64,000 bases of DNA from Labia minor. Taxonomy: Eukaryota; Arthropoda; Insecta; Dermaptera; Spongiphoridae. Numbering within the stretch: the stretch's first letter is position 1; each line of letters starts with the position of its first letter. This document shows positions 1 to 64,000 of the stretch, piece by piece. The stretch is taken from contig OY720350.1 in assembly GCA_963082975.1 (NCBI GenBank), forward strand, positions 37,244,660 to 37,308,659. Reading direction: 5' to 3'. The position numbers were made by a program, and so were the translations under genes. The notes beneath the pieces are model-generated. The model did no database searches, was not told the DNA's origin, and worked only from the letters and a program-made list of their open reading frames with translations.

Positions 1-1218
1 ATTAAAACTCTACCCTTTAAAGTTCTTTCTGAGAGAGAAGTAAAGAAGAAGTGGTCTAAAAAAGTTAAAAGATCCAAGCAAAGAAAAAAGAAAATATTCT
101 GAAAAACTAGGAAGGATCAGAATTGAAAATGGAAACCTTTTCCTGATCATTAAGGTTTCATAATAAATAAATAATAATAATAAATAAATATGAATATTTA
201 TTTTGAGATGAATAGGTATTTATCATCCATTTAATCGAATACTAGGACATTTCCACTCTATTATTTTTGGTTTCGTTAAAAATAATTAATATGAATATTA
301 TTTAGTTCCTAGATCTCTCTATTGTGGCGCGCATGTCAATTCTATCAAATCAAATCCTTAAGTGGTCTTTTCTTTATACCCCCCAAGTAATTTTATATGA
401 TTTCCTTTTTTAATTAAACAGAATTTATTCTCGAACAATTCTGGCAGATAATAATAATAATAATAATATTTTATTATAAGAAAGCAATGGAATGGATGAT
501 AATGAAGCTAACAAACGAACGGGTAGATTTTATATTTACTTTATTCTCCTTCCTTACTTATTAGATAACTTATAGAAAGAAAATAATAAATCATCTTATT
601 CATTCTTTTACTAAAATATAATTATTTAATGCTTATTTTCACTTATTTCAATTTGCATATTTTTCACTCAAATTGTTAAATCTTGCCTCACTAATACAAT
701 TACACGTTACCTTTACTGGCGTAAACTCCCAAAGGTGCAATAATTATAATCATCTGGTTCACTTGTCATTCAAACATTATTTAAGTCGCTTTCATTTCAG
801 AGAAATTTCCACCTGAAAACACACATTTCTTAAGATTCGTCTTCTTATATATTATCTATATATTGAAAGTATATATGTACTAGATTTATACAACTGGCAT
901 ATACTGGCAACATATTTACCATATATATATACTACATATCTTTATATATAGATATATAGATTTATATATGAAATATTCTTCCGCTTGAATTATTTCACCA
1001 AAGGCATATATCTTATCTATTTACCAGAGGAAATTCTTGGTAATATTTATCAAAAGGCTTGCAATTGATTTCTGAAATAAAAATCAGTTGCCTAATGCTC
1101 TATTCAATCTGTTCGTATATAATTTTTTTATATATTTTTTTCTTCAGAATTTTATATATAAATATATTTGTAAATATAGATTATATATTATTATATTATA
1201 TTATAAATAAATAAATAA

Positions 1219-1222
<4 letters not shown>
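1..1222. other. AT-rich intergenic sequence
   Basis: No open frame with coding character and no recognisable repeat was seen. The stretch is simple AT-rich DNA with short TAA and TATA runs, for example near 452-475 and 920-970. Confidence 0.5.

Positions 1223-1264
<42 letters not shown>
1223..1264. repeat. (AT)n microsatellite
   Basis: About 20 uninterrupted AT dinucleotides, preceded by TAAA repeats. It abuts the left end of the long-inverted-repeat element that follows. Confidence 0.9.
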
Positions 1265-1268
<4 letters not shown>

Positions 1269-2402
1269 TCAATATTTCTTATATCCATTAAATTATTCGT
1301 TATCAAATATCATTGACAAATCCACCTTATGGTTAAAATCTAAATAATAAATATTTAAATAATATTAATTAAAATTAATGATAAATATTTTTCATTTTAT
1401 AAAATAAAATCAATTAAGTTTTGGGAGTAGATTTATAATATTAATTCGTGAGGGTCTCTGTCTGTCCTCATGTTGCTTATGAATCTGAAGATAGCAATGA
1501 TGAAATATTTTAAATTTTAAATTATTTTTAAATAAAATGATAATTATTTATTTGGAATTTAATAAAATATTTTTGGAGTAATAAGTAAAATTCTCTTCAT
1601 CCAATTCTTTATTTCTTTCAATTTTCTCATATCCTTTATTCTCTTAATTTGCTACTACTATCACTTTTAATATCTATCTATCTATCTCTGTGGCTCTACG
1701 GAACTCGAAAGTTCTTGGCCGCAGCAACCACACCCCTCAAGTATTCCTATTTTGAGCCACAAACCTCCAGTCCCTATTCTCTCCCATCTCTCTCACGTCC
1801 ATTCCCACATTATCCACCCACCGCCTCCTTGGTCTTCCAAGCGGACGTTTCCACTGGGTCTCCCCACCAATATATTTTTTCGCCTATCTTTCCTCTCCTA
1901 TTCTAGCCACGTGCCCTGCCCATCGCAGCCTTCTCGATTTTATAATTTTAACTATATCTGGAGATGCAATTCCTCACTTTTAATAACTTATAAAAAAAAT
2001 TATAATTAAAAAAAATTTGGTTAGATTTAATAGAATTAATATTCTAAAAATTTAACATTTAATTAATTAATTAAATTTAAAATCAAATATTAAAGATTTC
2101 TATTTAAGGATAGAGGAACATGGGAAATACGTCGATAATGTTATTCGAAAGCCCCTTCAAGGCGGGCAACCCAAAAGGCGATGTTAATCACGGAGATCAA
2201 AGCAACATGCTTTGGTATTCACACTCCTGTTAATATCTACACTATTACTAACAGTAAAGTTTTTATTTTCAAAAAAAGCAATATTATTTTATTGAGGTTA
2301 TGAGATTATTTAAATATTTATTATTTAGATTTTAACCATAAGGTGGATTTGTCAATGATATTTTATAACGAATAATTTAATGGTATAAGAAATATTGAGT
2401 AC
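1265..2402. mobile_element. Long-terminal-inverted-repeat (foldback-like) element
   Basis: About 100 bases at 1265-1366 recur in inverted orientation at 2303-2402 with only a few mismatches. Both arms contain the string ACAAATCCACCTTATGG. The interior holds a LINE-type 3' fragment (1655-1925) and AT-rich filler. No transposase frame is present, so this looks like a non-autonomous foldback or long-TIR MITE that captured or was hit by a LINE piece. The class is unknown. Confidence 0.6.
1655..1925 (-). mobile_element. LINE 3' fragment (reverse transcriptase C-terminus remnant)
   Basis: Read on the minus strand, this matches the same degenerate LINE tail found at 27040-27365 (+), 58310-58530 (-) and inside the Helitron-like copies. 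Shared words are GGACGTTT/CTTGGAAGACC and the block around GAACTCGAAAGTTCTTGG. The encoded tail elsewhere reads GRLRWAGHVARMGEER, typical of insect non-LTR retrotransposon ORF2 C-termini. Frames are broken here. Confidence 0.6.
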
Positions 2403-2483
2403 AATTATATTATACATGTAATATATACATAGATTTTATTTATGTTGAATATGATTGGAATTATGTAATTGAAACTTTCATTT

Positions 2484-2690
2484 AATATTCAATTGAATTA
2501 ACATTTGGATATGATTTAAGTCTCCAAAGTAATTTTATACAAAAGATAATCTTACAAGATAACCACTCCAAAGGATAGAGAGTGAAAGGGCAAAGGGATT
2601 AAAGTACCACTTTAATATAATATTATCAAGACATTCCTACTCAAGTCATTATCATAGTTTAACGACCTTCTAGATTTTCTACCGGATCAG
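2484..2690 (+). repeat. Interspersed repeat, first copy
   Basis: About 200 bases closely resemble 46128-46325 (+). Shared strings include TTCAATTGAATTAACATTTGG and GATTAAAGTACCACTTTAA. No coding content or clear termini were seen. Confidence 0.7.
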
Positions 2691-5525
2691 TATAGTATAT
2701 ATTATTTCCACATAAAGGTACTATTGATAATGTGACATTTCAAGCTATAACTCGGTTATAAGACTATTGAAGATAAAAACTGAAAATTATGAATTTTATA
2801 TACCATTTTATTATAAAACAGTTTTACTCAACTGGACAAGCCGAAACAAAATAATATATTGTTGAGCATGTCGGATCACCTGTGCCAGTAGTGAAGGAGT
2901 TAAAAAAGAATTCTCAACTCTTTCACACTGGGAGTAAAATAAAATTAATTGGGAAATGAACCCTGAAATAAACTTCACCAAAGAGGGCAGTACGTTTGAC
3001 TATTAGTGCTTAAGCGATTCGCCTTGGAGAACCAAGATCGGAAAGAAATAATAACAAATCAAATTAATCAAAAAATCCGATGCTAACATATGGACCTGCA
3101 AAGGAAAAAATAGATTCACTTTTTTACAAATAAAAGAAAAGGGTTCGTTGCCACGTTATAATATTTAATGAAAAGAAAATTAATATAAAGTAAAAATAAA
3201 ATGAAATTGATATAAAATTAAAAGGATTAAATTATTATTTATTAAATTAAAATTTACAAATTAAATATATAAAAAAATAAAAAGAAATTAAATGCTAACA
3301 AATACTCAGCTAAAACAAACCAAGTTTACAAAAAAATAACAATAATAATAACTCAACACAGTTTAAAAACCAAAAACGTGGTTAACATAAAAATGGCGAA
3401 TTCACAGCCAAAAGCCAAAAGCGTTTAAAGTTTAAACGATATCGAAGTCCAAAATGCAAGTGAAGATATCAAATCTTCAGGGAGAAGCCCTTGGCTAACA
3501 TCAACTAAAGGTATGATTGGCTGTGAGGGATCATGTGACCCTTTTGTAAAGTCAAAATAGCGACTGAACAGACCGTGGTCATGTGGCTGAATATAAATAT
3601 ACAAAAAAATATATATAAAAGAAAAAATTATAAAAATTATATAAAAATAAATTGATATTAAAATAAATAAATCTAAATCAGGGAGAGCCTTTAACATCAA
3701 CAATAGGATTTATTATTTAATTATTTGAATCAATTTAAGAAATTATAAAGGACATATAATAAAAATCACTAATAATTTACTGATTATTTACTTATATAAC
3801 TGTAAAGCATATTTATGTATATATCTGTAAATCTACAGTACTAGAATGTTATCTCGATACATTTCTTAATAACTTACAATTTTCTTTTAAGTTTTTAACC
3901 TGATCTCAAAATTTTCCCTATAATCTAATTTACTTGCCTTTCTTCATCCATTTAAACCTCCTGACTCGTTTCTTTAACTCTTTCTATAACAATAATAATC
4001 TTTTGATTCATAAATTTTACCAAGAATCCAATTTTTAACAATCACAATCTATTCTCGACTCCAAAAGTCATGAATCCCATTTACCTCTATACTTTACAAT
4101 GTTAATAAATTCATGTAATTTTTGTGTTTTGGTGAAACATGAAATCATCAATATCATTGTTTAATTAAGATATTTTTTTTTCAGCTATTTTTTGGGAAAT
4201 CCATGGTTGAATGGTCTTCGTAAAAGATCTAAACCGAAGAAACGTTTTATCAGAAAATTTTCTTCACGATCGAATACAAAATTTGATTAGTAAGTATTTT
4301 ATTAATAATAATTAGAAATAAAAAAAATATGAAAATACAATAGTCTAAAAAGTAAGATAATTCTATTTATATTCTGTTTCTACATACTTATATGAATTAT
4401 AAACTGAAGGTTAAGATCGATTAAACAGTGATTTTTAAATTTAAATTGGAGAAATTTTATTAGCTGTTGTTGAGAAGTATTTTCCCTCAATAAGTCATAA
4501 ACTGATTAATCTCGTATATTTAAATAGATACTTGATTTTTCTTGGTGAACTTTAATGGCAGACATATTTGGACAATTTCATTCAATTAAAACTATGTATA
4601 AAATGGTTCTCTTCTATCAGAGCTATGAGATTTTCGTTTTATTAACCATTCTCTAGTATTATCGATAATTCTAGAAACCGAACATTAATTTGATTTGTGT
4701 AATAATTGTTTTCACAAAAATATAAACCAAATATGTATAAATGGCTCTCGGATAATTGCCCTGCTGATAAAATGTCATGTTCTGGCATCAAATACAGACA
4801 ACAAAATCCGAATTGGATTTGAATATCCAATCAATCATAAATTTATAAAAATACTAATATTTCCATTAATAGGACTTTATGATTTCATTGACAAATATAG
4901 GGTATGCGGGAAGTATAGATGAATATTTAAGTGCTGCCAACAGTTTTTTTTTTTGTTTTGTTTTTCCATGAAGTAACTTCTCCCATTTATGTTTGAAATA
5001 TTATATCCGTCATATGGCCATTAATGTTTCCTCTAAGCTATTTCTCCAAAAATTGTATTCAACATAAATAAGTTTGCACATAGGTAAAAAACATTTAGGG
5101 AATACAAATGATTACAACGTACAATGCGTTCATTGAAGTTCTCGTTGACACATTCACAAAGATCTACCCTTTGATATCATTATCCAATTAGTGTATTGTT
5201 TGTGGATTGTTCACGTACTTTTTTGACATGACAAAAATCTTAACAAAAAAAGTTGTGAAACGTAATTTGGCAGACATTCCTGGTTGCCGCGAAAAAGAAG
5301 ATAATTTTTGAGGAAATTTTTTATTCAGTGCAATCGTTTCACGGGATGACATGTTCTACCACAAATCTAAAATCACTATATCATCTCAACAATGGGAAAA
5401 ATAATCAGAGGAGGTTATAACACAATCACAGTAGCAAAATTCAAATTCGTGCTTACTTCCCAGGTGTCGTTTATAAATGAATTTTAGGTAAAATATATTT
5501 CACAGATAAAAAATATTTCACTCGT

Positions 5526-5556
<31 letters not shown>

Positions 5557-6745
5557 CAATAATTTTATTACTAAATAAAAGAACAATTTATATTTATTTG
5601 TGCAAAGAATATATATTTTTAAGTCTTAAATAAATCTATTTTCATAATTTTTAATATCAATTTATATAATTATACATAAGTATATGTATATATATATATA
5701 ATTTTTTATATAATTACTTTAAACTATATGTAAGAAATATTCATTAATATATTCATTAATAAAATAAAAAAAATAATTTAGGAAAAAAATTAATTCCAAA
5801 TCAAACGTTCATTATTTTTGATAAAAGCAAGAGAATCGAAAAATTATAATATATCTGTCATAAATAATTTTTTTTTTTTGATTTTTAATGAGTTTTGGCA
5901 TCTATTTTTAATTTGCCAGCCTTTGCATTCCAGTACTAATTTTTAAATTTATATGAAGTTGGCGAGGTTCGAATCCTCGATATTTAGCATACCAACACTT
6001 CATCATGGTCAGTAAATAAAGTTAAGTTAATATTAATCATATATAAATATTTAATTTAACAATGTAATATTTTTTACAAATAATTTTTATAAATATTATG
6101 TATTATAAATTATTATAATTTAATTTACTTAAGGTATTTTGGTAGCCGCAATAATCCGAAGTCAAAAAAAATAACTTTATTTTTTTTTACAAATAATTAT
6201 CCAAAGCATGCTATAATAATAACACACAAATTTATTCGATTCAATTTAATACGAGTTATAATTAAATAATTATAATAATGTCATAAATAAAATATTAATT
6301 GACTAGTACTCAACTGTCACTAGATGATACCATCTTTAAATGATTTTTAGGTTGGTATTTGAACTACAGTCAAATTAAAAAATTAATTAAATTAAAACTA
6401 TGAGGTAAATTGTTTTAAAATTTTTACAGTATATGTTTGAGAAACCGTTTTATGTATTAGAAGGTTTTTTTGTCTCAATTTCTTACAAAGACTCAATTTC
6501 TGGAGTTATTGTACAAGGAAACTCAGAGGAGCTCATGTAATTTTGCATAACTTTAATTAATTATATGTCTTAAACTGTGTGGTAAAAAATTTAGATTGTT
6601 TATTCTATAAGTGTACTTAATTATAATCTTTCTGAGAAATATAAAAAATATAGGGCCAAGTTTAAGACATTTTGCTAGTAAACTACCTTAATATAAAATA
6701 TTTTTGTAATTTAAATTAAATTTAAATTTTGTTATCAAACACCCG
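2691..6745. other. AT-rich sequence without recognisable genes
   Basis: Only short open frames without coding character occur (for example minus-strand frames near 3425-3703 and 4642-4830). A GGTTCGAATCC box near 5966 lacks a matching A box and is not a tRNA. A short ATA microsatellite lies near 5526-5555. Confidence 0.5.
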
Positions 6746-6951
6746 TCTAGCCTATTAATAATCGATATTTTGGATAAAATTAAAAGCGATATATAAGAAT
6801 TATTTTTTAATTAAAATTTGTTTTATTTATTAATTATATTAATTATATTTTATTTATTTATTATTTTTTATTTTTTAATAAAAAATAATTCTTATATATC
6901 GCTTTTAATTTTATCCAAAATATCGATTATTATTAGACTAAACCAATCGTT
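6746..6951. mobile_element. Palindromic MITE / large hairpin
   Basis: The left arm, around 6746-6816, is repeated inverted at about 6877-6951, with the string TATTTTGGATAAAATTAAAA in the left arm and its complement on the right. The arms are nearly perfect for some 60 bases and are separated by an AT loop. There is no coding capacity. It would fold into a long hairpin if transcribed. Confidence 0.7.
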
Positions 6952-9395
6952 AATAAAAAAAATTAAAATTTAAATTAAATTGCAAAAATTATTTTCTAAT
7001 GCATTTAATAAATTGAATAAATAAATTAAATAATTTTAATATTTATTTGTAAAAATATTAAATTATAAATATTATTAAATTAAATTTTCGATGTCGAGAT
7101 TTTGATGTTTTTATACTTTTTGAAGATCCCTGAATCATTTTCAAAATGTCTGTGTGTGTGTGTGTGTAGACAAGATTATACTTATAATTTATAATTTAAT
7201 ATAAATTAAATTTAATTTAAATTTAAATATAATATATTGTAACATATATGTGAAAAATACCCTTTATAGACATAAATTAGTGAAAATAATAAATTTTACA
7301 TGCATTGACATCATCAAGTGCTCACCCTCAATAAATTAAATTTATAAAACTTGAATAAAGACAAAATATTTCATGAATTCTTTTTTTTTAAACTCATCTT
7401 GTTGCCAATATTTGCGAGAAGATACCAAGAAGATGAGTGGTGAGTTAGTGGAAAGTTACCAGAGGCATCTTGGTGGGGGATAAATATTTTTCCTTATTCA
7501 TGTAACGAGAATTTCGAATCAGTATATAGTTCTGGAGCGAGACAAATATCCCTTGCAAGAGAGACATACAGCTAAGTGGTCGACCCTTATTAAAAATTGC
7601 AATTGCTCCTTAATTCTAAATTTCATTTAATTTATAATATTTACAAATAACTGTACCTTATCATCAAACAGCTCTTTATATAATTTCTATATTATCAATT
7701 ATTATTATATTCAATTCTTTTAGTATTAAATATTTAATTTTATTTTAATTTTACATCTCTGACTTTTCTTTTGAACGAATTCAATTTTACCCTTTGCCTA
7801 ATCAACCTTCGCGGATTCATTAAACTATTTGTTATTCAAAAGAGTGCTACCAATTTATTAATTATTAATTTTCAAACCCATTTTTCCTATTAACCAACCC
7901 ATACTAAAGCCTCCAATATACGACAATAGGTTAATTAATCCGATTCAAATTTGTGAGATAGTCGAGTGGAGACACTCCAGATTTTTTTTTTAAATTTTAA
8001 CCAAAATAAACCTTTTTAAATTATGTTTTTCAAGTGAAATTTAAAACATTTATTTCCAGAAAATCTTAAAATGATATTTCTGGGAAAAATTTTAATTTCT
8101 AAAAAATTACTATCATAATAACTTTTCACATGAATATTTACAAATATAAAACCAAAGTAATTATTATTATTATAATATTATTTATTAATTGAACTAAAAA
8201 TACAGTCCATTATCTATTTTATATTAAAATTATCTTATAATTCATTGATACATTTTATATATTTGGTTTTTATAGCAATGACGATTAAATATTAATAGTA
8301 TTCTAATTCATCCAATACAAAAAATTATTTATTTATTTAACTATTCAATAAATATTTCATTGGTGTACATTTCTTTTCATTCACAATTTAAATCATTGAT
8401 GATATAATCATAGTATACCATTTAAATATTTATTTACATTATATTTATGTATTTCTATAATATTTTGAAAATAAAAATAAATCAAAATATAGCTACTTTA
8501 TGATAATATTTAACATTAATTAATATTGTTTTTAGTTAACATTTATTCATTTATTTATGTATATAGGTATATATTTCAATATTCGCGAGGCTATGAGGGA
8601 TGAAAAAAATTGTTACTACATAGATGATAATATCGAGTTATAAATATTTTATAGGATAAAATATTATTCTTTTTTCGGATAGAATTTATGAAATAAGAGT
8701 AAAAAAAAAACAAACCAAAAGGGCTCGACTATTTCAGTTGTAAATCATTGGTTCAATTTGGTACCACCTTAAAAATGGGAGATATTGGAGACATATATTT
8801 TTTCTTCCCTCTTTTATTGCGGTCATATTAAAATGATAGATGATTTAATCTAGATTAGCGATTCCGATTATACTTGTCAAATGGTGGAATAAAAAGCTAT
8901 AAATTGTGAATTTATTTTAGCAAATAAACGCAAGCAATCTCATACAAAAAGATGTGGTTCGGGGTATAATTGCAATTTATGAACTCTCGAAAAATGAAAT
9001 AACATCTATCAATATCTAATCTAGTAGTAATAAAATATACCTATTTACCCACCATAACAATTTAGAATAAAATATTAATATATATTTTGAAAGAGATTTA
9101 AATATGACAAATCATATATGAATTATAAATTAAAAAGGATTTTAAAAGTTTCAAATGCGGCGTTTTATAATCACTTTAACATATTTATTCAACTGGCCAT
9201 CTGTGTTCCATTTTATTTTACACGCTTTTATTTAGTTTCACCTCGTGTCCTGTCGTCAAATCTTGCAAAGTCAATTTGACCCACTTCGTAATGTTCGAAT
9301 GAGCTGAAATTTTGCATACATATGTAACTCCGATGACAATGCAATATTCAGATTCATCCCAGGTTACCTGGGAGGTATTATTTTATAACAATTAC
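6952..9395. other. AT-rich sequence with small repeat fragments
   Basis: Fragments at about 7085-7180 (TCGATGTCGAGATTTTGATG, then a TG run) and 7945-7985 (GATAGTCGAGTGGAGACACT) belong to the repeat family seen in full at 48430-49032. The rest shows no gene and no clear element. Confidence 0.5.
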
Positions 9396-9407
9396 TAATT
9401 ATATAAT

Positions 9408-9678
9408 CTTCTTCTTCTTCGTTGTCGATAACTTCCTAGCGGAAGTGTCGTGGCCCTAATAACTCCACAGGAGTCATAGGGTGTTCATGGGAAAATTTGA
9501 CCGAAGTGGTTTCCCCTTGCCTTCTTCGGTGGGGCAGCCGATGTTAAATTGAATTAAATTTTTATATTTATTAATTTATTAATTAAATAAATATATAATC
9601 TTGAGTTCTATGCTGGGATTCGAACTCTGGCTTCCTGTGTAGAAATCTAGTACTCTACCCACTCAGCCATGCTGCCCC
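9408..9678 (-). mobile_element. tRNA-derived SINE with target-site duplication
   Basis: On the minus strand the element starts GGGGCAGCATGGCTGAGTGG, containing a pol III A box, and has a B box (GTTCGAATCCC) about 40 bases later. It ends in a GAA-repeat tail (the GAAGAAGAAG at 9408-9420). A 12-base direct repeat, TAATTATATAAT, flanks it at 9396-9407 and 9679-9690, as expected for LINE-mediated insertion. Confidence 0.85.
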
Positions 9679-9769
9679 TAATTATATAATACATATATTG
9701 ATAAATAGTAATTATCTATAAATATTTATAGTATATTAAATAAGAGCTAATTTAATTTTTTATCAAAAA

Positions 9770-9818
9770 ACCTGAGTTTCATTGAAAAAGTCACGGACTT
9801 ATTGACCTCCCCTCGTAG
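9770..9818. mobile_element. Isolated mariner terminal repeat
   Basis: The string AAAAGTCACGGACTTATTGACCT matches the terminal repeat of the mariner copy ending at 63361 except for a few bases. Only the terminus remains. Confidence 0.5.
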
Positions 9819-9965
9819 CTCATTTGAATTAAATAATTTATTATAAAAGTTATCATTTTAATTAAATTAATTTAAATCGTGTTTAATTATTTTATAAAAA
9901 TAAGATACTTTATTTTTTAATTTCAATATCAATTAAAGTAATGGTGACATTGTTTTTGAAAAGAT

Positions 9966-11469
9966 CAGTGGTGCAACCAGGATTTGATCCTGGAGGGGGA
10001 GGGGTTTGACTAGCCGTTCCACCTTCCTTTGGCGGGGTTCCCCCCACCCCCCAGGGCTCTCTCAAATAAAATTTTCATAAAGATTTTTTTTTTAATTTAA
10101 ATATTTAAAAAAGTTTTGTAAATAAAACACTGATATTACAAAATCTGGCAAAATATTTAATTTTGTATTTTATTTTATTTACTCGTATTCACAGTTTTAG
10201 AAAAAAAAATATTTTTTTCCAGCTATAAGTAGGTCATTTTAGTTTTCCTCATGGAATGATGATATCTTATACGATGGTCGGAAAATATTGAAAAATTTTG
10301 CTCCGAGATTTTTAGGATCTCCACTTTTCAGACGGTTCTGAATCCAAACCTCCAAAAAAAATTTTTGATCCGGCCGGCCGGCCGTTCGTTACCGAGGTTA
10401 CGTCTAAATGAGATATTGTCTTGAAATTTGATATTTAAATGTTTTTTTTGAAATGATGGGCGGGGATTGGATTGTTTTTGGACAAGATCGGACCATAAGT
10501 AAGGGTAGTTTAAAGAGGTGTAAAATCACATTTTATTGATTTTCTCAATAAATACCGATTTTTATGAGAATTATCATACTATCGTATTAAATTTATAGGG
10601 AAAAGTTTCATTATATTCATTTTTACATAAACTTAATAATAAAGGAGTCATTTATAAAAAACTACTTTAAGATGTCGAAAGCTTTTCGTCCAGTAGCAGG
10701 ATATTTTGAAAAAATTAAACTTAAGAAAATTTAGAAAAAAATAGATTTTATATGACGGAACTGAACCTCCCGAACCCCCCCCCCCCCACCGGCTTCCCTG
10801 GCTACGTGAAAAAACGAAATTCGATTTTCATATATATATAAACAAATTAAAAAAATTACCTTTTCAGTTGTGAGATCAACTATTTCTTTATTGTTTTCTT
10901 CGTTATTCCTATTAACACAATCTGCTGTTTCTGAAGGTCCAGCTTCACTATCTAATTCTTAAATGGAAAAGTATTTAAGAATTAATTCACTAATTTAAAA
11001 AAAAAAAATTAAATCTTACCTTTTTTCTTATTTTGAAAAAAAAATCTGTAATTAGTCTTCGCTTTATAATTTTTATGAAATTAGCAATTAATTTATTAAT
11101 TTATTAATTTATTAATAATAAAAAATATTTAGAATTTAAGTAATTTGAGTATGAAATAATAGTCAAATTTGGAAATTTAACTATCATCTAGTAATCTTAT
11201 ATTAAGTCTTTTGTTTTTTATGATTTAGGAGTAATAATAAAAGAATTTTTTTATTTTTTATATTAAATTCTTTACGAAAAAATAAGCAATTTTTATTTTT
11301 GTTAAATTTTTTTTTTTTCAAATAAAAATGATTATATTTTTTCTTTTCTATTTGTAATATAGTACATTATGTATTGTACATAATATATACTATATAGCAA
11401 CTTGAATTTTTTTTCTCTCCTAGGGGGGGGGGGGTTAAAACCCTATAAAAACCGCTGGTTGCGCCACTG
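9966..11469. mobile_element. Non-autonomous hAT element (1.5 kb)
   Basis: The terminal inverted repeats read CAGTGGTGCAACCAG at the left end and CAGTGGCGCAACCAG on the complement of the right end. Near-identical 8-base target duplications flank it: GAAAAGAT (9958-9965) and GAATAGAT (11470-11477). The interior has poly-C/poly-G runs (about 10775, 11425) and no transposase frame. It is an internally divergent hAT derivative. Confidence 0.8.
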
Positions 11470-11524
11470 GAATAGATATATGTATATATAAACCAATAAT
11501 ATAATAATAATCAGTTCCCTATAT

Positions 11525-11784
11525 CAGTGCTTCTCAAACTTTTTGAAGTCACGGCCCCCTTGGAACGCAAATCAATATGTCAAGGCCCTCCTAAATTTTT
11601 TTTAGTTTAGATTGCTTAAATTTATAATTTTAAATTTCTATATGCAAACTTTTACTAGTAAATACATGCATCTACTAATGTTTACAATGACTTTATTTAA
11701 TTATTATAATTTATGTGTCACATTATTCGAAATTCCACGGCCCCCTGCGGACAATCCAGCGGCCCACCACTTTGAGAAGCCCTG
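11525..11784. mobile_element. hAT (Charlie-like) MITE
   Basis: The left end, CAGTGCTTCTCAAACTTT, pairs with the complement of the right end, CAGGGCTTCTCAAAGTGG. Imperfect 8-base duplications CCCTATAT and TCCTATAC flank it. At 260 bp it is non-coding. The small frame at 11612-11806 is incidental. Confidence 0.75.
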
Positions 11785-12009
11785 TCCTATACCATTCATA
11801 CTATAACCTGAAATCATAAACCGGGTGAAATTTCTGTCAAGACTAAAAATTAGTAAATAAAAAAAAATATAAAAAAACTTTTTAAAACACGCTTTTATTT
11901 AAATGCAGTAAAAAGGGGAAAATAATTTCTCCACAAACACCACGATTTCTTTACAATTAATCATATCTAAAAATGAAAGCGTGGGCCTCAAACATCCAAG
12001 TAAAATAAG

Positions 12010-12653
12010 TTGACCTGTGGCCAGGTCCGAACCGACCGACGGTTTGAAATAAATTAATTTCCAGCTACAGAAACAATTTCAAATAATTTTAATATATCTA
12101 TTAATGTAATAAAAAACAGATATGGATACATAAATAATAAATATAAACATTTTTAATTTTATTTTATTTATAATATATATGCAAGACCAGGCTGTGACGT
12201 CAAGCATGGCTGGATGACGTCATATAATTTTAAATCAAGAAAAAACTTATAAATATGATTTTTTTCGAGGATAAAACCAATACAAAATGCATGATTCGTG
12301 GTGATATATAAAAAAATCTTCTTTGGTGTGAAAATAACCCTTTCCTTCCTATCGTCGATCGCTAATACTACCACTTCCGGTTTCCGGAATTGCACCAAAA
12401 GTTGATCAATTCATCCCACTGATGCATTAAGTAAATATACCAAATTTCATCAAAATCGGTTGAGCCGTTCAGGCTGTACACATCTATACGGACGGACAGA
12501 CGGACGGACAGACGGACAGACAGACGGACAGACATCATGCTCAAAATACTTTTTTCTGTTTAGAAAATGCATGATTCGTGGAGATATGTAAAAATCTCCA
12601 CATGTGAAATTTGGTGTGAAAACAATACCTCCCTTACTATCGTCGGTCGGTAA
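12010..12653 (+). mobile_element. GACG-minisatellite repeat family, copy A
   Basis: Starts TTGACCTGTGGCCAGGTCCG and ends TATCGTCGGTCGGTAA. It carries the box CAAATTTCATCAAAATCGGT followed by a GACG/GACA minisatellite at about 12493-12533. Other copies lie at 13235-13865 (+), 34386-35436 (-, two joined) and 53961-54564 (-). CCGACCGACG occurs near both ends in inverted orientation. The class is unknown and no protein is encoded. Confidence 0.8.
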
Positions 12654-12674
12654 AAATGCAAATTCTACTTCAAA

Positions 12675-14195
12675 TTAGAGGGTTATTCCCGGGAAAGTCC
12701 TTAATTTTTATTTCCCGTTTCCCGGGAAAAAACGAAACATTTTCCGGGAAAAAAACAAATTATTATTATTATTATGCCGATACCGAATTCTTTATTTATT
12801 ACCTGAAATAATCCTAATAAATATAAAATACAAGTGTACATACATCCATTTGTCTTTTGTTATAATTTTTTTTTTTTTTCATTTTCTTTCTTTCTCTCCC
12901 TTTAATTTTTCTTTATAATTTTTCTATTTTTTGAGTTTTTTTACAGTGAACTCTGGCAGAAGGCAGTTGTCATTGCCAAATTATTTTGTATTTAACTTTT
13001 TTTTGTATATATATATATATAGTTATATATCTGCACGTGTAATAGATAAATGCATAATGCATAAATTATAACTGTCAGAGTTTCAGTTTTCCATCTTTTT
13101 AGATATATATACAGTAAAGAAAAACCAAATTAAGAAAAACAAAATACAAAAAAAAAATGTCCAAAAAACAAATAAATCGAAAATAATGCAAAAAAAAAAA
13201 AAAAAAAACACAAAGAAACAAATAAAAGAATAAGTTGACCTGTGGCCAGGTCCGAACCGACCGACGGTTTGAAATAAATTAATTTCCAGCTACAGAAAAA
13301 ATTTTAAATAATTTTAATATATCTAAGTATTAATGTAATAAAAAACAGATATGGATATAACATAAATATTTTTAATTTTATTTTATTTATAATATATATG
13401 TAAGACCAGGCTGTGACGTCATGAATGGCTGGATGACTTCATATAATTTTAAATTAAGAAAAAAACTAATAAAGATGATTTTTCTCGAGAACAAAACCAC
13501 CACAAAGTGCTTGATTCGTGGTGATATGTAAAAAATCTCCTCATGTGAAATTTGGTGTGAAAATAACCCTTCCCTTTCTATCGTCGATCGCTAATACTAC
13601 CACTTCCGGTTTCCGAATTTGCACCTAAGGTTGATCAATTCATCCCACTGATGCATTAAGTAAAAGTACCAAATTTCATCAAAATCGGTTGAGCCGTTCA
13701 GGCTGTACACATCTATACGGACGGACGGACAGACGGACGGACAGACATCATGCTAAAAATACTTTTTTCTGTTAATAAAATGCATGATTCGTGGAGATAT
13801 GTAAAAATCTCCACATGTGAAATTTGGTGTGAAAACAATACCTCCCTTACTATCGTCGGTGGGTAAAAAGGAATAACTAATCGTTACTCCTCTAATATAA
13901 AGGATCTCAGTTTTAGGCGACATTTCCCTTGATTGCCTCTCGTTTTATAAAATGTTATTTTCTAAACATGTAAAATAAAATAATTATGTTTATGTTATAT
14001 TTTGATGATTAAATATTATATCTTTCTGAATTTTTTTTTTATTTTTGAATTAAATTTATTTTATTTTTTTGGCAAAAACAACATTTATTTAACTTTTTCG
14101 TAAAACTTTTACAATTTCCACCTCAAATTTAGTATTTTTTATAATTTCCCGGGATTCCCGGGAATGAAAATACTCCGGGAAAAGTAACCCTCTAA
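12675..14195. mobile_element. hAT-like element with CCCGGGAA ends, interrupted
   Basis: The left end TTAGAGGGTTATTCCCGGG pairs with the complement of the right end, TTAGAGGGTTACTTTTCCCGG. Subterminal TTCCCGGGAA palindromes occur on both sides. A second copy of the GACG family (13235-13865) sits inside. I did not find a clean target duplication, and no transposase frame remains. Confidence 0.6.
13235..13865 (+). mobile_element. GACG-minisatellite repeat family, copy B (nested)
   Basis: Nearly collinear with copy A (same start, same box, shorter GACG run at about 13719-13745). It lies inside the CCCGGG-ended element, so it inserted later than that element. Confidence 0.8.
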
Positions 14196-14947
14196 CGAGA
14201 AGCTAATTGAAATATAAACTAATGCCCTTCGATCAAGAAAATCATAATAAAGGTTTAGGGGATCCTCTTAATTATGGCCCCTCAAACAAACAAAAAAAAA
14301 ACGAAAACAATATCATTATAATTTTGTTTATATCAATTATATATAAAGATCTCATTTAAAGATAATTAAAGCTCTTTTATTTAAATTGATTTTTGCTGAA
14401 AATAATATGTTTTTATTTTGTATACTGACATAAAATTATAATTGATAATTATATCACTCTGGTAATTAAATATCTTTTCAATTCATTCATTTATTTAATT
14501 CATTGGAAATTGAAAAGATTTTATATTCGTAAAAACAGAGATATAAAGAAAAAAAATAATGTTCATAAAGTCTTTATGGCTGTCTCTTCTTGGAACGCTT
14601 TTTTTTTTCTTTGTACCCATTCCTAATATTCATTCTAATTCCTTGCTATTATATTTATGTATTTATAATTTATATTCTGTAAGATCTTAATAATGTGAAA
14701 ATTTTCTATCCCAGGGAATAATTTAAGCACTTTACTTCTCTAAATTACCTATAACGTTACGGGTCATATATTTCTCGCATTCGGCGTAATAGTAAAAGAA
14801 TACTTATGTGTTGGGAAGTGTGCCAAACAATTCTAACACCCTTAATTTTCTCTGTTCTTACTTTATAACCCTCTTACACTATTAATTTTCTGTTTTATTA
14901 TTTTTTTTTAATATATATGTCTACAATATATGTTATTATCTAATATA
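14196..14947. other. AT-rich spacer
   Basis: No gene or recognisable repeat was seen. Confidence 0.4.
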
Positions 14948-14951
14948 TTAA

Positions 14952-15151
14952 CACACTATGAGCGGGGCGGGTATTTGTACCCGTTGCGGGGACTGCCACT
15001 TATAAGCGTTGCGGGTATTTATACCCGTTGCCACTTATATAATATATATTTTCCCTTGTGTCACTTAAAATTACTTATTTTAAACGATAACTAATATATA
15101 TCCCTCATATAAGTGGCAACGGGTATAAATACCCGCCCCGCTCATAGTGTG
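14952..15151. mobile_element. piggyBac-like MITE, copy 1
   Basis: The target duplication TTAA (14948-14951 and 15152-15155) surrounds inverted ends CACACTATGAGCGGGGCGGG. Inside each arm are small palindromes of the form CGGGTATTTATACCCG. The left arm has two and the right arm has one. It is 200 bp and non-coding. The TTAA target points to piggyBac-type mobilisation, although the ends do not begin CCC. Confidence 0.75.
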
Positions 15152-15155
15152 TTAA

Positions 15156-16531
15156 TAGTATATAGGTAGATATATTCTTTTTCCATTTACTGATTTATAA
15201 CCATGAATTATCAGCTAATCTCATATTGAATTTATTTAAACTTTATTTTTTTTTTAACTTTAATTACACGGAAATCTTGGATTTTTCTTTTCAATTTATT
15301 GAATCTTTTAAAGATATTTAATCATTATGTCAAAAGGAAAATATTTGAAAGAATACGAAAAAAAAAATGTTATTTATTGAGTCCAATGGTCTCTCCAAAT
15401 GAACTAAGGGATTTATTATTTGAACTTTTTTTACTTTGTATAAAATAAATTCAATAAATGATAATTATATATAAAAAAAAATAAATTATACTTTATTATA
15501 ATTAAAATTTTATTATCATTTTAACATTATTTCGATTTAAATAAGATCAGTTGTGTATAAATTTTAAATTTAATTAAATCTATTGGGGATTAAATATTAA
15601 GGGGTACATAATAGTGTCTGTGTGTGAGTTGAGAGGAAGAAAGTTGCTGTTGATAGTGTAAAAATCGAAATGCGCATAAAGTAAATATATTAATCAACTT
15701 CATTCCTTACCAAATATTTTAATTAAAGAATAGTCTTAATTAATTTTCTATTTTTTTAAAAATTTATTTATATTTTCCTAAAATGCATTTGCCTTACTTG
15801 GATTTGCTCTAAACAATTATTTTTTGTACGAATATAATCGTGATGTAAGAACTTATTTGCATGATAATTCGGTTGAACAGGTGAATTAAGCGAAGGGTTT
15901 GTATTGAAGACCCCTATGCTCTTTAGACCTCAAATCACTGAATTTTTTTTACCTACGCATCAAATTTAAGATTTATCTGTCAAAACTGACAAAGGCGATT
16001 TGTTTTAAATTTGATAGAGCAAGCAAATAAATTTTTAAAAAAATTAATTCGCTACGTTTTTAATGCAAAGTTCAATTCATCATGTTTGGATTAAATACAC
16101 ATAAATTTAAACATCTGCACTGAGTAAACATTATCTACAATTGTCTTCTTCAATTTGTATTATAAAATTATAATCTATCTAAATATATATTTTTTTATAA
16201 TCACATAAATTGTATATTCATTTTATTTTCTTTATACACTGTATATATTTTTATTAACTCTATTTATATTTCTCTGTAATTCTTATATTTAACTAAAAGT
16301 TTTTAGGCATAGTTTGAATTTAATTTAGGGCTTAAGTTATACTAGAGATTTTTATTTATTTTTAATTTTTTTTTCAATATAAATTACTTATCATTTAAAT
16401 TTTTTTCAACATTCTGATAATTTTTACGTCCCATTTGATTTATTAACTTTTTATTTTATTTGTCCAAAATAATAATTTGTTTTGATAACAACCCATTTTA
16501 TTTATTTACATACTATGATTTTATTTCGAGA
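15156..16531. other. AT-rich sequence upstream of the spliced gene
   Basis: No element was recognised. It should contain the promoter and any 5' untranslated exon of the gene starting at 16562, but I cannot point to a specific core-promoter motif in this background. Confidence 0.4.
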
Positions 16532-16561
16532 TAAAAAAAAATCTTAAATTCAAGTTTTATA

Positions 16562-16673
16562 ATGAATTTAGAGGAATTAAAATTACTTTTTCCTGGTAAT
16601 GACAATTTTGAGCGAGATAACAAAATCTATTGTGAACCAAATATTATTTCTGAAGTTTTCGATATAATTGAAG
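16562..16673 (+). CDS. Exon 1 of the CENP-O-like gene
   Basis: Begins MNLEELKLLFPGNDNF and ends in phase 1 at GAAG/GTAGAA. It encodes 37 residues plus one base. An untranslated exon further upstream cannot be excluded. Confidence 0.6.
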
Positions 16674-17452
16674 GTAGAAAATAAATTTCAATATTAAAAT
16701 AAAAGTCTTAGAATAATTAATAATTAAATGAATATATAAAATATAACATTAATTTTATTTTGGATATATAATAGATGGTCGAAAAAGTCTTTTCGCATTT
16801 TGTCCATAGATGTCGTTGGAATCGTATATCTCCAGTGCTACCAATCACATTGTGTCATACCATATAGTGTTGGAAAGGTGAAATTTCAAGCTTTATATAA
16901 CATTAAAGAAAATTAAATTGGTGAAGCTGAACAAAAGTTACAGCTTTTCAAAATTGAGTGAAAATAATGAAGAAATTCGCTATATTTTGAAATTTTTGTA
17001 TAAAAAAGGGAAGAATGCCACGCAAGCCGCCAATGAAATTTGTGAAGTTCACGGAGACGATGCTATATCAGTTCGTGTAGCACAACAATGGTTCGCACGC
17101 TTTCGTTCTGGAAATTTCGATGTGAAAGATGCACCTCGTTCTGGCCGACTTATCGTTGAAAAAGTCGATGAAATTATGGAAAAGATTGACAAGGACCGTC
17201 ACATAAGCAGCCATGACATTGCCAAGGAACTAAACATTCATCATCAAACGGTTTTGAACCATTTAAAAAAGGCTGGCTACAAAAAGAAGCTTGATGTGTG
17301 GGTACCACATGATTAGAAATACGAAAAGACTTTTTCGACTACCCTATATATATATATATATTCTAAATAAAAAGTATAATACAATCTATGAATCAATACT
17401 AAAACATCTTTTTCTTCAAATATCTATAAGATACATCATAATATACCATATA

Positions 17453-17488
<36 letters not shown>

Positions 17489-19248
17489 CTGCATGTATAT
17501 AATAATAATAACCTAATATACAATAAATACTAAAACTATAATATTTAATGTCATTTGATTATATTAATTTGTTATATAAATATAATATAAAAGTACAAAT
17601 GTATTGAACGGGATTAGAATAAATAAAATTAATAAAACAAACATTTGACATTTCTAGGAACATATTATTCAAAATTCTGCAAATTCAGTTGAGAGTTAAC
17701 TATTTATTTGAAAAATTATGACTAGATTGATCTTAAATATTGAAAATATAAAAAATATTTTTTATTACAATACAAATAGAAAAATTTATTTTAATTTTAA
17801 TTTAAATAATAAATAAATTTATAAAAAAATGTATAAAATATTATATGTATTAAGAAGAGATTAACGAAAATTCAATGTTACAAAGATTGTACTTAAATTA
17901 AATTAAATTTTGAACAGTTTAGATTTTTTGGGGCTCAGTATGATAAGTTTTGCTTACAACTATAATAAATAATTAATGACATAATTTTCTTTTAATTATT
18001 TCTCAATAATATATATCTATAATAATAAAAGCAAGTGTAATGTGTCTGTCCATTTGTCTGACCGAGCTCTCCAGCCAAATCTATCGCACGCAGGGTCCTG
18101 GAATTTTTTACATGGAAGCACAAAGGGGCTGGCCACCAGACCTCGAAGCCCGATTTTCGATTTTTGAATTAGAAAAATTTTAAAAAAATTATAAAGAATA
18201 ATTAATTAAAAATAGTTTAGTTACCATACTAGATCATAGAGGCGCTGGTGGCGATAATTTGGCGGTAATTTAAATTCTGAGCAATGTGCAGATAAAAATC
18301 TTTTTATATATCTATTGATATTTACAATATCTCAATTGATCTTATTGGCCTTTTAAACTTTGAAAACATTCACATTACGGCTATAATTTAATACTATTAA
18401 TTTTTAAGATTATGTGAGTAAATTATTTTAATTAAGAAAAATTGATCTCATAATTGGATTTTCACGTAAGATTTTAATATATAGTTTAGTGTTATGCTAA
18501 ACTTATATGCTAATTTTATATTTTATTTTTTAATTAGTATCAGAGAGAATAATATTTGCAAAGAATTTAAATCGAGGTTGCAATCGGGAAATTATTATCA
18601 AAGGGGATCAAAATTATTAAATTATTAATTGTATTATATGGGTGGGAGGCATGGTCTAGAACCCTGGGAGATGAGAGTAGATTCAGAGTATTTAGAATAG
18701 GATTCTTCCCAGCATTTATGGACCAAAGAAAGATGAGGACACCGGGGAATGGCGGAGACTGCATAACAAGGAATTGCATGACCTCTATGCATCTCTAGAT
18801 ATAGTTAGGGTTATAAAAGCGAGAAGGCTGGGATCGGCAGGGCACATGCCTAGAATGGGAGAGGAAAAATATATTGGTGGGGAGTTCGATTGGAAAACGT
18901 CCGTTTGGAAGACCAATTGTGAACAGGGTGGACAATGTAGGAAGGAACGTGAGAGAGATGGGACAGGGTAGGAGTTAGATGGTTATAGCTCAGAATAGGG
19001 ACACTCGGGGGGTACAGGGGGCGGAGCCCCCGTCTAGGCTTGGAGAGCGCCGAAGGCGCTCGAAGCAGCTAGTATATATATATATATTATTATATTAAAG
19101 TGTTTCTCTTCATTTAATTAATATTTTAAATGATTATATCCATACTCATTGTAAGTTGATAAACAAACAAAATAAATTAGTTTAAAAAATAAAATGCTTA
19201 ATAAGCAAAATATTATATTTTACAAAAATTAAATAAATAGGGGATAAA

Positions 19249-19285
<37 letters not shown>

Positions 19286-22200
19286 TCCCTATTTTTATTC
19301 ATGTTTGTTTATTATATTATTTTTTATCATATAAAAAAAATTAATTCAATCTTTTGCTCATTAAAATTATTTATTCATCTTAAGGTTTTTTGAAAATAAA
19401 TATTCTTTATTTTAATAATATTTTTAATGAAAATGTGTACAAAAAATAAATAAATAAACTAAATAATTAATACCTATGTAATAAATATTAGTTGATATTC
19501 ACTAGTATAAATGATTAAAATCAATTTTATTTACTGATAAACTATAATTAATTATCTATATTCTTTTTCTATTTTTTATTTATTTATCGATGATAGTAAC
19601 ATTTCATTTCGGAATAAAGCAATTTTTATTTCTCGTCCGGAAAAATAAACCTGACCGAACAGAAGGATAGTTAAACCGTGCCCCCGCGATAATGGCTCTA
19701 TGCTATCTTTTAAATCGGAGAAAAATTGATAATGAATCATTAATGATTGAAGAATATTGATCGTATTAATTGTTCCTAATGTTTATGTGCTTTTGGAACC
19801 CCAATAATATAATTATATTAATAAAAATATGTTATTTTTATTATTTTTAGATATTTTGGTAAACATTATTCAGAGTGAGTTAGAAGAGACAGATGCTTTT
19901 TATAATGTCAATCAAATTCAACTTTTAAATTTAAATCAAGAGAAAATTTTACTTGAGAACGGTTCATTTGAATATTTACCTGAAAATTTGGATCATACTG
20001 TAACTCATGCATATAAAGACTTGTTCAAATTACTCTTTTCGCGTTTATTTGTCACGCGCGTTTCTCGATTAGACTCACACACTTTGTACATTATATTTGA
20101 TCTAACACATAAAACACGTTATACTGGTGAAAAATATTTTTTACAAATCAATAAGCCTAAAGGAAAAGATTTTCAGGTGATTAAACATCATTTGCCAAAT
20201 GAAATAAATTTAAATGACATTTTAATTGAGAAACCAATAAACAATGAAGACAATTTAGTGGCATTTGTAAAATATATTTGTTCCTGTGTGGAAATATATA
20301 CAACAAGAAAAAATGAACTACTAGAAATTGAGGTATTTCTCAAATTATATAATTAGGTATATATGATTCTAATATAATTGTAATATAATATTTTATTAAA
20401 TTTTAATGATAAATGAATAAAAACAAATATCATAAGTATTTTTTGTTTAAATTCACACGTATTTTATGTATATATTTTTTTTAATGTAAATATATATATA
20501 AATTAATTTAAAACATAATATTCTTAGTAATGATAAAAATCAAATCAAATTATAATAAATCAAATAATAATAATTTATTTGTTTATTAATTTTTTTTTTA
20601 ATTATTTTTGATTTTTATAAATTACGAGGTGTGGCCATTAAATAACGAGACTGCGCGTGCAGACGGCCTCCAGAAGAGGGTAGGCGGGAACCTAATGCAC
20701 CGTTGTTCAGCTGGATGGGTCTACTATTCCAGTACGAGAACACATGTCTGGTGGTGAAGTAGTTTTTTTTCTGTAGCGGTTAAAATAAACGTGTTTTTGT
20801 TCCTACGCTGAAAACGATGTGTGACAAAAAACACGAACAACGTATCAACGTATCGAAATCGTGCGAAAAGATCGTCGTATGAGTATCCGAATGATTGCTG
20901 AAGCTGTGAATGCCGATAAGGAAACCGTCAGAAAAATTTTATACGAAGAAATGAACATGAGAAAAGTCTGTGCAAAGTTGGTACCCAAAATCTTGACTCC
21001 CAATCAAAAGCTCACCCTCCTTACTCCCCTGATCTAGCACCCTGCGACTTCTACCTGTTTCCGAAAATCAAGTCCGCACTAAAGGGAAACCGATTCGAGT
21101 CGATGGAAGAGGTGAAAAGAAAAACGGCAGAGCTTCTGAAAGGCCTAATAAAAAACGACTTCGAACACTGCTTTGAGCAGTGGAAAAAAAGGATGAAGCG
21201 GTGTGTAGCGAGTGGAGGGGAGTATATTGAGGGGGAAAGTTCGATTGTACCATAATTTTTTTAGTTAAACCATTTTTTGTAAACAGTCTGGTTATTTAAT
21301 AGCCACACCTCATATTCATTCTATAATTTAAATTTTGATTTAAAGTTTTTCAATTGTTTGTGCTAATATAAAAATAAGATTTTTTATAATATTTTTTTAG
21401 CTTGAAATGCCTATTTTTAGTCAATCCTGAAAGAAAATAAAATATTTCATAAAAAAGAAAATGGATCATTGGTATATAGATTTCTATTCGCTGAACAATA
21501 TTATGATTATAAATTGATTTATGAAATTCAATTAAAATATAATATTGATAAATTAGATCCTATTAAGTATCAATTAATACAATATTCAGGTAAATCTACT
21601 ATGATTTTGTCCTAGTTTTTTTTTTAATATTTCATCTTTTAAACTTTTAGTCATAAAATCCATTATCATTCGTAACAGATGGTAGATGGTCATTATAATA
21701 TAAATTAAAATGATTTAAAACAGTTCTAAACTTCCCTTAGAGAATGAAAAATGATAGAAATATTCTTAATCTTTTTTATTGTTCAATGGTGGGCATGTTT
21801 TAATCACTTCTAAGAAGAATAAATAACTCCCCTGACATTCATGCAACCATTGTTTCTTTAATGACTATTATTTATTTTAAAAATACATTTTCTTTCGAGG
21901 AATTGAAACATTACATTACATTGTACATTTATTAATATTTTGAAATCATAGTTATTCTTCTCCCTTTGAAAAACTAATCTATCTATCAGGTCTTGTGATC
22001 TCGAAAGTGGTTGCAGCAACTGCATTCCTTCAATGATTCTTAACCTTAGCTCCCTCCATCCAAATCTTATTATCATAAAATCACCTCACGTCCAACTTTA
22101 TGTCTTAAGGGTGCCAATCGTTGATTTCCAAATTGGTTCTATATAAAGAAACTTCTACCTTTATCCCATGATTTCTACACCATTTCTATTCTATTCTATT

Positions 22201-25200
22201 TTATTTTCTAATACTCTGAATCTATTCTCATTCCTCAAAGTCATTGATCACGCCTCACATCTATACAATAATATCTGCAGTATATGTAATAATTTTATTG
22301 ATTTTAATTTTAATATTCATTGAATATTAATTTTAATCAAATAATGAGTAGCGGATGGACAGTCTCTATGACTCTGATAGAGCCACGACTTTTCCACACC
22401 TTCATTTGAGGAAGTTGTGTCCCAAACCCTAATCAAATCCTAAATTCCAGCAATTCAATATTAAAAATTGTTCATATATCCCTCTCACTCCGGCGTCAGA
22501 CTCTCGCGAAAAATCGGCTGGAGGTTTTCTTCGAATGAAGATGAACAGGACTCTTGAAGACTGTCCAAAGCAGACCTCGCAAATACTAGGAAGAAGAAGA
22601 AGACTAATGTTTAGTCTTAGCACTATTAATTGCTTCTTCTTATCATGTCCAATTAAGTTTCCCATGTTATATTGAGTGCCTTTAATCGCTAGCATAAACT
22701 TATAGTTAAGGTACAGTGGGGTAAGTGCGTAAACAATTGTATTATGTACCATTTCAGATAGATGTCACTTATTTAGAGTGCGTTTTCCGTCTAATATATC
22801 ACTATTTTCAAATCACCCGAATAAATAAACTCTTGTAACTTTATGACTTGCAATAACAAATCTTACTATAATAAATATAGTGTTTTTGGGTTTTGATTTT
22901 TGGTAATTAGATAATATATTGATTATATTTTTTATCTCTACATCTTTAAATTTATGAGTAAAAATACTCTTTTTAAATCACGCCTTATACATATCCTATC
23001 ATAGAGCAAGTGCATACTATCATTTGGGGCAAGGTCGCTGTAGTTTGTTTGTCTCCTATCGCACTGCATTTCTCAATAAAAACTAACTAGGAATACATTT
23101 TTCTGATTTCTATGGAAAGTATATTAGCACAATCTTCAGGAAATATAGAACCTTTTATCAAAAACTGTGCTAAATTTATTCCTCCAGAAACAGAAATTAG
23201 ACAATAAGTTCTATTAAAAGCAATGCGCATAAACCTTTAAACAAAAAAAGGAAAGTTGGATGTGGAGCAGAAGATGTAATGTTTAGGATTTTAAAAGAAA
23301 AGGTAAAATCTCAAAAAAACGAGTCAGTCTTGAAGAATCTAATGAAAGTTTATGCTGTATCTGTAAATGCGATTTCCAGATTCAAATAACGATTGAATCC
23401 AATGCATAATCTGTAAGAGGTGGGTGTGTGGTATATGCAATAAGGGATTAAGAAAAAACAATATGAATATGAAGAATGTGAAGACGATTAATATAAGTTT
23501 CAAATATAAATGATTTCTATTATTTACTTTAGGTTTTATATTAAAATTCTAATGATTATTTTTTCTAATTTTTCTAAATCACACAACTTTAAAACTAATC
23601 AACATATTTTAGTTCTGTAAAAGGCAGTATATAGTAAAAATGTGTGAAATTCTCCTCCTGTCCCGTAATTCATCATATAAAGATTCAATTTGCTCGTAAT
23701 ATGCGTCTACGCACTTGCCCCGTTTTCAGGGCAAGTGCGGACTACTTGCCTTTTGTTACATTTTGTTATATTAAACATATTTTTGAACATAATTGCATAT
23801 TTCTAAAAATATAAATTAGTTAGTAGTAACATAACAATTCAATAATACTAAAACAAGATTATTATTTGTAAAATAAATAAACTTTTTATTAGTTCAAAGT
23901 TAAACTTTGCAAAAACTGGACCGCACTTACCCCACTTCTTACATTTTTTTTGTTTAATTGAATTTTGTTCGATTACTAAACACTTCGCTTAATTACATAT
24001 CCCATTTTTAGATTTAAATAAAATTAATGATAACTTATCTTCTAATTGATTTATACATCTCGTCTTTTCTTTACACTGATACAATATCGAAAATATTAAA
24101 ATCAAATTATTATTTTAATTATATAAATGAATATCCAAAGACATTATAATTTTATAATAAAAATTTATTGAGTGGTTCACATTAATTTTTTTTTTTTTTA
24201 GATATTTTATTTAATATATTAATTTAAATAAAATTATTTAAATAAATTTTTATCTTTTAGATGGAAAAAGTATTGAAGTTAAATCTTATCTTCAAAATCA
24301 ATTACAATTATTTAAAATGTTTTCACTAAAGAATGCATTATTAATTAAATACCATTTAGGAAAAACTAAAATTAACTTCGAAGATAATGGGTAATTATAT
24401 ATATTATTAGTTCTTATTGCTTCTAGGGATCTAGGTTAATATACACATTAAGTTATTTTATTTTATTCACATGAAATATTTATACTTTAAATTTTTATCA
24501 ACTTGTTGAGGTTTAAACCTTCATCTCCATGTTTAGGTGTTAAGCATTTTACCATGATAAATGAAATTTATATCAATACAAAATATTGTATAATTAACAA
24601 TTAAAATAAATGAAAGAATAAAAGAAAAAATTGAAACTTTTATAAATAACTATTAGTTAATTTGTAATATTACTAATTGTGATGTTAATTTTGATTTAAT
24701 GCACTTAACCCATCTCATATGAGATCACCAGGTATAGTAATTTTTTTTGACGAAGTTTCAAACAATTACTAAAATTCATTTGTATGTTATGAATTTTTGC
24801 CATTACTGCGTTTTGATTTTATGATTTTATTTAAACATGCTACTTCTAAAAGTTATCAATTATATAGTCATTGAATTTTTAATAAAATTAATTGTGTTGT
24901 ATCTAACGTAGTGTAAAGTGTGGATTTTCGTTAACCACAGACAATATTGTAGCCCTGTCAGTATTTACAGGCCGTCCGGAGCGCTCGCAATCTTTTCCAC
25001 TCCTGAATCTGGCAAACCACTTTTTTTGTACCACGCGATCGGTAACTGCAGATTCCCCGTAGTCATTGCATATTTCTTTCGCTGCTTGGGTTGCGCTTTT
25101 CCTTTTTCGAAAATAATACAACATAATATGGCGAAAATGCTCATTTTGCTCTGCCATTTTTAGTAAAAGAGGAGGTCACAAACGAAGTAGTAAAATTAAA

Positions 25201-27816
25201 TAAATTTTACTCTAAAATGTAGCTAAAAATGTTCACTACAATTGACGATGCAAAAATTTCCCCCCACCTAAATATTTTCCGTCCAATAGGCGTCAATATC
25301 CGCGCGCCAAAATACGAACTAACTTATGTGACAACTCATTATATTTATTAATATAAAATCAATTTTATATAAAATTAATATAATTTTAATTCCCTCAGTT
25401 TATAAAAAGTATATGTATTATGTAAATAATACGATCAATAGATTCATTCTTTTCTCCATGATGGATGATTTAATTTCTGTACTAGTCCGTCAGTAATCGA
25501 TCCATGTTCTATGGATTATCAATTATTAAATTGTCTTTCTTTTCAAATCAACGGATTGAGTCTTTTTTATTTGTTTTTTTTTTTTAATTCGGTTTTAATT
25601 CAATTCTGAGATTACTTCACAATGAATGATTGAAAAAGGTCAGGTAACAAATCTCAGACAAAATCAATAGATGTAAATATCTTATATTATATGTATACTC
25701 CAAAATATTTACTCCAGAATAATAAATAAACAGTAGAATAAAATTAGTTTTAAGATAAAAAAATACAAACAATTTTAGTTTATTATTTAATTCAACAAAA
25801 TTTATATATATATATATTTTTTTATTAAAGTTTATTATTTTTTCCTTCGACTGATAATTTTATAACAAACAAACAGCTAGGTATAATCTCTCTCTCTCTC
25901 TCTCTCCCTATGTATATATATATTGTTTTTGTGTGCACATTGCCCAGAATTTAAATTTTTTAACTTGTCTAAATAGATAGAGAGGATGACCTGAGCAACT
26001 ACTGTATGTATGAATAAATAAAAAAAGATTTTAATAAAATATAATTAAAATTAATTCTTTATTTATTTTTACATTTTTTCAAATCATATACATATGAATT
26101 AACACTTTATGATTATATATTTATTCATTATTTTGTATCTATTTGTTACTTTTAATTCATTAATTTAATTTGTTTTTAATCCTTGATTGTTATACAAAAC
26201 ATTAGAGCTAACAAGTAAAAATTCATTTCGAAATTATGCCTTAAATTTATAAAAAAAAAAAAAAAAAAAATTGTTGTTTCTAGAGTATAGCATAGATTAA
26301 AGTAGAATGGAATGAACAGTGTTAAAAGAAATATGTTTAGTTAAATCAGATTCGAGAATTTAAAAATAATATATATAATTAATTTAGGAGAGACCGGGCA
26401 CTGGACAAGGGGAGACAAGGTACAGCCCGATTTTCCCGAACCCTCTTTGTATTTTCGAGCTAAAATGAATTTCTCATGTAGGTATTACGATGCACATTTC
26501 AAATATTGAAAATTGTCTAGATCCTTTAAAAACTTTCGAAGAAATTCTCAATTTTCGGTTTTTTTAAGGTTAGAACAGAAGTGATACTTAAAAAAATATT
26601 ATTTATTATTTTTTTGAATCTAGTTACGGATCAAGGTTGGTGTTTAAGCTTGTAGTTTTAATAGTGTGATAAATGACGTCTGGGAAGAACCCGGACACTT
26701 GTCCAAAGTCTCCCCTTTAGTAATAATAATTTAGTTTATTGATCATATGGAGAGACCGAGTGGGAAACGCCCGCTTGGAAGACCAAACTTAGGATCACGA
26801 ATGATAATAATATTCGAGAAGAATTTAAAGCGAGGTTGTTATCGGGAAACGCCTGTTATCATGCAGAAAAGGGGCTTATCGCGTCAAAATTATTATCAAA
26901 AGGGATAGTAATTAAAATATATAAAACAATTATTTTGCTTGTTGTATTATATGGGTGTGAGGCATCTTAGGAGACGATATTAGATTTAGAGAATTTGAGA
27001 ATAGGATTCTTCGCAGCATTTATGGGACAAAGAACGATGAGGTCACCGGGGAATGGCGGAAACTGCATAACGAGGAATTGCATACCTCTATGCATCTCGA
27101 GATATAGTTAGAATTATAAAATCGGGAAGGCTGCGATGGGCAGGGCACGTGGCTAGAATGGGAGAGGAGAGATCGGCGACAGAGTGGGAAACATCCACTT
27201 GGAAGACCATGGAGGCGGTGGGTGGATAATGTAGGAAGGGACGTGATGAGAGTTGGGAAAGGGTAGAATATGAAGGGTTGTGGCTCAGAATAGGGATACT
27301 TGGAGAAGTGTGGATGCTGCAGCCAAAAATCGTAGAGCCGTAGAGCCAGAGAGATCGATAGCATAGATTAATCCCGCCCGAGGCAGATGCCAAATTTGCC
27401 GCTCTCACACCCATTCTTATATTGAATTTTCAATAAAATATCTATTTACTCCAAACCTTATAATTTTTAGAAACTAAAACATGTTTTAGTAATCAAAATT
27501 CAGTTAATATCCAAAAATGGCATAATTAATTTAAGAATAGTTAATACTGAATTTAAACAATTTGATGATCATTATTGTAAAATAAAAACAATTATATATT
27601 GAAAGTATGTACTGAATATATTGTGAAATAAAGTTTTGCAGTCACATATACACAAAAAATCATATTTATCAATTGTATTTTATTAAAATTAATTTATTAA
27701 TCTGTTGCTAACCGGGGGAAGTACCACTCCCTACACTACTGTGTTGATTTGTTCATAGTGCTATGTTTTATTTGATTTTTAAATTGATAAGGATTTTTTA
27801 TATACTTATAAATACT

Positions 27817-27856
<40 letters not shown>

Positions 27857-28487
27857 TAAAGTTTGATACTCATATTTTTATTACTTATACTTTTAACTAT
27901 CCTTGTATATAGTTAAATGATAATATATATTCTATATATTCTATGAAAAATTTATCTTTTAAAAAATTAAATCATAAAAATTACATTAAATCTTTTATAT
28001 AGGCATTACTCTTGTTTCTTGAATAGTTGATTTTAAATGATATCTGTTAAAATGATTAATTAAATTTGATATAATGATCTTATTATCATTCGATATTTAT
28101 AATAATTAACATACATCATATTTATTTTATTTTTTTTTTTTTAGAATGGAATTGATATATAAACCATCATTACTTCCTGAAATGTTAGGCGCCTTTTCCA
28201 GTAGTAGTTTATTGGATTCGGATGAATTTACCCGGCAACTCACCCCCGAGGGTGATTGGTTGATTACGAAAATTCCGTCTGCCAGTTACGCGGCTGAACC
28301 ATTTCTCAAAAAGAAAAAGAATAAAAAATATAAGAAAAAACAAATTCAAAAACGTATGAAATCGATAAAAGACGATACAACCTTCAATGATTCGGATATA
28401 TCTGATAAACGTATTTCACGATCCATTTTGCGATTAAACAATTCAACAATTGTAAAAAAGAAAATATCAAGCAAAAATTTTATATAA
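16562..28487 (+). CDS. Five-exon host gene, CENP-O-like (tentative)
   Basis: Five exons join cleanly with GT-AG introns and matching phases: 16562-16673, 19851-20332, 21421-21589, 24261-24390 and 28145-28487. Together they give 1236 nt, about 411 residues. An in-frame stop at 16532-16534 precedes the ATG. The middle (about residues 90-300) resembles the tandem RWD region of the kinetochore subunit CENP-O: a beta-rich segment ending KHHLPNEINLNDIL, a helix YICSCVEIYTTRKNELLEIE where CENP-O has its conserved LCEYLNAYxGR helix, then a second beta-rich segment and a closing helix. In the COMA/CCAN complex CENP-O links centromeric chromatin to the outer kinetochore. The C-terminal 115 residues (a serine-rich turn, then a lysine-rich stretch KKKKNKKYKKKQIQKR) are not part of the family as I know it. 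That lysine stretch could be nuclear targeting. The splice model is firm. The family name is an inference from pattern alone. Confidence 0.6.
16774..17344 (+). mobile_element. Internally deleted mariner (intron 1)
   Basis: TA-flanked element whose ends share GTCGAAAAAGTCTTTTCG in inverted orientation. Only the transposase DNA-binding region remains, and the catalytic DDD region is gone. It lies in intron 1 of the CENP-O-like gene, same strand. Confidence 0.85.
16918..17316 (+). pseudogene. Mariner transposase N-terminal DNA-binding domain only
   Basis: A 132-codon open frame encodes the two helix-turn-helix units of a mariner transposase (segments NATQAANEICEVHGDD and the second unit HISSHDIAKELNIHHQTVL), with the linker RSGNFDVKDAPRSGRL and stopping just after VWVPHD. 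The catalytic core that normally follows is absent through internal deletion. The frame begins TTG GTG rather than ATG, and the first in-frame ATG lies about 85 codons in. The intact start has therefore been lost, and production of a DNA-binding-only protein is doubtful. Such truncated products can in principle occupy transposon ends, but nothing here shows expression. Confidence 0.8.
18016..19072 (+). mobile_element. Non-autonomous Helitron carrying a LINE fragment (intron 1)
   Basis: Begins TCTATAATAATAAAAG after an A (18015). It ends with the hairpin GAGCGCCGAAGGCGCTC, a short spacer and CTAG before a T (19073), which is the classic Helitron 3' structure and A/T insertion site. About 18540-18990 is a broken LINE reverse-transcriptase C-terminus. 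There is no Rep/helicase frame. Confidence 0.75.
18540..18990 (+). pseudogene. LINE ORF2 C-terminal remnant within the Helitron
   Basis: The disrupted frame contains NKELHDLYASLDIVRVIKAR followed by GSAGHMPRMGEEK, corresponding to RLRWAGHVARMGEER in the copy at 27130. Stops and frameshifts are frequent. Confidence 0.65.
19851..20332 (+). CDS. Exon 2 of the CENP-O-like gene
   Basis: The acceptor TTATTTTTAG/ATATTTTG and donor GAAATTGAG/GTATTT bound this exon. The split codon with exon 1 gives Asp. It is the longest exon, with high coding quality: no stop over 160 codons in a very AT-rich background. The methionine seen upstream at 19829 lies in the intron. Confidence 0.7.
20625..21312 (+). mobile_element. 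Internally deleted mariner/Tc1 element (intron 2)
   Basis: TA-flanked. The ends GAGGTGTGGCCATTAAATAA and (complement) GAGGTGTGGCTATTAAATAA form inverted repeats of about 26 bases. An N-terminal transposase piece (IRMIAEAVNADKETVRKIL) is joined at about 21005 to the C-terminal piece starting YSPDLAPCDFYLFPKIKSAL and running to GGEYIEGE. Most of the catalytic domain is deleted. Confidence 0.85.
21421..21589 (+). CDS. Exon 3 of the CENP-O-like gene
   Basis: The acceptor CTATTTTTAG/TCAATC keeps the frame open for 56 codons up to AATATTCAG/GTAAAT. A competing AG at 21400 would hit a stop within 10 codons, so 21421 is preferred. It encodes the segment containing NGSLVYRFLFAEQYYDYKL. Confidence 0.65.
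21950..22280 (-). mobile_element. Degenerate LINE fragment (intron 3)
   Basis: The minus strand resembles the LINE segment at 18640-18700 and 26930-27010. The Helitron copy has GGGTGGGAGGCATGGTC and AGTAGATTCAGAGTATT, with counterparts here near 22215-22270. No frame is open. Confidence 0.45.
22713..23936 (+). mobile_element. pogo-like DNA transposon remnant (intron 3)
   Basis: The left end CAGTGGGGTAAGTGCG pairs with the complement of the right end AAGTGGGGTAAGTGCG. A further internal copy of the GCAAGTGCG motif lies near 23730. A broken frame at about 23280-23510 ends with CIICKRWVCGICNKGL, a Cys-rich PHD-like tail of the kind found at the C-terminus of several insect pogo-type transposases. 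Confidence 0.6.
24261..24390 (+). CDS. Exon 4 of the CENP-O-like gene
   Basis: The acceptor TATCTTTTAG/ATGGAAAA follows phase 1 of exon 3, and the donor GATAATGG/GTAATT leaves phase 2. It encodes the helix LQNQLQLFKMFSLKNALL. Confidence 0.65.
24903..25345 (-). mobile_element. 5' part of a mariner element (intron 4)
   Basis: A minus-strand frame starting with ATG at 25157 encodes MAEQNEHFRHIMLYYFRK and continues through the first helix-turn-helix (SATQAAKEICNDYGESAV). It is then disturbed around the RSGKDCERSGRP linker and breaks off near 24903. Sequence out to about 25345 reads like the 5' UTR and terminal repeat (complement begins TAATGAGTTGTCACATAAG). The catalytic half is missing. Confidence 0.7.
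25346..26304. other. Intron sequence with microsatellite
   Basis: Nothing coding was seen. A TC microsatellite lies at 25887-25907 and a poly(A) run at about 26250-26269. Confidence 0.5.
26305..26805 (+). repeat. Composite repeat, copy 1
   Basis: Matches 58495-59037 in inverted orientation. It contains GGGCACTGGACAAGGGGAGA at one end and GACACTTGTCCAAAGTCTCC at the other (an imperfect inverted pair around 26386-26718), then a piece of the LINE tail (GAGTGGGAAACGCCCGCTTG). Two copies of the same junction indicate that the composite moved or was duplicated as a unit. Confidence 0.7.
26806..27365 (+). pseudogene. LINE reverse transcriptase C-terminal remnant
   Basis: A broken frame reads, in order, SKLLSKGIVIKIYKTIILLV, VVLYGCEA, a degenerate middle, then GRLRWAGHVARMGEERSA and a GRP-like basic stretch. 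These are the C-terminal landmarks of insect non-LTR retrotransposon ORF2. Frameshifts and stops are present, so it is inactive. Confidence 0.7.
27366..28144. other. End of intron 4
   Basis: AT-rich, with an AT microsatellite at 27821-27850. No gene or element was recognised before the acceptor at 28144. Confidence 0.5.
28145..28487 (+). CDS. Exon 5 (last) of the CENP-O-like gene
   Basis: The acceptor is a T-rich tract ending TTTTAG/AATGG. The split Gly codon joins exon 4, and the frame then runs 113 codons to TAA. The exon has a Ser-rich turn (FSSSSLLDSDEF), the string DWLITKIPSASYAAEPF and a lysine-rich tail. A poly(A) signal follows 70 bases later. Confidence 0.7.
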
Positions 28488-28555
28488 AAGATCATTATTA
28501 TAATGATAATGAATTATAGAGTTCAAAATTATATTCAAGAGACAAAATTTCTAAT

Positions 28556-28561
28556 AATAAA
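28556..28561 (+). promoter_or_regulatory. Poly(A) signal AATAAA
   Basis: AATAAA about 70 bases after the stop codon, followed directly by an A-rich run. It is a plausible 3' end for the five-exon gene, although AATAAA is frequent by chance at this base composition. Confidence 0.5.
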
Positions 28562-28769
28562 CAAAAAAAAAAAAAATAGAAAATTATTTAATATTTTACT
28601 TTTTTATTATTACAAAAATAATATAAATTTTTAGGTTTCGAAAAATGTGATACCGTTAAAAAAAAATCAAAATAATCACTTTTTATTAATTATTTATTTG
28701 AATGGGTTACAATTTATTATAATAATGTATATTAATAATGAGTTCCTTTCAATTGGAAATTCGTTTATG

Positions 28770-29288
28770 TTTATAAGTTGTACAAGCGCTTTACAGAAGG
28801 CCGAGATGTTGATGATGTGAAGGTTTTTCTCACTGTTTTCTTCGATGAATTCTTGCCAACAGGTCGTACTGTTAATAAGGAATACTACAAGAAAGTTATG
28901 CATCGTTTGTGTGAAGCAATACGGCTCAAACGATCGGAATTCTGCATCACGATAATGCATCAGCTCACACATTATTGCTTGTTCGTGATTTTTTAAGCCA
29001 ATAATAACACCGTAATCATGCCTCAACCACCGTATTCACCAGATTTGGCTACCTGCGACTTTATCCTATTCCAAAAACTGAAGAGACAATGAAAGAAAAG
29101 CATTTTGCCACAATTGATGAGATAAAATCGGAATCGAAGATTTCGAAAAGCGCATTTCACAAGTGCTTCGACGATTGGAAGAAGCGCTGGCATATGTGCA
29201 TTATATCTGAGGGGAATTACTTTGAAGGGGACAAATAATTACTTTTCGAAATAATTCAAAATTTACCTTTTCTTTTGAATAAATCTCG
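28770..29288 (+). mobile_element. Mariner 3' half, degenerate
   Basis: A broken transposase C-terminus: KVFLTVFFDEFLPTGR, then NKEYYKKVMHRLCEAIR, then PPYSPDLATCDF, and the tail HKCFDDWKKRWHMCIISEGN in shifted frames. It ends at the terminal repeat, whose complement reads CGAGATTTATTCAAAAG. The same family is at 47765-48357. It lies about 280 bases downstream of the five-exon gene. Confidence 0.75.
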
Positions 29289-31162
29289 TAAATATATATA
29301 CATTTATATATATGATCAAAATAACAAAAAATGTGTGTTTATCTATTAGCATTTTCTTTTTACCTTTCCGTTTCACCATCCCACTTCATTATTAACTTTC
29401 TTTTGTGTCAGTTTTGTTAGATAGTGAATCGAAACTCTCTTTCGCTCTAATTATACAAATTATACCGAAGGTCCTTAAGGTAAATGTCTTCTAAACATTC
29501 TTAAACTTAATAGAACACTTTTTATAACATTTTGAACTTATTTTATATTTTATTTTAATTAATCTCCTGTAGGAAAATATCTTACTACCATTATAAAATA
29601 TAATTAAGACTTTCTTTTAACCCTAATAAACTCATTTATACTATATTATTAATTTCTTTTTTAATATTAAAGGAAATATTTTATTAACTATAATTATACA
29701 AATAAAAAAATGACTCAAAGGGATTTGAATTACACAGTACTCTTTTAATTAAAAAATTATATTATAAAATTATATATATTATAAAATTTTAAAATAAATA
29801 AAGTCTATTCTTCTAGTGAATTCATTTTTATAAATATATCATTATTAATTAAGATAAAATTGAAAAAAAGAAGAAAATGGAACAAAGTGAATTTCCATGA
29901 AAATACAAGAATTGGGATAAGAATTGCTCCCTCATCCTCCCTATTCTCCAGATTTAGTGACTATTTCTGCCCTCGTATGTATTTTATATATATACAAATA
30001 GAATTACACATAGACATAAAATTAAATGAAAATTAACATATTTGTTTAGATGCATTAAAATATATAATTAAATTTTAATATATGTATATTTGTACTATCA
30101 TGATTAACACTTTCCTAATTCACTTAAATAAGATACAAAATTAGGTGCTTGTGAATTTATTAGTAATAAAATGTTATATATATTTGTATATGATTAAATG
30201 CCTTACTTTTTTTTATTCAGTATCTCATTTTGGACAGGAAATTCAATTACAAGTTTTTCATTTTACGAAACATAAATTTATATATGTTTTATCAATATCG
30301 TGTCTGTAACTTGAATCATTTCAACCCTCATTCATGAAATAATTAAATTTCTTTTCTAATTAAAATAACAAAAGATAAGAAAAAAATTGTATAAGTATTT
30401 AGATATCTCCGGTTAATTCATGTTAATTTCATTAGTACCAATAATAAACTATTACTATTATACTTTACACTTTTTCTATTGAAATTCCTAGTTTTTACAA
30501 TATCTCATTGTCTGCCTGGTCTAAAAATTATTTTTCCTATTTCTCATTCAACCTATTTATTTAAAGAGATATGCCATTTATTATTATTATTAGTTCGTTA
30601 TTTAAAGATCTTTTTATTTTAATTTATTGATTTTTTAACAGATTTTATTATTTATTTCAATATCTGAAAAATAAATGCACAAATTCTTAAAAGGTTCTTT
30701 AAAAATCAATTTTTTATCTTTAAATTGTAAGTTTTTGTTTTTATTATTTATTATTTTCATTCTATTATATGTTGGAATAATTATCATAATTATTTATAAG
30801 ATTTATTTTTTTAATTTCATGGCTTTCTTTCGTCGACCTTCGCATTTAATTTCAATTAATTTAATTATTTAATCTTAAGTTCGATCCTTTGACCTCAAAG
30901 GTCGGTGGACCATTACTATAACCACTAAGCTAATATCATTATCATATTACAAGTTTAATATCTATAAAAATTAGAAATATACATTTTTTAAATAATGAAT
31001 TTAAATTAACTCCAATTTATATTTTAATTTTTGTATAATAGTGTACTTATCAGATATACAATACACAATACACTGATATCTGATAATGAATTCTATTATA
31101 GACATGAGAAATATGTTAATTGAGTATACTAACACACATCTAGATATATTATTATATAGTTA
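29289..31162. other. AT-rich sequence with two small relics
   Basis: A fragment at about 29875-29970 matches the mariner family of 62833-63361 (PPYSPDL region). A tRNA-like relic lies at 30880-30945 on the minus strand. Nothing else was recognised. Confidence 0.5.
30880..30945 (-). repeat. tRNA-like relic (tRNA pseudogene or SINE head)
   Basis: The complement reads TTAGCTTAGTGGTTATAGTA (good A box) followed some 30 bases later by GGATCGAAC (partial B box). Stems do not pair convincingly, so it is not called a functional tRNA. Confidence 0.35.
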
Positions 31163-31470
31163 CTAGCTGCTCAGAGCGCCTTCGGCGCTCTTCACACCTA
31201 GACGGGGGCTCCGCCCCCTGTACCCCCGAATGGTACATAGTATTTGTTTGAAAGTAGTAAAAGTTTTTCATCCATTTTGTTTCAATCAGTATATTACATA
31301 AAACATTCATTTCTTTTTGTGTTCTTATTTAAAAAATATATTTTAATTTAACCAGTAAATTAATTATATATATTATTATTATGGTATCTATCTATGTGGC
31401 TCAAAGATACTCGAAAGTTCTTGGCCACAACAACCACATTTCTCCAAGTGTCCCTATTTTTATGGAAATA
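31163..31470 (-). mobile_element. Helitron 3' end with LINE tail, copy 2
   Basis: On the minus strand it ends GAGCGCCGAAGGCGCTC, spacer, CTAG before T. The adjoining GGGGGCGGAGCCCCCGTC block is the same as at 19017. About 170 AT-rich bases separate it from a LINE-tail piece (31385-31465). Nearly identical arrangements are at 33148-33500 and 63682-64000. I could not locate the matching TC end. Confidence 0.7.
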
Positions 31471-31534
31471 TTAGATGCAGAATTAATACGATTAATAATT
31501 AATAATAGAGTATACTATTTAAATATTTCAAGTT

Positions 31535-31690
31535 TAAATTGGGTGGCTTGTATTGCTGGTGGCCTAAATGCCAGGGGCTCCTACTCGAGTGAACGCTCAC
31601 TCAGTCAGTCAGTCGATTTCGTCGTGTGAGTGCGAATGCCAACTCAAACCAGGCGGGCGGCGATACGCTCTTTCTCTCTCTACTTTATCA
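31535..31690. other. Locally GC-richer block
   Basis: A stretch with CpGs and a (TCAG)n-like run (about 31597-31612) stands out from the AT background. It resembles the 5' promoter region of a retroelement or a captured fragment, but no family could be assigned. Confidence 0.3.
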
Positions 31691-32071
31691 AAAGCGTAAG
31701 TGTATTTTCTATTGAAATTATCATAATTCACCAATATAAAGCGATCAATTAACATCACCTCTACCATCATTGTAATAAAGTCTCAAATGATTTACTGATT
31801 TTTTTAATAATTATTTTAATAGAAAAATATCATATTTGTTTTTTATTTCATATTCATATTAAGAATGATATTTTATTTATTAATATATTATATATATATA
31901 TATTTAACGTGATATATCTGCACATTACTCAAAATTTAATTTAAAATTATTTACACATTTTATTAGAATTTGAAAATGTATATATCTTCTTTTCCTCTAA
32001 TTAATCTCTTTTTCTATTTCATTTTTCTTATGGCATTTAATATAATAGGAATTATTATATATCGTACTCAC

Positions 32072-32108
<37 letters not shown>

Positions 32109-33147
32109 ATATATATATTTCTATTTATTATTATTATTCTATTTTTTAATATTTTGTATTCAATAAGAGTTGATTTTTTTAATATATATTTGGATATTAT
32201 TATTCATTTAAGTAAATATAATTTTTTTATTTTCAATTTGAAGTGACATTTATTCTAGAGACGACCAAACGGCAGGGCTAATTTATTTTTTTTTTCTTTT
32301 ATCTTGTAATTTACTGATTAATTTATCTAAAAAAATGATAAATTCTGATAAATATTTATTCTTTCAATATAAATTATTTTCTGAGAATTCTACATGATTA
32401 TCAAAATCAAAAATCAATTGAAATTTAAATAGAAATCATTTTAACATTCTCTTTTAATTATAGATAATAGAAAAGGTCAGCTTTTAATACTTTCATTTAT
32501 TAAACAAGAATTTTATTATGTGTCTTTGAAATATATCTAAATATTATTATTTCATTAAAAGTTATAATAACGAAAAATTAATGTGATACACATTGATTAA
32601 CAACAGTTTCAATGTATTTTTAATCTGCATTAAAAAAATACAACTGATTATAAAGGCAGATATTTTATTAGAATGAATTAATTATTAATTTGGAAATAAT
32701 TTTAAAGCTCGGAAGCTTCTATTAGCTAAAAAGCCTAGGCGTTACGCTATATATATTATATATTACTCGTATTCTATATTCTATTGTATATCTTGAGACA
32801 ACTCCCAATATATTTACTTGTTTTTCTTATTTTGATTTCAAGCAAGGGCTATTGAACTAATATATATATTTTCATGTTATCTTTTTTATAATTACGCACA
32901 AAAAAACATCTGATCAGTTAATTTATAAAATATTTCAGTTAAATAGAATTTCTATGCTGAATTTAAATTTGAATATAAGAAATAGAAAAATTCGTAATTC
33001 TTAAATGTTATACCATTATGTATTGCTAAATATACATTTATGTAATATTTTAAGTGTTTTATTTGTAATTTTTCATTTATCACTTGTAAGTATATTGAAT
33101 TACTATTTATACACAGACAATTATATATTATTTTTTTATTTAAATAC
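31691..33147. other. AT-rich sequence
   Basis: No gene seen. An AT microsatellite lies at 32073-32106. Confidence 0.5.
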
Positions 33148-33500
33148 CGGCTGGTCAGAGCGCCTTCGGCGCTCTTCACACCTAGGCGGGGGCTCCACCC
33201 CCTGTACCCCCGAGTGGCACATAGTATTTGGTGGTTGAAAGTAGTAAAAGGTTTTCATCCATTTTGTTTCAAACAGTATATAACATAAAACATTCATTTC
33301 TTTTTGTGTTTTTATTTAAAATATATTTTAATTTAATCACTAAATTAATTATATATATTATTATTGTATATGTTATATCTAACTATCTATGTGGCTCAAA
33401 GATGCTCGAAAGTTCTTGGCCGCAACAACCACATTTCTCCAAGTGTCCCTATCCTGAGCCCTTGTCCCATCTCTCTTACGTCCCTTCCTATATTTCATTT
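33148..33500 (-). mobile_element. Helitron 3' end with LINE tail, copy 3
   Basis: Same layout as the copy at 31163: AGAGCGCCTTCGGCGCTC hairpin, GC-rich block, AT spacer, then LINE-tail piece at about 33385-33490. The terminal CTAG has decayed to CCGG on the complement. Confidence 0.65.
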
Positions 33501-34385
33501 TGATATTTTATTTTCATTGTTAGATTATTATTGAATATTTTTTAATTATAATGAAATTTGAGAAAATGCAAAGTTAGAGACTTGAGACAATTTATAAAAT
33601 AAAATTAACATAATTATCGTTATAAAACTATAGGTAAATTAACAATATATACATTCATTAATAGTATTAATTTAAATTAATTGATTTATTTGTTTTTTTT
33701 TATTATTAAGTTCATTTATTAATTTTTCTAGATAATAGTTAATTTCTTCCCTTAAAAGAAACATATAATTTTGTGGTGCTAGGGGATTTGAAAATTATTT
33801 GTCGCAATATGAAGATTTCGCTTACAGTTTCCGTTATGTCCGACCTCCATCCAACACTTATTTTCTCTCAAGTCTCTTGCTTCTCTTAATCATGTGATCT
33901 ATATATTTACTTTTTTTTGATTCATTATAATAAAATTTAAACAAATAAAAATTTTCCCTTTGTTAATTTATATAAATTTCAATTTAAACTAATTGCCAAG
34001 ACTCTGAATAATTTGTGTACAGAAATATTGAATGTTCATAGCGAGAGTTGATATAATGTTGTCCGATTTGTCCTAAATCTAAATTAGAAGAAAATTATAA
34101 ATTGCCTCCTCTTCCAGCCCAATTCATTTACCCATCCATATTGTATAAGGCATCTTAATTTCTTAACACTAAGTTTTTTTAAATTTAAAATAGAGGGAGA
34201 GAAAGAGTTTCTAATTATATTCGAATAGTCAATTATATTCTATATATCAGTATTTTTTCTGAATTTAATACCACGTTAATTTTCAAAATTTTCTATTCTC
34301 TATGCATATGATTGATTACATATTTTAAAAAATTTAAAAAAATTAAATATTCTAATTTTTAAATTTATATATAATTTAATATTAT
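33501..34385. other. AT-rich sequence with a weak interspersed repeat
   Basis: About 34015-34145 (CAGAAATATTGAATGTTCAT onward) resembles 53780-53905 and, more weakly, 54955-55030. No coding content. Confidence 0.4.
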
Positions 34386-34781
34386 TACCGACCGACGATA
34401 GTAAGGGAGGTATTGTTTTCACACCAAATTTCACATGTGGAGATTTTTACATATCTCCACGAATCATGCATTTTCTTAACAGAAAAATTATTTTTAGCAT
34501 GATGTCTGTCTGTCCGTCCGTCCGTATAGATGTGTACAGCCTGAACGGCTGAACGGATTTTGATGAAATTTGGTATATTTACTTAATGCATCAGTGGGAT
34601 GAATTGATCAACTTTTGGTGCAAATCCGGAAACCGGAAGTGGTAGTATTAGCGATTGACGATAGGAAGGGAAGGGTTATTTTCATTCCAAATTTCACATG
34701 AGGAGATTTTTTACATATTATCACGAATCATTCACTTTGCATTGGTTTTATATTCTAGAAAAATCATCTTTATTAGTTTTT
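34386..34781 (-). mobile_element. GACG-minisatellite repeat family, truncated copy C1
   Basis: Begins with the TACCGACCGACGATAGTAAG end. It runs through the minisatellite (about 34507-34526) and breaks off where the next copy starts, giving a head-to-tail pair with C2. Confidence 0.75.
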
Positions 34782-35436
34782 TACCGACCAACGATAGTAA
34801 GGGAGGTATTGTTTTCACACCAAATTTCACATGTGGAGATTTTTACATATCTCCACGAATCATGCATTTTCTTAACAGAAAAAAGTATTTTTAGCATGAT
34901 GTCTGTCCGTCCGTCCGTCCGTCCGTCTGTCCGTCCGTATAGATGTGTACAGCCTGACCGGCTCAACGGATTTTGATGAAATTTGGTATATTTACTTAAT
35001 GCATCAGTGGGATGAATTGATCAACTTTTGGTGCAAATCCGGAAACCGGAAGTAGTAGTATTAGTGATCGACGATAGGAAGGGAAGGGTTATTTTCAACA
35101 CCAAATTTCACATGAGGAGATTTTTTACATATCACCACGAATGTATTGGTTTTATCCTCGGGAAAAATCATCTTCATTATGTTTTTCTTAATTTAAAATT
35201 ATATGACGTCATCCAGCCCTTCATGACGTAACAGTCTTCTTATTATGATCACGGGCAACGCCGGCTACTTCAGCTATATATTATAAATAAAATAAAATTA
35301 AAAATATTTATGTTCTATCCATATCTGTTTTTATTACATTAATAGATATATTAAAATTATTTGAAATTGTTCCTGTAGCTGGAAATTAATTTATTTCAAA
35401 CCGTCGGTCGGTTCGGACCTGGCCACAGGTCAACTT
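34782..35436 (-). mobile_element. GACG-minisatellite repeat family, copy C2
   Basis: A full-length copy from TACCGACCAACGATAG to CCTGGCCACAGGTCAA, with an expanded GTCC run (about 34904-34938). The open frames seen here are translations of the GACG/GTCC repeat and are not genes. About 35245-35275 holds a short unrelated insertion. Confidence 0.8.
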
Positions 35437-36100
35437 ATTTTTTATTAATATCATATCAAAAAAGAGAATTTATTAAAAATTAAAAATAAAAAAAGAAGCT
35501 TATTAATAAAAAAATATAAAAGAATACAATAATTTTGATTTAAAACAAATTTTCAAAAAATACTCAATATATAAAAGTCATAAATTTAAAACATCTCGTT
35601 TATATCATTTGTCTAAAAAATCATATTTTAATTTTATATAACCAAGAAATCATTTTTGCACTTAAATATAGTTGTAATCAATAATTGAAACAAAATCAAA
35701 AATAATATAATTTAACCATTTTAATTGACGTTTTGAAAATATTTTTGTATTCATAAAATATTAAAAATAATACATATATTCTGTTTTTTTAACCTTTTAC
35801 TTTCAAATAGAAAAGAAGAAATAAGAATAAATAAAAATTAAGTTAATATAAATATGATCTAAATATTTTATTAAATTAACTAAAATGGGAACTTTTAGAA
35901 TAAATTATTTAATTGAATTGATATTTGAATATTAGAATTTAAAATAAAAAGTGAAATATTATAATAATTCTTTGATTGGGAATCGCTATGATAATTCATT
36001 GTTTAAAATGCTTCCGCTAGGGCCAGTGAGCCGCGAGCTGCTCTTGAATGAACAAATTCTGAGCAATGTGCAGACAAAAACCTTTTTTTATATATATAGA
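35437..36100. other. AT-rich left flank of the provirus
   Basis: The last 70 bases (TTCTGAGCAATGTGCAGA and surroundings) also occur inside the Helitron at about 18273-18310, so the provirus landed in or beside a Helitron relic. No gene seen. Confidence 0.5.
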
Positions 36101-37116
36101 TGTAAGGGGCTGCGTACTTACTTGCACCAATACTAGAAAGAAGGAACGAGATCATGCCACCTATATACGACGAATGTGTCAATTGTTTATTAAAAACATC
36201 ATTTAATTTAATTCAAATATAATTTATTTAATTTAGTTACAATTATTAAATCAAATTTAAAACATTAATCTATTCAAACACAATCTATTTAATTTGTTCA
36301 TTTAATCAATTTTATATTAATCCAGTTAATTATAATTTATATTATTTAATTTAATTATTCAATCAATTTTACATTAATTCTTTTAATTATAACTTATTTA
36401 ATTCAACTTGTTTATTTAATTAATTTTATATTAATTCATTTAATTATAATTCATATTATTTACTTTATTTATTCAATCAATTTTACATTAACTTATTTAA
36501 TATATCTTATTCAAATTAATTCATTTATTTAATCAATTTCATACGAATTTATTCAAATGCATTTGATGTAATTAAATTTGCTTTACTCACACTCTCCTGG
36601 CCAGGAACACATATTCACTAAACAGATCAAGATTAACACACACATCTTATAATTATTGATAATTCATTCACTTATCCTCTCGTGTACATTATTCACTGCC
36701 TGCCACACTCTGCCCGGCTTTTTGGTTCATCTCACCTTGAGCCTCCCCTCCTTCCCCTTTCGCCATCTCCTTCTCTCATTGTCTCTCTCACTTGCACCCA
36801 CTAGTCATCTTTCTTTTCTTACGTAACGATCACCTTTGATCAGTGGACAACGATTACATTTTTTCCCAGGCTATATAATGCCAACTAATCTTTCTTCTTC
36901 TTATTCTAACACATTCTCATTATATGACATAATGTATATTATATAATCTATTCCAACATATTCTAAAGATAATATATTGGAATTTTCCCAGAGCTTATGG
37001 AATGCTAACTAATCTTTCTTCTTCTTATTCTAACACATTCTCATTATATGACATAATGTATATTATATAATCTATTCCAACATATTCTAAAGATAATATA
37101 TTTCCAATATATTACA
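36101..37116 (-). repeat. 3' LTR of the provirus
   Basis: Starts TGTAAGGGGCTGCG and ends CCAATATATTACA on the + strand. It matches the other LTR except for three visible changes (at the seventh base, near 36350 and near 36380). U3 in element sense begins at 37116. Confidence 0.95.
36883..37101. repeat. 124-bp direct duplication in U3
   Basis: The segment from AACTAATCTTTCTTCTTCTT at 36883 recurs at 37007, period 124, and the same pair is present in the other LTR. In element sense it is near the start of U3, where enhancer duplications are common in retroviruses. Confidence 0.8.
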
Positions 37117-37130
37117 CTCCCCCACCCTTT
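37117..37130 (-). promoter_or_regulatory. Polypurine tract
   Basis: In element sense AAAGGGTGGGGGAG abuts the TGTAATA start of the 3' LTR, as required for plus-strand priming. Confidence 0.85.
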
Positions 37131-37176
37131 AAAAAAGATTGTTTCGGGGTAAAGGTTTTTCCCGAAACAATCCTTT

Positions 37177-38973
37177 TCAACAGTTCGACCCCTCCTCTGT
37201 TTTGTCTATGTCCACATCACTTCCCAGTTGATTCTGCAGTTCCCCGGCCTTCCTCTTCCTCCGTGTACACTTCTTCCACCAAAGATACCCCACCAGTCCA
37301 CACAGACTCACTAAAACTGCTCCACCACCGGTCCCGCCAGCGATAAGATGTTGTTTCCTTTTGCTCTGTATCAACCTCGCCTCCTCCCGCAACCTGGATA
37401 ATGGAACACTCATCGAGGTCCTTCCCAACTCAGCTCTTATCGACTCCAAGCTTTTCAGTCCCTCCGCCATTATTGTGTTCTCCTTACGTGATGTCTCTGT
37501 TATTAGGGGTTCTTCTTTATGGCCGGTAAATATCACTGGAGTTGTTATCGTGACTCTCGATTGACCCGCGCTCCTAGACATCAACAGATGTTGATTTGTA
37601 TGTAGCTGACATCCTTCCGGAACGGTAACGATGCCTTGTTGATGTAGTTGGATATCATCGAATCTAGGTTTGCTATTGGTACGGCAACTTTGCCGGGCCA
37701 CTTGAGGTCGTGATATACTATAATACCAATGGGAACCAGAATATGATGGTTCCCAAAAATCAGTAACCGCCCCTAATAACACTTCCCATGAGCAGTAACT
37801 GTCTAGATGCTCCGCCTGTTTGAAGAAGAGGGCGCTGACACAACTGAGTTGGGATCGGGCTACGAGTGGAATAGGCTGTTGACACACCATCGGCTCCCGT
37901 CCCCGGCAGTTGTCCACATATCTATGTTCTAGCGTGGTATATTTTTGGTGGTCATGCGTTACTAGGATCCACGGGGAAATTTTCACTAGCTTGGTCCTCA
38001 CTCCCCCCCGAGCTGTAGGCACCACATGAACGAAATATATTGTTCCTGACTGGGATACTGTCTTCAACGGAAGTGAGATCACGAAACGGATAGCGTTCCT
38101 GACACTATACACTTTCACTAATGATGTGTCATAGTACTTATAAACAAATCGTAATTCTAGCGGGGTCAGCCATTCCTGTCCTTCGGGGAGTTTCTTATTT
38201 ATATCTATCATTAATTCTAATAACATTTTTGGGTTGATCAATCGCGCATCGAGGCGTCCCGCTGCCGCCGATTGAACAATCCCGAGGACATCCTCTAACC
38301 AGTTTCGAACTGACGTCACTGCTTGCCCCAGGCGTCGTGTCTTAGTCATTAATTCTAACGCTTCTTGAAAAAATTTTTCGGCTGCGTTTTGCCGTCCAAG
38401 TGTCCAATTAAAATTTTGGTCTATCAAAGTGGCTAATTCCAATAATGTTCTAGCATGTTGTTTAATCAAGTCGAAATTTTGATTAGTTTTATGGTCGAGT
38501 TGGTCTAATGCTGTGATTTGATCATCGAAGTAATGACTCATTTGTTCATTAACTTCATTTAAATTTTGTAATCTGGTATTCAATTCCACCAGATCTTCAT
38601 TATCTAAAGTTCCGAAAATGAATTTTAAAACGTGCCCCCCCGCGTCCACCAGACCACGTCGACTTCGCGCCGGGGGTAGCATTTCACTCAAATGTGAAAT
38701 AGTCCCCTCCGTCATCTCGAAACTGGTCTTAATATATGACATATCCTCCTTAAAATCTATTGTCTTCAAAGGTTCTCCTTCTAAGAGAGCGTATCGGTCA
38801 CCCTGTAATTTCTCCAGAGAATCCCTGATGACCGATACCTTCCCTTGAATCTGTTTCACGTCGACTTCCGTTATAATCCGCCACTCATCTCCCGTAATTA
38901 TCACATCGTCGACTGGTTTAAAATAGACTCCCAGTGGCATTATCTCCTCCCTCTCCCTCGCCTGCTTCCCCAT
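37177..38973 (-). CDS. env: Envelope fusion protein, errantivirus/baculovirus F-like
   Basis: Membrane fusion glycoprotein of 598 residues. A furin-type site RSRR lies at about residue 102-105, followed by a fusion-peptide-like GLVDAGGHVLKFIFGTLD, the hallmark of baculovirus F and insect errantivirus Env. Cleavage would give a small N-terminal and a large C-terminal subunit. A transmembrane segment (AGGTGGGAVLVSLCGLVGYL, about 545-565) is followed by a basic anchor (KKCTRRKRK) and a short cytoplasmic tail. The ATG at 38973 is not followed by a clear signal peptide. The frame is open upstream to a strong splice acceptor, so the signal peptide may come from a leader exon. The frame is intact, with no stops. 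Confidence 0.9.
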   Translation of the reverse strand: MGKQAREREEIMPLGVYFKPVDDVIITGDEWRIITEVDVKQIQGKVSVIRDSLEKLQGDRYALLEGEPLKTIDFKEDMSYIKTSFEMTEGTISHLSEMLPPARSRRGLVDAGGHVLKFIFGTLDNEDLVELNTRLQNLNEVNEQMSHYFDDQITALDQLDHKTNQNFDLIKQHARTLLELATLIDQNFNWTLGRQNAAEKFFQEALELMTKTRRLGQAVTSVRNWLEDVLGIVQSAAAGRLDARLINPKMLLELMIDINKKLPEGQEWLTPLELRFVYKYYDTSLVKVYSVRNAIRFVISLPLKTVSQSGTIYFVHVVPTARGGVRTKLVKISPWILVTHDHQKYTTLEHRYVDNCRGREPMVCQQPIPLVARSQLSCVSALFFKQAEHLDSYCSWEVLLGAVTDFWEPSYSGSHWYYSISRPQVARQSCRTNSKPRFDDIQLHQQGIVTVPEGCQLHTNQHLLMSRSAGQSRVTITTPVIFTGHKEEPLITETSRKENTIMAEGLKSLESIRAELGRTSMSVPLSRLREEARLIQSKRKQHLIAGGTGGGAVLVSLCGLVGYLWWKKCTRRKRKAGELQNQLGSDVDIDKTEEGSNC

Positions 38974-38990
38974 CGCATCGTTAGTTTGGC

Positions 38991-39015
38991 CTGTGAGAGA
39001 AGAAACAAAGAAACA
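38991..39015 (-). promoter_or_regulatory. env: Splice acceptor for env subgenomic mRNA
   Basis: In element sense, TTTCTTTGTTTCTTCTCTCACAG, a long pyrimidine tract ending in CAG (AG at 38992-38991), lies between the pol stop and the env ATG. Gypsy-type elements express env from a spliced RNA. The donor was not identified. Confidence 0.7.
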
Positions 39016-42000
39016 TTACTCCTTTTTTTTATGGAAATTCCAAATGGTTCTCTTTTTAGGACGCCCTACCCCTCTCTTACTTGGTGGGACTCCAACGGGT
39101 GGTTTACGCGTATTAGGGTTCTTTGTCGCCCCGGCTGTTGTGGGAGGGCTTGTCCCCGGGCTACTGGTACTGGGTTGGGCCTCCACGCCACCCCGAACCG
39201 GGACATCTCTATTGGGTGATGTGTGAGGAGGGTGTGCATTCTGGTCCCTAGTGTTGGGTGATTTCTCCGGGCTAGCCGGGGAATCTATATCCTCCCACCC
39301 CTCCTCCCTTTGACTTTCTTCATCCTGCGAAACTTGTCCTGTTTCCCCTTGAGTATCGTGCTCACCGGTCTCTGTCTCCTGTCGCCCAGACTCTGGATCT
39401 CTTCTGTCAATCCTGAGGGATTCCTCTTCCCTTAGTGCTTCTGCTATGTCTATCTCATCTTGGCTTTCTAAATTAATTACAGGGGGTGTTTCCTTCTCCC
39501 CTTCTGGCTCGATCTCCTCTATCTCGCTGGGTCTTGCGGAATAATCTAGTTGTCCTACTCCATTCCAATTGGGCTGGGAGTCATTCCGTTCTTGCCACGG
39601 ACTCAATGAAATGTCCTCTTCCCCTGACCATACATCATCATCCGAATCGCTCTCCCAAATCCGGTTTTTCTCCTCTTCCTCATCAGTTGGCGTTGGGGTT
39701 CCAATGGCCGCTGGTGTGTATACGTGTACTCTCACCGGGTAGTCGGGGGTTAGCTCTTTTAGCCACTTCTTGACTTGTACCCATTTGAGGCCGTCCATTC
39801 CGCATCCTAAGCGCGGAACTGCCAATGCTGGGATTCCTACCTCGGTCGCTTTCAGTAGAAGGTTCTTGATTATCATTTTCACGTTTTCAGGGCGCGGCTT
39901 GTCACTCGCTTTTGTTTTGGTGACACAGTGAAGTATTACTCTATCTGGGTGGTATTGCACTAGGATCTCTCCGATGGTTGGTTCTGGGATCTTTTCGCAA
40001 GGGTGCCTCGGATAGGTGTCTCGTATAGTTTTTGCAACACCTTGGGACATGCGTAAGTCGGCCGATACGCAATGAGCTAGGGCGTAATTTTTGGGTGCCA
40101 TCAACATATCTCCCGTGTGTTCATATACACGGTTCACTCCGCGGCGTTCTATATTGGCTGGTTTCAAACGATTCACATGTATGTTGACAATCTTAGTGGG
40201 GCTCCACCACACTCCATATACCACTTCGGAATTTTTTGTCGCTATTGTGTAGGGGCCCTTCCAAGGCTTATAAAATTTCCGAGCTTCTGACTTTTTCAGA
40301 ACGGGGTTGTATACATATACTTCATCCCCTACTTCGAACCTTCGGAATTTTCGATGTTTATTAGCCTGTTTCCTGCTCGCCTGTAACCTGGCTTCCGACT
40401 GATTTATCGACCGTTGTTGTAGATGTTCTATCCGGTCACACAAGTCGTTTAGATATGCCCATCTATCTGGCTCTTCTTGATGATGTTGATTTTTTACGGT
40501 GATATTAATGTCTGTTTCCCGGCCGAATGCTAGCACATTCGGCGAAAACCCAGTGCTGGAATGGGGTCCGCTCCGATAAGCCATTAACGCGTATGGCAAC
40601 CAAACATCCCAGTCTTTACCGTCTGTTCTCACCCACGGTCGAAGCATCTCATTTATTGTTTTGTGTACCCTTTCCACTCGTCCATTCGATTCCGGATGAT
40701 AGGCTGTTGTTTGTACCTTTTTTATTCCTAAACGTTGACATAGTCCCAGGAATAGTTTAGAGGTGAAATTTCTTCCCTGATCGGTTAAGATGATTTCTGG
40801 GATCCCATGCCGGCTTATTACTTCTTCCGTGAGCGCACGGATCACTCTGGCCGCTGTTTGGTTCGGCATGGGTATCGCTTCCAAGTACCGGGAGTAGTGA
40901 TCTAGTACCGTCAAAAGGTATCTATTACCTCGGGTGGACTTCGGGAATTCCACGACATCTAGTGCTATCATTTGGAAGGGCCTTCTGGGGATCTCATGTG
41001 GTTGAACGGGAGCTCGAAGTCCAGTTGGCGTCTTCATCTGGGTACATATACTACACTGTTTCACCCAGGACTCTACGTCCCGTTCCATTCCCTCCCAAAA
41101 ATATTGTCGCTGGATTCGTGATAAGGTTCCCTGTACCCCTCTATGCCCCGCCGTGGGTCTATCATGATTCTCTTCCAATATCATGGGCACCTTTTCTCGG
41201 GGTACCATTAGACGGGTTTGGTGATCATCTACTACGTACAAACACCCATCGGATCTTGCTTGGGCTTTGCCGCTCCGTGCCCACCGCTGACAGTCCTCAT
41301 CTTGATCTTGTGATTCGCGCCATTCCTTTTCGGTCGCTGTGGTTCTCAATAAAGTTCGAATCGTATGCACCTTCGACTCAGGGCCTTCCTCACTAACTTT
41401 CACCCTACTGAGAGCATCCGCATTCCGATGTAACTTCCCCGGTCGATGTTCTACTGTATAGTCATATTCCGCCAGTCGTAGCGCCCATCGTGTCAACCGC
41501 TGTGACGGATCATGCAGACTTAACATCCATTTCAAGGCCGCGTGGTCAGTTATCAGTTGGAATTTCCTCCCATATAGGTAACACCGAAATTGTTGCGTCG
41601 CCCACACTACAGCAAGTAGTTCTTTCTCCGTTACTGTGTAGTTACTTTCGGCCTTGTTCAAAGTTCGACTAGCATAAGCAATCGGCCTTTCATATCCGTC
41701 TCGACGCTGTGATAACACTGCGCCTAAAGCCTCGTTCGAGGCGTCTGTGGCCAAGATAAACGGCAGTGTGAAATCTGGATAAACGAGTACGGTTTCACTA
41801 CACAGGAATTTTGTGAGAGAAAGAAACGCTTGTTCCTGGTCCTTCCCCCATTGGAACTTCTGGTCTTTCTTCGTGAGGACCGTCAATGGCTTCGCAATAT
41901 TAGCATACTCAGGGATAAACCTCCTGTACCACCCTGAGAGTCCCAGAAACTGTTGTATCACTTTCACGTTTTTCGGTTGTGGGTAGTTATTAATCGCTTC

Positions 42001-43968
42001 CACTGTTTTTGGATCGGGTCGGACTCCATCTTTCCCCACCCGATGCCCCAGGTACCCAACTTCTCCCACCGCGAAATGACATTTCTCTAGTTGTATTTGC
42101 AGTCTTGCCTGTCGGAGGCATTCGAATACGTTTCGCAACCTTCTTTGATGTTCTGAAAATGTTGTACCAAATACTACCACATCATCTAGATATACGAAAC
42201 ATTCGCTTCCTTTAATTCCAGCCAACACCCGATCCATCAAGCGTTGGAAAGTAGCTGGAGCCCCGGCTAAACCGAACGGCATTCTTGCGTACTCAAAATG
42301 CCCCATAAAAGTAGTGAATGCGGTTTTCTCTCTATCTTCTGGAGCTACCTGAATTTGGTGGTACCCACTTGCCAGGTCTAGGGTAGTGAAATATTGTGCA
42401 TTTCCTAAGGATTCTAGCGTCTCCGTGATATTAGGTATCGGATACACCGGAATCTTCGTTACACTGTTCAGAGCTCGGTAGTCAGTACAAAATCGATATT
42501 TAACCCTCCCGTCTGTACTCTTTTTGGGTACTAGTACTACGGGTGCTGACCATGGCGAATCTGATTCTACAATCACTCCTTCTTCTAGCATCTTCCCGAT
42601 CTGTTTTTCTACTTCGGGTCTCATCGCATGCGGCACTCTATAGGGTCGTTTAAAGATGGGAGCAGATCCTTCAGTGACAATTTTATGCTTCACACCTAGT
42701 GCACAACCCAATCCCGTTGTTCCCTCTTCATACATCAATGAAGCATATTCGTTCAATAGCTCGAACATCTGATGTTGGTGATTTTTAGGCAGGTGGGTCA
42801 ACTTTTCCTTGAACTTAGATACCCATTGATGTTTGGTCTCTTGTTCAACCACCTGCACTCGGCAAATACAACTTTGGTCTAATATTGGTATCGTGCTGGC
42901 TTTGGCAAGTTGTTGGCGACGATCTATCACTGCCTCCCTACTGGATAAGTTTATTACTCTGACCGGTACACTTCCTTTCTCGACTCTCACACAAGTCCGC
43001 CCTACCCGTAACACTGGTTGCGCCAATATAACCGGTTCCACTACCATTTCTGAGCCATCTTTTGCATTATCTACCTCAGCCCAGACCACTACCTCGGACC
43101 ACGCCGGAATTACTTTCCTCTGTTTTGCTCTCACGACCTCCTCTGGTAATCCTTCTATCCCGGTGACAGGCGGAATGCCACTAATGGCTTCAAATTCCGT
43201 GTCCTCTTTCCCAGTGCTAATTACCCTTGCTCTCACGACCTCCTCTGGCCCTCCTTCTATCCCGGTGACAGGCGGAATGCCACTAATGGCTTCAAATTCC
43301 GTGTCATCTTTTCCAGTGCCAATTACTCGTGCTCTCACGACCTCCTCTTGCACTTCTTCTATCCCGGTGACAGGCGGAATGCCACTAATGGCTCCAAATT
43401 CCGTGTCATCAGTTTCAGTGCTAACTACTCCTCTAGGTCGTTCCAGGGGAATAATCTCCAAATTACTCCCATCCCCAACACCCCTTTTCCCCTTCCCGTT
43501 ACCTCGTGCTGTGCCGTTCCAACGGCACTCCCTTTTCTGCACATCAATCACCGCTCCCATTCCCAGGAGCCCATCTCCCGCTATTCGTACATCGCAAATA
43601 ATGAATGGATGCATGATTCTTCTCTTCGTCACCAGTATCGGAAGCGTTTGTTGACCACTAATGGGCAACAGATCTCCCGTAACTCCACACGCGTTTCGCG
43701 GATATCCCATTACAGGGATATCTGGAATAGGAGCTTTTAAGATCGACACTTCCGACCCCGTGTCCACTAGCATCTCCAATTCCCGTCCCCCTATACTCAG
43801 TCTCACTCTAGTAGCCTTATCCGCATTGGTGTTGATTGCGGTTACCAGGAGAGATCCGAATCTCTTCGGACTCACTCTTGGGGCGGAGGGAGTCCGAACT
43901 CTTTTGGGGCCACTTGCGTATGGATGTTTTCTTCGGCCACACACTTTACCTGGGGAGGTCGGGGACAC
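39016..43968 (-). CDS. pol: Pol polyprotein: PR-RT-RNaseH-INT plus macro domain and AT-hook tail
   Basis: Replication enzymes, 1650 codons, numbered here from the first open codon at 43968. Protease DTGS at about residue 69. A spacer with three 34-residue repeats follows at about 180-281. The reverse transcriptase has YLDD at about 592, and an RNase H with ATDAS and TVTEKELLAVVWA follows. The integrase has an HHCC zinc finger (about 934-975) and a DDE core, including LTDQGRNFTS near 1061 and ESNGRVER. A C-terminal SH3-like segment (VGDEVYVYNP) comes next. After integrase lies a macro domain of TARG1/OARD1 type (about 1288-1420), then an acidic, Pro/Ser-rich tail of some 200 residues. The tail ends in a basic AT-hook-like VGRPKKR near 1635. 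All catalytic signatures that I can check are intact. It is probably translated only after -1 frameshifting from gag. Confidence 0.95.
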   Translation of the reverse strand: MSPTSPGKVCGRRKHPYASGPKRVRTPSAPRVSPKRFGSLLVTAINTNADKATRVRLSIGGRELEMLVDTGSEVSILKAPIPDIPVMGYPRNACGVTGDLLPISGQQTLPILVTKRRIMHPFIICDVRIAGDGLLGMGAVIDVQKRECRWNGTARGNGKGKRGVGDGSNLEIIPLERPRGVVSTETDDTEFGAISGIPPVTGIEEVQEEVVRARVIGTGKDDTEFEAISGIPPVTGIEGGPEEVVRARVISTGKEDTEFEAISGIPPVTGIEGLPEEVVRAKQRKVIPAWSEVVVWAEVDNAKDGSEMVVEPVILAQPVLRVGRTCVRVEKGSVPVRVINLSSREAVIDRRQQLAKASTIPILDQSCICRVQVVEQETKHQWVSKFKEKLTHLPKNHQHQMFELLNEYASLMYEEGTTGLGCALGVKHKIVTEGSAPIFKRPYRVPHAMRPEVEKQIGKMLEEGVIVESDSPWSAPVVLVPKKSTDGRVKYRFCTDYRALNSVTKIPVYPIPNITETLESLGNAQYFTTLDLASGYHQIQVAPEDREKTAFTTFMGHFEYARMPFGLAGAPATFQRLMDRVLAGIKGSECFVYLDDVVVFGTTFSEHQRRLRNVFECLRQARLQIQLEKCHFAVGEVGYLGHRVGKDGVRPDPKTVEAINNYPQPKNVKVIQQFLGLSGWYRRFIPEYANIAKPLTVLTKKDQKFQWGKDQEQAFLSLTKFLCSETVLVYPDFTLPFILATDASNEALGAVLSQRRDGYERPIAYASRTLNKAESNYTVTEKELLAVVWATQQFRCYLYGRKFQLITDHAALKWMLSLHDPSQRLTRWALRLAEYDYTVEHRPGKLHRNADALSRVKVSEEGPESKVHTIRTLLRTTATEKEWRESQDQDEDCQRWARSGKAQARSDGCLYVVDDHQTRLMVPREKVPMILEENHDRPTAGHRGVQGTLSRIQRQYFWEGMERDVESWVKQCSICTQMKTPTGLRAPVQPHEIPRRPFQMIALDVVEFPKSTRGNRYLLTVLDHYSRYLEAIPMPNQTAARVIRALTEEVISRHGIPEIILTDQGRNFTSKLFLGLCQRLGIKKVQTTAYHPESNGRVERVHKTINEMLRPWVRTDGKDWDVWLPYALMAYRSGPHSSTGFSPNVLAFGRETDINITVKNQHHQEEPDRWAYLNDLCDRIEHLQQRSINQSEARLQASRKQANKHRKFRRFEVGDEVYVYNPVLKKSEARKFYKPWKGPYTIATKNSEVVYGVWWSPTKIVNIHVNRLKPANIERRGVNRVYEHTGDMLMAPKNYALAHCVSADLRMSQGVAKTIRDTYPRHPCEKIPEPTIGEILVQYHPDRVILHCVTKTKASDKPRPENVKMIIKNLLLKATEVGIPALAVPRLGCGMDGLKWVQVKKWLKELTPDYPVRVHVYTPAAIGTPTPTDEEEEKNRIWESDSDDDVWSGEEDISLSPWQERNDSQPNWNGVGQLDYSARPSEIEEIEPEGEKETPPVINLESQDEIDIAEALREEESLRIDRRDPESGRQETETGEHDTQGETGQVSQDEESQREEGWEDIDSPASPEKSPNTRDQNAHPPHTSPNRDVPVRGGVEAQPSTSSPGTSPPTTAGATKNPNTRKPPVGVPPSKRGVGRPKKRTIWNFHKKKE
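39710..40110 (-). other. TARG1/OARD1-like macro domain inside Pol
   Basis: Residues about 1288-1420 of Pol. The order LAHCVSADLRMSQGVA (ADP-ribose phosphate loop region), CVTKTKASDKP, then AVPRLGCGMDGLKW follows human OARD1/TARG1 step by step. The catalytic lysine (human Lys84) corresponds to the Lys at about residue 1351 (codon 39916-39918) and the catalytic aspartate (human Asp125) to the Asp at about 1392 (codon 39793-39795). Family members bind ADP-ribose and remove it from glutamate or from DNA bases. A role for the element, such as reversing host ADP-ribosylation or guiding integration to marked chromatin, is inference. Confidence 0.9.
43127..43432 (-). repeat. Three in-frame 102-bp repeats in pol
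   Basis: The word GCTCTCACGACCTCCTC starts at 43127, 43229 and 43331, a period of 102 bases or 34 residues. Each unit encodes a variant of DTEFEAISGIPPVTGIE followed by EEVVRA. It sits between protease and reverse transcriptase. Confidence 0.9.
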
Positions 43969-44795
43969 TGCCTTATAAAGTGCTCCCTACTCCCGCACCT
44001 ATAGCATCCTTCACGAGGTTTGATGTTCCCTCTTTTCTCTGTACCCCCAATGGTACTATTCGGTTCCCTCTTTATGGGGCACATCCGAGCCATGTGTCCC
44101 TCCCGATTACAATTGTAACACCTGCCCCTAATCGCAGGGTTACTCGTGAACCGTGTGTTGTCTCTACGTCTCCATGGGTAGGTAAAGCGGGTTTCCGGGA
44201 CATTCCTTCCCTCTTTTTCCCACCGTTGTGCAATTTGTAAGGCTCCTTCCTCGGTCGTGGGGGCTGCTACTCGGGCTTGTCTACCCGGTTCGCCTCTGAG
44301 CCCTTCTAGAAACCGAGCCAATAGGGTAATTCCTGTACCCGCCCAATCTATCCCGGCCATTGCATCTCGTAATCGATCTAGATAATCCGCTGCACTCTCT
44401 TGCGGAGTTTGACCCATAGTCAGGACCATTCTCATCCTTTGGGTGGCCGTGTCTTCCGGCTTGAACCTCGCTCTCAGTTGTTCCTTCACCCCTTCCCAAG
44501 TGATATCTCCTGGTAAATTTCTGACGACTCTCAACGCCGTTCCCTCCAGCTTCCATTCCAAGACCTCCCTCCTCTGGTCCTCGGGTATGTTACCCATTTT
44601 GGCCAATTGCTCGAATTTATTGAGAAATAGGTCAATCTGTCCTGTCCCCGTCCAGGGCGACATCCCCTCCACTATTCCCCAATTAGGGTCTCGATTGACG
44701 CGTACCTCCACGGGACCAGCCGCCCCAGTCAGATTTGATAACTGGGCCTGCAATTGTCCTAATTGTTGTTCCAAATTATGGATCTGTTCCTCCAT
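43872..44795 (-). CDS. gag: Gag polyprotein with two CCHC zinc knuckles
   Basis: Structural protein that packages the element RNA. The open frame extends back to 44873, but that codon is GTG. The first ATG is at 44795, giving 307 residues. Early residues form a heptad-like coiled coil (QIHNLEQQLGQLQAQL). The middle is a capsid-like retrotransposon Gag segment (WKLEGTALRVVRNLPGD ... RFLEGLRGEP). Two nucleocapsid knuckles of the CX2CX4HX4C type follow, CYNCNREGHMARMC at about residues 226-239 and CYRCGSREHFIRQC at about 263-276. The last 97 bases overlap pol in the -1 relation and contain a CCCAAAA heptamer in the gag reading phase. Two knuckles are unusual for errantivirus Gag as I know it and closer to vertebrate retroviral nucleocapsids. 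Confidence 0.9.
   Translation of the reverse strand: MEEQIHNLEQQLGQLQAQLSNLTGAAGPVEVRVNRDPNWGIVEGMSPWTGTGQIDLFLNKFEQLAKMGNIPEDQRREVLEWKLEGTALRVVRNLPGDITWEGVKEQLRARFKPEDTATQRMRMVLTMGQTPQESAADYLDRLRDAMAGIDWAGTGITLLARFLEGLRGEPGRQARVAAPTTEEGALQIAQRWEKEGRNVPETRFTYPWRRRDNTRFTSNPAIRGRCYNCNREGHMARMCPIKREPNSTIGGTEKRGNIKPREGCYRCGSREHFIRQCPRPPQVKCVAEENIHTQVAPKEFGLPPPQE
43902..43908 (-). promoter_or_regulatory. Candidate -1 ribosomal frameshift site CCCAAAA
   Basis: In element sense the heptamer C CCA AAA fits X XXY YYZ in the gag phase and lies about 30 bases before the gag stop. The pol frame is open here and has no ATG before its protease (its first 'start' at 43968 is GTG). That supports expression of Pol as a Gag-Pol fusion. 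I did not fold the downstream sequence for a pseudoknot. Confidence 0.65.
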
Positions 44796-45038
44796 GTTTC
44801 GTGGGGGTGCTTTCAACTTCGATGTTGAGCAAACACCAGGTCTAGGGTTTAATTTTATCGTACTCTCCCTCACTTAAATACTCCCAAATTTCCGTATCTC
44901 TGCTCTCAGAATTTTAGTTTATCTTTGGTTTGAAAGGAATTAAACTATTAACAAAATATTCCCATTTTAATTAAATTTTATCGATGCAATCCTCAAAATT
45001 TTGCTTAATTATTTTACTCTCTACCCCTAAACCCTCAA

Positions 45039-45055
45039 CCCCACACCTGACACCA
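45039..45055 (-). promoter_or_regulatory. Primer binding site, tRNA-Leu type
   Basis: Two bases inside the 5' LTR, element sense reads TGGTGTCAGGTGTGGGG, complementary to a tRNA 3' end CCACACCTGACACCA. Animal tRNA-Leu (CAG) ends CCCACTCCTGACA plus CCA, so a tRNA-Leu primer is the best fit. I compared this from memory. Confidence 0.75.
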
Positions 45056-45057
45056 GT

Positions 45058-46073
45058 TGTAAGAGGCTGCGTACTTACTTGCACCAATACTAGAAAGAAG
45101 GAACGAGATCATGCCACCTATATACGACGAATGTGTCAATTGTTTATTAAAAACATCATTTAATTTAATTCAAATATAATTTATTTAATTTAGTTACAAT
45201 TATTAAATCAAATTTAAAACATTAATCTATTCAAACACAATCTATTTAATTTGTTCATTTAATCAATTTTATATTAATCCAGTTAATTATAATTTATATT
45301 ATTTAATTTATTTATTCAATCAATTTTACATTAATTCTTTCAATTATAACTTATTTAATTCAACTTGTTTATTTAATTAATTTTATATTAATTCATTTAA
45401 TTATAATTCATATTATTTACTTTATTTATTCAATCAATTTTACATTAACTTATTTAATATATCTTATTCAAATTAATTCATTTATTTAATCAATTTCATA
45501 CGAATTTATTCAAATGCATTTGATGTAATTAAATTTGCTTTACTCACACTCTCCTGGCCAGGAACACATATTCACTAAACAGATCAAGATTAACACACAC
45601 ATCTTATAATTATTGATAATTCATTCACTTATCCTCTCGTGTACATTATTCACTGCCTGCCACACTCTGCCCGGCTTTTTGGTTCATCTCACCTTGAGCC
45701 TCCCCTCCTTCCCCTTTCGCCATCTCCTTCTCTCATTGTCTCTCTCACTTGCACCCACTAGTCATCTTTCTTTTCTTACGTAACGATCACCTTTGATCAG
45801 TGGACAACGATTACATTTTTTCCCAGGCTATATAATGCCAACTAATCTTTCTTCTTCTTATTCTAACACATTCTCATTATATGACATAATGTATATTATA
45901 TAATCTATTCCAACATATTCTAAAGATAATATATTGGAATTTTCCCAGAGCTTATGGAATGCTAACTAATCTTTCTTCTTCTTATTCTAACACATTCTCA
46001 TTATATGACATAATGTATATTATATAATCTATTCCAACATATTCTAAAGATAATATATTTCCAATATATTACA
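45058..46073 (-). repeat. 5' LTR of the provirus
   Basis: Starts TGTAAGAGGCTGCG and ends CCAATATATTACA on the + strand, followed by the TAGA target duplication. It drives transcription toward lower coordinates. The TATA-rich tracts around 45890-46060 lie in U3, but a specific TATA box cannot be singled out. Confidence 0.95.
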
Positions 46074-46127
46074 TAGATATATTATTTATGATGAGAATGA
46101 TCGGATTTAGGAAATTAAGAAGTTTAA

Positions 46128-46325
46128 GATTCAATTGAATTAACATTTGGTCATGATTTAATTCTCTAAACTAATTCTCAACAAAAGATGATCTTGCAAG
46201 ATAACAACTCTAAAGGACAGAGAATGAGAGGAGTGCAAAGGGATTAAAGTACCACTTTAATATAATATCACCAAGAAAGTCTATCAATAGTAATATTACT
46301 ACTGTTTAACGACTTTCTAGATTAA
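46128..46325 (+). repeat. Interspersed repeat, second copy
   Basis: Matches 2484-2690 with scattered substitutions and small indels. It lies 50 bases from the right end of the provirus. Confidence 0.7.
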
Positions 46326-47764
46326 TTATTAAAAAGATTATTATTTTATTGACATCATTGACATAATAATTGGACCATTGATAATTTAAATAGCAAATTA
46401 ACAATTTTAATGTATAATTTTTTATTTTTCCTTTTTTTTTATGTATTATCTCTATTGAAAAAAACCGATTTTTTTATACTCGATAAAAAGTAAATTTTCA
46501 ACTATTTGAATTGAGAGAGAATATTTTTTTTTTTTTTTATCTCTCTCCAACTTTGATTCGACAAAGTTATCAAATAAGGGTATTTGATAGAGAATGAGAG
46601 AGAGAGATAGGGAGAAAAAGAAGAGGGAGAGATAGGAATGTTGAAAGGGTAGGATTGAAGTGAGAACAGACGGGAGGTCGTTGGGACTGACAGGGGAAGG
46701 GGTTAAAATGGTCATCTCATGTTGAACAATACTAAACAACAAGCAACACCTGGTTGTTTTCACTAGCAAACAATGCCCTATTTAATAAATAGATCCCTTC
46801 TCAAAGCTATTTCAAATGGATAATAATCCTCAATTTGGATTGGTTAAACAATTTAGAGGAGAAATTTCTTTTTATTTATCTTGAAAGGAGAAAGAACATT
46901 GCATTTATTTCTCAGTTTTCAAGTTGAAACCATAACAATAAATAAATATATAATATTATAAACAATCTTTTGCTTTTAGACATAGTATGAAAGAAAAGGA
47001 CCTATCAAGTTGGTTTTCTCTTGAACAAGCTAAAGGTGTTAAATGATCAGTAAAACATATCTTCTCAAATTTTATCTTGATTCTTTTGAAGGGCACTATT
47101 TCTTATTTCAAATATTATCTATCGAATTTCTATCACCTGGAATGTACCTCGTTCACACAGACCCAACTAGAAATTCCCTTGCTTGCCTTTTTGGGGGAGT
47201 TTACAAAACTTTACCCAATTTTATTATTACAAAGATACCTTATATCATAATCCATTTTAAAATCTACATATATATATATAAATTGAAAATAATCCCATTT
47301 AAAAGTTATTGTTCAAATTAAATTTGATTAAATTGACTCTGATTGTTCGAACAGGCAAATGTTCTTTCATTTAGAATGAAAGACACGATGAAATTGGCTA
47401 CTCTCTGCCAACATTAAAGAGTCTAACTATGGTATATCAATCTCAGAATCTTCACGGGTGGCCTCGATCCGAGGACGCAGCTTCCGACACTATATGAAGG
47501 GCATTCATGATCCAGATTTTCAACTTATTCATTGCTGTCAGCCAGCCTCCTCGATCCCTAGAGGATAGGCTCCTGATTCTCCTAGCGCTATATAAATATT
47601 ATATAAAATTCTATAATCACAAATAATTAATTAATTTAAAAAATTTACACATTTGTCTGAGAATTAAGCTCTTAGGAAATATTATGAATTTCAATTAGCT
47701 ATATATATATATATTATTATTAAATTTAATTTAATAACAAAATAAAAAACATCTGACTTGAGTA
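46326..47764. other. AT-rich sequence, no gene recognised
   Basis: Short open frames at 46452-46769 (-) and 47043-47321 (+) lack domain features. About 47440-47590 is less AT-rich (CCTCGATCCGAGGACGCAGC) and may be a SINE or other repeat relic that I cannot assign. Confidence 0.4.
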
Positions 47765-48357
47765 CGAGGTTTGTTCAAAAAAAAAAAATGTGAATTTTGA
47801 ATTATTTAGAAAAGTATTTATTTATTCATCAATATCTATTTGTCTCCTTCAATGTAATTCCCCTCAGATATAATGCGCTTCTTCCAATCGCCCAAACACT
47901 TCTGAAATGCGCTTTTCGGTATAGCCATCAGTTCGTTTTTAGATTCCGATTTTATCTCGTCAATTGTGGTAAAACACTTTTCCTTTCATTGGTCCGTTCA
48001 GTTTTAGGAATAGGAAAAAGTCACAGGAAGCCAAATCAGGTGGTTGAGGCATCAATATAGTGTTATTTTTAGCTAAAAATCACTAACAAGCAATGATGTG
48101 TGAGCTGGTGCATTATCGTGATGCAGAATCCATGATTTATTTTTCCACAATTCTGATCGTTTGAGCCGTATTGCTTCACACAAACGATGCATAACTTCCT
48201 TGTACTATCCCTTATTAATAGTACGACCTGTTGGGAAGAACTCAAGATGCTCCACGCCATTGTAATCGAAGAAAACAGTGAGCAAAACCTTCAATTTGAT
48301 ACCACTTATAAACATTTTTTGAGAGAAAGTAGACTCGCCGAATGACACAGACAACAT
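47765..48357 (-). mobile_element. Mariner 3' half, degenerate, second copy
   Basis: Minus-strand counterpart of 28770-29288, with the same catalytic-half wording (LTVFFDYNGVEHLEFFPTGR and the CFGDWKKRIISEGNY tail in broken frames). The terminal repeat CGAGGTTTGTTCAAAA begins at 47765 next to a TA. Confidence 0.75.
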
Positions 48358-48429
48358 TTGAAGTTCATTGGAACACTTTATTCCATTTTTAACGCAAAAT
48401 TTAATACATATTCTTTGATATATTTTTAC

Positions 48430-49032
48430 TATCTCGCCAGAGATAGTATTGCGATCATGAAAATTTTCGATGTTGAAATTTTGATGTTTTTATACGTTTT
48501 GAAGGTTCCTGAATCATTTTCACTAAGGTTGAGAAAAATGTCTGTGTGTGTGTATGTGTGTATGTGTGTATGTATGTAGGCAAGATTACGCAAAAACGGT
48601 TTGAGCTAGAATGATGAAATTTGGTACATGGACATTATTCAAAATTCATAGTTTTCTATCAACTTTTGAGAAATGTAGCTCAACCGGAAGAGGGTCATTA
48701 CCTACAACGTTTTGATTTTTTTTCCTCTAAAGTGACCGTAAAAATAAAAATATATGTTTGATAATTTTTCGCATGATTAATAATTGTATAAAACTGCTAT
48801 ATATAGAATTTCAGCTTGATTGAATTGCTGAAAGTACCAGAATTAATTTTTTAACACTGCAAATCTCAAGCGCCAACACGTGCCATGGTGCCATCAATAA
48901 AAAGCCAAACATGCGCTGGTTTAATATTTATTATTTATAATTTATAATTAATTAAATTTAATTTAAATATAATATATTATGTTATTTAATCCTATTCAAA
49001 TTGCGAGATAGTCGAGTGGAGACACTCCAGCT
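48430..49032 (+). repeat. 600-bp interspersed element, copy 1
   Basis: Collinear with the inverted copy at 52370-52955 and with fragments at 7085-7180 and 7945-7985. It contains a TG-rich run (48541-48577), the box GATGAAATTTGGTACATGGA, and the end GATAGTCGAGTGGAGACACT. It is non-coding and its class is unknown. Confidence 0.75.
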
Positions 49033-49959
49033 AATTTTAAGTAAAAAATCGAAGAACACACAAAAATGTGACTAAATTTTTCAGTTGTCAAAAACAAACT
49101 ACTAACCTAAAATGGCTGATAATGTCAACATATGAGAAACATATGTGTACCAACATAACAAAATTTACCTTTTCTTTTAAACAGACATCGTATCTTATGA
49201 AAGGACAGCGCCTACCGAGTCGCTTGCTACCTAAGCGGAAGAGGTGTTGTATGATCAGTACAATGGGTCAGATAATAATTTAAATATAAAAAATTTTTAT
49301 AAAATAACGTTTTCCAATGGACTAAAAAGAATAAAATAATTTTTTTATAAGCCTGACAAAGTTTATGGATGAATTGATTCATATTCAACGAAAAACGTTG
49401 GGCACATTAAGTTTTCATTTGATTTCTATCCAATTAACTTCCTTTATAGAGCTATAATTCATATATATATATATATATATATATACATACCACACTAAAA
49501 TAGTTCATTAACAAGTAACAGTAAGTAATCTTCCAAAATTGATTTTATGTATTTATGTTAAGTAAATGTTATTATTGAATAATAATTATTATATTATATT
49601 TATAAATAAATAATTTTTATTAATATAAGATTTTATAAATGTATATAGAATAATGTACTCATATTGTCTTCATAAAAAAGGTTATTCTTTAGTTGTTTTT
49701 TCTCTCGGGGATATATATATATATATATATAAGTTACATCCTCCACCTGGATGGCTCAGTTCGGATAGGATTGAAAGGAGGAATGTATTGATGTTAAATG
49801 TTTGTTATCAAATTTATTTTATCTATAAGGGTTGGGACACAGGAAACAAAGTTTCAAAAGGACAGTACAAAATTATTATTTATAATTTTCTTTATTTGCA
49901 TTAATTATACCATTGACATAATTTGTATTATAATTATTTGCAATAAAGTATTTGTAGAA
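49033..49959. other. AT-rich spacer
   Basis: Short AT runs at about 49459-49484 and 49709-49732. Nothing else was recognised. Confidence 0.4.
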
Positions 49960-50790
49960 GCAAATATAAGAATGGGGGATTGGGGAGTTGTTCGTTTTGA
50001 TGTCTGGCTACACTAACATGTCGACCCGCTTTGGGAGGTTGATAGACTTTACCACAATGGTCTATCAGGAGGAGTGTGAACTCTGGTAGGCGGCTATTAC
50101 CAGTGTATCGCAATTACGATACCTATTCACCTCTAGACGAGGAATTTCACCTCGGAGCCACCAGACACTAGCAGCACAGGACACGAACGGGGTTTAGAAG
50201 AGATTATGCGCCGATGAGATTGAGAGCGAGCCGTTTGTTGGTTTAACGACTAAATACTGGAAATTAGCCGGAGTTGAGGGTCAATTTGATGTTGATGAAA
50301 CCCTGATCAAAGTGACGTGGACACGGCGTCGATGACACTTCAACTAACTCGAGTTGAGCAAGAAGTTGATATTTAAAGGGGTCTAAAGCATTAGTATTAG
50401 TAATGCGTTTAGCCATGTGTGGGAAAGTATCCGACTTCGCATGGACCACATGGCCTCATAGGAATGTCTAGGTTATCTCCCGTGGGGGGATTTGTTTATC
50501 TTATCAAGCGATGATGGGCTAAGGGTCCACATGGCTAGGATGTCCTAGCGTGGGATTGTTTATATGAAGGTTGTTTATATGAAGATTGTTTATCCTATTC
50601 GAGTTCTAGTAGATGTAGATAATATAATCTTATCTTATCTCGACTCGTTGCAGGCGTTCATGGGAACGTATCTGTTTTATGTCATCCTATGACATAACTT
50701 ATATATAAATAACCTTTTCTCTATGCCATTTGAGGGGAAGACCACCCCTACTTCATCGACGCTAGTGCTGATTAATAAGAATTCATCATT
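49960..50790. mobile_element. GC-richer block, possible solo LTR
   Basis: About 800 bases with visibly more G+C and CpG than the flanks. It has internal duplications (GTTTATATGAAGGTTGTTTATATGAAG at about 50556-50590, given only by position here for its second half). A TATA-like TTATATATAAATAACC lies near 50700, followed by a CA-rich initiator region. This looks like a promoter-bearing LTR without an internal region, but I could not fix TG...CA ends or a target duplication. Confidence 0.35.
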
Positions 50791-52369
50791 AATTTTAATG
50801 CTATGAAATATTTTTAAATACGTTCAAAATGAAAATCTATCCTGGAATCAATATTTATGTTTCAAAATCCGTTGAAAAAAAATTAATCGAAGCAATACAA
50901 AAGGAGTTAGTTACTAAAAGTAATTGATCGCTAATTAATTAGAATTAATTAATTATAATTCAATAAAATTCTATAAAAATTTAAAAGTCGATCTCAATAA
51001 AAAGTCGATGAAAAATCGATTTCAATTTGTCAAAATATCGAACAGACACAGAGACAGACGCCAAGTGAAGTTAAGAAAAAAACGTTATAAAAAGATAGAC
51101 AATATAATTTTTTAGGGTAAAAAAGCTTTAAGTAACCTGTCATAATACAAATAAATCACTATAGAAATTACTAAAAAATTATTTATAAAAAAAGATTAGA
51201 TTTATTTTTAATATATTTATTTATTTATTTATTTTATTTTTATATTCCTATACTTTTTCAAAGTGATGCAAGTAATATGATATAATCATTTAACTTTTCC
51301 ACAATTTTTTTATTAAACTTGAAATTATTTTATTTTCTTATTTATTATCAAATTTAAACTATATTAAATGTTATTTTAACTTTTTAGGTGTTCTTTTTTT
51401 CTTGTTCAATAAATCGTAAAATATAAGTTTTGATTTAAATTCTTTTATCAAAAGAGCAGTATTTTTTTTTTGAATATAGAATAGGTAAGTGACATATATC
51501 AAGAAATAAAAGTTGACTTTTTTTATTTAGAAAAAAGTACATTTTTTTTTCCCATTAGTATAAGGGAATAAAACGAAAACTAAAAGTTATTCAAATGGAA
51601 AATATTCGATTTATTCTTAAAAAAAGTAAAGAAATAAATTGAAAAAACGAGTGAGAAGAAGTAAAAGTAAAATGGCGACATCTATAATAAAAAAAATATA
51701 TTTATAAATGATTTTCAACAATTTTTTTTGCTTTATTATCAATATTGATTTATTAGAAAATCAAAAATTTTAAATATAGGTATAAGGTTGATGTGAGATT
51801 TATTTTTAGAGAAACCAATTGGGAATCGACCGGTGGACCAAGGTCAACTAAATAAGAATGATATGAGGAAGTTCAATGATGATAGGAATTGAGTAAAGAT
51901 TTTTTCTTTACTTTTTTTAAAGTAATACTCGAAAATTCATACATTAAAACCTTAAATTGATTTTTAATCTTGAAAAAAAGAATTCGAACAGACCTGCCTT
52001 TCGAAAGGTAATCAATTTATCTCGAATTATATTTTTATAAAACCCACAAAGCCAAACACCAAATGTAGCTAACTATGTAAAATATAAAAATTGAATTTAT
52101 TACTTCCAACTGGTTAATATTTTAATTATTCTAACAAAAATGAGAGAAAGAAATTGGAAGAAGAAAGTTGTATTGGATCGAAACAATGAAAGAGAGCGAA
52201 AAAAATTATTTATTATTTTAATTTACAAAATTGTTATATTTTAAATATATATATAGATATATAATGAATAATATAAATTTGAGTTAAAACGAGAAATGAA
52301 AAATAGTTTAGGAAATTTAAAAAAAAAACAAACTATATTTGAAATATAAAAACCAATAAAAGAATAAGT
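50791..52369. other. AT-rich sequence, no gene recognised
   Basis: Homopolymer runs and short frames only. Confidence 0.5.
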
Positions 52370-52955
52370 GTCTCGCAATTTGAATTGGATTAAATAACAT
52401 ATATTTTATTTAAATTAAATTTAATTAATTATAAATTATAAATTAAAATTAATAAATAATATTTATTAAACCATCGCATGTTTGGCTCTTTGTTGATGGA
52501 ACCACGTCACGTGCTGGCGCGTGATTTGCAGTCAACGTGTTAAAAAATTAATTCCGGTACTTATAGCGATTCAATCAAGCTGAAATTCTATATATAGCAG
52601 TTTTTTAATGATGTGAAAAACTATCAAACATATATCTTTAGTTTTACGTTCACTTTAGAGGAAAAAAATCAAAACGTTGTAGGTAATGACCCTCTTCCGG
52701 TTGAGCTACATTTCTCAAAAAGTTGATAAAATACTACGAATTTGGAATAATGCCCGTAAATTAAATTTTATTATTCCGTTTTTGCGTAATCTTGTCTACA
52801 TACACACACACACACATACACATACACATACACACACACATACACACACACAGACAATTTTCTCAACCTTAGTGAAAATGATTCAGGAACCTTCAAAACG
52901 TATAAAAACATCAAAATCTAGACATCGAAAATTTTTATGATGGCGAGAAAGTAAA
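52370..52955 (-). repeat. 600-bp interspersed element, copy 2
   Basis: Inverted copy of 48430-49032. The CA microsatellite at 52797-52854 corresponds to the TG run of copy 1. The open frame there encodes only a His-Thr repeat. Confidence 0.75.
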
Positions 52956-53960
52956 AATATATCTTTTCAGAAAATAATTTCTCATGTAGCCTCTTCTTTT
53001 CTATCATAGTTTCTCTCCATGCTTCACCGAATTTTTATTCATTTCAATATATATCTATATCTATATATATATAAAACTTTCTCAGTTTGTTTTGTTATTA
53101 TTGAAATAAGTATTATGAATGTATAGTTAGTTAAAATTGATGTTACTAAAGAATTTAAATGTATTGAGGCGGAAAAATGTTATCGCCATGACGGGCAATC
53201 AATCAACTTGATCAGAAAACGTATTCCCATTGCCGGCCAAAAACGGCCCTAATGGCCAAATTTATACATATGTTGTAACTCTAAACCTAAATAATTGAAG
53301 ACATGAATTAAATAAATAAATAAATAAATAAAAAAATCTATAACAAAACTTTATGTACTAATGGATAAATAAGATTCTTTTTTATAATTGGTGTTAAGTT
53401 ATGCTTGAGCCAAAACTATAAATCGTATTATGTTGAAATTTGGTATTAATTTAAATTAATGAACTTTTATTATTTGGGAAAAAACACCTGTGATCGTATG
53501 TGCGAATAGAACTATACGAGTCACAGTTAAAAAAGAGTCCCCCGTACTTGAAAGAAATAAAAATGGAAAGAGAAAATTAAAATTAAATAAAACAATATAA
53601 TGAATTGAATTAATATAAATAAACTAACTACTCAAATCCTCTTCGCCGCTCTTGACACCTGAAAGTCTGTATGTAATAGGTTTTCATTTATTTGATTGAT
53701 AAAACTAAAACTCACTTTTTTCACTTATTTGGTATTCATACAACCATACAAACTTTTACATTTTTGAGTCATAGTAATTGGTATACAGAAATATTTTAAT
53801 GTTCTTAGCGAGATTAGATTTGATCTAATGTTCTCCGAATTGGCCTTAATCTGCAAGGATATTCTCCTGGCTGGGTGAAGGAGTCGATTCATTTCCGACA
53901 ATGAACATAAAATTAATAATTCTATCAATTTCCATACAAAGAAGGATTATAATATTTAAT
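52956..53960. other. AT-rich spacer with degenerate Helitron end
   Basis: About 53628-53700 is a decayed relative of the Helitron 3' ends (CTCTTCGCCGCTCTTGACACC, then AAGTCTGTATGTAATAGG as at 63770). About 53780-53905 resembles 34015-34145. Confidence 0.45.
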
Positions 53961-54564
53961 TACCGATCGACGATAGTAAGGGAGGTATTGTTTTCACACC
54001 AAATTTTACAGGTGGAGATTTTTGCATATCTCCACGAATCATGCATTTTCTTAACAGAAAAAAGTATTTTTAGCATGATGTCTGTCCGTCCGTATAGATG
54101 TATACAGCTTGAACGCCTCAACGGATTTTGATGAAATTTGGTATATTTACATAATGCATCAGTAGGATGAATTGATCAACTTTTGGTGTAAATCCGGAAA
54201 CCGGAAGTGGTAGTATTAGCGATCGACGATAGGAAGGGAAGGGTTATTTTCACATCAAATTTCACATGTGAAGATTTTTACATATCTCCACAAATCATGC
54301 ATTTTGTTTTGGTTTTATCCTCAAGAATAATCATCTTTATTAGTTTTTTCTTAATTTAAAATTATTTGACCTCATCCAGCCATTCTTGACGTCACAGCCT
54401 GGTCTTACATATATATTATAAATAAAATAAAATTAAAAATATTTATGTTATATCCATATCTGTTTTTTATTACATTAATACATATATTAAAATTATTTGA
54501 AATTGTTTCTGTAGCTGGAAATTAATTTACTTCGGTCGGTTCAGACCTAGCCACAGGTCAACTT
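53961..54564 (-). mobile_element. GACG-minisatellite repeat family, copy D
   Basis: Runs from TACCGATCGACGATAGTAAG to CTAGCCACAGGTCAA. The minisatellite is reduced to two GTCC units (about 54082-54090). Confidence 0.8.
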
Positions 54565-57012
54565 AATTTTAATTTATTTTCTAAAAGTCAAATATCATTT
54601 CAATTAAATAATTTATTCTATAAGTTCTAATTATAATTAATTTAATAAATTTATTATGGTTAATAATTTCTCTCTTATTATGTAATATTAATAAATAATA
54701 ATATTAAATTATATACAAATTTAAAAATTAGATTAGATGAATTTGTTTAAATTTTAACACAAGAAATCAATCATATGCGAATAAAATAGAAAATTTTGAA
54801 AATCAACTTGCAATTAAATTCAGAAATATATATAATATTTATAATACTTTAAAATTTTAATATTTAATTATTATATTAAAATATAAGTGTTATTTGATTA
54901 TTATTAATTCTCATTCACTTTCGAGGGATAAATAAATAAGGCTGGGGTTGGACTCAAGTTTTTTTTAATCTAAGGAGAATATCAATGCAGATTAAGACCA
55001 AATCGGACAACATTTAAACAAATCTATTCTAAGAGGGCCGAGGGCGGTCTGTGAGCAACTAGTTTTAAATAAAATTAATTCCAAAAATTATAGCCAAGCA
55101 TAATATACTTCCATAATGGAGGCTCCACTCGTTAACTCTAAGCCAGTTAAACTAAGCAAGAGGACGAGGACACCATTTTATGCCCTTAGCTGAATTTTAA
55201 AAATTAGGAGTTGGGATTTTATTCAAAAATTCCTACTCTTGAAAGTTTTATTTGCTTTTCGGAAAATTACATATTTCATTTTGATCCTTTATAATACTGA
55301 ATTTACATAAATGTTATTAAATTATTAATTAAGTATTATATATTTTAATTAATTTTTAAATAAAAATATATAAAACTAACACATGGGTGGCAAATTCGAA
55401 ATTGGCCAGAAATGCACGAACAATTATTTATGTTAGTTACTAATATCCTAAATATATTACTTATAGAATTATTACCAAAACCAGTTGTATGAATTATTAA
55501 AATAATAATTATTTAACATTAATATTATTTTATAGATTTTTTTCTTTTTGTTCGAAAATATAAATTTAATTTACCAAGTTTACAAGACTGATAATTGAAA
55601 AGTATATTAAGTTTTAGTTAATTAAGTACATTTCATTGAATTTAATAGGTAAAGTTTAAAAACAAGATACTTTGAGGTTATAAACAAATAATACTAATTG
55701 AAAATATTTTGGTTAATCTAAACTTAGTATCTATAATTTTATATGTACAATATTTATTATAATTAAATTTCATTTCTTTTAATTATCGGTCTTTGAGTTT
55801 GGTTTCACTAATATTAATTTGAATAATATTGAAAGAAAATATTTTTTCTCTTCTTTCTTCTTTTATCTTCTTTAAAGGTAGATCTTCATAAATAATAATT
55901 CAATAAATTGGATGCAGAAATCCTTTTTAATAAAATATTACATAAATGCAGTAAATCCATAAAAACATGAACATGTATAACATAACTTGAGCATAACCGG
56001 TCATAACATAATCAAGGCTTGGTTATAACTGATTGAATATTGATACATGTCCGTTTTTAAATAGTAGCTAGGCATATTTAATCTTTTCGCTAATTGGCTA
56101 ATTTTCCCGCCAAGCAGAGTTTTTACATTTTCTATTATACTAATTAATACATAAGTGTTATTACAATAGGGTTTATTTATTAACATATATTATAATATTA
56201 GCTAACTTAATATATTAATCTTAACCTAAATATAAGTTCTACTAATTAAATATTTAACATAAATGCGTTCTCGTCTGTGATTGGCTCAACTGGATTCACT
56301 CGGACTGAACAAGGGATTTTTTAAGGTTCTTTTGACAATTGGACAGAATGCTGCTCGGATGTGAGCGCCATCTTTTCAACACAACTGTTCTTTTCAAAAC
56401 AAACCTTTTACTTAATATCAACAAAAACGTGCATTTTTATTAAAATTTCATACAATATTAATATCATTTTATAATATATGCAATTAAAATATTCTCTATG
56501 AGATATATATAATTATTGAAAGTCTCAAAATATTTGATCTCAATTTTCATTTTCTTTGAAATTTGAGTAAATATTTATAATATTATTTACATTATAGAAA
56601 GGTTACTAAAAACTATATTGAGAATTCTTCACGTTCATGGATATATTTATACACAAACCACACAAAAATCTTAAACCTCTTATTTCAGTGAAAAATTTTC
56701 AAAATATTTATTTAATTTAGTAAAAAAACAATTGAAAATATTTATTATCATATTTAAATTTATTCATTTGAAAAACTATAAATATTACTACAGTAAACGT
56801 TTATTATGGTAAAGTGTCATTGAAATTGTTTAATAGGCCCATATATTCTCATGATTTTATATTATTTAAAATTTTCAATTCTATTCAAATTTAAATTTAT
56901 GATAAATTTCGTTCGAGGACAATAAAACAATAAAAATTAGTTTGTTTCATGCATATCAAATATATTATTTATCTGTATACTACATGTTGGGGGAAATCTA
57001 TAGTAGTTATGT
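54565..57012. other. AT-rich sequence, no gene recognised
   Basis: Only short frames. About 54955-55030 weakly matches the repeat at 34015-34145. A less AT-rich patch at 56265-56400 carries nothing that I recognise. Confidence 0.5.
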
Positions 57013-57767
57013 CAGGGATGGGCAAACTTTTTTTAGGATGCGGTTTACTTCTAATTTTTTTTACAATAAGTCGGTCCACCAGATATTTATTAAAATAATA
57101 ATAATAAACAATGTGGTATAAATGTACATAGGTAACTAAAAAAAATAGAATAAGAAAGGAACTTAGGTATATATTTTCAAACAAAATTTAAAGATTATAA
57201 AAGTATAAAAATATCAAGTTCATAAGAAATATTCTGATTCGAATTATTATTTAAGATAAAGTCATGTGAAATTGTCCGCATTAGAAGATTTACACTGCAT
57301 ATCCTCTGCTAATTTAGTAAATCTTGGTGTATAATTACTAACTGCCAGTCTTGTACTGCATTCGAGGTGATTGTCTGTAAGACGGGAGAGATATTTTGAT
57401 TTATTTATATTCATCGTAGAAAATGCAGATTCACATAGGTAGGTAGAGCCAAAGAACGATGTTAAATTTAATGCGAGACCTTTTAAATTAGGATACTTAA
57501 CTTCGTCCATTAAATTCCAAAAAATATTTGTAGGATCTGAATTATGTGCTTTTAAAATTATGTCATTTTGAAGAAGAAGAACTTCATCTTCCTCAATAGT
57601 TATAGAAAACAATTCGTTTATATTTTTGGTTATTTCTTCCCCGAGTAATGGAATTTTTTATATGCTAAGGAGTAGTTTAAGTAAAAAAGGCAATGAGTAA
57701 AGGCGATCACTTTAAAATGACTCGGCGGTCCACCAGTCGATCGCGATCGACTTAATGCCCATCTCTG
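57013..57767 (-). mobile_element. Internally deleted hAT element
   Basis: The end CAGGGATGGGCAAAC pairs with the complement of the other end, CAGAGATGGGCATTAAG. Flanking 8-base sequences AGTTATGT and CCTTATGT agree at six positions. A C-terminal transposase fragment lies inside. Confidence 0.8.
57262..57612 (-). pseudogene. hAT transposase C-terminal dimerisation region
   Basis: An open frame of 116 codons contains FWNLMDEVKYPNLKGLALNL, then STYLCESAFSTMNINKSKY and a run matching the C-terminal hAT dimerisation domain of ZBED/SCAND3-like proteins. The BED finger and the catalytic core are missing. It is the remnant of a transposase and its integrity is accidental or recent. Confidence 0.8.
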
Positions 57768-58309
57768 CCTTATGTGATAATATATAAAAAAATGAATTAA
57801 ATACTGAAAGGGTCGATATGTGAGGGTTTGGTTTAAAAAATTAATAAACAAATCTCCTTCAAAACAAATTATTCTCCCTGAGCTGAAAATTGTCCAAATG
57901 TATGATAGGTTTATATAATGAAATAAAAAAAGTATTTTCAAGATTAATAACAAAGATTTGTATGTTATTTAATATTTTCGAAATTAAATAATTATTAATT
58001 TGATAATTATTTAAATATATATATATTTATATATACATAAAAATTAGTTTTAATATATTTAATATTATTTGAGATTAAATATAGTACAACCCGAAAGAAC
58101 TAACTTATAATATAATAACTTATAACTAAAAACCTTTATAGTATATATAAATTATTATGGTAAAAGTACTTATAAACTAAATAAATTAAATATGAAATGT
58201 TTTTTCGATTATGAATGTTTATGAGTGATAATAAATGTAATGTAAATTTGCACAATGCAGTTACTAATTGATGAACCAAAGATGACCAATCGAGACGCTT
58301 CCAAGCAGG
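57768..58309. other. AT-rich spacer
   Basis: No gene or element was recognised. Confidence 0.4.
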
Positions 58310-58530
58310 CCCAACTGGCTATCTGTTATCTATCTATCTCTGTGGCTCTACGGAACTCGAAAGTTCTTGACCGCAGCAACCACACTTCTCCAAGTATCCC
58401 TATTCTGAGCCACAACCTTTCATTTTCTACCCTTTCCCATCTCTCATCACGTCCTTTCTTACATTATCCACCCACCACGTTCTTGGTCTTCCAAGCGGGC
58501 GTTTCCCACTCGATCTCTCCACATGATCAA
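58310..58530 (-). mobile_element. LINE 3' fragment
   Basis: Minus-strand match to 26740-26790 and 27160-27365 (GGAACTCGAAAGTTCTTG block and GGTCTTCCAAGCGGGCG). It adjoins the composite repeat. Confidence 0.65.
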
Positions 58531-59037
58531 TAAACTAAATTGTGAATATAAATATGTAATAGCTGAAAGTAAAAAAACTTCCCATACAATAAAGGCGTAA
58601 AGCGACAAGGGGAGTCTTTGGACAAGTGTCCGGGTTCTCCCCAGACGTCATTTATCACACTATTAAAACTAAAAGCTTAAACACCAACCTTGTTCCGTAA
58701 CTAGATTCAAAAAAATAATAAATAATATTTTTTTAAGTATCACTTCTGTTCTAACCTTAAAAAAACCGAAAAGTAGCATAAATCGGTTTATTGAGAATTT
58801 CTTCGAAAGTTTTTAAAAGGATCTAGACAATTTTCAATATTTGAAATGTGCATCGTAATACCTACATTACAAATTTATTTTAGCTCGAAAATACAAAGAG
58901 GGTTCGAGAAAATCGGGCTGTCCCTTGTCTCCCCTTATCCAGTGCCCGGTCTCTCCTAAATTAATTATATATATTATTTTTAAATTCTCGAATATGATTT
59001 AACTAAACATATTTCTTTTAACACTGTTCATTCCAGT
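58495..59037 (-). repeat. Composite repeat, copy 2
   Basis: Inverted counterpart of 26305-26805, with the same junction between the LINE tail and the unit bounded by GACAAGGGGAGTCTTTGG and CCAGTGCCCGGTCTCTCC. It extends on the far side to GAACAGTGTTAAAAG, present in both copies. Confidence 0.7.
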
Positions 59038-60442
59038 TAAAATAATATTTATATTCCAAACTCTATTTTCAATTTAATTATATTTTTGTTCTTCCATTAG
59101 TTCAAATAATAGCAATTAAATTCAATTACCAATCATTATAATCTTTCCTACTTGAATACTACTGAGCTAGCCACTTTTATCTTTTCACTCCAACCACTTT
59201 ACAATCATTTAGTCTGGAATTAATTAAAGGTTACATTTATACAATGTCATATTTTCAAAGTTTCATTGTTTTTAACCACATCTTCTCGATTTTTTTTTTC
59301 ATTTCCCACCTTCCTCATGTCTCTACTTTACACATACATTCATTTTCTGTATATAGAACGTCCTTATAAAATTCATATATTTTTTATTTATTACTCATTA
59401 GAATTTTTTATATATTTGTTTGCCTTTTGGGATTTATGTCCTTTTTAGCTTTAGTTATCATTTATTTGAAATTTGAAATTAATTATGTAATCTTAAATTC
59501 AAATGAACTTGGAACTCTCGACCTCAATTTCAACGAAGCAGGACTATAATTATAATTTACTAATTATTTTAAAAATACTGTTTATTAGCCAATATTTACC
59601 ATATTTTGTCCTTACAGAACAAATACAAAAATGAGAAATATTATTTATTTATATAGGTTTAATTGTTTATGCAATTAAATACTTATTCTCCATTGCAATT
59701 TGAACATTATCATTATTTTATATTACATTTTTCTGACTTATATTTAAAGTTTAATATTCACCAGGAAAAGGTATTGAACTAGAATCCTTAATCTTTTTGA
59801 ATTAAACTTGATAAAAATATATATATTTTTAGGTATATCTACAAAGGGTATATATTACATGCCAAAAAACATTTTTACATTGAAATAGAATCATTAATCT
59901 TTTTTTTTTATATTTATTTATTTATTTCAAATTAGTTCGGTGTTAACTTGTTGTTTTTTAATTCTTAATCTAAATAATCTAAATAATATATACTAAATTG
60001 TATTTACTAATTTTCTACTAAAATCAATATTTCTTTTTTTTAATTAATGCACTCAGTATTTTAATTATTATTTTTTGCTTCTTTTTTTCTTTCTTCATTG
60101 AAAATCAAGGTTAATTGTTCTGTAGAAATTTCAGATATTAGTGAACTTGTAAGTTTCAAAGTGGTTGTTTTAATAGAAAACCATTAACGGCCTATTGTCA
60201 TGGTTTTTAGTACTAATCAAAGTACGAATAGTTTGCGAAAGGAACATGGTAAGGAAGGGAAGAGAAATAGGGAAGAAATATAACAACAATGTCATTGTTC
60301 TAGTTCTAGACTATTTGCATTCAAGTTACAACCTATTAACAACAACCATTAAGCAATCCAAATGTTCTATTAAAGAGAAAAAGCGTTTTCTTATTAAATG
60401 GAAATTATAATTATAAAAAATAGATAAAACAATTGAAATTAA
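59038..60442. other. AT-rich sequence, no gene recognised
   Basis: Short frames only, such as 60195-60410, with no domain features and no splice context that I could join. Confidence 0.4.
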
Positions 60443-60682
60443 CACACTATGGGGCGGGTATTTGTACCCGTTGCAGGGACTGCCACTTATAAGCGGGGCG
60501 GGTATTTATACCCGTTGCCACTCATATAATATATATTTTCCCTTGTGTCACTTAAAATTACTTATTTTAAACGATAACTAATATATATCCCTCATATAAG
60601 TGGCAACGGGTATAAATACCCGCCCCGCTTATAAGTGGAAGTCCCCGCAACGGGTACAAATACCCGCCCCGCTCATAGTGTG
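60443..60682. mobile_element. piggyBac-like MITE, copy 2
   Basis: TTAA duplications at 60439-60442 and 60683-60686. The core is nearly identical to the copy at 14952 (CCCTTGTGTCACTTAAAATT). Here each arm carries two palindromes, one CGGGTATTTGTACCCG type and one CGGGTATTTATACCCG type. Confidence 0.8.
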
Positions 60683-60761
60683 TTAAGTTAAATATAAAAA
60701 TTATATATACTTTAATTTTAATGCATCATTTTGATTAAGCTTTTTTTTTATTTTACTTTTA

Positions 60762-61929
60762 CAGTGGTGCCTCACACAACGAACTTAATTCGTTCCAGGA
60801 GCAAGTTCGTTATGCGAAAAGTTCGTTATGTGAAACGCGTTTTCCCATAACAATACATGTTAAAAAAAATAATTCGTTCTGTAGCATAAAATATGCTAAG
60901 ATGACATAATAAAAGATAAAATTTTTGTTACTATTTTTATTTATATACATACTTAGAAACATAATTTTTTTAAAAAAAAAACAATTTTTTTTAATTTTAC
61001 GACAAAACTAATCTACCGAATCTTGAACATCTTCATCCATTTTCTGCTTTTTGTTCTTTGGTTTAATTAAAAACCTGTCCAAAGTCGTTTGTTTTTCTCT
61101 TTTCACCAACATTTGCCGGAAATGACGGAAAGAGTATCGGAATAAATATCGTTGATCCTGTTTGCTTCAGCTGAATCCGGATAGTGGGCATTGGTAAACT
61201 CCTGAACTGCTTTCCATTTGACCAGGATGTTCTTGATGTCAGCAGTTGGGATTGGTTGATTGTTTGATTTATTCTCCTCGTCAGATGACGCTTCCCTTTG
61301 AGCATTGTCCTGTTGCTGGAACAGAAGTGCTTAGAGCTCTTCAGTTGTCAGCTCTTCTTTGTGTTCGTCAATAAGCGCCTCAACGTCCTCTTCCTCTACC
61401 TCTAATTCCAACTTTTGGGCCACTGTGATGATGTCCTTCGCCATCAATAGATGGCATGTCATCAACTTCTTCCTGGGTCTATAAAGGCACAAGCATCTTC
61501 CAAGCAGAAATGAGGGACCTTTGTGACACTTCTTCCCAGGCCTTCTGTATAAGTAGTATTGCCATAATGATATCAAATTTCTCCTTCCAAAACTTTCGGA
61601 CAGCCATTCCTGTTTTATTTCAATAGAAATCACCTTCCTGCTTTTTTTAGAAGCCATGATATAAAAAAAAATATTGAATGATGATGATAATTGAATATGG
61701 TAATGAAGAACGATTGCCGCGATACGTGTTTAAGTTAAGTGCAGTGACTATAATGACTGCCTGCAATGCCTGCGCAAGGGGATGCAATACAACGGCAGCG
61801 ATCGTGGAAGCTCGGGCGAGTTCGTTGCGTGAAACGAAGTTCGTTGTATGAAATATGAAATTTAGTTCATTATGGTTCGTTGTGTGCAGCGTTCGCTGTG
61901 CGAGGCGTTCGTTATGCGAGGCACCACTG
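60762..61929 (-). mobile_element. Tigger/pogo element, internally deleted
   Basis: TA-flanked. The ends CAGTGGTGCCTCACACAACG and (complement) CAGTGGTGCCTCGCATAACG form long imperfect inverted repeats built from repeats of GTTCGTTATG. Transposase remnants are on the minus strand. Confidence 0.9.
61021..61657 (-). pseudogene. Tigger transposase remnant
   Basis: Starts MASKKSRKVISIEIKQEWL, the typical Tigger N-terminus. Internal deletion then joins it to the C-terminal piece ELEVEEEDVEALIDEHKEEL. The reading frame stops at TEEL and resumes after disruption (SIPTADIKNILVKWKAVQEF ... KRLWTGF), matching the Tigger tail. The CENP-B-like DNA-binding and DDE domains are gone. Confidence 0.8.
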
Positions 61930-62085
61930 TATTTATCTTACTTTGTATCTGTGTTGTTTGTATTTGTTTATATGTATATACAATTTTAAAAACCACATTG
62001 AATCATTGAATTTTCTCAATATTCCTACGCAGAAATATTTTTTATTTTAATATTTCGATGATTAATGTTAAAACTAAAACTATAA

Positions 62086-62237
62086 CAGTGCCTCTCTAGC
62101 TTTTACAGCGCCCCAGGTAATAGAATAAATTGCCGAACCTATATTGGTAAAATTTACTTTATTCATACCAAAATGCCGTCCTTGAGATTTACCGCCCGGA
62201 CAAATGCCCGGTTTGCCGCCTTCTAGAGCGGGCACTG
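62086..62237. mobile_element. Small hAT-like MITE
   Basis: The end CAGTGCCTCTCTAGC pairs with the complement of the other end, CAGTGCCCGCTCTAGAAGG. It is 152 bp and locally GC-rich, with a CCGGGCATTTGTCCGG palindrome at about 62197-62212. The minus-strand frame across it is not considered a gene. No clear target duplication. Confidence 0.5.
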
Positions 62238-62832
62238 ACAATAAAGATAATATTAAAGAAATATTTTTTAAAAATGTACACATTTCACAAACCTTTTTTT
62301 ATTACATTCCTTATTTGTTTCAATATTAAAAGTCATTCTTTTTAATTTTTTTTTTTAATTATTCTTTATTTGTTTTTTTTTCTTAATTGTCTAAATTGAT
62401 AAACATCTCTTTACATTTTTGGAGTTTAATCAATTTATAAAACTAGTACAATCCCTCTTGTTAGCCAAACCAATGGAGAAGAAGTGATATTTTGTTCCCC
62501 AACCCTTTTAGCAGATTGTAGCTATATCGAATAATATCCTGGATCGTGTTCTGTTTGTTTTGTCTTTTTTTTTCATTTTAGTCTCCATACTATAATATAA
62601 TAACACCCTCGCACCAATCACTGTTTGCCTATTATTTATATATCATGAGATGATTGATGAAATTTATTTATGAAAAATATATTTGACAATCAAATTTCAG
62701 TTTTTTTTTTAAAGAAGCGGTTTTTAAATAAAAAAATAGATAACATAAAATAAACAAAAATTAATTTGAGTGAATTGATTAGTGGAACGAAATTAATTTA
62801 AGAAATTTTACGTTCTCCTGATTATATACATA

Positions 62833-63361
62833 AGAGCGCAGGTGAATATGTCCTTAATTTTTTGAATGAAACAGGTTTTTGGATAAGAAATTATTTTATT
62901 TTTAAACGTAGTCTCATTTGAGCTCAATCCATGTTGTCTGTTTCTCCAATTTTTTTATGCCTTCCAAAAAATAATATTTGTCAAGGACATCACAATAAAT
63001 TTGTTTGTTTAGATTTTAGATGATTTCATCATCGGAGTCAAATCTCTTTCCGCCGAGCCATTTCTTCTGGATTAGAAACAAGAAATAGTTACACGTGGCT
63101 AAATCCGGAGAATAGGGCGGATGGGGGAGCAAATTGTATCCCAATTCATGGATTTTCATGGAAATTAACGTTTTTCCATTTTCTTCTAAAATCACGAGGT
63201 AGTCTGCTATTAATGGATGCCAAACAAAAACTAAAATGCCCAGCAGGTTTAAATTTCGATAGGAGTCAGCTGATAGTTGTCTGAAGACATGAGCAGTGTT
63301 GGCATTTCATTTAAGAGACAAAAAATTTAAAAAAAGTCACGAACCTATTGACCTGCCCTCA
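62833..63361 (-). mobile_element. Internally deleted mariner
   Basis: Inverted ends GAGCGCAGGTGAATATG and (complement) GAGGGCAGGTCAATAGG lie next to TA. The minus strand keeps a C-terminal transposase piece with ISMKIHELGYNLLPHPPYSP and DLATCNYFLF, then QKKWLGGKRFDSDDEII and a stop. Fragments of the same family are at 9770-9818 and 29875-29970. Confidence 0.8.
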
Positions 63362-63681
63362 TATATTTAAACATACATGTGTATGTTTAACCACCGATGT
63401 AAAATTAAACAAAATTACACTAAAAATAAATGCATTTTTAAAAATTGTATATTTTTTTAAATTATCTGAACAAAATAAAATACATTTTAATATACAAATC
63501 CGTTTGTAAAATGATATTTTAATTAAAAATTTTCTAGGAGATTATTATTGAGGGATTTTATTACAATAAGTATGTTTAAAATTACTTTAATCCTTTATTC
63601 TCTCCTATTGGCTGATTTGAAAAATATTAAATATAATAATACGATAATATATTTTTATAAATTTCCCGATTTAATAAATAA
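63362..63681. other. AT-rich spacer
   Basis: No feature was seen. Confidence 0.4.
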
Positions 63682-64000
63682 CTAGCTGCTCCGAGCGCCT
63701 TCGGCGCTCTTCACATCTAGACGGTGGCTCCGCCCCCTGTACCCCCGAGTGATACATAGCATTTGGTTGCAAGTCTGTATGTAAAAGGTTTTCATCCATT
63801 TTGTTTCAATCAGTATAAGTAGATAAGACATGTATTTGTTTTCTTGTAAAATATATTTTAATTTAATCGTTAAATTAATTATATATTATTATTGTATATG
63901 TTATATTTATCTAACTCTGTGTCTCTACAGTTTGCGAAAGTTCTTAGCCGCAGCATCCACTCGCATCTCTAAGCGTCCCTATCCTGGGCTAAAACCAAAT
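63682..64000 (-). mobile_element. Helitron 3' end with LINE tail, copy 4 (runs off the window)
   Basis: CTAG terminus (complement) at 63682, the GAGCGCCTTCGGCGCTC hairpin, the GC-rich block, an AT spacer and a LINE-tail piece at about 63915-64000, as in the copies at 31163 and 33148. Confidence 0.7.

What the first reader, a model, noticed from the sequence alone, without database searches (positions are those of the whole stretch)
39710..40110. TARG1/OARD1-type macro domain fused behind the integrase of a gypsy-type endogenous retrovirus
Seen: after the integrase C-terminal segment, Pol continues in frame into a module with LAHC, a CVTKTKASDKP segment and PRLGCGMDGLKW, collinear with human OARD1/TARG1 and keeping both catalytic residues (Lys at Pol about 1351, Asp at about 1392). 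Known: this family removes ADP-ribose from glutamate and from DNA bases, and macro domains are found in some RNA viruses as antagonists of host ADP-ribosylation. Inference: the element may counter PARP-type defence, process ADP-ribosylated DNA ends during integration, or guide integrase to ADP-ribosylated chromatin, as chromodomains do in chromoviruses. I do not know of a described errantivirus-like element with such a domain. The frame is intact in a young copy, which suggests selection.
Basis: partly seen in the sequence, partly recalled or inferred. Interest (0 to 1): 0.88.

Follow-up and report, generated by a model that had tools for sequence, protein, structure and literature searches.

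The report
Retroelement integrase fused to ADP-ribose hydrolase
A recently inserted, virus-like jumping element carries, welded to the tail of the enzyme that inserts it into DNA, a relative of a cellular enzyme that strips ADP-ribose tags; the piece is old, shared by several element families and largely kept intact by selection, which suggests that the element edits a host tagging system.

The parts
36101..37116 (-). 3' LTR, 1016 bp, TG...CA
   Evidence: 3 differences to the 5' LTR
45058..46073 (-). 5' LTR, 1016 bp
36097..36100 (.). target site duplication TAGA, left copy
46074..46077 (.). target site duplication TAGA, right copy
45038..45055 (-). primer binding site (TGGTGTCAGGTGTGGGG...), next to the 5' LTR; tRNA not identified
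   Evidence: sequence; role by position
37117..37130 (-). polypurine tract next to the 3' LTR (AAAGGGTGGGGGAG)
   Evidence: sequence; role by position
43872..44873 (-). Gag: Retrotrans_gag and zinc knuckles
39016..43968 (-). Pol open frame, 1650 aa, overlaps the end of Gag in another frame
42037..42531 (-). reverse transcriptase (Pol 480-644)
   Evidence: Pfam RVT_1 E 4.7e-33
40693..41205 (-). integrase zinc-binding and core domains (Pol 922-1092)
   Evidence: Pfam Integrase_H2C2 and rve
40159..40257 (-). end of the integrase C-terminal domain (Pol 1238-1270, Integrase_p58_C, 19.9 bits, below the Pfam cut-off of 27)
39709..40128 (-). TARG1/OARD1-type macro domain (Pol 1281-1420); catalytic Lys1351 at 39916-39918, Asp1392 at 39793-39795
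39094..39708 (-). acidic, poorly conserved linker (Pol 1421-1625; 22% identity to P0001 against 46% for the macro domain)
39019..39093 (-). C-terminal motif RGVGRPKKRTIWNF shared with P0001 and P0003, AT-hook-like by eye only (Pfam finds none)
37177..38973 (-). Env, 598 aa, Baculovirus F-like
   Evidence: Pfam Baculo_F E 7.9e-28

Best explanation
An ancestor of a lineage of env-bearing Ty3/gypsy elements captured a TARG1/OARD1-type mono-ADP-ribosyl hydrolase domain at the C-terminus of its integrase (supported by homology and phylogeny). The domain has since been inherited with Pol and kept under selection, with its catalytic Lys and Asp, in at least two families (shown by counts among copies). 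As part of integrase it would travel with the incoming cDNA into the nucleus and there remove ADP-ribose from proteins or DNA ends that host PARP-type enzymes mark, so blunting ADP-ribosylation-dependent repression or repair signalling at the new insertion (inferred).
For: Sequence and fold equal TARG1. Three families in one genome and two database proteins of undisclosed organisms (P0001, P0003) have the domain at the same place, directly after the integrase end, and their Pols form one clade, 100/98. N/S at the macro domain 0.235 in A (28 of 57 copies; p 3.6e-6) and 0.34 in B (23 of 32; p 0.003), like integrase. Catalytic Lys in 28 of 28, 24 of 24 and 22 of 22 copies of A, B and C, and Asp in 28 of 28, 23 of 23 readable (one partial copy does not reach it) and 22 of 22. 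The family is mobile: 4-bp duplications at 9 of 10 other copies looked at. NCBIfam's best family is the DNA ADP-ribosyl glycohydrolase DarG (E 1.1e-10, but 41 bits against a cut-off of 250), and DarG structures follow TARG1 in the fold list. In Drosophila parp-1 mutants 5 of 8 significantly misregulated mobile elements were up, 3 of the 8 being gypsy-superfamily (springer up 2505-fold), and 9 of 10 further elements that rose without passing the authors' thresholds were gypsy-superfamily (PMC7712786, passages). The viral fold library lists like domains high up in Kadipiro virus and in thrips-associated negev-, virga- and flavi-like RNA viruses.
Against: No activity, expression or localisation data. 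Family C, with loop GCGxD changed to DLVTD and weak selection (0.56, p 0.096), shows that full TARG1 function is not needed by every member; Pfam does not see the domain of P0003 at all, it shows only against the element profile (92 bits). Selection also fits a binding-only role. The authors of PMC7712786 say that the PARP-1 effect may be indirect. The host has its own OARD1-like gene (L016), so why the element needs one is not explained.
Confidence: 0.5

Rival explanations
1. Tether: the macro domain is a reader that docks integrase on ADP-ribosylated chromatin or damage sites, as chromodomains guide chromovirus integrases; catalysis is irrelevant.
For: Position directly after the integrase C-terminal domain, where chromodomains sit in chromoviruses (recalled); a shared basic, AT-hook-like motif at or near the end of A, P0001, P0003, C and E; family C keeps the domain although a binding loop has changed.
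Against: Catalytic Lys and Asp are invariant in the copies read, C included, though they may also line the pocket; the window's and 9 other duplications show no common motif; chromatin state was not testable.
Confidence: 0.25
2. DNA-end enzyme: it removes ADP-ribose that host PARPs put on the linear cDNA ends, so that strand transfer can proceed; a DarG-like use.
For: DarG is the best NCBIfam match, below its cut-off, and the next fold after TARG1; a review passage says that TARG1 was reported to remove ADP-ribose from single-stranded DNA (PMC7139919).
Against: Related elements without the domain also persist; no evidence of ADP-ribosylated retroelement DNA.
Confidence: 0.12
3. Structural linker: the captured domain merely spaces or stabilises the integrase C-terminus; remnants of catalysis are inherited.
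For: Family C: a loop lost, selection not significant.
Against: N/S 0.235 in A and invariant active-site residues.
Confidence: 0.1

Closest known systems
Human TARG1/OARD1 (C6orf130) mono-ADP-ribosyl hydrolase
   Different: Domain of an integrase, not a stand-alone protein; 30% identity to human and 28% to the host's own OARD1-like gene
Macro domain ORFs of fish endogenous retroviruses (Basta et al. 2009, cited in PMC4977317; one passage seen)
   Same: Reverse-transcribing element with a macro domain
   Different: Described in that passage as additional open reading frames, not as an integrase fusion; vertebrate retroviruses; macro subtype not seen
Chromodomain integrases of chromoviruses (recalled)
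   Same: Host domain behind the integrase C-terminus
   Different: A hydrolase fold instead of a histone-methyl reader
DarG antitoxin macro domain
   Different: Bacterial toxin-antitoxin partner; score 41 against a cut-off of 250
Gypsy-type Pols P0015 and P0020 with macro-like domains between RNase H and integrase
   Same: TARG1-like macro domain inside Pol
   Different: Other place in Pol, other Pol clade; the second P0015 copy and P0020 are degenerate

Membership tests
TARG1/OARD1-type macro domain | macro fold with TARG1 as best structural match | tested here: met
TARG1/OARD1-type macro domain | catalytic Lys and Asp (K84 and D125 in human; numbering recalled) | tested here: met
TARG1/OARD1-type macro domain | hydrolysis of ADP-ribose from glutamate or DNA | not testable with these tools
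   needs an assay
Ty3/gypsy LTR element | LTRs, PBS, PPT, RT-RNaseH-integrase order, short target duplication | tested here: met
Errantivirus (env-bearing insect gypsy clade) | env of Baculovirus F type | tested here: met
   Pfam Baculo_F
Errantivirus (env-bearing insect gypsy clade) | Pol inside the clade of named errantiviruses | tested here: inconclusive
   no reference set of named errantiviruses in the tree; the one hit named after 297 is outside the element's group
Chromovirus | chromodomain behind integrase | tested here: not met
   Pfam at E 0.01 lists no chromodomain in Pol, a macro domain instead

The most novel reading that the evidence does not exclude
Retroelements have recruited TARG1-type ADP-ribose hydrolases repeatedly (behind integrase here, between RNase H and integrase in P0015/P0020, at the C-terminus of a springtail non-LTR protein), which would make ADP-ribosylation a general arthropod defence against mobile elements and this domain its first known retroelement-encoded antagonist.
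Probability: 0.35. Interest if true: 0.92.

Novelty: new variant of a known kind. Interest (0 to 1): 0.8.

Why it matters
Macro domains of some RNA viruses antagonise host ADP-ribosylation (recalled); an integrase-fused TARG1 domain, under selection and with its active-site residues kept in several retroelement families, would extend that contest to the genome's own retroviruses. It gives a direct handle on whether PARP-type marks restrict mobile elements: families with a complete domain (A), an altered one (C) and none (neighbouring Pols) can be compared.

Tried and rejected
Chance or contamination: rejected by 123 matches in the own genome. One-off capture: rejected by families B and C and by P0001 and P0003. 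Recent capture of the host's own gene: not favoured, 28% identity to the host's OARD1-like gene, although the macro tree backbone is unresolved. Single origin of all seven fused domains: the free tree splits them in two (A, P0001, B, D, E at 99/94; P0003 and C at 99/97) and is 24.2 log units better, but one clade is not rejected (p-AU 0.222), and the Pol tree favours one capture; two are not excluded. An earlier macro tree without B to E placed the window and P0001 beside stand-alone P0109; neither macro tree's bootstrap had settled. Dropped before the second macro tree: P0146-P0149, P0020 and the second P0015 domain. AT-hook: a GRPxK motif is visible, but Pfam found nothing in five tails of 35-40 aa. 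Target-site preference: 10 further copies read, 9 with a matching duplication, no motif; a first script with a longer 5' probe mis-hit inside the LTR. IMG/VR: 9 pattern stretches, none a relative. Viral fold library: no row named as a reverse-transcribing element among the 50 shown of 1137, many unnamed. Host species: not identified; the telomere-motif search did not complete. P0035/P0041 spacers as decayed macro domains: weak when tested alone (hhalign probability 17%), strong only when aligned with P0015/P0020 (98.9%). For changes seen in at least two copies, family B integrase gives 3 silent and 3 replacing, not significant. Not run: a search for family A copies lacking the domain, a genome-wide scan for macro domains, the plain Foldseek PDB search.

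Full report
What is there. The window holds one complete-looking LTR element on the minus strand, 36101-46073. The LTRs are 1016 bp, differ at 3 positions (99.7%) and are flanked by the duplication TAGA; a primer binding site and a polypurine tract lie where expected. Gag (43872-44873), Pol (39016-43968, 1650 aa) and Env (37177-38973, 598 aa) are open. Pfam assigns gag and zinc-knuckle domains, RT, RNase H, integrase zinc and core domains, and a Baculovirus F-like Env.

Copies in the same genome. The only answered whole-genome search (604 Mb, 71 contigs; species not given) returned 123 matches, which I sorted by identity and reading frame: family A, 57 (56 over the whole query, 55 of these without a stop) plus 6 fragments; family B, 30 plus two relics; family C, 23; two relics of a fourth type D; one of a fifth type E; and two exons of an OARD1-like gene, read as the host's own (L016). 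The tool calls such counts lower bounds. Pieces of B and C show RT, RNase H and integrase followed by the macro domain in one frame. Of ten further A copies looked at, nine have a matching 4-bp duplication, so the family has moved with the domain in place.

Beyond this genome. A search with the integrase-macro region gave 88 proteins. A macro profile built from the window, P0001 and P0002, run over these 88 and the window's Pol, finds the domain in 6 of 89: after integrase in the window, P0001 and P0003, between RNase H and integrase in P0015 (two copies) and P0020, and at the C-terminus of a non-LTR protein of the springtail Allacma fusca (P0002). Pfam itself misses it in P0003, P0015 and P0020 at E 1 and scores P0002 just under its cut-off. 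In a Pol tree without macro columns (34 of the 89 Pols, chosen by rank, plus B and C), window, P0001, family B, P0003 and family C form one group (100/98), and the neighbouring group of eight, P0004-P0011, lacks the domain. P0015 and P0020 lie in another part of the tree. The macro tree keeps A, P0001, B, D and E together (99/94) and P0003 with C (99/97) but leaves the backbone open; one clade for all seven is not rejected (p-AU 0.222). I read this as one ancient capture behind integrase and probably separate recruitment elsewhere; two captures behind integrase are not excluded, and the origin of the P0015 and P0002 domains was not tested on its own.

Selection. Against P0001 the macro domain is 46% identical, the integrase C-terminal domain 48%, the following linker 22%. 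Among copies in the genome, distinct changes in the macro domain are 25 silent and 17 replacing in A (28 of 57 copies; N/S 0.235 of neutral, p 3.6e-6), 15 and 15 in B (23 of 32; 0.34, p 0.003), 11 and 19 in C (22 of 23; 0.56, p 0.096); integrase gives 0.245, 0.356 and 0.353. For A and B the macro result holds under five mutation models and for changes seen in at least two copies; for C it passes 0.05 in one model only. Changes since insertion push N/S towards 1, so the low values are conservative (inference). Lys is kept in 28 of 28, 24 of 24 and 22 of 22 copies, Asp in 28 of 28, 23 of 23 readable (one partial copy does not reach it) and 22 of 22. Family C and P0003 have altered loops (GCGxD to DLVTD and DCGRD) yet keep both residues: either altered specificity or early decay.

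How it may work. A TARG1-type hydrolase on integrase would be carried with the cDNA to the nucleus (inference). In Drosophila parp-1 mutants five of eight significantly misregulated mobile elements were up and three of the eight were of the gypsy superfamily; nine of ten further elements that rose, without passing the authors' thresholds, were gypsy-superfamily; the authors add that the effect could be indirect (PMC7712786, passages). TARG1 removes ADP-ribose from acidic residues and was reported to act on single-stranded DNA (PMC7139919, passages). The viral fold library lists like domains high up in Kadipiro virus and in thrips-associated negev-, flavi- and virga-like viruses at 25-29% identity, so viruses of unrelated kinds, several from insects, seem to carry the fold. 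Together this favours removal of host ADP-ribose marks at the incoming DNA. Binding-only tethering and DNA-end clean-up remain open; the structural-linker reading is unlikely for A and B.

What is known. Ten paper searches in an open-licence library gave, in the listings seen (one search showed 20 of 22,943, 10 of 14, 10 of 11), one relevant statement on retroviral macro domains: some fish ERVs have additional reading frames for macro domain proteins (PMC4977317, one passage, citing Basta et al. 2009, which I did not see). I saw no description of an integrase fusion, but subscription papers and repeat databases were not searched. I therefore file it as a new variant of a known kind: domain capture behind a gypsy-type integrase, with an enzyme fold that I did not find reported there.

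Noticed in passing
P0015 residues 719-866 and 956-1098; P0020 758-907 (database proteins): Macro-like domains between RNase H and integrase in another gypsy-type clade; the second P0015 copy and P0020 are degenerate (a four-row spacer profile P0015d2/P0020/P0035/P0041 matches macros with hhalign probability 98.9).
   Followed up: partly
P0002 residues 1760-1916: A springtail (Allacma fusca) endonuclease-RT protein of non-LTR type ends in a TARG1-like macro domain with both catalytic residues; could be an element or a joined gene model.
   Followed up: partly
39019-39093 minus: At or near the Pol ends of A, P0001, P0003, C and E lies a basic motif of the kind GRPxK..WNF or FNF (E: GRSRKRTYWNF), not seen in the printed ends of P0004-P0011 or family B.
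   Followed up: partly
L010, L018 (family C macro domain): Loop GCGxD replaced by DLVTD while Lys and Asp stay: possible change of ligand or slow decay.
   Followed up: partly
43125-43430: Three tandem 102-bp units in the protease-RT linker of Pol give a 34-aa repeat (DDTEFEAISGIPPVTGIE...).
   Followed up: no
L016 2529-3102 minus: Two exons of what looks like the host's own OARD1 gene, 50% identical to human OARD1 over the aligned part.
   Followed up: partly
16882-17313 plus; 24906-25175 minus; 57265-57657 minus: Remnants of mariner-type (HTH_48) and hAT (Dimer_Tnp_hAT) transposases.
   Followed up: no
39871-39873 minus (residue 86 of the domain): The window copy has Ile where the 27 other A copies read have Thr.
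   Followed up: no
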